From Magnetococcales bacterium HCHbin5 (lineage in GTDB: Bacteria > Pseudomonadota > Magnetococcia > Magnetococcales > Magnetaquicoccaceae), in NCBI GenBank assembly GCA_002753505.1, contig PEAG01000031.1, positions 1 to 38,283 of the forward strand: a stretch of 38,283 nucleotides of DNA. The letters run 5' to 3'. The notes under the pieces are model-generated. The model was not told the origin of the DNA, did no database searches, and worked only from the letters and a program-made list of their open reading frames with translations. Shown here one piece after another: positions 1 through 38,283 of this stretch. Position numbers and translations under genes: made by a program. The first letter of the stretch is position 1. Each line of letters opens with the position of its first letter.

Positions 1-119
1 GGACCATGGCAAGGATGACAAGGACCATGGCAAGGATGACAAGGACCATGGCAAGGATGACAAGGACCATGGCAAGGATGACAAGGACCATGGCAAGGAT
101 GACAAGGACCATGGCAAGG
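1..119 (+). repeat. 21-bp tandem repeat, 5.7 copies
   Basis: Five exact copies of a 21-bp unit beginning GGACCATGGCAAGG occupy 1-105, and a sixth, partial copy runs to 119. Each copy encodes seven residues (DHGKDDK, cyclically). The array probably continues upstream of the window. Sequence identity this high suggests recent expansion by slippage. Confidence 0.95.
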
Positions 120-907
120 GTCATGATGATGACCATGGCAAGGCAGGCGATGACCATGGCAAGGGTCATGATGGTGACCATGGCAAGGATGGTGATGACC
201 ATGGCAAGGCAGGCGATGATCATGGCAAGGGTCACGATGGTGATCATGGCAAGGATGGTGATGATCACGGCAAGTCGGACGATGATCATGGCAAGTCGGA
301 TGATGATCATGGCAAGGGTCACGATGGTGACCATGGCAAGGATGGTGATGACCACGGCAAGTCGGACGATGATCATGGCAAGGGTCACGATGGTGACCAT
401 GGCAAGGATGGTGATGACCACGGCAAGTCGGACGATGATCATGGCAAGTCGGACGGTGATCATGATCGGGCCGACGGTGATCATGGCAGAGGCGAGGATT
501 CACATGGTAAAGAGGGCGGTAGCGATGATCATGGCGGTGGCGATGATCATGGTGGCAATCCCGATTTCCACAGCGGTCACGGTGATGCTCACGCGGATGG
601 TGGCGGGGGTGGAGAAGATTTCATGGATGATCTCTTCGCCTTCGATAGTGGTCATGGCGGTGGTCACGGTGGCGGGGGTGATTGGACGGATTCGGTCCAA
701 TTCGATGGGGATGATGCTTCCGGCGGCGGTATGGGTGGAGACTGGACCTCCGATGATCATGGCGGGAAGGATGGCTCCCATAAGGGTGAAGGCAGCGATT
801 ACCATGAGATGACCAGCGACTCCAGCGGTTCTACGCATGACCATGACAGTTTCGGTGGCATGGATGATTTGGGTGATGGCGGTGCTCATGGCCACGGACA
901 TGGCTGA
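2..907 (+). CDS. Asp/His/Gly/Lys-rich repeat protein, 3' part
   Basis: The frame starting at base 2 stays open to the TGA at 905-907, giving 301 residues; the start lies upstream of the window. The first two thirds are near-perfect repeats of a DHGKDDK heptad, changing to units such as DHGKGHDG and DHGKSDD. The last 95 residues are less repetitive, with MDDLFAF, Gly/His-rich stretches and two DWT motifs, ending HGHGHG. The DLFxF plus DWTD arrangement reminds me of the C-termini of very large secreted repeat proteins, but this is only a resemblance. The Asp/His density would suit divalent-metal binding; that is inference. Because the DNA repeats are multiples of three, the other frames are also open. 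I prefer this frame for its acidic, structured C-terminus and its end just before a terminator. No function is known to me. Confidence 0.8.
   Translation, partial: DHGKDDKDHGKDDKDHGKDDKDHGKDDKDHGKDDKDHGKGHDDDHGKAGDDHGKGHDGDHGKDGDDHGKAGDDHGKGHDGDHGKDGDDHGKSDDDHGKSDDDHGKGHDGDHGKDGDDHGKSDDDHGKGHDGDHGKDGDDHGKSDDDHGKSDGDHDRADGDHGRGEDSHGKEGGSDDHGGGDDHGGNPDFHSGHGDAHADGGGGGEDFMDDLFAFDSGHGGGHGGGGDWTDSVQFDGDDASGGGMGGDWTSDDHGGKDGSHKGEGSDYHEMTSDSSGSTHDHDSFGGMDDLGDGGAHGHGHG
317..448 (+). repeat. 66-bp tandem duplication inside the repeat gene
   Basis: Bases 317-382 and 383-448 read as identical 66-bp blocks, each encoding 22 residues that start GHDGDHGKDGDDHGKSDDDH. A third, diverged version precedes them. 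The blocks keep the reading frame, which supports a translated repeat. Confidence 0.85.
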
Positions 908-970
908 TCGCGTTGACTGACACTGTTTATCCCCCTGCAGAGATGATGGCTCTGCAGGGGGGGGTGGATG

Positions 971-1004
971 ATCAGGGGGCCGGGTTGGCCCCCTGATTTT
1001 TTTT
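971..1004 (+). terminator. Rho-independent terminator after the repeat-protein gene
   Basis: An 11-bp perfect stem (ATCAGGGGGCC at 971-981 with GGCCCCCTGAT at 987-997) with a 5-nt loop is followed by a run of T to 1004. A second hairpin just upstream (stem 931-942 with 950-961, 7-nt loop) has no T tract of its own. The pair sits 24-97 nt after the stop codon at 907. Confidence 0.85.
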
Positions 1005-1155
1005 GGGGGGGGGAGTGGCCGATATTCAGGGGGCAATCCGGGCGACAACGGCGTTGGCTGCGCTGTTGGTTTTCCACCGTACCGGTTGTTCGCTTCCGTT
1101 TATTCCGGTTGGCGGTTCCGTTTTCCGACCGGTTGCTGTTTGCGAAAATTGGCAC

Positions 1156-1192
1156 AAAAAAAAGGAGTTAACGCACGTGCGCTAACTCCTTT
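1156..1192 (-). terminator. Rho-independent terminator for the gltX / tRNA-Gln transcript
   Basis: On the minus strand, AAAGGAGTTA pairs with TAACTCCTTT (1183-1192 with 1161-1170), extended by three further pairs around an ACGT loop, and is followed by a T run (the complement of A 1156-1163). It lies 12 nt beyond the CCA end of the tRNA, so it ends the minus-strand transcript. Confidence 0.8.
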
Positions 1193-1203
1193 GGGAGACA
1201 GAT

Positions 1204-1277
1204 TGGCTGGCGGACTAGGATTCGAACCTAGGTTGGAGGAGTCAGAGTCCTCAGTCCTACCGTTGAACGATCCGCCA
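1204..1277 (-). tRNA. tRNA-Gln (anticodon CTG)
   Basis: On the minus strand a 74-nt cloverleaf can be read. The acceptor stem is TGGCGGA with TCCGCCA (1271-1277 with 1208-1214), the discriminator is G, and the CCA end is encoded. The anticodon stem GAGGA/TCCTC encloses the loop CTCTGAC, so the anticodon is CTG (glutamine, CAG codons). The T arm contains GGTTCGAATCC. It lies 35 nt downstream of gltX on the same strand with no terminator between them, so the two are probably co-transcribed. Confidence 0.93.
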
Positions 1278-1312
1278 ATGGGCACCTGTTTACACCCTTT
1301 GAGCGGGCCTTG

Positions 1313-2740
1313 TCAAGATTTCTCAGACACAGGAGTCGGGGTTTTTTGCAGCAGGTCGGCCCCTTCCTGCAGTCGTTTCAGACTTTTTTCCCGACCCAGC
1401 AAAAAGAGCGTCTCATGGATACCCGGTGAGGTGGCGGTACCGGTCAGGGCGACCCGTACCGGTTGGGCCAATTGCCCCATCTCCAAACCGTGGTCGGCGA
1501 CAACCTGGCGAAAGCTCTGCTCAATGGCGGCCATCTCCCAGACCGGCAGGGCGGTGAGGGCGGCCAGCAAGGCGCAAAACGGCTCTGGTGCGGCCTGGAA
1601 AAAATGTTTTTTGGCCGCTTTTTCCTCGTAGGGCACCACAGAATCGACAAAAAAGAAGTGGCACTTTTCGGCCATCTCGACCAGGGTTTTGGCGCGGGGT
1701 TGAAATTCTGGCATAATGGCTCGAACCAGATCGCGATCCGGGGAGGAGATGCCCCGTTTTTCCAGCTGCCAGAGCAGATCCGGCAGCAACTGGTCGGGGT
1801 CGGCGGCGCGGATGTGGTGTCCATTGATCCACAGCAGCTTGGAAAGGTTAAAAATGGCTGCGGATCGTCCCAGATCCCGTACGTCAAACCACTGTTCCAG
1901 CTCAGCCATGGTAAAAATCTCTTGCTCTCCGTGGGACCATCCCAACCGCACCAGATAGTTGTTGACGGCAGAGGCGAGAAAACCATCTTCCCGGTATTGG
2001 AGTACAGAGACGGCTCCGTGTCGCTTGGAAAGTTTGCTGCCGTCGGCCCCATGCAGGAGAGGCATATGGGCATATTCAGGCACCGCCCATCCCAATGCCT
2101 GGAACAGGTGAATTTGCCGGGGGGTATTGCTGATATGATCCTCACCGCGAATGACCAGGTTGATTCCCATGTTGTGATCGTCCACCACCACCGCCAGATT
2201 GTAGGTGGGAGCTCCATCGGAACGTACCAGAATCAGGTCATCCAGCTCATCATTCTGGAACCGAATGGTGCCCTGGATCTGATCATCCCAGGCTGTGACA
2301 CCCGCAGCGGGGGTGATAAACCGGATCACATGGGGTTGGTCGGCCGGGAACTCTGTCCGGCTGCGGCAACGTCCATCGTAGCGCGGTTTGATCTGTTGTT
2401 CCCGTTGCTGATTGCGCAGCTCATCCAGGGTTTCCCGGCTGCAATAGCAGCGGTAGGCCTTTCCTTCCGCCAGCAGGCGATGGGCAGCGGCCAGGTAATG
2501 CTCGGTATTATCGGATTGGAAATAGGGCCCTTCGTCGGGATCCAGACCCAGCCAGTGCAGCCCCTCGATGATGGCGTCCACAGCCTCTTGTGAGGAGCGT
2601 TCCCGATCGGTATCTTCTATGCGGAGAATAAATTTACCCCCAACGCGACGGGTGTGCAGATGGCAAAAAAGGGCGGTGCGGGCACCGCCGATATGCAAAA
2701 ATCCGGTGGGTGAGGGGGCAAAACGGGTGCGAACAGTCAT
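1313..2740 (-). CDS. gltX: Glutamyl-tRNA synthetase
   Basis: This 475-residue class I synthetase charges tRNA with glutamate in the cytoplasm. The start shown begins MTVRTRFAPSPTG and has GGAGAG five bases upstream; the open frame extends further but the extra residues look non-coding. Signature motifs are HIGG at residues 16-19 and KLSKR at 236-240. Three of the usual zinc ligands can be seen (C98, C100, C125), while the residue two after C125 is Ser where E. coli has His. Length is typical of the bacterial family. Its partner on the transcript is tRNA-Gln rather than tRNA-Glu. That would suit a non-discriminating enzyme that mischarges tRNA-Gln for GatCAB, but this is inference and neither glnS nor gatCAB is in the window. 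Confidence 0.97.
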   Translation of the reverse strand: MTVRTRFAPSPTGFLHIGGARTALFCHLHTRRVGGKFILRIEDTDRERSSQEAVDAIIEGLHWLGLDPDEGPYFQSDNTEHYLAAAHRLLAEGKAYRCYCSRETLDELRNQQREQQIKPRYDGRCRSRTEFPADQPHVIRFITPAAGVTAWDDQIQGTIRFQNDELDDLILVRSDGAPTYNLAVVVDDHNMGINLVIRGEDHISNTPRQIHLFQALGWAVPEYAHMPLLHGADGSKLSKRHGAVSVLQYREDGFLASAVNNYLVRLGWSHGEQEIFTMAELEQWFDVRDLGRSAAIFNLSKLLWINGHHIRAADPDQLLPDLLWQLEKRGISSPDRDLVRAIMPEFQPRAKTLVEMAEKCHFFFVDSVVPYEEKAAKKHFFQAAPEPFCALLAALTALPVWEMAAIEQSFRQVVADHGLEMGQLAQPVRVALTGTATSPGIHETLFLLGREKSLKRLQEGADLLQKTPTPVSEKS

Positions 2741-3105
2741 AATCACTCTCCAATGAAAGGGAACAGCGGTTTCAGGTTGCCGTTCCCTGTTGGTCCGGTC
2801 GTGGACCACTATCCGGTTTTGAAATAATATGCAATAGTTCTGGTAACGGTTCACCGGCCCGATTGGCGGCAGGGGATGTGCCAACAGCCTGCCGCAGCCA
2901 TTCAGCTTGTGGTCATTATACACACTGTTTTCCTCCAAGGCATCACCTGTCATGGGCAGGATGATCACCTTCTGCAGGCTTGCGCGATTTCTGACTGGCA
3001 TTAAGAGGCCGGTCGGATTAGAATGACGCTCTTGGCCTGTTTTACCCATCTTGTTTATTCTCATTGCAGCCCAGGGTGGTACCCTGGATAGAGGAGTTTC
3101 TTGCC
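2741..3105. other. Divergent intergenic region between gltX and the SEC-C gene
   Basis: These 365 bases separate two divergent genes and must hold both promoters. I see no convincing -35/-10 pair. In the gltX leader there are two small inverted repeats: GGGAAC pairing with GTTCCC (about 2759-2786) and GGTCC with GGACC (about 2792-2807). No supported coding frame is present. Confidence 0.5.
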
Positions 3106-4185
3106 GTGGGTGTACCAAAAGATCTTAATAATCCGGCTGTTTATGCCGAAGCTCTGGTTCGTGCCGTGTTGGCACCCAGTCGGGAGTGGTTGGCGGATTG
3201 GCTGGCGGGGGCGGAGGAGATGTCGGCAAAGGGGAGGGCGGAGTATCCCTTTCAGCAGTGGTATCTCTATTTTGCCGACCGTCTGCTGGACATGATGCCC
3301 CAGCCTGAACTGGGTTTTCATCCTCGACCCAAGCGGGCGGTTGCAGCACCCAAGGTGGGGCGCAATGATCCCTGTCCCTGTGGTTCGGGCAAAAAATATA
3401 AACAGTGTCATCTGGAGCAGGAAGAGTCACCGGATTGGAAGATTGGCTCTCCGACGCCGACCATTCGTGCCATGGCGGTGGCCAAATTGGTGCATGAGTT
3501 GCCGTTGGCGCGATTGGACAAGATTCCGGTCGGGCTGGCCTCGCCGATCGCGTTGACGGAGATGGCGGCTGTCTATCAAGACAATGGCCGTTTGGAAGAT
3601 GCGTTGACGTTGATCAAGAAGGTGTTGGATGGAGATCGACAGGATCCCTTCCTGTTGTACGATTACTGGATTGCCCGTTATGCGGAGTGGCTGGTGGAGG
3701 CTGGTCGGGAAAAAGAGGGTGAGCAGTTTTTGATGGATGAGTATGATCATCCGCGTGGGGTACATGCATGGCAGGTGGCTCAGAAGCTGGCGGCCTTCTA
3801 CATTGACCAGGGGGATTTGGAAAATGCGGAAACCTGGGTGGAAACCGCACTGGAGGGGGATAAAAAAAATCCGTTCAACCATTACCTGAAAGGGATGCTG
3901 GCCCATTTTGATGAGATGTGGGATGCGGCGGTTGCCTCTTATCAGCAGGCCATCCATTTCAGTGATCGTTTCCGGGCGGAAGAGCAGGCCTACATGAAGC
4001 ATTTGGTCAATGAGGCGATGACAAGGGCGGAAAATCGCCAGTCCCTGGATGAGGAGGAGGAAGAAGAGGGGACGGAAGGCGTCGAGGGGGAAGAGGTTGA
4101 TGAGATGGAGGGGGCGGGTGATACAGAGGGGGCAGTCGGCCAGCGGGATGAGGATGCAGAGGGTACACAAGGAAATAGACAATGA
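3106..4185 (+). CDS. SEC-C zinc-motif protein with TPR-like helices
   Basis: Predicted 359-residue cytoplasmic protein. I chose the GTG at 3106 because AGGAG lies nine bases upstream; the open frame begins at 3064. An N-terminal helical domain of about 75 residues is followed by a SEC-C motif, [18 protein letters not shown], with ligands C90, C92, C101 and H102. This is the zinc-binding motif found at the C-terminus of SecA and in many small adaptor proteins. The middle (about residues 140-300) looks like tetratricopeptide helices with repeated A/L patterns. The last 45 residues are almost all Glu, Gly and Asp. Its stop overlaps the aspS start in ATGA, so the two are translationally coupled. 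The function is unknown to me. Confidence 0.85.
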
Positions 4186-5999
4186 ACCGTAGCGGTTATT
4201 GCAATGAGATTCGGGAAGGTCATATTGGCCAACGGGTAACCGTCTGTGGTTGGGTCAATCGGCGGCGGGATCATGGTGGGGTTATTTTTATTGATTTGCG
4301 GGACCGTTCCGGCATGGTGCAGGCGGTGTTCAGCCCAGAGCGGCAGCCGGAGGTGCATCGACAGGCGCATGAATTGCGCAGCGAATATGTGGTGCGGTTG
4401 GTGGGTGAGGTGGCCCGGCGGCCCCAGGAGACGGAAAATCCCAAGCTGCCAACCGGCATGATTGAGATCCATGTGGATAGTCTGGAAGTGCTGAATGTGG
4501 CGCAGTTTTTGCCGTTTCAGTTGGATGAGGAGGGGGTGGGAGAGTCCACCCGGTTGCAGCATCGTTTTCTCGATTTGCGTCGGCCGGAGATGCAGCACAA
4601 CCTGCAGTTTCGCCATCGGGTGACCCAGACGGTGCGGCGTACGTTGGATGAGGCGGGTTTTCTGGAGATTGAGACCCCCATGTTGACCCGGAGTACACCG
4701 GAGGGGGCGCGGGACTATCTGGTTCCATCCCGGGTCAACCCTGGTCAGTTTTATGCCTTGCCCCAGTCACCGCAACTGTTCAAGCAGTTGTTGATGATTG
4801 GGGGGTATGATCGCTATTTTCAGGTTGCCCGCTGTTTTCGGGATGAGGATTTGCGTGCCGACCGGCAGCCGGAATTTACCCAGATCGATCTGGAGATGTC
4901 TTTTGTGGTGGCGGACGATGTGATGGCCGTTGCCGAGCAGGTGATGGGAAAAATATTTGAGGAGGCTTTGAAACAGAGTTTGCCTTTGCCTTTGCCGCGT
5001 TTGACCTATAACGAGGCGATCAGCCGTTATGGGTTGGATGCGCCGGATTTGCGTATTCCGCTGGAGTTGACCGATTTGACGGCTGTCATGCGTCACACGG
5101 GGTTCAAGGTTTTTGCCCAGGCGGCCAATCAGAGCGGCAACCGGGGTGGTCGGGGGTTGGTCAAGGCGTTGCGGGTGCCGGGCGGGGCCCAGATGACCCG
5201 CAAACAGATTGATGATTATACCGAGTTTGTTGCCATTTACGGGGCCAAGGGGCTGGCCTGGATCAAGTTGAACGGGCCCTGGCAGGAGGAGGGTTGGCAG
5301 TCTCCCATTGTCAAATTTTTCTCGCCGGAGGAAAAGGAGGCGATTGTGGCGGCGACCGGGGCGCAGACCGGGGATATTCTTTTCTTCGGGGCGGATCGGG
5401 CCAGTATTGTCAATGAGTCGTTGGGGCGGTTGCGGGTCAAGATCGGGAGGGAGTTGAACCTGCTGAATGGTACGCCTTTTTCTTTTGTCTGGGTGACCGA
5501 TTTCCCGTTATTGGATTGGGACAATGAGGCGCGTCGGCATGTGGCGGTTCATCATCCGTTCACTGCGCCGGTGTTGGCGGATTTGCAGCGGTTGGATAAC
5601 ACCGCAATGGCGGAGGAGTCTCATTTGGATGAGGTGCGGTCGCAGGCTTATGATCTGGTGTTGAATGGAACCGAGATCGGGGGGGGCTCCATTCGTATTC
5701 ACGATCCGGCGTTGCAGCAAAAAATGTTGGCTTTGCTGGGTATTGAGGCGGCAGAGGCGGAGGAAAAGTTTGGCTTTTTGTTGCGTGCCCTGGAGTTTGG
5801 TGCCCCGCCCCATGGGGGGTTGGCGTTCGGGTTGGACCGTTTGGTTGCCATTTTGTTGGGGGTGGACTCCATTCGGGATGTGATTGCGTTTCCAAAGACC
5901 CAGAAGGCGGGTTGTGTGTTGACCCAGGCTCCGTCGTCGGTGGATCCGCTGCAGTTGCGGGAGTTGCATTTGCGAAGCACCTACCAGCCCAAAGGCTGA
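4182..5999 (+). CDS. aspS: Aspartyl-tRNA synthetase (bacterial type)
   Basis: This 605-residue class II synthetase attaches aspartate to tRNA. The N-terminal OB-fold anticodon domain includes [13 protein letters not shown] (residues 21-33). Motif 2 is seen as [17 protein letters not shown] (218-234), and motif 3 near the C-terminus as [15 protein letters not shown]. The large GAD insertion of bacterial AspRS fits the length. Residue 31 is His; from memory, His here is linked with relaxed tRNA specificity (AspRS that also charges tRNA-Asn), but the second position I would check does not clearly match, so this stays open. The gene overlaps the preceding one by four bases and is followed directly by the palindromic repeat element. 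Confidence 0.97.
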
Positions 6000-6062
6000 G
6001 CGTCGAGTCATAACTGTTCGCAACCTGCCGTTTCGTTGCACCCGTCGTTTCTGCTTTGCCTC

Positions 6063-6140
6063 AAACGATTGCAGGGGTCCGGGGACCGTCACGGTCCCCG
6101 GTGGGGTGCAGGGGCGAAGCCCCATATGCGCTAACATGAT
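6063..6140 (+). repeat. Solo half-copy of the palindromic repeat, locus 1
   Basis: It begins AAACGATTGCAGGGGT, contains the near-palindrome GGGGACCGTCACGGTCCCC, and ends in GCCCCATATGCGCTAACAT. A matching module in the opposite orientation is found at 30290-30366. It starts 64 bases after the aspS stop. Confidence 0.85.
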
Positions 6141-6155
6141 TGCGGTCTTCTTTTT

Positions 6156-6609
6156 AACGATTGCAGGGGTCTGGGGACCGTCACGGTCCCCAGCGGGGTG
6201 CAGGGGCGGAGCCCCTGCATGAACTGCGCGTTTTCCCAAAGCAAATTTTCGCAGAAAATTTGCGCAACGCGCACAAAACCGCCCCGCAGGGGCGACCTTG
6301 GGAGGGCGGCAGCCCGACTCGCACGGTTATGTTACGGAAAATGTTTGGATAAAAAACCAGAACGTTCGGGCCTTCCGCTTTTTGTTCGATACAAGGCCAG
6401 GATCGGTTTTTTCTCCAAGCCAAATAACCTTTTGCCCGCTCTCAGTCGGGCTGCCGCCCTCCAGGAGTGCCCCTGCGGGGCGTTTTAGGCGCGCTGCGCC
6501 CATTTGCTGCGCAAATGGGCTTTCGGGAAAGCGCGCCCGTCACATGCAGGGGCTTTGCCCCTGCACCCCACCGGGGACCGTGACGGTCCCCGGACCCCTG
6601 CAATGGTTT
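6156..6609. repeat. 455-bp composite palindromic repeat element, copy 1
   Basis: Two arms of about 165 bp face each other around a roughly 120-bp centre. Each arm is a string of nested hairpins: GGGGACCGT/ACGGTCCCC, GCAGGGGC/GCCCCTGC, a CGCAAAT-type stem and GCCCCGCAGGGGC. The outer ends read AACGATTGCAGGGGT and its near complement. The arms match each other at roughly 80 percent by eye. Copy 2 at 29805-30259 has the same centre (for example GATACAAGGCCAGG) in the same orientation. Short open frames within it look like by-products of the repeat. It could be a MITE-like element, a REP/BIME-type family or a structured RNA. Confidence 0.85.
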
Positions 6610-6623
6610 AAAAGAATGGTACC

Positions 6624-8270
6624 CTACCGCGTCGCCAACCCAATGATGGTATGGTAATCGTTCCGAAGGGCCTCTTTGTCGACCGGATAAGTAAAATTGC
6701 ACGGCATGGCACGGCAATAAGCCTGATCCGTGACAAAATCCAGGATCAGCCGATAAAGATTAAAGTGGGTAAATTTATCATATTTTTCAATCTTTCCTGC
6801 CCGGAATACCAACAGACGATTGATCAGAAGCCGATCCGCTACATTCTGGAAATAGCCCAGCGTATCATACTCCCCGATGCCACCCGGCAAGGGGGGGAGA
6901 TGATCACTGACCAGAATGATGAGCGCAGAGGGATCCAATGCGATCAACTCCTTGATATAACGCGCCAAAGCCTTGGTGCGATAGTAGTGCTGATTGATAA
7001 TTTTTTCCACCGCCATGGGCACCCCGGGTACGCTGAATCGGGCCGGACCAGCCTTGGCATCCAGATCAAAAGGAAAGTGCCCATACACAGTCAGCAGATA
7101 ATTCAGGAAAGGCTTTTTCGCGGCCAACAACCGCTCCACATGGCCCAGGTTCTGGGTAAACAGATCTTCATCAAAGAAAAATTTGTTGTCATCCTCCTCC
7201 TCACCCTTGGAGAGATAGGTGTCAGAACCCGGCACATACTCCTTGGCAAAATAGACGGCGTCAAAATCCAGGCTCTGATAGGCATGGACCGTATTGAAAA
7301 ATTCAGGCTTGTAGGCATTAGAGGCGGTTGTCGTATAGCCAAGATTTTTTAAAATACCGGGCAGACAATAGGTTTTGGAGCCGGTAAAAATGTTGAACTC
7401 AATCTCGTCAAACTCCTGAAAAGCCGGCACCCCGCAGAGTACCTCAAACTCAGGCTGGGCGGTATAACCACCAAAGATGGGAGAGACGGAAAACCCCACC
7501 TTGTCACCCACCAGTTTCAGATAGTCCGGGTGAATGGGCTGAACCGTCTTGGGTACCTTGTCAAACAGGGTAGGATCAATAAAGCTTTCCAGGACAATCA
7601 AATGAACATTCCTGCCATTGCCCCGCTGACCCAACTCCGCGGGCAGACGCAGGGATAACTGCTCTATGTCACGAAAATTTTTAAGATTTTGTAATGTCTC
7701 CGTTCGCTTGGCTTCATTGTAAAGCGCGGTGGCAAACCGGCCATTGTACTCCACATTGACGACCGTGGAATAATAGATCACCTCAATGGTCAATCTCTTA
7801 AAAACATTGATAAATTCTGTCGGATATGCAAACGGCGCGCTGCAAACGACCAGCACGGGCAGCAGTCCCACGACCCCTGCCAGGGAAAACCGTATGGAAA
7901 GGATAAACCCGACGATGGGAAGCAACACAAGCAGACCAAGCAGCAGAGCCAACCCGGTATCCAGGACTCCCACCAATTCAGGCAGTTGCGTAAGCTCTAC
8001 CCATTTCGGAATGCGGGCAAAACGGATATAATAATAGTCGTGACCCAGGTAGAGTGCGGCCAGGGGCAGAGCGGCCACAACGGCTTGCCAGCGTGACGGC
8101 TTGATCAGGAGGTTGAGGCAAAAATAGAGATAAAGCAGCAGTGGCACCTCCATACGCCATACCCCCTTGGTCATGTGAATGATCGGGGAGAGTTTGATAT
8201 AGAGCAATACGGTTGCCAAAAACAGGGTGTATCGATTGAAGAGAAGAGTGGAAACAATTTTAACAAACAT
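6624..8270 (-). CDS. Membrane LTA-synthase-family sulfatase-fold phosphotransferase
   Basis: Predicted 548-residue inner-membrane enzyme. The N-terminus has about five hydrophobic segments (roughly 8-28, 42-58, 63-80, 100-128 and 132-150). A periplasmic alkaline-phosphatase/sulfatase-fold domain starts near residue 220. Likely metal and catalytic residues are E228 (VLESF), nucleophile T270 (FGGYTAQPEFEVLCG), H398 (YGHFPF) and D456-H457 (SDHLPP). This is the pattern of LtaS and of OpgB/MdoB phosphoglycerol transferases. A Gram-negative member most likely modifies a periplasmic glucan or surface glycan, but the substrate cannot be read from sequence. I chose ATG 8270 because AGGA lies upstream and the 64 residues before it look non-coding. 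It is transcribed convergently with aspS and divergently from the Fe-S directon. Confidence 0.88.
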   Translation of the reverse strand: MFVKIVSTLLFNRYTLFLATVLLYIKLSPIIHMTKGVWRMEVPLLLYLYFCLNLLIKPSRWQAVVAALPLAALYLGHDYYYIRFARIPKWVELTQLPELVGVLDTGLALLLGLLVLLPIVGFILSIRFSLAGVVGLLPVLVVCSAPFAYPTEFINVFKRLTIEVIYYSTVVNVEYNGRFATALYNEAKRTETLQNLKNFRDIEQLSLRLPAELGQRGNGRNVHLIVLESFIDPTLFDKVPKTVQPIHPDYLKLVGDKVGFSVSPIFGGYTAQPEFEVLCGVPAFQEFDEIEFNIFTGSKTYCLPGILKNLGYTTTASNAYKPEFFNTVHAYQSLDFDAVYFAKEYVPGSDTYLSKGEEEDDNKFFFDEDLFTQNLGHVERLLAAKKPFLNYLLTVYGHFPFDLDAKAGPARFSVPGVPMAVEKIINQHYYRTKALARYIKELIALDPSALIILVSDHLPPLPGGIGEYDTLGYFQNVADRLLINRLLVFRAGKIEKYDKFTHFNLYRLILDFVTDQAYCRAMPCNFTYPVDKEALRNDYHTIIGLATR

Positions 8271-8462
8271 GAGTCGTTGATCCTGGGTGGTGCAGCCCGT
8301 TCGGTTACTGAAGCACCGGAGCATAGAGTCATGCCATCCAAAAGTCAAAAGCAAAATTCCCCGCTTGTGGTATGACCGGGTGCAGTGTTCAAGAATGGGT
8401 GGTGCAAACTTTCCGATACTGGAGGACAATCCGGGTGGTGCTGTGGAAATATTGCTTTTCAT

Positions 8463-8491
8463 TTGGTCCGTCGTTCTTTAGAGTGTAGTAT
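8463..8491 (+). promoter_or_regulatory. Possible promoter of the Fe-S / lar directon
   Basis: TTGGTC (8463-8468) and TAGTAT (8486-8491) are 17 bases apart in the divergent intergenic region, 62 bases before the ATG at 8553. The match to sigma-70 consensus is only moderate (3/6 and 4/6). Nothing else of note is visible in 8271-8552. Confidence 0.3.
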
Positions 8492-8552
8492 GCGCTATTG
8501 AAATCGGGGTGCGGTGCAGGATAAACGGTTGCATAACTGGGGAGAGAGTGTC

Positions 8553-9776
8553 ATGGAGCGTAGAGATTTTCTGAAATCGTCGATGGCTTTGGCCGCCGGA
8601 GCGACCCTGCCTGCGCTGGCTGTTGCGGCAGAGTCCGGTTCTGCAAACCAACAGGGGACAGACAATCCGGTGGTCAAAAAATACCGGCCATTGGGCAAAA
8701 CCGGAATCAACATGGGCGATATCTCCTTTGGGGCCGGCAAGTTGTCTTCATCCTCCATGGTCTTGCGGGCCATTGACCGGGGAATGAACTATTTTGATAC
8801 CGCTCCCGACTATGGCAGCAGCGAAACCCTGATCGGCGAGGCCATGAGCCGTTTCAAACAACGGGAAAAGATCCATATTGCCTCCAAATATTGCTCCCCC
8901 GACCCTTATCCCGCCCATCTCCCCGCCGGTTCTCCGGTCGCTGACTATATCGCCTCCGTCGATGCCAGCCTGAAACGGATGAATCTGGACTATCTGGACG
9001 TGATCTTTGTCCATGCCATCGGTGAAAAGTCCACCAGCCTGGAGGAGGAACAAAAACGGTTACTGGACGACAACATGCTGACCGCTACCGAAACCCTGAA
9101 AAAGGCGGGCAAGGTCAGAAACCTGGCGGTCTCCTCGCACGGCCCCAACAACCTGGAACCTCTGCTGCTGACAGCGGTAAAAAGCGGTCACTTTGATCTG
9201 ATCATGACCGCTTTCAACTTTATGAAATTTCCCAAACTGCCCGAGGTGATCCAAACCGCATCCGAACAGGGGGTGGGCGTGATCGCCATGAAAACCCTCG
9301 CCGGTGCCAAGGAGAGCCATGTCGAGGCGGGCAACGCCCTCTTTGAGCATGCCGCCTTCCGTTGGGTTCTTAAACATCCCCAGGTGGCCGGGTTGGTGGT
9401 GACCATCAAAAATGTCGAACACTTGAACCTCTATCTACAAGCCTCCGGTACCACCTTCACCGCCGCTGATCAGCGCACTCTGGATCGCTATGCCGCCCTG
9501 CATGGCCAAAGTTATTGCCGGACCGGCTGCGGCGACTGCATGGCCGCTTGCCCTCAGGGTGTTGATGTGGCCAACATTTTGCGCTACCAGATGTATTTTG
9601 AAGATTACGGCGATGAAAAACGGGCCATGCAACAGTATGCCGCGTTGACTCGCTCCGCTGCCCCCTGCCTGGAGTGCCAGCAGCCGCTCTGCACGGCGAC
9701 CTGCGACCACGGCTTGCCGGTCGCCGATAAATTGCAGGCGGCCCACCGTACGCTCTCTTTCGCCACCGTTGCCTGA
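8553..9776 (+). CDS. Tat-exported aldo/keto reductase with two C-terminal Fe-S motifs
   Basis: Predicted 407 residues. The start ATG 8553 follows GGGGAGAG and gives a twin-arginine signal, ERRDFLKSS at residues 2-10, followed by a hydrophobic stretch to about residue 26, so a periplasmic location is likely. The aldo/keto reductase barrel follows (about 45-310), with the catalytic tetrad apparently intact: D82, Y87, K112 and H154. The C-terminus carries two cysteine sets: C322, C326, C329, C333 and C372, C375, C380, C384, consistent with iron-sulfur clusters. The barrel in this family often binds NADPH, which would be odd in the periplasm, so another electron carrier seems likely. First gene of a seven-gene directon; the next gene starts 7 bases after its stop. 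Confidence 0.88.
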   Translation: MERRDFLKSSMALAAGATLPALAVAAESGSANQQGTDNPVVKKYRPLGKTGINMGDISFGAGKLSSSSMVLRAIDRGMNYFDTAPDYGSSETLIGEAMSRFKQREKIHIASKYCSPDPYPAHLPAGSPVADYIASVDASLKRMNLDYLDVIFVHAIGEKSTSLEEEQKRLLDDNMLTATETLKKAGKVRNLAVSSHGPNNLEPLLLTAVKSGHFDLIMTAFNFMKFPKLPEVIQTASEQGVGVIAMKTLAGAKESHVEAGNALFEHAAFRWVLKHPQVAGLVVTIKNVEHLNLYLQASGTTFTAADQRTLDRYAALHGQSYCRTGCGDCMAACPQGVDVANILRYQMYFEDYGDEKRAMQQYAALTRSAAPCLECQQPLCTATCDHGLPVADKLQAAHRTLSFATVA

Positions 9777-9783
9777 CCTGGCC

Positions 9784-10719
9784 ATGGCCTCTGCGATTGC
9801 GCGGTTGCTGTTGATCGCCCTGTTACCCCTGCTGGCTGCACTGCTCTATTGGCAGGGCCAGCACTACGACCCCATGCTGCTGGATTTCCGGGCGGCCGCT
9901 GGCAACAGTCGGCGCGTGCCATTGCCGGAACGGGTGGATGCGTGGCAACGGCAGCCGGATGCGCGCCACTTTGGCAAGGAAAACCTGTACGAATATATCA
10001 ACGGCCACGCCGAATATTTTTTGAGTGCCGGTTTCCGTGCCCTGACCGTGGTGGAGTACCGTCTGCCGACCGACGGCCAACAGCCGTCGGCGGTGTTGGA
10101 CCTGTACGATATGGGCGAGCCGCTCAATGCCTTTGGTGTGTTGATGGATGAGAGCAGCAACGGCCAATTGGTTCCGGTGGGCGAACTGGGCTATCAGAGT
10201 CAGCGCAGCATCGGTTTTACCTCGGGGTCGTACTATGTCAAGCTGGCCGCATTTGCCGACCGGCTTCCCCTGCTGCCGCTGGCGCAGGCGGTCGACCGGG
10301 GGCTGCGCAAGGCGATGCCCTCGACCCCTGGCACCGCTGCCCGGAACTTTTTGTTCCCCGATTTGGGGGTTGTGACCGGCACCCGTTTTATAAAGGAGGA
10401 TTACCACGGCTGGGGCTTTCTCCAACGGGTGGTGGAGCGCAGTTTTAACAGGGGAGACGGAACAGTCATCACCGCCTTCACCGTCTCCGGTTCGGCAAAA
10501 CAGATGGCGGCCATGGAGCAGGCTTTTTTAGCATTTTTTCAACAGGAAGGGATAACGGTGACCGAGATCAGGGCGGAGGGAATGCGCCTGCTGCAGATCG
10601 CAGACCGCTATGAAGGCGATTGGCTGCTGCTGCCGATGGAGAGTGGCTGGCTTGGGATTTTTCATCCCCTGGATGAGCTGTTGAAAGGCCAACTGCGGGC
10701 CTTTGTCCGCCATGAGTGA
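9784..10719 (+). CDS. DUF6599-like membrane-anchored or secreted protein
   Basis: Predicted 311 residues. One N-terminal hydrophobic helix (residues 5-22) would act as signal or anchor. The motif ENLYEYINGHAEYFL (66-80) is what I associate with the DUF6599 family, often found beside Fe-S proteins. No catalytic motif is recognised. The start is uncertain: ATG 9784 has no clear Shine-Dalgarno sequence, and TTG 9769 in the same frame is possible. Its 3' end overlaps the next start by eight bases. Genetic context suggests a periplasmic accessory protein for the neighbouring redox proteins; this is inference. Confidence 0.8.
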   Translation: MASAIARLLLIALLPLLAALLYWQGQHYDPMLLDFRAAAGNSRRVPLPERVDAWQRQPDARHFGKENLYEYINGHAEYFLSAGFRALTVVEYRLPTDGQQPSAVLDLYDMGEPLNAFGVLMDESSNGQLVPVGELGYQSQRSIGFTSGSYYVKLAAFADRLPLLPLAQAVDRGLRKAMPSTPGTAARNFLFPDLGVVTGTRFIKEDYHGWGFLQRVVERSFNRGDGTVITAFTVSGSAKQMAAMEQAFLAFFQQEGITVTEIRAEGMRLLQIADRYEGDWLLLPMESGWLGIFHPLDELLKGQLRAFVRHE

Positions 10720-11749
10720 GATCAATGCCAAGCGCAAAACGCGCCCCAGCGGATCGCGCAATCAGCAGGTGGAACCAACCTGGAGCCGACGTCGTTTTTT
10801 GATCGAAACCGGCAAAACGGCAGGCGTGGCGGTCGGCATCGCCGGGTTGGGATACTGGGCCTACAGCCCGGAGCCGGTGCGCCATGCACAGGAGACCGTT
10901 TTGACCCTGAAAGATTTCCGGGTCGAGAGCAACCCACTCTATCCGGTGTTGACGGTGGTGCGGGGCAACCAGGTTGCCGCGATGGTGCAAGAGGCGGTGA
11001 CGGCCCTGGGCGGCATGCAGCGGTTTGTCCAGCGCGGGGATGTCGTCCTGCTGAAACCCAACGTGGGATGGGACCGCCAGCCGGAACAGGCCGCCAATAC
11101 CCATCCGGATCTGGTCGCTGCGGTGGCCAATATGTGCCGGGAGGCGGGAGCCAAACAGGTCTGGGTCACCGACTGTTCCATCAACGATCCCCGCCGCAGC
11201 TTTGCCCGCTCCGGCATCGAGCGGGCGGTCCAGCAGAGCGGGGCAACGCTGCAGTTGCCCGGTGGGGATGATTTTCGCCTGACCGATATGCACGGTTCGC
11301 TGCTCAAGGTGTGGCCGGTGGTCCGCTTTTTTCACCAGGTGGACAAGGTGATCAACCTGCCCATTGTCAAACAGCACTCCCTGAGCGGTTGCACGCTGGC
11401 GATGAAAAACTGGTACGGCATACTGGGGGGACAACGCAATCGTCTCCACCAGCAGATCCATACCTCTATCGTCGATCTGGCGGCGGCGGTGCGCCCGACG
11501 CTGACCATCATGGATGCGGTGCGGGTCTTGAAACATAACGGCCCTTCCGGGGGCAGTCTCGATGATGTGGCCCAGGAAAACACCATCCTGGCCGGTTTGG
11601 ACGAGGTGGCTCTGGATAGTTGGGCTCTGCATCTGCTGGATCTGACCCTGCAACAGGTACCCTATCTGGCCATGGCCGAGCAGCGTGGTCTCGGGCAGAC
11701 GGATTGGCGTTCACTCAACTGGCTGGAACGCCAGCTTGGGACCGGTTAG
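10712..11749 (+). CDS. Tat-signal DUF362 domain protein
   Basis: Predicted 345 residues. The twin-arginine signal is SRRRFLIETG (25-34), followed by a hydrophobic segment rich in Gly and Ala (about 36-50). The DUF362 domain covers roughly 70-340, with VLLKPNVGWD (112-121) and NTHPD (129-133) typical of the family. Members are poorly characterised; some are fused or linked to ferredoxin domains. No Fe-S motif is seen in this protein. The start ATG 10712 lies inside the previous gene, and the following gene begins 13 bases after its stop. Likely periplasmic, in one pathway with the reductase and polyferredoxin. Confidence 0.87.
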   Translation: MSEINAKRKTRPSGSRNQQVEPTWSRRRFLIETGKTAGVAVGIAGLGYWAYSPEPVRHAQETVLTLKDFRVESNPLYPVLTVVRGNQVAAMVQEAVTALGGMQRFVQRGDVVLLKPNVGWDRQPEQAANTHPDLVAAVANMCREAGAKQVWVTDCSINDPRRSFARSGIERAVQQSGATLQLPGGDDFRLTDMHGSLLKVWPVVRFFHQVDKVINLPIVKQHSLSGCTLAMKNWYGILGGQRNRLHQQIHTSIVDLAAAVRPTLTIMDAVRVLKHNGPSGGSLDDVAQENTILAGLDEVALDSWALHLLDLTLQQVPYLAMAEQRGLGQTDWRSLNWLERQLGTG

Positions 11750-11762
11750 AGGAGTCGGGCCG

Positions 11763-13283
11763 ATGCCAAGCTTGCGCACCATTCGACGCCTGTATGCGGT
11801 ATTTTTTTTCGGACTGTTCCTGTTTTTACTTTGGCGAGCCGATTTCAGCCATCTGCAGGGCTATGAAGTGGACCTGTTGCTGGAACTGGATCCCCTGACC
11901 GCCCTGGCCGGGGGGTTGAGCAGCGGTACGCTTTACCGCGGTTTGGCTCTCTCCCTGTTGGTGATCATTCCCACCCTGTTTTTTGGACGCTTTTTTTGTG
12001 CCTGGGTCTGCCCGCTTGGTATTCTCAATCAGTTTTTCAGCCATCTGTTCCAGCGGCTGCGACCGGCGGAAGCCTATCGACGCAACCGCTATCACCCCCT
12101 GTTCCGGGTCAAATATTATCTGCTGTTCGGTCTGTTGGTCCTGGCTGCCTTTGGCGTACTGCAAACCGGGCTGTTGGATCCCATCGCCTTGCTGACCCGC
12201 TCTTTTGTGGTGGGGGTCTGGCCAGCCTTGCAACAGAGTGGGGTCGATTTATATCTGTTGCAGCCCCATTTTTTGGGAGGTGCCTGGATCTCCTTGCTCT
12301 TGTTGGCTATTCTCCTTGCCAACCGCTTTATGACCCGTTTTTGGTGCCGGGTGGCCTGTCCGCTGGGGGCCTTGCTGGGGCTGCTCTCCTGGCGATCGCT
12401 CTTCCGCATCCGCCGGGATGTGGACAAGTGCAATGACTGTTCGCACTGCCTGGAATTTTGTCAGGGTGGCAGCGACCCCAACGGTGCCTTGCGGGTGAGT
12501 GAGTGCCATCTTTGCATGAATTGCATCGAACAGTGTCCGTCGGCGGCCCTCCATTATGGCCTGCCCCAACCCCGCAGCTCTCTGGGCAATGCCGTTGATC
12601 TCAGCCGCCGCCGGTTGGTGGAGAGCGGGGTGGCGGCTGCGCTGTTTGCGCCGATGCTGCGCAGCTCCTACTCGGCGGCCTCCACCCCACACCCAACCAT
12701 GATCCGTCCACCGGGTGCGCTGACGGAGACCGATTTTTTGGCGCGTTGTATCAAATGCGCAGCCTGCATGCGGGTCTGTCCCACCAACGTGCTGCAACCG
12801 GCCCTGCTGGAGGGAGGGGTGGAGGCCCTGTGGACCCCCATCCTGGTGAATCGGTTGGGCTATTGTGAATACCACTGTGTGCTGTGTGGACAGGTCTGCC
12901 CCACGGGTGCCATTCGTCCATTGACGGTGCAGGAAAAAGTGGGAACCCCAGGTCAGACGGGCACCGGCTCAGCCGCTCCCATCCAGTTGGGGACCGCCTT
13001 TTTTGACCAGGGGCGATGTCTGCCCTGGGCTATGGCGACGCCATGCATTGTCTGCGAAGAGGTCTGTCCCACCTCCCCGAAGGCGATCTGGTTCAAAACG
13101 GTGGAGGTAACCAATCGGCAAGGGCAGTCGGTAGCGGTCAAACAACCCTACCTGGATCCTGTCCTCTGTATCGGTTGCGGCATCTGCGAAAACAAGTGTC
13201 CGGTGACAGACCTGGCAGCCGTTCGGGTGACATCGGTGGGGGAGAGCCGTTCCCGGCACAACAAGATGATTTTACCTGGTTAG
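11763..13283 (+). CDS. NapH/NapG-like membrane polyferredoxin fusion
   Basis: Predicted 506 residues, ATG 11763 with GAGGAG eight bases upstream. The N-terminal half is NapH/NosR-like. It has hydrophobic segments near 11-24, 62-78, 117-135 and 172-187, the two loops CAWVCPLG (79-86) and CRVACPLG (195-202), then two ferredoxin motifs (C223, C226, C229, C233; C248, C251, C254, C258). The second half is NapG/MauM-like with four more sets: C329-C339, C368-C379, C419-C435 and C469-C479. That is six predicted 4Fe-4S clusters. The join carries SRRRLVESG (281-289) before a hydrophobic run, like a twin-arginine signal now internal. Such proteins pass quinol electrons to periplasmic enzymes. The acceptor here is unknown. 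Confidence 0.9.
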   Translation: MPSLRTIRRLYAVFFFGLFLFLLWRADFSHLQGYEVDLLLELDPLTALAGGLSSGTLYRGLALSLLVIIPTLFFGRFFCAWVCPLGILNQFFSHLFQRLRPAEAYRRNRYHPLFRVKYYLLFGLLVLAAFGVLQTGLLDPIALLTRSFVVGVWPALQQSGVDLYLLQPHFLGGAWISLLLLAILLANRFMTRFWCRVACPLGALLGLLSWRSLFRIRRDVDKCNDCSHCLEFCQGGSDPNGALRVSECHLCMNCIEQCPSAALHYGLPQPRSSLGNAVDLSRRRLVESGVAAALFAPMLRSSYSAASTPHPTMIRPPGALTETDFLARCIKCAACMRVCPTNVLQPALLEGGVEALWTPILVNRLGYCEYHCVLCGQVCPTGAIRPLTVQEKVGTPGQTGTGSAAPIQLGTAFFDQGRCLPWAMATPCIVCEEVCPTSPKAIWFKTVEVTNRQGQSVAVKQPYLDPVLCIGCGICENKCPVTDLAAVRVTSVGESRSRHNKMILPG

Positions 13284-13291
13284 GTGATCGC

Positions 13292-14512
13292 ATGAAACTG
13301 TATCTGGATCTGCCGTCGGGTATCGCGGGCAACATGTTTCTGGCGGCCTGTCTCGACCTGGGACTGGATCGCCTGCTTTTGCAAAACGCTTTGGCGAGCC
13401 TGGCACCGGACTGCAGCTGGGAGATCACCCAGGCCCGACGAGGTGGACTGCGGGGCCTGCATCTACACATTGGCGTGCCAGCCGATCAACCCCACCGGCA
13501 TCTGCGGACCATCCTGAACCGCCTGGATCAGGCCACCCTGCCGGTAGCGGTCAAGGAGTTGGCCACGACCATGTTTACCCATTTGGCGACCGCCGAGGCC
13601 GCCGTGCATGGGATTTCGGTCGAGGAGGTCCATTTTCATGAGGTGGGTGCCGTGGATGCCATCGTTGACATCTGCGGTGCGGCCTTTGCTGTCTGGCAGT
13701 TGGGCGTCACCCACGTCGATGCCTCGCCTGTTCCTACCGGTTCCGGCTTTGTGGAGTGCCAGCACGGCCGTTTGCCCGTGCCCGCGCCCGCTGTGGCCGA
13801 GCTGTTGCGTCGGCACCAGCTGCCGCTGCGGCCCGATCCGGTGGAGGCAGAGTTGGTGACCCCCACCGGAGCCGCCATCCTGGTCACGCTGCTGGAACAT
13901 TTTGCGCGCTCCGGCTTGACCCGGATCGATAGGATTGGCCATGGACTGGGCAGCCGGGAGTTGCCGGGCCGTCCCAATCTGTTGCGTATCCTGGCCCAGA
14001 CAGAGTCCGCGCCGGCAGCCGATAGCGACTGCATCCGGGAGTCGGTGGTGGTATTGTCCAGCCACCTGGATGATATGAATCCCGAATGGTATGGCTCCCT
14101 CTGGGAGCTGTTGCGGGAGGCCGGTGCATTGGATGTCGCGCTGATCCCCATGACCATGAAAAAAGGTCGTCCAGGGGTCCGCGTGGAGATTGTGGCAAAC
14201 CAGGGCAGTGCAGAGGGGCTGGCCCGGTTGCTGCTGTCTCATACCACCGCACTGGGGGTCCGGATGGCGGTCATGGATCGCCTCGTGTTGCCTCGTACAG
14301 CACGCATGGTGGAGACACCCTGGGGGCGGCTGCGTGCCAAAGAGGCCCATGGTATCTGGCGGCTGGAACACGATGATCTGGCCGCATTGGCCCAGGAGCA
14401 GGGATGGAGCCTGCCACAGACACAACAATCGGTCGCGCCGTTTCTGGCCGCAGCCATTCAGGCCGATCACAGCCTGCACAAGGAGTCCGACCGGTGTCAC
14501 CCGACCGCTTGA
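13292..14512 (+). CDS. larC: LarC, nickel insertion enzyme for the NPN cofactor
   Basis: Predicted 406 residues. LarC uses CTP and inserts nickel into the pincer nucleotide made by LarB and LarE. Signatures are the start KLYLDLPSGIAGNMFLAA, EVHFHEVGAVD (112-122) and TPTGAA (190-195). Here the whole protein is one frame; in Lactobacillus plantarum LarC is made by programmed frameshifting from two frames. ATG 13292 is eight bases after the polyferredoxin stop, so translation is probably coupled to the redox genes. It overlaps larB by 19 bases. Confidence 0.95.
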   Translation: MKLYLDLPSGIAGNMFLAACLDLGLDRLLLQNALASLAPDCSWEITQARRGGLRGLHLHIGVPADQPHRHLRTILNRLDQATLPVAVKELATTMFTHLATAEAAVHGISVEEVHFHEVGAVDAIVDICGAAFAVWQLGVTHVDASPVPTGSGFVECQHGRLPVPAPAVAELLRRHQLPLRPDPVEAELVTPTGAAILVTLLEHFARSGLTRIDRIGHGLGSRELPGRPNLLRILAQTESAPAADSDCIRESVVVLSSHLDDMNPEWYGSLWELLREAGALDVALIPMTMKKGRPGVRVEIVANQGSAEGLARLLLSHTTALGVRMAVMDRLVLPRTARMVETPWGRLRAKEAHGIWRLEHDDLAALAQEQGWSLPQTQQSVAPFLAAAIQADHSLHKESDRCHPTA

Positions 14513-15273
14513 AAGCATTACTGGAGGCTCTCGCAACTGGCCAGGCCTCTGTGGATGAGACCCTGGCCAGGCTGGAACAGTTTCCGATGGATGCCCTGCT
14601 CCAGGAGGAGGGGGTCGTGGCCCGCCTGGATACCCATCGCTGTTTGCGACACGGCTTCCCGGAGGTTGTGCTGGCACAAGGCAAGCAGTATCGGCACCTG
14701 CAGGCCATTGTCGAACGCGCATTGAAGGATGATGCGACCCTGTTGATCACCCGCCTTTCCCGCAAACAGCGTCTTCGCCTGATGGCGCAATTTCCCCTGT
14801 TGGAGCATGCTGTCGGCACCCGCTGTCTGTATCGGCAGCTGGAACAAAAAGCGGCGGAGGGGCTGGTTGGGGTGTTGTGTGCCGGCACCAGCGACATTGC
14901 CGTCGCCGAGGAGGCTGCGTTGGTGGCCCGCCTGATGGGGGCGCGGGTGGAGACCTACTATGATGCCGGGGTGGCTGGGCTGCACCGCCTGCTGGGGGCT
15001 GTCGAGTTGCTGCGCACGGCGCGGGTCTTTGTGGTCGTGGCCGGCATGGAGGGGGCGATGCCCTCTGTGGTGGGCGGACTGGTGGACAGGCCCGTCATTG
15101 CCGTGCCCACCTCCAGCGGCTACGGAACCGCGTTCCAGGGGGTTGCCGCCCTGTTGGGCATGCTGAACAGTTGTGCAGCCAATGTGACGGTTGTCAACAT
15201 CGATAACGGATTCGGGGCCGGTTATGTGGCAGGTTTGATCAATCGCTGGGGAGTATCCGATGGAAAACAATGA
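14494..15273 (+). CDS. larB: LarB, pyridinium-3,5-biscarboxylic acid mononucleotide synthase
   Basis: Predicted 259 residues. LarB carboxylates and hydrolyses nicotinic acid adenine dinucleotide, the first step to the nickel-pincer cofactor. A GTG start at 14494 is chosen because AGGAG (14481-14485) sits eight bases upstream; the frame is open further 5' but within larC. Motifs seen: ARLDTHRCLRHGFPEVV (43-59), GTSDIAVAEEA (131-141) and a PurE-like C-terminal half with AGMEGAMPSVVGG and PTSSGYGTAFQG. Length is close to known LarB proteins. Confidence 0.95.
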   Translation: MSPDRLKALLEALATGQASVDETLARLEQFPMDALLQEEGVVARLDTHRCLRHGFPEVVLAQGKQYRHLQAIVERALKDDATLLITRLSRKQRLRLMAQFPLLEHAVGTRCLYRQLEQKAAEGLVGVLCAGTSDIAVAEEAALVARLMGARVETYYDAGVAGLHRLLGAVELLRTARVFVVVAGMEGAMPSVVGGLVDRPVIAVPTSSGYGTAFQGVAALLGMLNSCAANVTVVNIDNGFGAGYVAGLINRWGVSDGKQ

Positions 15274-16087
15274 TCCACGTTGGGCCAAATACCAGACACT
15301 GCTTGATCATTTGCGGGGGTTCGGGAGTGCCCTGGTGGCCTTTTCCGGCGGGGTGGACAGTACCTTGCTGGTGGCGGCAGTCAAGGAGTCCGGCATCTCC
15401 TATCTGGCGGTGACAGCCCTCTCTCCCACCATGCCCGCCCGTGATCGGGCAGATGTGCAGGCGGTGGTTGCTGAACTGGGACTGCTGCATCGCTATATTG
15501 AAAGCGGTGAAATTGAGGACAGCAATTTTGTCAAGAATGGCCCGGATCGGTGTTTTTTTTGCAAAAGCGACCTGTTCCAGCGGTTGACGGCATTGGCCCG
15601 GCTTGAGGGGCTGGCGGTGGTTTTGGATGGCAGTACGGTGGATGATCTGGCGGATTATCGCCCCGGTCGGCAGGCCCAGCAACAATTTGCAGTCAGAAGC
15701 CCCCTGCAGGAGTCCGGTTTGAGCAAGGCGGAGGTTCGCTGGTTTGCCAGGGAGCGGCGTTTGAAGAGTTGGGACAAGCCGGCTTCACCCTGTCTCTCCT
15801 CCAGAATTTCCTATGGTGAGCCCATTGTGCTTGCCTCTCTGCGGATGGTTGAGGAGGCAGAAAACCGGCTGCGGGAGCTGGGATTTGAGACGCTGCGGGT
15901 GAGAAAGCAGGGCGAGACGGCCCGCATCGAGCTGCCGGAGGGTGATATTGCGCGCCTGCTGGACCCGACCCTGCGCCATCGGATCACGGTGGCGTTGCTG
16001 CAAACCGGTTTCAAATATGTCTCCCTGGATCTGGAGGGATTTCAAAGCGGCAAACTGAATCGGGTTGTCATGGCCGATTCAGTTTAG
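15260..16087 (+). CDS. larE: LarE, ATP-dependent sulfur transferase, three-cysteine type
   Basis: Predicted 275 residues. LarE adenylates the LarB product and adds sulfur. The PP-loop SGGVDS is at 29-34. Cysteines C98 and C101 (DRCFFCK) and C178 (SPCLSSR) are present. L. plantarum LarE, as I recall it, has only the last one and sacrifices its sulfur. LarE proteins with all three are reported to hold a 4Fe-4S cluster and work catalytically, so the Fe-S type is predicted here. ATG 15260 has GGGGAG upstream and overlaps larB by 14 bases. It is the last gene of the directon; no larA follows. Confidence 0.95.
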   Translation: MENNDPRWAKYQTLLDHLRGFGSALVAFSGGVDSTLLVAAVKESGISYLAVTALSPTMPARDRADVQAVVAELGLLHRYIESGEIEDSNFVKNGPDRCFFCKSDLFQRLTALARLEGLAVVLDGSTVDDLADYRPGRQAQQQFAVRSPLQESGLSKAEVRWFARERRLKSWDKPASPCLSSRISYGEPIVLASLRMVEEAENRLRELGFETLRVRKQGETARIELPEGDIARLLDPTLRHRITVALLQTGFKYVSLDLEGFQSGKLNRVVMADSV

Positions 16088-16226
16088 CCCCGTTGCCCTG
16101 GGAGGGCGAAAAATGGTACTGTCGGACTGGGAGGGGGTTCGTTGCTGGTTGTTGACCGGGGTAAACGGTAGCGGCCAGTCGAGCATCAACAAATTTTGGC
16201 ATTGAGTCAACAGCTTGGGGTGTACA

Positions 16227-17546
16227 ATGGACCCTTTTCATTTTAAAAAACAGCCTCGCATCCTGGTGGTGGACGATTCCCGTTCGGCCCGTGAATTGAT
16301 TCGATCCTTCCTGGAAAAAGATGGATATGCGGTGATCGTTGCCGAAGATGGCAAGGAAGCGGTCAAAAAATTTCGGGAGAGCCACTATGATCTGGTGTTG
16401 ATGGATGCCAACATGCCTGTTGTCGACGGTTATCGGGCCTGTACCGAAATCCGGCGATCACTCAACGGATCCGATGTCGGCATCATCATGATCACCGCCC
16501 AGGATGACGATGAATCGGTTGAGAAGGCCTTTTCTGCGGGTGCCGAGGAGTATATCACCAAGCCGATTCATTGGGTTGTATTGCAAAAGAGAATCCGTCT
16601 TTCACTGGCCAATCGCTATGCCCAGGAGGAGGTTGTGGAGGGGCGGGCCCGCATGGAGGCAATCTTCAATACGGCGGCGGACGCCATCCTGGTGATCAAC
16701 CAGTCGGGTTGTGTGGAATCCATCAATCTGGCAGCAGAAAAAATGTTGGGATATCCCATGCATGAGCTGATGGGTCAAAATGTTTCCGTGATCATGCCCT
16801 CTCCTCATCGGGAACGGCATGATCAATATTTGGCCAGCTATCTGCAGTCCGGTCATGCCAAGATGTTGGGTACGAAAAAAGAGCTGCTTGCCAAACGGAA
16901 AAATGGCCAGACCTTTCCGGTGGAGTTGACGATCAGCGAAGTCAAACTGAAAAACCGGGTTCTGTTTACCGGTATTTTGCGGGATATTACCGAACGCAAG
17001 GAGGCGGAACAAAAGATTTTTTATCAAGCCAATTATGATGCACTGACCGGTATTGCCAACCGCTCCCTGTTTATCAAATCGCTGGCAGATGCTGTCGACA
17101 AGTCACTCAAGCAACAAAAGCCATTGGGGTTGATCTTTGTGGATCTGGATCGGTTCAAATGGGTGAATGATAACCTGGGCCATGGGGCGGGTGACACGCT
17201 CTTGCAGGCTTCGGCAAAAAGAGTTCGGGAATGTCTGCGGGAGCAGGATCTGGTGGCACGGTTGGGAGGGGACGAATTTACCGTCATCATTCCGGATCTG
17301 TCCCAGCAGGAGACCCTCTCGATCGCCCGTCAGATTTTGCATCGCCTGAATGAGAGCTTTTTGTTGGAAGGCACCCCAACCTATATTTCCGGTTCGCTGG
17401 GGGTGGCTTTTTTGCCGCAGGATGCACAGGATTTGGGCGGTCTGCTCAAATGTGCGGATGAGGCCATGTATCGTTCCAAAAAAGCGGGCCGTAACGCATG
17501 TCATTCCTACGGCGGCGAATCGTTTGCGTTGCAACGGAACTATTGA
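16227..17546 (+). CDS. REC-PAS-GGDEF response-regulator diguanylate cyclase
   Basis: Predicted 439-residue cytoplasmic protein. The receiver domain (11-125) has D16/D17, phosphoacceptor D60 and K112. A PAS domain covers about 140-260, and GGDEF about 265-435. The active-site GGDEF is at 347-351 and an inhibitory site REQD (338-341) lies five residues before it, so the enzyme should make c-di-GMP and be product-inhibited. There is no EAL domain. The start ATG 16227 has only a weak ribosome site. It sits 139 bases after larE and may have its own promoter. Phosphorylation by the kinase encoded at 20193 is possible but not shown. Confidence 0.92.
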   Translation: MDPFHFKKQPRILVVDDSRSARELIRSFLEKDGYAVIVAEDGKEAVKKFRESHYDLVLMDANMPVVDGYRACTEIRRSLNGSDVGIIMITAQDDDESVEKAFSAGAEEYITKPIHWVVLQKRIRLSLANRYAQEEVVEGRARMEAIFNTAADAILVINQSGCVESINLAAEKMLGYPMHELMGQNVSVIMPSPHRERHDQYLASYLQSGHAKMLGTKKELLAKRKNGQTFPVELTISEVKLKNRVLFTGILRDITERKEAEQKIFYQANYDALTGIANRSLFIKSLADAVDKSLKQQKPLGLIFVDLDRFKWVNDNLGHGAGDTLLQASAKRVRECLREQDLVARLGGDEFTVIIPDLSQQETLSIARQILHRLNESFLLEGTPTYISGSLGVAFLPQDAQDLGGLLKCADEAMYRSKKAGRNACHSYGGESFALQRNY

Positions 17547-17600
17547 AAAAACTTTGATTTTCCTGTAAACCACCAGACTGGTTGTTGAGAAGGTCTGACC

Positions 17601-19145
17601 ATGTCAACCTCCGTATTGTTTGTAGAGGATGAGCAGGCGACGCTGGATGAACTTGTTCTTGGGTACAAGTCGTCTTCTCACGCTGTTTATCAGGCATTAT
17701 CCGGTCAGCAGGCTCTGAATATTTTGCAGGCCCATCCAATCGATATTCTGGTGATGGACGTACAATTGCCGGATATGGATGGCCTTGCATTGATCCAGAG
17801 GGCAACGGAGATTCGGGATGGCCTGCAAATCATCCTGATGAGTGGCTCAGAAGAGCGGTTGCTTGCCATTCAAGCGATGACCCGCTACACCGCACTGGCC
17901 ATTCAAAAGCCGGTCCATTCCGACGAGTTGCACATCTGTATCAAGCGTTGTGTGGCGGCCAAAAAGGTGCAGAAAAAATTGTGCCAGCAAGAAGAGATGC
18001 TGCTCCTTGAGACGACGCATCGCAAGCGGAGAGAAAAGGCAGCCAATCGGACCATGGCTATTCGCATCGCCATCAGCGCGCTGCTGGAGTCCAGCCTGGA
18101 GCCCCTCGCTTTTTCAAAGCAGGTCGAAGTGATGTTGGATATCATTCTGACCATTCCGTGGCTTGCGGGTTTGCAGGAGGGTGCGCTGTTTTTGATGGAT
18201 GAAAGCTCTGGCTCCCTGCGCATGATTGGGCAAAAAAATTTGCCGGAATTGCAGCGTACCCAATGTTCCGAGATGGCCCTGGGTCATTGCTTGTGTGGAA
18301 AAGCGGCAAAACAACGCAAGATTATCTTTACCAGCCAGGTGGATGATGATCATGTGGTCCGTTTCGATGGCATGCCGCCACATGGTCACTATTGCGTGCC
18401 CATTGTTGGCAAGAAATCTCTGCTGGGGGTTTTATGTTTGCATTTGCCAGCCGGTCATCCCCATCATGCGGATGATGATGCCCTGTTGACCACGATAAGC
18501 CACACTTTGGCACTGATTCTCGAACACAAACAGGCCGAGGCTGAACTCAAAAAGGCAGGGGATCAACTGCGCTTCATGGCCTACCATGACCCGCTGACCG
18601 GTCTCAATAACCGCCAATACTTTGATGTGACCTTCAACAAGGTTTTTCTCGCTCTCCAGAACACCAATCGTCGTCAGAACGAGCAGCCGTTTCGTGGGGC
18701 TTTTTTGGCCATTCTGGATATTGACCATTTCAAAAAGGTGAACGATACCTACGGTCACATGATGGGTGATGAGGTGCTGGTGCTGTTTGCCCGTATCATG
18801 AACGAGTGTTTTCGGGACAAGGACGCGCTGTTTCGTTTTGGTGGTGAGGAGTTTGTGGTTTTGCTGAATGATGTGGATGCCGACATGGCCGTGTCGGCCT
18901 TGAACCGCTTTCGAACCCAGGTCGAATCGTACCCCTTTCCTCAGGTAGGGCGGGTGACGGTCAGCATTGGTGCCGTGCGCATCGAACCGGGGGAGTTGGC
19001 GGGAACCCTCATCGAAAAGGCCGACAAGGCCCTGTACTACTCCAAAGGCAATGGCCGCAACCAAGTCAACCTGTACAATGTGTTGATAGAGGCGGGATTG
19101 CTGGAGGATGTCAGCCATGAGACGGAGGAGGTGGACTTATGGTAG
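17601..19145 (+). CDS. REC-GAF-GGDEF response-regulator diguanylate cyclase
   Basis: Predicted 514 residues. The receiver domain (4-120) has D53 (MDVQLPDMDG) and K103. A coiled stretch at about 120-150 leads into a GAF-like domain (about 155-310), and the C-terminal cyclase has GGEEF at 414-418. The inhibitory site RDKD (405-408) is intact. The GAF region has several Cys and His residues (for example HCLCG 229-233 and HGHYC 261-265) that might bind a ligand or metal; this is speculative. It overlaps the substrate-binding protein gene by 29 bases. Confidence 0.92.
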   Translation: MSTSVLFVEDEQATLDELVLGYKSSSHAVYQALSGQQALNILQAHPIDILVMDVQLPDMDGLALIQRATEIRDGLQIILMSGSEERLLAIQAMTRYTALAIQKPVHSDELHICIKRCVAAKKVQKKLCQQEEMLLLETTHRKRREKAANRTMAIRIAISALLESSLEPLAFSKQVEVMLDIILTIPWLAGLQEGALFLMDESSGSLRMIGQKNLPELQRTQCSEMALGHCLCGKAAKQRKIIFTSQVDDDHVVRFDGMPPHGHYCVPIVGKKSLLGVLCLHLPAGHPHHADDDALLTTISHTLALILEHKQAEAELKKAGDQLRFMAYHDPLTGLNNRQYFDVTFNKVFLALQNTNRRQNEQPFRGAFLAILDIDHFKKVNDTYGHMMGDEVLVLFARIMNECFRDKDALFRFGGEEFVVLLNDVDADMAVSALNRFRTQVESYPFPQVGRVTVSIGAVRIEPGELAGTLIEKADKALYYSKGNGRNQVNLYNVLIEAGLLEDVSHETEEVDLW

Positions 19146-20196
19146 TGACTGCGACATGATCTGGGTGCGAGCAGTAATGGTTTTTGCCGGGTTGTCGCTG
19201 TTTTTTCTGACCACCCTTCCGGCAATCGGGGAGCATTCGAGTCACGGATCTGTTTATCGGTTGTTGATTCTGGATTCCCAGCTGGGTCATCCCTATGACG
19301 AAGTGCGGGAGGCCATGTTGGAGGGCCTGGCAGGGTTTGGTTACAGGCAGGGCGAGAACCTGGAGATCGTTGTCCATGCGTTGGGGAATGACCTGCAGTA
19401 TGGAGAGGCCATTCTGAAACAGGAGCTTGATCGCCCGTATCACGTGGTTTACGTGGGTGGTACGATGGCCACCATGGTGGCCAAGGGGCTTTTGCTGGGA
19501 AAACAGCAGCCTGTTGTGTTTGCCTCTCCCACGGACCCGATAGGGATTGGGGTTATCGATGATTTCCATACCCCGCCCAAAGCCAATTTTACCGGAGTGT
19601 GCTATCCGGTTCCGGTGAAGGCGCGCCTGCGTTTTTTGCGCCACCTGATGCCAAAGGCACGGGTTTTTGGCATGATTTACGCCGATATGCCGCAATCGCA
19701 CAGTTATAATGGGTGGATCCGCGCTTTGTTGGAGCAGGAGCCTGAATTCAAGGATATCCATTTTCTTTTCCGTGCGGTGCCACTGATCGGTGGTGAAGAG
19801 GGGGATAAACGGATGGCGGAGATGGCCGTTCCCCTGATCAGGGAGTTGGATGGGCAGGTGGATGCCTTCGTAAAATCCAATGATCAGTTGGGTACCCGTC
19901 GCCATTTTGCCAAGGTTGCCTATGACCATGCCACCAAGCCGTTGATTGGCATGGTCAGAAATGATGTGATGGAGCAGTGGGGTGCAACGGCTGTTGTTTA
20001 TCCCTCCCATGAGAGCATTGGCCGACAGGCTGCCGATATGATCCGGCGCATCCTGAGCGGGGAGCCAGTCTCCCGCATTCTGCCCCAATGGCCAGCCCGG
20101 TTTGGCTACGCGGTGGATCTGCCAAAAACCCGGCAATTTGGCCTGACCGTTCCCATAGGGCTTTTGCAGTTGGCTGGGAGAAATATCATCAAATGA
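19117..20196 (+). CDS. Orphan ABC-type substrate-binding protein (PF04392-like)
   Basis: Predicted 359 residues. ATG 19117 is chosen because GGAGG (19103-19107) lies nine bases upstream; ATG 19156 is an alternative. The N-terminus has positive residues, then a hydrophobic core (about 17-36), so it is exported, with cleavage likely near residue 38. The rest matches the TrpX/ABC_sub_bind family, with motifs such as [14 protein letters not shown] and YPVPVKARL. No permease or ATPase gene is nearby. It overlaps the cyclase gene upstream and the kinase downstream (ATGA), so it probably delivers a ligand signal to the kinase rather than feeding a transporter. Confidence 0.88.
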
Positions 20197-22244
20197 ACCT
20201 GCCCGGCCTCTCCATGCGCCTTAACCGCAAAATATTGATGATAACAATCAGCATCCTGTTCGTCTCATTGTTCATCAGTTCCGTCGTGACCCTGGTCAGT
20301 TTTCGTGCCACCTATACCGATGCCCTGCTGCGGGGCAGCTTCGGGATTGGTCACAGCATCAACAGCATGCTCAAGGAGTTGCTTGCCTTGGGCCTGCCCA
20401 TCGAGTCTCTCTCCGGTATGGATGCCAAGTTGGCGGAGGTGGTGGCCCAGAATTCCCATCTGACCTATGCGGGCATTGCCGACACCAGGGGGGTTGCCAT
20501 TTTCCACAGTGATCCTCAACTGATCGGTCGTCGATTTGCCGACCCGGTGATGCAGGAGATCATTCAAGCGAAAGAACCGGCCTGGCGGTATTACGATCGG
20601 TTTGATGGCAAACGCTACTTTGATGTCTCCATCCCGGTGATCGATGGAGACAAGAGGCTTGTGGGAATCATCCGCATCGGTTTTCTGGCCTCGCAGGTGG
20701 AGAACCGGGTTTGGGAGGCGGTGTTTCAGATTGCCGTCAATAACATTCTGACCTTCGTAGGGATTGCCGTTTTGCTCAACATGTTCCTGTTGCGGCATAT
20801 CAGTCGTCCGGTTGGGCTGTTGGCGGAACAGGCCCAGCGTATCAGCCAGGGCCACTTCAATGTGTTGGCAAACGTTGCCGGGCGAGACGAAATCGGGCAG
20901 TTGGCGACTGCCATAAACCGTATGGCCGCCACACTGGCAGAACAGTTTCGTGCGTTGGAAGCGGGCAAGGCCGAGCTGGAGGAGCAGGTGCTGGCGCGCA
21001 CGTTGGAGTTGGCGCATACCAATGCCGTCCTGGAGGAGCGCAATCGAGAGGCTCTGGAGGCCAAGACACAGGCAGAACAGGCCGCCAAGGCCAAAGGGGA
21101 GTTTCTGGCGGTCATGAGCCATGAGATCCGTACACCCATGAATGTGGTGCTGGGGATGACGGATGTGTTGCTGGAAACCGATCTCGATTCGGAGCAACAG
21201 CGTCTTGTGCAGACCATGCACCGCTCAGGCAAGGCTCTGTTGGGGGTGATCAACGATGTATTGGACTTTTCGCGTATTGAGTCGGGACGTTTCACATTGT
21301 CTGAACTCTCCTTCTCTCCCGGCCAACTGGCGGAGGAGACAGCCCATTTGATGCGTATGGCGGCCGAGGAGAAGGGACTGCCGTTGCTGGTAGAGGTTGG
21401 TGATGTTCCGGAGAGCGTGTTGGGTGATGATGGGCGGGTTCGGCAGGTGTTGATCAATTTACTGGGGAACGCCATCAAGTTTACCCACCATGGGCAGGTC
21501 TCTCTGCGACTCTCCCTGCACTCCCAGGAGCAGCAAACCCTTCTGTTTCGGGTGTCGGATACCGGTATCGGGATTGCCCCGGCCTATATGGAACATATTT
21601 TTCAACGGTTCAGTCAGGCAGATTCGGGGGTTACCCGGCGGTATGGGGGTACAGGGCTGGGGCTGGCAATCTCCCAAAAGTTGGTGGAGTTGATGGGGGG
21701 GCGGATATGGGTGGAAAGCCAACCCGGGGTGGGGAGCGACTTCTATTTTACGCTGCCAGTGCGGGTGGCGGAAATTTCATCGTCTTTGCCAGATCCCGTT
21801 GCTGCAACCGCTGGCGCAACCAGCCGAAGTTTACGCATTCTGATCGCAGAAGATTCACCGGACAATCAACTGCTGTTCGAGATTTACCTCAAAAAGACAC
21901 CGCATCAGCTTGTCATTGTGGATGATGGCCTGCAGGCAGTGGCACGGGTGCAGGAAAGTCCGTTCGATTTGCTGTTGACAGATATCGAGATGCCCAACAT
22001 GGATGGTTATTCTGCCACCCGGGCCATTCGGCAATGGGAAAAGGGGGCTGGGCGTACTCCCATGGTTATCATGGCGTTGAGTGCCCATGCCGGCATTGAA
22101 AAAAGGCGGGAAAGTCTGGAGGCCGGTTGTGATGACCACCTCACCAAGCCCATCAAGAAGCAGACTTTGCTGGAGGCCATTGAACAGGTTGCGCGGTCGC
22201 TTGGCCGGGAACCGTTACATTCCCCAGTCAACGATTCAGTTTGA
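20193..22244 (+). CDS. Cache-HAMP hybrid sensor histidine kinase
   Basis: Predicted 683 residues. Transmembrane helices at about 14-37 and 180-200 flank a periplasmic single-Cache-like sensor domain (about 40-175). HAMP follows (200-255), then a coiled coil, and the dimerisation domain with H310 in SHEIRTP. The ATPase domain shows N426 (N box), DTGIG (456-460) and GTGLGLA (486-492). A C-terminal receiver has D597 and K652. No HPt domain is present, so the phosphorelay partner is elsewhere. The start codon overlaps the stop of the binding-protein gene (ATGA). Confidence 0.94.
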
Positions 22245-22624
22245 TCAGGGTTCTTCCTTGATTACGGCGACCTCTATATTATAACCAGTTGTTCTTTTTG
22301 CGCGACCAATAATAAAATTAATATAATACAAAGGCCCGCGTTTTTGTCCAACGGTGATCAAAAAATGGTTCCTTTTCTGGCCCGGTTTCTGACGGATAGA
22401 CGGGGAGGTTCATGGCAACAGTGAGGGAATTTTTTTTGCGAATGGTTTGTGTTTAGACTTCATGATTTAGCTGTTGTCGTCCGTGTGAGTGCCGAATTAA
22501 CCATTGACAGCCCCCCGCCCATCCTGTCATTCTCCCCGCCACTCGGGGCTGCGATGCTCCCCCTGCCGGCGCATACCCTGACGTCAAAACCACCGGATAA
22601 ATCTTCCATAGTGATGGGAATTAT
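22245..22624. other. AT-rich intergenic region with a possible promoter
   Basis: These 380 bases are clearly richer in A and T at their start than the neighbours. A perfect -10 box TATAAT lies at 22322-22327, with TTGCGC (22298-22303) 18 bases upstream. This could drive the small gene at 22625, which would have a leader of about 290 bases. A 14-codon frame from ATG 22412 with GGGGAGG in front of it is the only other candidate signal; I do not call it a gene. Confidence 0.4.
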
Positions 22625-22900
22625 ATGGAAACTAACAATAATATTTACAATCTCAGGTCTGACCAGGCGATCCTGGATTCGGTAGATGATCAGTTGCGGA
22701 AAAACCATCCCCATGAAACCAGAGAGACCTATGAGCGTCTGCTCTCCCATGGTTACAGCGACAAAGATGCCCGGCAACTCATCGGTTCAGCGGTTGCCAA
22801 TGAGTCTTTCATGATTCTTGCGCATCAGGAATTTTTTGATCTGGCCCGCTATGTCGCCACCTTGAGAAACCTGCCCAGGTTGCCGTATCGTTATACGTAG
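22625..22900 (+). CDS. Small protein of unknown function, 91 residues
   Basis: I do not recognise the family. The predicted protein is hydrophilic and mostly helical, beginning METNNNIYNLRSDQ, with a C-terminal segment NESFMILAHQEFFDLARYV followed by a Leu-Pro rich end. There is no signal peptide, membrane segment or metal site. Its balanced composition and an isolated position with a preceding -10 box support a real gene, although the ribosome site (GATGGGA) is weak. It is convergent with the dehydrogenase gene. Confidence 0.65.
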   Translation: METNNNIYNLRSDQAILDSVDDQLRKNHPHETRETYERLLSHGYSDKDARQLIGSAVANESFMILAHQEFFDLARYVATLRNLPRLPYRYT

Positions 22901-22994
22901 GTCGTAAACACTATTGGTTAATGTGATCGATAACTGGTAGTATCATTCTGGCTACAGCTTTGCTCTCTTCCATTTGTCAACATGAACGGTTCAG

Positions 22995-23024
22995 ATTCTG
23001 ATTCTATGGTTGAATCAGAATTTT
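22995..23024 (+). terminator. Possible terminator at the convergent gene ends
   Basis: ATTCTGATTC (22995-23004) pairs with GAATCAGAAT (23012-23021) around a 7-base loop and is followed by three further T on the plus strand. It lies 94 bases after the small gene and overlaps the last codons of the minus-strand dehydrogenase gene. The T tract is short. Confidence 0.4.
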
Positions 23025-23957
23025 CAGTGTGCCTTTTTGTCCGGCGTGTTCCATGGCCTGAACCGCTTGTGTCAGGGGGTAACAGGCTGTGATCAGAGCC
23101 TCTACCGGGATGCGTTGCTGCTGCAACAGATGGATGGCTGCCGGGAAGGGGCCACAGCGTGAGCCGATCAGTCGAATTTCTCGCACCACCAGTTCGGCCA
23201 GGTTGATGGGGGTCTGTTCCGGAAAGGTACTTTTCAGGATCAGCCGGCCGCCGGATCGCACCAGCTGAAGTGCCCGTTGCAGGCCTGTTGGGCCGCCGCT
23301 GCACTCCACCACCGTTTCAGCCGTGTATCCTGCTGGCAGGGTGTGTTCCAGGCAGGTTGAAATGCCGGCCGCGTGCAGGGTGGACCAGTGTTCGGGGTGG
23401 TGTCCCACCACCAACAGGTCGCAGCCGGTCAGGGCCAGTACGTGTGCCACCAGCAGTCCCAATCGGCCATCTCCGATCAGTGCGACCGTTTCACCGGGGT
23501 GAATATGCGTCTGTTGTGTGATGCGCAGGGCGGCTGCCAGGGGTTCAACAAACACGGCTGCCTGATCTGGGATGGTGGCGGGCAAAGGGTGGAGATTGGA
23601 GAGTGGCAGCAGGCAATAGTCGGCAAACACCCCATCCCGTCCCCGAATGCCGGGCACGGTGCGTTGTGCGCAGTGGGCGGGGTGGCCGTTGTGGCAGCGG
23701 TGGCATTGGCCGCAGCCACAATTGATCTCTCCCACGACCCGTTGACCGATCCAGGCGGCTTCGGGTGCCTCTGCCACGACGCCGACAAATTCATGTCCCA
23801 AAACCCCCTGGAAGGTGTTGTAACCGCGCAAGACGGCCAGATCCGTTGCACAAACACCGGCCAGGGAGACGCGGATCAGAGCCTCTCCCGCTGCGGGGAT
23901 GGGACGAGGGCAGGCCTCCAGCAATTGAAGTTGGTCGCTCAGGTGTAATGCGCGCAT
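23004..23957 (-). CDS. Zinc-dependent alcohol-dehydrogenase-family (MDR) oxidoreductase
   Basis: Predicted 317 residues. Catalytic zinc ligands are C36 (GVCATDL), H55-E56 (GHE) and probably E138. A structural zinc site is complete: C82, C85, C88 and C96. The nucleotide fold has GDGRLG at 162-167. Substrate is uncertain: sorbitol, threonine or other alcohol dehydrogenases share this layout, and at 317 residues it is shorter than the usual 340-350. The start ATG 23957 follows AAGAAGAGAG. A small gene on the same strand lies 85 bases upstream. Confidence 0.9.
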   Translation of the reverse strand: MRALHLSDQLQLLEACPRPIPAAGEALIRVSLAGVCATDLAVLRGYNTFQGVLGHEFVGVVAEAPEAAWIGQRVVGEINCGCGQCHRCHNGHPAHCAQRTVPGIRGRDGVFADYCLLPLSNLHPLPATIPDQAAVFVEPLAAALRITQQTHIHPGETVALIGDGRLGLLVAHVLALTGCDLLVVGHHPEHWSTLHAAGISTCLEHTLPAGYTAETVVECSGGPTGLQRALQLVRSGGRLILKSTFPEQTPINLAELVVREIRLIGSRCGPFPAAIHLLQQQRIPVEALITACYPLTQAVQAMEHAGQKGTLKILIQP

Positions 23958-24042
23958 CTCTCTTCTTGTCGACTACTTTCTCAGCCAAACCAATGCAATG
24001 ACATCACCGGGCTCAGGCCGACACCGAGACAGCCTTACCCCG

Positions 24043-24294
24043 TCATACCACAAAACGCAACTCCGTCGCATCACTGGAAAGCACCGTCAAGCCGTACAAG
24101 GGGGGCAGGGAGGCTCCCAGGTCTTTGCCATACAATTGGTGCAACTCCCACCGCAAATATCCGGCCTGCTCCGGGGTCAGATGAACGCCAACCGCCTGCC
24201 GACCATCGGCTTCAAAAGCCTGTTTCAACTTTTCAAATTCAGCAAGAGACAAGGGGTTTTCCGGCCAATCCGGCAAATAGGAGACTTTTTCCAC
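24043..24294 (-). CDS. Small protein of unknown function, 83 residues
   Basis: GTG start with AAGGA six bases upstream on the minus strand. The product is soluble, begins MEKVSYLPDWPENPLSLAEF and ends in a short hydrophobic run LRFVV. No domain is recognised. The good ribosome site and protein-like composition make it plausible. It may be co-transcribed with the dehydrogenase gene downstream. Confidence 0.6.
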   Translation of the reverse strand: MEKVSYLPDWPENPLSLAEFEKLKQAFEADGRQAVGVHLTPEQAGYLRWELHQLYGKDLGASLPPLYGLTVLSSDATELRFVV

Positions 24295-24467
24295 GGGAGA
24301 TCCTTTTCAATTCGGTTTAAACTGCTCTTGAGCAACGTTGGTTGCCACCACCTGGGCATTAGACACGGCCCCCCCCCTTCCTGTCAATCATTTTACGATA
24401 TGAGCGGATCGAGATGAAGCAAAACAGCATCTGCCTTCCCGGTTGTCCGGGCCGGAGAAGGGCCGGA

Positions 24468-25013
24468 ATGAACGGTCGTCAAACCCTCCTGCTTTGTGTC
24501 CTGCTGCTGGGCAACCTGCTCTCTCAACCGGCCCGAGCCGAGCCGGTTCTGAATGATGCGGAACAACAGGCGGCACTGGTCCGCTATCGTGATTGTGTGA
24601 TAAATAAGGTGCAACCGGCTCGCAGTGCGGTGGCCGCCAGCCATTTGCAACAGGCCTGTCAAACCATTTTTGCCGCCGACAAAGGGGGAAATGCGGCCAA
24701 AATGGGCACCAGACAGCTGAACATGCACGAGATGCAACAGGAGGAGCAAGAAAAAAATAGGCGATTCCATGAATGCCTGCTAGACTATTTGCCAACCGTG
24801 TACAATGACCAGAGTGCCGAGGCGATGGTTCAACTCTGCCGGGAGCAGTTCGGGACGGAGAGTGACAAGCCCGTCTCGCAGGCCAAACCCGATATTCTTT
24901 TGCAACTGCTGGGTCTGCGGTCAGACAAACGGAACAAGCAACCTCAGGAGCTGACCATAGAGGGGGACACCTTTGTGCCATTGGTTCCCTGGCAGGGCGG
25001 GCAACCCCGTTAG
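24468..25013 (+). CDS. Secreted helical protein of unknown function with four cysteines
   Basis: Predicted 181 residues. I chose ATG 24468 because it begins directly with a signal peptide (MNGRQTLLLCVLLLGNLLS, cut after ARA near residue 24) and GGAGAAGGG precedes it; ATG 24414 is an alternative. The mature part has four Cys in two pairs (RYRDC and QQAC; HECLL and QLCRE), suggesting two disulfides in a helical hairpin. It is Gln/Glu-rich in the middle. I know no homologue. The next gene starts 57 bases downstream. Confidence 0.7.
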   Translation: MNGRQTLLLCVLLLGNLLSQPARAEPVLNDAEQQAALVRYRDCVINKVQPARSAVAASHLQQACQTIFAADKGGNAAKMGTRQLNMHEMQQEEQEKNRRFHECLLDYLPTVYNDQSAEAMVQLCREQFGTESDKPVSQAKPDILLQLLGLRSDKRNKQPQELTIEGDTFVPLVPWQGGQPR

Positions 25014-25070
25014 AGCGCGCGATCCACCCTGCAAAGCAGCCCTTTTTTGACAAACAGGTGAGACCAACCC

Positions 25071-25478
25071 ATGAAAAAAATTGTGGTAGAAAAGATCAAA
25101 AAACATCTCATCGGTGAAGGATGGATGATTGAAAAGATCAAAAAACTGGATTTTTGGGCCTTTCATGCCGATGCGCCGGCCTTCTGTGTCGTCCAGGCTG
25201 GTGCCTGCCTGATCTTTTTTTGTGACATGCCCCTGAATGCCAGTTGGGAAAAGAGAAGATCCCACTTTTTTGAACTGCTGAACAGCATCAACAACAGCTT
25301 CAGCCATGGGGTGCGGGTGATCAAACTGAACGATGAGCATGTCGACATGCTGCATGCCTCGGCTGTCTGGCACAATTATTACAACGAAAAAGAGTTTGGC
25401 CAGTTTTTTGACCAGTTTGTCTCCAGCGTCGTCGATCTGTACCATAACGATGACATTATCAGTAACTTGAAGGTATGA
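25071..25478 (+). CDS. Cytoplasmic protein of unknown function, 135 residues
   Basis: The product begins with a basic amphipathic segment (MKKIVVEKIKKHLIGEGW) followed by alternating strands and helices, with CDMPLNASWEKRRSHFFELL in the middle. The pattern recalls small alpha/beta folds such as YbjN or type III chaperones, but I could not confirm a family. There is no signal peptide. It lies between the secreted protein and the SNF2 gene, all on the plus strand with gaps of under 60 bases. Confidence 0.7.
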   Translation: MKKIVVEKIKKHLIGEGWMIEKIKKLDFWAFHADAPAFCVVQAGACLIFFCDMPLNASWEKRRSHFFELLNSINNSFSHGVRVIKLNDEHVDMLHASAVWHNYYNEKEFGQFFDQFVSSVVDLYHNDDIISNLKV

Positions 25479-25536
25479 CACGGATGTTGTTTCCCGCCTT
25501 TCCGTACTGCGCCCTTTTCCACGCTGGTTGATCAAC

Positions 25537-28500
25537 ATGTCCGCGAATCGACAAGAGGAGTTTCGTACCCAACTCCTGGCTGTATTTGAGCGGTTGCCAA
25601 AACTGCAACGCATTATTTTGCAACTGCTTTCTGTTTTTCACGGTTCTGTCCACCGGGCTGACCTGGCGAAATATCTCTACGAGATAGGGGTGACCGGTGA
25701 TGCGGGCCGAATGCTGTCGGTCAATGCCTTGATGCCCATTCTGTCCGCCATGGGCAAACAAAAAATTTTTTCAGACAACCCCTATTTTTTCAGCTGTCAC
25801 GAGGCCATTGCCTGGGATGTCACCCTTTCGGCGGTGAAAGAGGGAACGTTCCACAAGATGGCGGCTGCAGCCCAGAAACTGTTGCCGGCCATCTCCAACT
25901 ATTCCTATCGCTATCAGGGGTATGAACTGGTCAGTTACAACCGCTGTCTGCGGGAGATCCGGATCGGTCTTTTCAGTCAGGATGCGCAGCAGGTGGAGAG
26001 CTATCTGCAACTGGCCCGCGCACAATACCCTGAAGATGTTGCCCTCTCGCCGCCGTTGCTCACCCTTTGCATGCAACCGTTCAATGCGCAGTGGTTTGCC
26101 GAATTGCCCAAGGCCATTCAACTCGTTGCGCTGGAAGAGATGGTGCCGTTTCTGGTGAGCAAACTGGAGCCGTTGGCGACCCTTCAACCTCTGTTGGCCG
26201 GCTACCGTTTGTTGGCGGTTGAGGAGGGTGGGGACCGTTTTCGTGCCCTCTGGGTGATCACTTTGCTGGCGCAGGGCGATCTGGCCGTTGCGCAGGAGGT
26301 TTTGCATGGCGATCTTCCGGTGGCCGATGCCCAACTGCTGGAGGGGTGGTGGTTGTTTTTGCGGGGGGAAAATGAGGCGGCCCTTGAGCGTTATGAGAAG
26401 GTTTTTCGCAAGGGAGGATGCGACCATAAAATCTGTTTTGCGCATCTGGGCGCACCCTTTTTTCTGCTGGCGTTACTCAAAGGCCAGGATCCCACCCAAA
26501 TCGGGAGAGTGGCTGAATTTTTGGCCTTTGCACGCAAAAAAAAGCTGCTGGCGCACACCACGATCTATCAAAGCCTGGAAGCCCTGCTGTTGGCGCAGCG
26601 GAACGAGTTGGTCAAGGGGGGGCTGCTTTTGGATGCTGAAGAGAGCTCTCTGGCACCGATGCTCGGCCACGCTTCCCGGCACCTCAATATCAAGAGGATA
26701 TTTTCCCTCGGATTTTTATTCAAGTCGGTGGTGCGCTACTGGATCCATGCAGAGCAGGACTCCAACAGCTTGACAGAGTTGAAAATGGCCTTTGAGCAGG
26801 CCAAAAGAGAGGGTTATCGCTGGGTGGCCATGGAGTATGCGGAGCTGCTGTCCCGGGCGGGGGTGCCGGAGAAAGAGGATTATTATCATCCGTATGCCCG
26901 TACAGTGCAGGAGGAGACCGGGTTGCGCTCCCTGTTGCCGATTGTGCCGAAGGAGGAGGGATGGGAGCGTGCCCTGCGTGCCCTGCTGCTGTTAAGCCCG
27001 GGAAAGGAAAAAGTGGGCAAGCCGGGCAAAGAGGGGGTCAACCGTCGTTTGATCTGGTTGATTCGGTTGTCGGGGAGCATGGTGGATTTGATCCTGCCCA
27101 AGGAACAGAGCATGAACGCCAACGGTACCTGGTCCAAGGGCCGTATGGTCGGGCTGAATCGGCTGGCGGATAAGGATCTGGATCTCCATTTTTTGACAGA
27201 GCAGGATTGGCGGATTGTGCAGACGCTGGAGCGGGAATATGTCTCGTATGGCAGGACGCGGCTGCTCTTTCCCTGGCAAAAGGCCATGTTGGCGATGGTG
27301 GGCCATCCGCTGGTTTTCTGGGAGGAGTCCCCTTCGGTGCGGGTGGAGGTGGTGCGGGCTGAGCCGGAGCTGATGGTGCAGAAAGCGCGCAATCAGATCA
27401 AGGTTCAATTTGCCCAACAAATTGTTCAACAGGGGGTGATTGCCAGTCAGGACTCTCCCACCCGGTGCCAACTGATTGAGGTAACCGCTGCGCACAAGGC
27501 GATTGCCGATGTATTGGGGGCAGAGGGGTTGCATATTCCCACCCAGGGCAAGGATCAGGTGCTGTCGGTGATGCATGCCCTTTCTCCCCTGGTGACCATT
27601 CAGTCTGCCATTGGGGGTGGGCAGGACTCCATGGAGAGTATTCCGGCTGATTCCAGGCCCCATGTACAGTTGCGGCCGTTTGGTGCGGGGTTGAAACTGA
27701 CGCTGCTGGTGCGGCCTTTTGGATCGGACGGCCCCTATTTTGTCCCGGGCAAGGGGGGGCGGACCATTATTGCGGAGGTGGGGGGCAAACGGGTGCAGAC
27801 CCATCGCGCCTTGCCGGAAGAGCAGAGTCGGGTCATGCGGTTGATGGCGGCCTGTCCCAGTTTGGCGGCCGGGGAGGATATGCAGGCGGAGTGGTGTTTT
27901 GAAGAGCCGGACAGTTGCCTGGAACTGTTGTCCGAGTTGCAGGAGTTGCGGGACGAGGTGCAACTGGAGTGGCCGGAGGGGGAGAGGTTGCGGGTAAGTC
28001 GTCCGGTATCGATGGAACAATTGCGGGTGCAGGTACAGCGTGACAATGACTGGTTTGCCATGAAAGGTGAACTGCGGGTGGACGATGCCGTATTGTTGGA
28101 GATGGATGCCTTGTTGGCGTTGGTGTTGAATGGTTCGAGTCGATTCATTCCCCTCGGGGATGGGCAGTTTGTGGCCTTGACGGAAAAATTTCGCAAGCAG
28201 CTGCTGGAGTTGGAGGCATTCTCCAGCCAGAGCGGTCGGGACCGGCGGTTTCATCCCCTGGCGGCTCCCCTGTTGCAGGAGATTGCCGAGCAGGCCCAGT
28301 GGGTCAAGGTGGACAGGGAGTGGAAGCAGCATTTGCAACAGATTCAGGCTTCCCAGGCATTGACGGTGGTATTGCCTTCCACCTTGCAGGCTGAGTTGCG
28401 GGATTATCAGTTGGCGGGCTACTACTGGTTGTCGCGTCTGGCGGCCTGGGGGGTGGGGGCCTGTCTGGCCGATGATATGGGGTTGGGCAAGACCATTCAG

Positions 28501-29772
28501 GCGTTGGCACTCATTTTGAGCCGTGCCAAAGAGGGGCCGGTATTGGTTGTCGCGCCCACCTCTGTCTGTTTGAATTGGGTGCGGGAGATTGAGCAGTTTG
28601 CGCCCACTTTGCAGGCCATTTTATTGGCCAGCAGTCGGCGGCAGCAGACATTGGATGGTTTGAAGCCCTACGATGTGCTGATTTGCAGTTATGGTCTGTT
28701 GCAGCAAGAGGGTAAAATATTGGCTGCGGTGTCGTGGCAGGTGGTGGTATTGGATGAGGCTCAGGCCATCAAAAACAGGGGGACCAAGCGGTCCAAGGCG
28801 GCCATGGCGTTGAAGGGCAGCTTTAAAATGATTTTGACGGGCACACCGATTGAAAACCATTTGGGGGAGTTGTGGAATCTGTTTCATTTTATCAATCCCG
28901 GTCTGTTGGGCAGTATTGAATCGTTCAACAACCGGTTTGCCACACCGATTGAGCGGTACAGTCTCAAGGAGGCGCGTGGTCGTCTGAAAAAGTTGATCCA
29001 GCCTTTTATTTTGCGGCGTACCAAGAGTCAGGTGTTGGCTGAGTTGCCGCCGCGGACGGAGATCACGCTGCAGGTGGAGATGAGCCCGGAGGAGACCGCT
29101 TTTTATGAGGCGTTGCGGCGGCGGGCCATTGAGCAGATCGAAAACATGGAGGGTTCGATTGAGCAGCATCAGTTGCAAATTTTTGCGGAAATCATGCGGT
29201 TGCGTCGGGCCTGTTGCAACAGTCGTCTGATTGTCCCGGACAGTCCGATTGCCAGCACCAAGTTGGAACTTTTTTGGAGTGTGGTGGAGGGTTTGCTGGA
29301 AAACCGGCACAAGGTGTTGGTATTCAGTCAATTTGTTGATCATTTGGCCATTATCCGTGAGCGGTTGGAGCAGGAAAAGGTGCGTTACCAGTATTTGGAT
29401 GGCAGCACGCCGATGCAGGAGCGGCAGCGGCGGGTGGAGGCGTTTCAGGCTGGGGAGGGGGATCTGTTTTTAATCAGTTTGCGGGCGGGTGGCATGGGCA
29501 TCAATCTGACGGCAGCGGATTATGTGATTCACATGGACCCCTGGTGGAATCCTGCTGTGGAGGATCAGGCCGCCGACCGGGCTCATCGTATTGGTCAGCA
29601 GCGTCCGGTGACCATTTATCGTTTGGTGACCAAGGGGACCATTGAGGAGATGATTGTGGAGTTGCATCAGCACAAGCGCAGTCTGGCGGACGGGTTGTTG
29701 GATGGCAGTGATGTGAGTGGTCGATTGACGGCCAGTGATCTGTTGCGCATCATTCGTGGTCAGGAGGTGTGA
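25537..29772 (+). CDS. SNF2-family ATP-dependent helicase/translocase, 1411 residues
   Basis: A DNA translocase of the Swi2/Snf2 class. The first 900 or so residues have no domain I can name; residues 50-480 look like TPR-type helices. The SNF2 core starts near 945: Walker A DDMGLGKT (979-986), DEAQ box (1073-1076), LTGTPIENHLGELWNLF, the second RecA lobe with VFSQFVDHL and LDGSTPMQERQ, and motif VI ending DRAHRIGQ. Known bacterial relatives are RapA and YwqA-like proteins; those act on stalled RNA polymerase or have unknown roles. ATG 25537 is preferred to the in-frame TTG 25528; no strong ribosome site is seen. Confidence 0.93.
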   Translation: MSANRQEEFRTQLLAVFERLPKLQRIILQLLSVFHGSVHRADLAKYLYEIGVTGDAGRMLSVNALMPILSAMGKQKIFSDNPYFFSCHEAIAWDVTLSAVKEGTFHKMAAAAQKLLPAISNYSYRYQGYELVSYNRCLREIRIGLFSQDAQQVESYLQLARAQYPEDVALSPPLLTLCMQPFNAQWFAELPKAIQLVALEEMVPFLVSKLEPLATLQPLLAGYRLLAVEEGGDRFRALWVITLLAQGDLAVAQEVLHGDLPVADAQLLEGWWLFLRGENEAALERYEKVFRKGGCDHKICFAHLGAPFFLLALLKGQDPTQIGRVAEFLAFARKKKLLAHTTIYQSLEALLLAQRNELVKGGLLLDAEESSLAPMLGHASRHLNIKRIFSLGFLFKSVVRYWIHAEQDSNSLTELKMAFEQAKREGYRWVAMEYAELLSRAGVPEKEDYYHPYARTVQEETGLRSLLPIVPKEEGWERALRALLLLSPGKEKVGKPGKEGVNRRLIWLIRLSGSMVDLILPKEQSMNANGTWSKGRMVGLNRLADKDLDLHFLTEQDWRIVQTLEREYVSYGRTRLLFPWQKAMLAMVGHPLVFWEESPSVRVEVVRAEPELMVQKARNQIKVQFAQQIVQQGVIASQDSPTRCQLIEVTAAHKAIADVLGAEGLHIPTQGKDQVLSVMHALSPLVTIQSAIGGGQDSMESIPADSRPHVQLRPFGAGLKLTLLVRPFGSDGPYFVPGKGGRTIIAEVGGKRVQTHRALPEEQSRVMRLMAACPSLAAGEDMQAEWCFEEPDSCLELLSELQELRDEVQLEWPEGERLRVSRPVSMEQLRVQVQRDNDWFAMKGELRVDDAVLLEMDALLALVLNGSSRFIPLGDGQFVALTEKFRKQLLELEAFSSQSGRDRRFHPLAAPLLQEIAEQAQWVKVDREWKQHLQQIQASQALTVVLPSTLQAELRDYQLAGYYWLSRLAAWGVGACLADDMGLGKTIQALALILSRAKEGPVLVVAPTSVCLNWVREIEQFAPTLQAILLASSRRQQTLDGLKPYDVLICSYGLLQQEGKILAAVSWQVVVLDEAQAIKNRGTKRSKAAMALKGSFKMILTGTPIENHLGELWNLFHFINPGLLGSIESFNNRFATPIERYSLKEARGRLKKLIQPFILRRTKSQVLAELPPRTEITLQVEMSPEETAFYEALRRRAIEQIENMEGSIEQHQLQIFAEIMRLRRACCNSRLIVPDSPIASTKLELFWSVVEGLLENRHKVLVFSQFVDHLAIIRERLEQEKVRYQYLDGSTPMQERQRRVEAFQAGEGDLFLISLRAGGMGINLTAADYVIHMDPWWNPAVEDQAADRAHRIGQQRPVTIYRLVTKGTIEEMIVELHQHKRSLADGLLDGSDVSGRLTASDLLRIIRGQEV

Positions 29773-29804
29773 TCCGGTTGATTGATTCCTGTTTCTATCC
29801 TTTC

Positions 29805-30259
29805 AAACGATTGCAGGGGTCCGGGGACCGTCACGGTCCCCGGTGGGGTGCAGGGGCAAAGCCCCTGCATGAATGGCGCGTTTATCCCAAAGCCCATTTT
29901 CGCAGAAAATGGGCGCAACGCGCCCAAAACCGCCCCGCAGGGGCGACTTTGGGAGGGCGGCAGCCCGACTCGCACGGTTATATTGTTGAAAATATTTTGA
30001 TAATAAAGCAAAACTTCCGGATCTGCTGCTTTTTGTTTGATACAAGGCCAGGAACGGTTTTTTTTCAAACCCTCCCAAACTTGGCCAGCTCTCAGTCGGG
30101 CTGCCGCCCTCCAGGAGTGCCCCTGCGGGGCGTTTTGGGCGCGCTGCGCCCATTTGCTGCGCAAATGGGCTTCTGGGAAAGCGCGCCCTTACATGCAGGG
30201 GCTTTGCCCCTGCACCCCACTGGGGACCGTGACGGTCCCCAGACCCCTGCAATCGTTTT
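29805..30259. repeat. 455-bp composite palindromic repeat element, copy 2
   Basis: Same structure and orientation as the element at 6156-6609: two hairpin-rich arms and a conserved but diverged centre (GATACAAGGCCAGG, TCAGTCGGGCTGCC). It starts 33 bases after the SNF2 stop. The left-arm versions of the two loci resemble each other more than they resemble the right arms, so the elements were copied whole. Confidence 0.85.
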
Positions 30260-30289
30260 AAAAGATTAAGAAAAGCATGGGTGTGGTCA

Positions 30290-30366
30290 TCATGCTAGCG
30301 CATATGGGGCTTTGCCCCTGCACCCCACCGGGGACCGTGACGCTCCCCAGACCCCTGCGATTGTTT
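30290..30366 (-). repeat. Solo half-copy of the palindromic repeat, locus 2
   Basis: Reverse complement matches 6063-6140, including the end GCCCCATATGCGCTAGCAT. One base in the central palindrome differs (GACGCTCCCC instead of GACGGTCCCC). At this locus the solo copy is downstream of the composite, whereas at locus 1 it is upstream. Confidence 0.85.
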
Positions 30367-30414
30367 TTCGCAACAGATTGCGACGAACACGCCCTATGCA
30401 CAGGCAGTAATTTT

Positions 30415-30423
30415 TGCTAGAAT
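30415..30423 (+). promoter_or_regulatory. Extended -10 promoter for gyrA
   Basis: TGCTAGAAT is an extended -10 box (TGn plus TAGAAT) 64 bases before the gyrA ATG. TATGCA (30395-30400) is at -35 distance but is a weak match. It lies just beyond the repeat element. Confidence 0.5.
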
Positions 30424-30486
30424 GGCGCGTTGGTTTTCCTTTGTTCAAGTTTCCGGGCAGTCCATCCAGAGTTTTCATAAGAGATC

Positions 30487-33264
30487 ATGACAGAACTTAG
30501 CCACAACAAACAGATTCCCGTCAACATTGAAGACGAGATGCGTACCTCCTATCTCGATTATGCGATGAGCGTTATCGTCGGGCGGGCCCTGCCGGATGTG
30601 CGCGACGGCTTGAAACCGGTGCATCGACGGGTGCTGTTTGCCATGCATGAACTGGGCAACGAGTGGAACCGGGCCTACAAAAAATCAGCCCGTGTTGTCG
30701 GCGACGTGATCGGTAAATACCATCCCCACGGGGATGTGGCCGTCTATGATACCATCGTACGCATGGCGCAACCCTTCTCCATGCGCTACCTGCTGATTGA
30801 TGGGCAGGGCAACTTTGGTTCGGTGGACGGGGACTCTGCCGCCGCCATGCGGTACACCGAAGTGCGCATGACCCGCCTGGCCGGGGAACTGCTGGCCGAC
30901 ATCGACAAGGAGACCGTCAACTTTGGCCCCAACTATGACGGCTCGATGGAAGAGCCTAAAATATTGCCGGGCAAATTTCCCAACCTGCTGGTCAATGGTT
31001 CGTCCGGTATCGCCGTCGGCATGGCCACCAATATTCCTCCCCACAACCTGGGAGAGGTGGTGACAGCCACCATCGCCCTGATCGACAACCCGCTGCTCTC
31101 CATTCCCGAACTGATGGCCATTGTGCCCGGTCCCGATTTTCCAACCGGGGGTACCATTTGCGGCCGGGCCGGTATCCGCAGTGCCTACATGACCGGACGC
31201 GGCTCCATCGTGGTGCGTGCCAAAACCGAGGTGGAACAGCTGCGAGAACACCGGGAAGCCATCATCATCAAAGAGTTGCCCTACCAGGTCAACAAGGCCC
31301 GCCTAGTGGAACGCATTGCCGAGCTGGTGCGGGAGAAAAAACTGGTGGGTATCTCCGACCTGCGAGACGAATCCGACCGGGAAGGCATGCGGGTGGTGAT
31401 CGAACTGAAACGGGATACCCAGGCCGATGTGCTGTTAAACCAGTTGTTTAAACATACCGCGATGCAGTCCAACTTTGGCATGAACGCCCTGGCACTGGTG
31501 CAGGGTCGTCCCATGATATTGGACTTGAAACGTTTTCTTGAAGAATTTATCAATCATCGTCGTGAGGTTGTGACCCGTCGAACCCAGTATGAACTGAAAA
31601 AGGCCCAGGACCGGGGCCACATATTGGAGGGGTTGTCGGTGGCGTTGGCCAACATTGACCGCATCATTGAACTGATTCGGCAGGCTCCTTCACCGGCTGA
31701 GGCCAAGAGTGCCATGCTGGCAGAGCTGTGGGAGCGGGGGCCGGTCGAGGCGATGCTGGCCAGGGCGATGGCGGAAGGGGAGTTGATGTCGCCGCAGTTT
31801 GTGGAGGGGGGCTATCAACTGACGGACGAGCAGGCGCAGGCCATTCTGGATCTGCGACTGCACCGTTTGACCGGCCTGGAACAGGATAAAATTCACGAGG
31901 AGTTTAACCTGATCCTGACCGAGATTGCCCGATTAAAGTCCATTCTGGCTTCGGATCAGGTGTTGATGGGGGTGATCAAGGGGGAGTTGCTGACGATTCG
32001 GGAGATGTTTGCCGATCCGCGCCGCACCAACATTGTGGAGGATGTGAGCGACTTTTCCATTGCCGACCTGATTCCCGAAGAGGAGATGGTGGTCACGGTG
32101 AGCCATGCCGGGTATATCAAGCGGCAGCCCAGCATCGAGTATCGCACCCAGCGTCGGGGGGGTCGGGGCAAAAGTGCAGCGGACGTGCGAGAGGAGGATT
32201 TTATCGCCCAGCTTTTTGTCGCTTCGACCCATGATACCATTCTCTGTTTTACCGATCAGGGCCGGGTGTTCAAGCTGAAGGCCTATGATTTGCCGTTGGG
32301 CAGTCGGGCTGCCCGTGGGCGGCATGTGGGGAATATACTCTCTCTGGATGGCAAGGAGATGGTGCGCCAGATTTTGCCGGCACCGATCCCGGTCAACGAG
32401 TGGGGACGGTGGGAGTTGCTGTTTGCCACCAGCCAGGGGTTGATCAAAAAAACCCTGCTGTCGGCCTACGCCAATATTCGGGTCAATGGCTTGCGGGCAG
32501 TGGATTTGCGGGATGGAGATGATCTGGTGGGGGTGGCGTTATTGCCCATTCTGCCGGAAGATATGCCGAGAGAGGAGGAGATCGCCGCCACCCTGGCAGA
32601 CGGGGAGGGGGATGAAATGTCGGAAGAGGAGCTGGATGCCGCCTTGCCGGTCATCGAGGAGGAGGAGCCCGAGGAGGAGTCTGCGGAGCCGGCAGCGGGT
32701 GCGACGGGTCGTGCAGGCCGGGTCATGTTGTTTTCCCAAAGTGGCAAGGCGGTCCGTTTTCGTACCAATCAGGTCCGGCGCATGGGTCGGGTGGCGCGGG
32801 GGGTGCGGGGCATGCGCCTGAAGGGGGAGGATCGGGTCATCTCGCTCAATGTGTTGTTGCCGGGTTCCGGTTGTCAGTTGCTGGTGGTGACGGAGCGTGG
32901 CTTTGGCAAACGGACCAGCGAGGAGCTGTTTCCCACCAAGGGGCGGGGTACGCAGGGGGTGATTGGCATCCTGACCAGCGAGCGCAACGGTTCGGTTGTG
33001 GATGCCTTGACCGTTTGGCCAGGGGATCAGGTCATGTTGATTTCTGACCAGGGCACGGTGTTGCGGACGGATGTGGATTCCATTCGGCTGACGGGTCGCA
33101 ATGCCCAGGGGGTCAAGGTGTTGAATGTCGGGGCCGGGGAGCGGTTGGTCTCCCTGGCGCGGATTGCGGAGGTGGAGGAGGGGAGCGAACCGCGTGACCC
33201 CGGCGTTGTAGCGGATGAGGCGACAGAGGGTAGTGAATGGGCGGCTCCAGAGGAGGAGGTATAA
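30487..33264 (+). CDS. gyrA: DNA gyrase subunit A
   Basis: The 925-residue breakage-reunion subunit of type II topoisomerase, which introduces negative supercoils. The catalytic tyrosine is Y123 (AAMRYTEVR). The quinolone-determining loop reads [11 protein letters not shown] (79-89): position 84, equivalent to E. coli Ser83, is Val, while D88 (E. coli Asp87) is kept. The GyrA box QRRGGRG is near 555, so supercoiling ability should be intact. The C-terminal beta-pinwheel has an acidic insertion of about 50 residues (roughly 690-740) and an acidic tail. Leu codons shift from mostly CTG to a CTG/TTG mix after the first third. serS starts three bases after the stop. Confidence 0.97.
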
Positions 33265-33267
33265 GCG

Positions 33268-34560
33268 GTGTTGGACCTGAAACTGATTCGAGAAGATCCG
33301 GCGTGGGTGGAAGGCCGCTTGCAGAGCCGCGGCAAAGGTCATGACTTGCAGAAGGTTCATCTGCTGGAGCAGGAAAAGCGTGCCATACAGGCTGAAACGG
33401 AGGCGTTGCAGGCGCGGCGCAATGCCATTTCCCGTGAGATAGGCCATCTCAAGGCCCAGCAGGGGGATGCATCGGCTTTGTTGGAGGAGATGCAGGGGTT
33501 GGGGCCACGGCTCAAGGCGTTGGAACTGCTGTTGCGGAGCAAGGAGGAGGCGGTTGGGGAGGTGGTATCCCAGTTGCCCAATCTGCCGGATCTTTCGGTG
33601 CCGATGGGGCGGGATGAAAACGAGAATGTGGAGTTGCGCCGTTGGCCGGCGGCGTCGGAACCGGAGCCGTTGCCGTTCCCGGCTCAAAGTCACTGGGATA
33701 TTGGGGAGCGGTTGGGTGTATTGGATTTTGATGCGGGCGCGTTGGTGGCGGGGGCGCGTTTTACCGTTTTGCGTGGGGGTGGTGCCCGATTGAGCCGGGC
33801 TTTGATCAATTTCATGCTGGATCTGCACACGGCTGAGCATGGTTATACGGAGGTTTTGCCGCCATTTCTGGTCAATCGGGAGAGCCTGTTCGGGACGGGT
33901 CAGTTGCCCAAGTTTGAGGAGGATCTGTTTGCGGCCAGCGATGATTTTTTTCTGATACCGACGGCGGAGGTTCCGGTGACCAATCTGGTGCGGGGGCAGA
34001 TTGTGGAGGAGGAGCAGTTGCCGTTGCGCATGGTGGCGTGGACCTCCTGTTTTCGGCGTGAAGCGGGTGCGGCGGGAAAAGATACGCGGGGTTTGATTCG
34101 CCAGCATCAATTTGATAAAGTGGAGCTGGTCTGGATCACGCGGCCGGAGGAGAGTGAGGCGGCGTTGGAGCAGTTGACCCGGGATGCCGAGGCAGTATTG
34201 AAGCGGTTGGAGTTGCCGTTTCGGACGGTGGCGTTGTGTACCGGTGATTTGGGTTTTGCGGCTCGCAAGACCTATGATTTGGAGGTCTGGTTGCCTGGGC
34301 AGGGTCGGTATCGGGAGATCTCTTCCTGTTCCAACACGGGGGATTTTCAGGCTCGGCGCATGCAGGCCCGTTTGCGCCGCAAGGAGGGCAAAAAGGTGGA
34401 GCCGGTTCATACGCTGAATGGTTCCGGTTTGGCGGTGGGTCGGACCCTGGTGGCCGTGCTGGAAAACTATCAGCAAGCGGACGGGTCGGTTGTCATCCCG
34501 GATGTGTTGCGCCCTTACATGGGGGGCGTGTCGTTGTTGGAGCCTGTTGTAAAAAAATAA
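33268..34560 (+). CDS. serS: Seryl-tRNA synthetase
   Basis: A 430-residue class II synthetase charging tRNA-Ser. It starts with GTG 33268, behind GAGGAGGAGGT. The N-terminal coiled-coil arm covers about 27-105 and contacts the long variable arm of tRNA-Ser. Motif 2 is [19 protein letters not shown] near 263-282, and motif 3 [16 protein letters not shown] near 385. Length is typical. Leucine is written almost entirely as TTG, unlike the Fe-S directon. It forms an apparent operon with gyrA and with the tRNA-Ser gene 13 bases downstream. Confidence 0.97.
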
Positions 34561-34573
34561 TCCTGCCTGTTCA

Positions 34574-34661
34574 GGATGGGTGGCCGAGCGGTTTATGGCA
34601 ACGGTCTTGAAAATCGTCGTGTCGAAAGGCACCGGGGGTTCGAATCCCTCCCCATCCGCCA
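34574..34661 (+). tRNA. tRNA-Ser (anticodon TGA)
   Basis: 88 nt including an encoded CCA. The acceptor stem is GGATGGG with CCCATCC (34574-34580 with 34651-34657), the discriminator G. The anticodon loop CTTGAAA gives TGA, reading UCA codons. The long variable arm (TGTCG with a complementary strand) is class II, as expected for serine. It follows serS and sits next to an integrase gene, so its 3' end is the likely attachment site. Confidence 0.93.
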
Positions 34662-34694
34662 TTTTTGATTCCCAGCAATTCCAAGAACGCTTTT

Positions 34695-34730
34695 AAACCC
34701 GCATGAAATATACATTATGCGGGTTTTTTT
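34695..34730 (+). terminator. Rho-independent terminator after tRNA-Ser
   Basis: AAACCCGCAT (34695-34704) pairs perfectly with ATGCGGGTTT (34717-34726) around a 12-base loop, and the T run continues to 34730. It ends the gyrA-serS-tRNA transcript. An imperfect direct repeat (TTCCCAG..TTCCAAG) flanks it at 34669-34687 and 34732-34751. Confidence 0.85.
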
Positions 34731-34763
34731 GTTCCCAGGAGTTCCAAGGAATTCCCCTTGCAT

Positions 34764-34939
34764 CCAACAAATTTGTTGGTGTATTTCTTGGTTGGTGGCC
34801 AGAAGAAATTCCACCCACCAACAAAATGCCTCCTTTGCCTGACAAGAACAGCCTCAGCAGGAACCAACACGATGCCATTTATCGGCACGATATTGCTGAG
34901 TTGTAATCTGTCAGAACCGACTCTAAAGGAACCAACAAA
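34764..34939 (+). promoter_or_regulatory. CCAACAAA octamer array and 16-bp palindrome before the integrase
   Basis: CCAACAAA occurs at 34764, 34818 and 34932, and its complement at 34772, where it forms the perfect 16-bp palindrome CCAACAAATTTGTTGG (34764-34779). A further imperfect inverted repeat (GGTTGGTGG and CCACCCACC) is at about 34791-34819. The last octamer overlaps the integrase start. They could be integrase arm-type sites or an operator. Confidence 0.5.
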
Positions 34940-36123
34940 TGCCACTGAACGATACTGCCCTGCGGAACATGAAACCATCTGACAAGCCGTTCAAACAAGC
35001 CGATGGAGGTGGCCTGTTCATCCAGGTGGAGACCACCGGCAGCCGACTCTGGAAAATCTCTTATCGATTCGATGGCAAGCAAAAGACCATCTCCCTCGGG
35101 AAGTACCCGCATGTCAGTCTGAAGGATGCCAGGGCAAAGAGGGAGGAGATCAAGACCATGCTGGCAGCCGGTATCGATCCGTCGGCGCAGAGACAGGCGG
35201 AAAAGGAATCGACATCCGGTGCAAACTCAATGGAGGCAATCGCCCGGGAGTGGTTCGCAAAATTCTCTCCCTCCTGGGCGAAGAGCCACGCGGACACGAT
35301 CATCCAGCGACTTGAACGGGATGTCTTCCCGCCACTTGGCACACGTCCGATCAGCGACATAAAGGCCCCTGAGCTTCTGACCGTCCTGCGGCGTATCGAG
35401 GAGCGTGGTGCATTGATCACAGCACACAGGATCAAACAGGTGTGCGGGCAGGTGTTCCGCTATGCCATTGCCACTGGCCGAGCCGAGCGTGACCCATCTG
35501 CCGACCTGCGTGGGGCATTGCCTCCAGCCAGAGGGTCACACCATGCCAGCATCACGGACCCCGCCAAGATTGGGGAGTTGATGCTGGCTATCGATGGATA
35601 CAAGGGGTCGTTCGTTGTGCGCTGCGCCCTGCAGTTTGCGCCGCTTGTGTTTGTGCGTCAGGGGGAATTGCGTCATGCGGAGTGGCCAGAGATCGATTTT
35701 GAAAAGGCCGAGTGGCGCATCCCCGGCCCGAAGATGAAAATGAAGGATCCCCACATCATACCCCTATCCAGGCAGGCCATCTCCATTTTGAAGGAGCTGC
35801 AACCGTTTACCGGAGATGGCCGATACCTTTTTCCGAGCAACCGAACGCGGGAACGGTGCATGTCAGAAAATACAACCCTGGCGGCACTGCGCCGGATGGG
35901 GTACAGCAAAGAGGATATGACACCACATGGATTCCGCAGCATGGCCTCCACCCTGTTGAATGAGCAGGGCTGGAATCGGGATGCCATCGAACGCCAACTG
36001 GCGCACGCGGAGCGGGACTCTGTCCGGGCCGCCTACAACTACGCCGAGCATCTGCCAGAACGGCGGCGCATGATGCAAGCATGGGCGGATCACCTGGACG
36101 AGTTGCGGAGGGGCGGAAAGTGA
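34939..36123 (+). CDS. P4-type tyrosine integrase (N-terminal DUF4102)
   Basis: Predicted 394 residues. ATG 34939 follows AAAGGA. The N-terminal DUF4102 arm-binding domain reads through about 1-90, then a core-binding domain, then the catalytic domain from about 200. Active-site residues are R240 (FVRQGELRHAEW), K269 probable, H330 and R333 (HGFRS), H356, and the nucleophile Y366 (RAAYNYAEH). Family members insert elements at the 3' ends of tRNA genes, which fits the tRNA-Ser 278 bases upstream. It appears intact. Confidence 0.95.
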   Translation: MPLNDTALRNMKPSDKPFKQADGGGLFIQVETTGSRLWKISYRFDGKQKTISLGKYPHVSLKDARAKREEIKTMLAAGIDPSAQRQAEKESTSGANSMEAIAREWFAKFSPSWAKSHADTIIQRLERDVFPPLGTRPISDIKAPELLTVLRRIEERGALITAHRIKQVCGQVFRYAIATGRAERDPSADLRGALPPARGSHHASITDPAKIGELMLAIDGYKGSFVVRCALQFAPLVFVRQGELRHAEWPEIDFEKAEWRIPGPKMKMKDPHIIPLSRQAISILKELQPFTGDGRYLFPSNRTRERCMSENTTLAALRRMGYSKEDMTPHGFRSMASTLLNEQGWNRDAIERQLAHAERDSVRAAYNYAEHLPERRRMMQAWADHLDELRRGGK

Positions 36124-36172
36124 AACAGGGGCAGAACCCCATAAGGGCTACTGAGCGATGACGGGGAATAGA

Positions 36173-36682
36173 TCATCTTGAACCGGCAGTTGGATAGGCC
36201 CCTCGTCTGGATCCATGATGGGGATCGTACCAAACTAATTTCAGGACACGCCCCTCCTTGATTCCGTAGACACGGACCTTGTTGTTGACGCGCAACGAAA
36301 ACAACTCCTCAATTCCGCCGATAATAATTGCCTTTAGCCGTTTCTGTGCAGCTGGGGTAAACCCAAGAACGCTTAAAGGGTGACTGTTTGTTCCGGCACG
36401 ACGTCCACCGGAGGAACTCTCGATTGTATACCATTCCATCGTCTCGAATGATTTTAAGTGTTCTTGAATCAGCAGCAAGATTCCTTCTGGCTTTAGCTGA
36501 TTCCATCCCCAGTCAGGATGAGTCCAATCACACAAATGGAAATGCCACGCAGGAGTCTGCTTGATGGTATCAGGCTCCCTGTCAATCTTGGCACTTCGAT
36601 CTGTGCCTGGATTCCTATCAAATCTTGGGCTTGGACCCGCAGGAGAAAACTTGCTTGACGGATTATGATGTGTGCTGTTCAT
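36173..36682 (-). CDS. Putative toxin partner of the Panacea antitoxin
   Basis: Predicted 169 residues; the start ATG overlaps the antitoxin stop by one base (TAATG). The first 45 residues are Pro/Ser/Asp-rich and may be disordered. The rest has WHFHLCDWTHPDWGW, a middle ETMEWYTIESSSGG segment, and an end ELFSLRVNNKVRVYGIKEG followed by LVWYDPHH. I recall this type of C-terminus in proteins encoded beside Panacea-domain genes, but not a biochemical function. Toxicity is inferred only from the pairing. Confidence 0.7.
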   Translation of the reverse strand: MNSTHHNPSSKFSPAGPSPRFDRNPGTDRSAKIDREPDTIKQTPAWHFHLCDWTHPDWGWNQLKPEGILLLIQEHLKSFETMEWYTIESSSGGRRAGTNSHPLSVLGFTPAAQKRLKAIIIGGIEELFSLRVNNKVRVYGIKEGRVLKLVWYDPHHGSRRGAYPTAGSR

Positions 36683-37113
36683 TACAGTCCGCTGTAATAT
36701 TCCATCATAGATTCCAAGGTGATTTCTTGGTTTCCAACATCTCTCTTTGCCAACCCTTTCCTCGCCAGGATCCATGGATCTTCAAGGTGCGTCAGATCAC
36801 TTAACCATTGGGGATTTTTGTCGCCATAAAAACTTAAAATCCGACCAATGGTGTCCTTTTCCACCGCAGTCAACGCATTGGGATTGCCAGAAAAACAGCC
36901 ACTTTCCAACAAAAACACACCTTTGTGTCGTTTGTACAGTTTCGGAGCAACGGGACCGTTGGCCCATGCTTCAATGCGGGAATCGAACAATGGCCGCTCC
37001 TCCCACACAGCGTGCCATGCCTGGGCATAATAGACCAACTTTTGCAACTTCATAGCAGTCATTGGTCCTTTCTTTTTAAGGATATACTCTGCCACATCAA
37101 AAATGCTTGCCAT
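36682..37113 (-). CDS. Panacea (DUF4065, SocA-like) antitoxin
   Basis: Predicted 143 residues. ATG 37113 is chosen because TGAGGAA lies six bases upstream; 37125 is an alternative. The N-terminal Panacea signature is clear: MTAMKLQKLVYYAQAWH (18-34), then IEAWANGPVAPKLY (46-59). Panacea domains occur in antitoxins that neutralise many unrelated toxins, and in SocA, a ClpXP adaptor. Gene order antitoxin then toxin, with overlap, is usual. Confidence 0.87.
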   Translation of the reverse strand: MASIFDVAEYILKKKGPMTAMKLQKLVYYAQAWHAVWEERPLFDSRIEAWANGPVAPKLYKRHKGVFLLESGCFSGNPNALTAVEKDTIGRILSFYGDKNPQWLSDLTHLEDPWILARKGLAKRDVGNQEITLESMMEYYSGL

Positions 37114-37193
37114 CGTATTCCTCACATACCAAACCTTCTTGCGGTTGAACCATGACGCCCTGCTGTCGTGGCAACGTCCTTCTCGCCCGTCTG

Positions 37194-37439
37194 TTAGGGG
37201 TGGACATTCAAGCCCAGACTCGTCGCAGCATTACGGAGAGCTTCACCAGTTTGTATCCAGTCACCCCTGATGGCAGCAGCATTGAACGCAGCAGCTTCAT
37301 CGGCTGAAAGTGGTTGAGCAGGCTGGCAGAGCCCATTCAGATATGACTCAGACGCGCAGTCCGACGCATGGCGGTTGAACGGCAGAATCCTGGCTAAGCT
37401 GCCAACACCAGCGATAAATATCCGCATGTTTCCGTTCAT
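37194..37439 (-). CDS. Small protein of unknown function, 81 residues
   Basis: The frame is open further upstream; ATG 37439 or 37427 gives the most protein-like product (MRIFIAGVGSLARIL and an Ala-rich helical C-terminus ADEAAAFNAAAIRGDW or close to it). It has two cysteines. The ribosome site is weak and no family is recognised, so this is a tentative gene. Confidence 0.4.
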   Translation of the reverse strand: MNGNMRIFIAGVGSLARILPFNRHASDCASESYLNGLCQPAQPLSADEAAAFNAAAIRGDWIQTGEALRNAATSLGLNVHP

Positions 37440-37794
37440 ATATGGCTCGTCTATTGTTAAGGATTGCACCACACCAGTCATCCGACCCAACACCAGGATC
37501 GATTCCCGCCGGAACCGCCCTCCAGGAACTCCTTGGAACCTACTGGAACACAATTTGGATGCTGTACTGGAAGGGTAGCGTGTGTCAAGATGAATAATGC
37601 CTGCATCTGAGATTTTCTCGTTTCACCCCAGATTCCGCCGTGTCAACCCACCTTCCGACTTCCCTATTCATCCCCGTGGGAGTCTGCCAGACGCTCACCA
37701 ACGCCAACCCTTGAATCTGCGTGGTAGGATGACCGATGATGGACGTGTACGCTTTTCTTCTTTTTCCACAACGGGAGGACAACTACTCATCGCG
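37440..37794. other. Intergenic region in the island
   Basis: I see no convincing gene in these 355 bases. GGAACTCCTTGGAA (37525-37538) is an inverted near-copy of TTCCAAGGAATTCC at 34742-34755, with one mismatch. GGGAGGA at 37774-37780 lies 14 bases before the lipoprotein start, rather far for its ribosome site. Confidence 0.35.
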
Positions 37795-38095
37795 ATGAAA
37801 ACTATCCACTTTGTTAAAATTGTGTGCTTGAGCTTGTTTGTTGCAGGATGCACAGGCATGAGGTGCGGAGATCCAGGTGTCTCCTGTTCCAAATGGCAGA
37901 TGGATTATTTGTTATCAAAAGGATTTCTGAAACCATGTCCAGACGGCACATACAGTCATGGAAATGAGCAATGTCATGCAGACCAGGGGAATCAGGGGCT
38001 TGATAGTCCCCGTCTCTCGTCTACCAAGCAGCTCATCATTCCGACTCCTTCTGAGAAAAGCGGTGAATCGCCTCCCCAGACCGGAATCTACAATC
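37795..38095 (+). pseudogene. Lipoprotein gene interrupted by an insertion sequence
   Basis: The product begins MKTIHFVKIVCLSLFVAGCTG, a lipoprotein signal with the lipobox FVAGC (Cys at about residue 20). About 80 residues follow, with several cysteines and CPDGTYSHGNEQC. At 38096 the insertion sequence begins; the frame runs on to a stop at 38250, adding about 51 residues of insertion-sequence origin. The original C-terminus is presumably beyond the element. The family is unknown to me. Confidence 0.6.
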
Positions 38096-38283
38096 GGCGT
38101 TGTTGCATGATTCGTCTGGAACCCCAGCCACTTGACCTGATGCTCGGTTTCGATAATCATGGGGCATGGACACCACCTCTCCCAAACATCGATACCGCAT
38201 CCGCAACTGGCGGGAGTACAACGCCGCCTTGGTCAACCGTGGCCGTCTGACCCTCTGGTTCGACGAAGACGCCATCAGCCAGT
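38096..38283 (+). mobile_element. IS5-family (IS903-like) insertion sequence, left end
   Basis: It starts with GGCGTTGTTGCATGATTCG, which resembles the terminal inverted repeats of IS903-group elements as I remember them. The transposase gene begins 70 bases inside. The right end is outside the window. If typical, a 9-bp target duplication would include bases 38087-38095. Confidence 0.75.
38166..38283 (+). CDS. IS5-family transposase, 5' part
   Basis: The frame from ATG 38166 reads MDTTSPKHRYRIRNWREYN, then an ALVNRGRLTLWFDEDAI segment. This is the characteristic N-terminus of IS5/IS903-type DDE transposases. Only 39 codons are inside the window, so catalytic residues cannot be checked. Confidence 0.85.
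   Translation, partial: MDTTSPKHRYRIRNWREYNAALVNRGRLTLWFDEDAISQ

Follow-up and report, generated by a model that had tools for sequence, protein, structure and literature searches.

The element in the window and its parts

We analysed a 38,283-nt stretch (hereafter the window) of the genome of Magnetococcales bacterium HCHbin5, an uncultured relative of the magnetotactic cocci, in which aspS (ORF end at 5999; NCBIfam aspartate--tRNA ligase, 852 bits) faces a minus-strand ORF with a sulfatase domain (6624-8462). The first-pass annotation had placed a non-coding composite of nested hairpins directly after aspS, between these convergent genes, and both the site and the composite structure were confirmed. 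A full element of 454 bp, here termed the core, occupies 6156-6609 on the plus strand, as delimited by its sequence, its repeats, and comparison with the cores of sample A (described below); a solo left arm precedes it at 6063-6123 (plus strand). This half-copy has the terminus AAACGATTGCAGGGG and hairpin 1, together with hairpin 2 in truncated form. It repeats both ends of the core, forming a 61-nt inverted pair with 6549-6609 (97% complementary in the window repeat analysis) and, from 6064 to 6123, a direct repeat of 6156-6215 (93% identical). The intervening spacer, ATATGCGCTAACATGATTGCGGTCTTC.. (6124-6155, plus strand), is by eye like the spacers between arm units elsewhere. The arms of the core are inverted repeats of each other, as had been claimed: by sequence and repeat analysis, 6148-6221 and 6543-6616 are 91% complementary over 74 nt.

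Reading inward from its left end, the core holds hairpin 1 CTGGGGACCGTCACGGTCCCCAG (6171-6193), hairpin 2 TGCAGGGGCGGAGCCCCTGCA (6199-6219), a nested hairpin 3 (6225-6273, with an outer stem of 6225-6232 and 6266-6273 around an inner hairpin at 6241-6263), hairpin 4 CGCCCCGCAGGGGCG (6280-6294), and the innermost inverted arm GGAGGGCGGCAGCCCGACT (6301-6319), whose 19 nt are 100% complementary to the corresponding right-side arm at 6444-6462, identified by repeat analysis. Between these two arms lies an asymmetric centre (6320-6443, plus strand) that is better conserved around CTTTTTGTTTGATACAAGGCCAGGAACGG and a T-run, and in which other copies carry tandem expansions. The right side follows with hairpin 4 GCCCCTGCGGGGC (6469-6481), which was drawn by eye and is paired differently in the local model of the core alignment, a nested hairpin 3 GGCGCGCT..AGCGCGCC with the inner part GCCCATTTGCTGCGCAAATGGGC (6488-6537), hairpin 2 TGCAGGGGCTTTGCCCCTGCA (6545-6565), and hairpin 1 CCGGGGACCGTGACGGTCCCCGG (6571-6593). 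Hairpins 1 and 2 of both sides were recognised from the repeats, hairpin 2 also from the core alignment, and left hairpin 4 from the sequence and the core alignment. Double changes were found at two pairs in each hairpin 1, in both stems of left hairpin 3, and at the inner pairs of right hairpin 3.

The 19-nt palindrome GGGGACCGTSACGGTCCCC occurs six times in the window with at most two mismatches, compared with a mean of 0.00 in 100 shuffles, and the predicted RNA fold of 6055-6620 reaches -378 kcal/mol, whereas 100 shuffles average -230 kcal/mol (sd 7.6; z = -19.6). Another complete copy, at 29806-30257 (plus strand), is flanked by genes of the same direction and precedes gyrA; a pattern search placed a solo right arm beside it (30306-30365, minus strand). 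The ORF preceding this copy (25528-29772) encodes a 1,414-aa SNF2-family helicase whose NCBIfam matches fall well below their cut-offs.

The annotated non-coding nature of the element was upheld. A coding element was rejected, as core lengths in the family step by single bases (454, 455, 456, 457, and 458 bp) and the consensus has long open frames on both strands; the 119-aa ORF that overlaps the element in the window (6298-6657) has no Pfam match at an E-value cut-off of 0.001. An Rfam scan of the window at the gathering threshold returned two tRNAs only, and the element matches no family.

Architecture of the family

Further copies were examined in two samples of the genome, together 1.15 Mb: sample A, comprising the window and 40 other stretches (833 kb), and sample B, 20 further stretches (320 kb) drawn mostly from sample-A contigs. 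Clusters with facing arms followed the order (+)n core (-)m in 81 of 82 cases (62 of 63 in sample A and all 19 in sample B), their arms pointing inward and any extra arms standing outside the core in tandem. One sample-A cluster (L094) spans only about 220 bp and has no full core. Starts of same-side arms were spaced 47-117 bp apart in sample A, with the exception of one far pair. The 1.15 Mb held 81 full cores. Among the 62 of sample A, 37 measured 454-458 bp and 50 measured 430-500 bp, and their chromosomal orientations were nearly balanced (33 vs. 29). The outer boundary is sharp and common, reading AAACRATTGCAGGGG in a profile of 122 ends. The core, about 455 bp long, has a set of local hairpins on either side of an asymmetric centre, the two sets being inverted relative to each other, and its ends are precise (AAACRATTGCAGGGG...CCCCTGCAATYGTTT).

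Short-unit tandem arrays stand at the centre of several longer cores. Expressed as arrays per kb, their density was 2.48 in the 100-bp flanks of clusters (16 arrays), 1.69 in core centres (15), and 0.53 in other intergenic DNA (53), giving plain ratios of 4.7 beside clusters and 3.2 in core centres relative to the last. The centre of one core contains a 30-copy array of the 8-bp unit TTTTTGGA (L089, 3561-3799). Neighbouring units within a locus carried identical palindromes in 57 of 99 cases, compared with 22% for random pairs.

Local hairpins and the long stem

Covariation was assessed in an alignment of 51 rows, in which the window element is present twice with slightly different ends and which omits the 12 of 62 sample-A cores that measured under 430 or over 500 bp. 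The local-hairpin model, with 100 pairs, left 17 cells unpaired and showed two or more double-change cells at each of 10 pairs (132 such cells, a tally of related copies rather than of independent events). At the only variable position with rival partners in the two models, the local partner gave a mutual information of 0.88 and the distant partner 0.00. Across 264 palindrome-like matches, the variable pair of the palindrome read CG in 172 and GC in 60, against CC in 14 and GG in 8. Within the limits of such a comparison of copies, these patterns show that pairing of the local hairpins has been preserved by double changes.

It had also been proposed that RNA from the element could fold into one very long imperfect stem. 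Such a fold is thermodynamically possible, and with 5014 of 5043 arm-to-arm cells paired and 29 unpaired, pairing by itself speaks neither for nor against it; as the conserved structure it was set aside. Of its 99 pairs, only one carries repeated double changes (7 cells, with all four letter combinations occurring there and the two sides varying independently), compared with 10 in the local hairpins; the arm-to-arm pairs stay paired because the arms vary little, and compensatory support is lacking. At the variable pair of the palindrome, the left and right copies of hairpin 1 are of opposite type in 22 of 81 cores (C:G vs. G:C), so that each hairpin is kept while the arm-to-arm pair is broken; both are G:C in five cores. 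The copies look as if each hairpin had changed independently.

Copy number and distribution among genomes

Counting the arms, a check that the first-pass annotation had suggested, established a multi-copy family: an oriented arm pattern gave 883 matches in the 4.19-Mb genome and its reversed control none, and a second arm pattern gave 903, compared with at most 48 in each of 47 other genomes of the class. Any arm match at all was found in 19 of these 47, with the maximum of 48 in one sister (G002). A search with the element region yielded at least 190 matches in the genome itself from 40 scored candidates. Among the matches listed, from no more than 10 candidates scored in each genome, those of full length were confined to the element's own genome; in sister species the longest extended over about 170 bp from one half, examples being G001 (131 bp at 83%) and G006 (164 bp at 79%). 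Extrapolation from the ratio of 62 cores to 249 arms in sample A suggests roughly 220 full cores genome-wide. Elements account for 5.1% of all bases in the 833 kb of sample A and for 28.6% of the non-coding ones; these densities are not genome averages, as the samples favour long contigs and known carriers of the element. We would regard about 5% of sequence and 29% of non-coding DNA as an unusual load for a bacterium.

As a measure of relatedness, AspS is 85% identical to its homologue in the Magnetococcales bacterium nWRX1bin1 MAG and 81-86% identical in five of six genomes of the same genus. A search of viral contigs with a single exact pattern and a blastn search of plasmids did not find the element. 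Other genomes have the hairpin with different paired variants, ACCATCATGGT in G018 being one. A related family in G006 resembles this one in how the hairpins follow each other on one side, with other stem letters and another centre (L056, 1350-1730; L032), and one of its copies has tandem end units with a 29-bp period. Smaller double-hairpin modules, for example GGGGTCCAGGGGGATTATCCCCCTGGTGGGGTCCAGGGGCAAAGCCCCTGG, stand behind genes in G005 and G002 (L268, L265, and L272); these perhaps represent a wider style of module from which the element was built.

Placement and orientation relative to genes

Placement was scored for 77 cores, four more lying at stretch edges, against gene calls from our own codon-usage caller rather than a curated annotation. 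Thirty-nine cores lay in convergent gaps, 35 in codirectional gaps, and three in divergent gaps; the background of all gaps of at least 30 bp, which includes the gaps holding the element, comprised 81 convergent, 375 codirectional, and 88 divergent. In codirectional gaps, 29 of the 35 cores were closer to the end of the upstream gene. A 3' gene end adjoined the left end of the core more often than the right (69 vs. 44 of 77 cores; Fisher P = 7e-6). For the 67 left ends at 3' ends in the gap analysis, which used 75 of the 77 cores, the distance from stop codon to left terminus had a median of 35 bp and ranged from -7 to 149. In the sampled stretches, judged by these gene calls, the family is shown to lie predominantly just behind gene 3' ends.

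Orientation followed transcription in 30 of 35 codirectional gaps (P = 2e-5). This bias was noticed in sample A (23 of 27), and sample B, fetched later as a test, showed it in seven of eight (P = 0.07 alone). At convergent loci, which hold about half of the cores, both orientations were found (22 plus, 17 minus). A replication-strand cause of orientation was rejected: orientation in sample A bore no relation to GC skew (P = 0.30), and convergent-locus orientation matched the majority strand of the neighbourhood in only 19 of 39 cases.

Empty sites and candidate transposases

At six or more cluster sites, sister genomes carried both flanks close together on one contig, allowing 16 site-genome comparisons. 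None of the 16 sister intervals contained the palindrome (at most three mismatches) or any 14-mer of the element centre, and between the same anchors the sister gaps measured 27-462 bp, compared with 639-1,405 bp in the element's genome; in the larger sister gaps, gene ends that did not align or a different hairpin module are also present. Two further sister gaps, of 1.4 and 3.9 kb, also lacked the palindrome and were not counted as empty sites. One site could be read by eye in all six sisters, four of which have a hairpin with a T-rich tail and two of which have double hairpins in the style of the element ends; the genome under study has a hairpin with a T-run there, followed directly by the element. 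The insertion point cannot be fixed to the base, since the intergenic DNA is too diverged from that of the sisters. At the sites read, these comparisons show the family to be absent from orthologous sister positions; it has multiplied in one Magnetococcales lineage, probably recently.

Target duplications, which the first-pass annotation had named as a point to examine, did not materialise: among 57 pairs of ends, from which clusters with more than one mismatch in the end motif were excluded, no offset from 2 to 11 and no length from 2 to 9 exceeded the permuted maximum. A classical DDE-type MITE is therefore unsupported. The sampled 1.15 Mb of the 4.19-Mb genome contained no coding parent with shared ends. 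The sole facing arm pair with a gene between its arms (1.0 kb) was considered as an autonomous parent and rejected, being degenerate and enclosing a TPR gene.

The genome was searched for transposases of the Y1 (PF01797) and Y2 (PF04986) families, and none linked to the element was found. It has one detected Y1_Tnp gene, whose best NCBIfam match is the REP-associated tyrosine transposase at 72.6 bits (cut-off 80); the whole 6-kb contig of this gene contains no palindrome with at most three mismatches and no 14-mer of the centre. On that contig (L276; G000:C130, 5998 bp), the Y1 gene stands beside an ORF for a phage-integrase N-terminal domain and a TGA-interrupted Y2 match, an arrangement that suggests a decayed mobile island. 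Among relatives, Y1 counts do not track arm counts: G005, a fragmented assembly, has no Y1 gene and 17 arms, and G008 has two Y1 genes and no arms.

Relation to known elements

MITEs are non-coding, multi-copy sequences with inverted termini that are absent from orthologous sites, all of which the element has in common with them; unlike MITEs, it has neither a target-site duplication nor a parent transposon in the 1.15-Mb sample. Group IIC introns share with it a position behind gene ends in the sense orientation, but the element is built of palindromes and the window has no Rfam intron match at the gathering threshold. REPINs consist of two short REPs. REPINs with their RAYT (PMC3116915) resemble the element as dispersed, non-coding inverted hairpins in a genome with one RAYT-like gene, but no copy of our element flanks that gene, and size and architecture differ. 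The closest general resemblance concerns REPs and BIMEs as described in PMC3733652: palindromic units, often opposed and in high copy, found mostly in unidirectional and convergent gaps behind coding regions, a placement also found here (39 convergent, 35 codirectional, and three divergent cores). The REPs of that same text are 20-40 bp long, whereas the core has about 455 bp, several different hairpins per side, and a centre of its own; nor, as far as that text describes REPs and BIMEs, do they have inward-pointing arm arrays or a left/right asymmetry relative to genes. In contrast to REPs tagged with GTAG or CGTC, the palindrome carries no unpaired tag (the 122 ends read AAACRATTGCAGGGG, and CGTC occurs only inside the palindrome). 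The element thus fails the tests that define the tagged REP superfamilies (the tag), REPINs (a linked RAYT), and DDE MITEs (the target duplication).

Literature searches, confined for the most part to content outside subscription, for palindromic or REP elements in Magnetococcus and magnetotactic bacteria, for the palindrome letters, and for nested or downstream-inserted MITEs returned no paper describing the element in its title or the opening of its abstract. The cultured magnetotactic strain IT-1, compared with Magnetococcus marinus in PMC5088516, is reported there to have many transposable elements and unresolved repeats, which made closure of its genome difficult; the word palindrome is absent from that paper. 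The annotation's remark that it did not recognise a named repeat family accordingly stands as regards Rfam and the literature found, but the element behaves in general like one of the REP/MITE kind.

Origin and maintenance of the family

We consider it probable that the family represents a mobile element built of hairpins, non-coding and non-autonomous, and akin to REP/BIME elements or MITEs, and we weighed three other accounts. The copies might instead be a functional RNA module for 3' ends, a terminator or exonuclease barrier, spread and kept in the sense direction by selection, with mobility secondary. The left end at 69 of 77 gene ends and the sense orientation at 30 of 35 codirectional loci would fit such a module, as would local hairpins kept by double changes and, at the site read by eye in six sisters, the four hairpins with T-rich tails and two double-hairpin modules of like style; a similar placement is described for known REPs in PMC3733652. 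Against it, neither window copy exceeded its shuffles in scans for promoters and terminators, and the convergent cores, about half of all, take both orientations (22 plus, 17 minus). Terminators in the gaps before the element were about as frequent as in length-matched controls (3 of 141 vs. a mean of 2.3), a comparison that says little either way because few controls score (6 of 148). We think a primarily functional module rather unlikely.

A REPIN-like system, in which the single RAYT-like Y1 transposase of the genome mobilises the hairpins, draws on the presence of that gene and its match of 72.6 bits (below the cut-off of 80), on hairpin-rich ends, and on the lack of both target duplication and coding signs. 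We find this distinctly unlikely: the palindrome is missing from the whole 6-kb contig of the gene even with three mismatches allowed, it has no adjoining GTAG or CGTC tag, and arms are present in G005, a relative with no detected Y1 gene. The family might also have arisen with no enzyme at all, units being spread and homogenised by hairpin-driven copying errors such as template switching or fold-back repair. Tandem end units, palindromes often identical within a locus (57 of 99 neighbours vs. 22% of random pairs), arrays at centres and flanks, and several stem pairs changed on both sides with few or no intermediates are all in keeping with such errors, but the uniformity of cores at unrelated loci, and the sharp termini that they share, are hard to explain otherwise than by a dedicated mechanism. 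As a full account, we judge it highly improbable.

For a mobile hairpin element, we propose that a trans-acting enzyme recognising the folded strand, of HUH/Y1 type or another transposase, may move the copies. Copies would survive mainly behind genes, where transcribed hairpins may be harmless or may cap mRNA 3' ends; we infer that the element is tolerated or used there. After insertion, the end units, the centre, and the adjoining DNA would expand in tandem, most simply through replication slippage at hairpins. The family is a new architecture for an element of REP/BIME- or MITE-like kind, with a clear end-specific placement.

A bolder reading, to which we attach little credence, is that the left end targets the 3' ends of transcripts and that sense insertion is linked either to termination or to the nascent 3' end, making the element a portable gene-end module. 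If true, such a module would have taken over a large share of the gene ends of one bacterium. The paired stem changes with few intermediates are well suited to telling selection on RNA apart from templated correction at the DNA level. With hundreds of copies, absent at the sister sites read, the family provides a natural series in which to follow how hairpin repeats spread, cluster at gene ends, and acquire an orientation preference.
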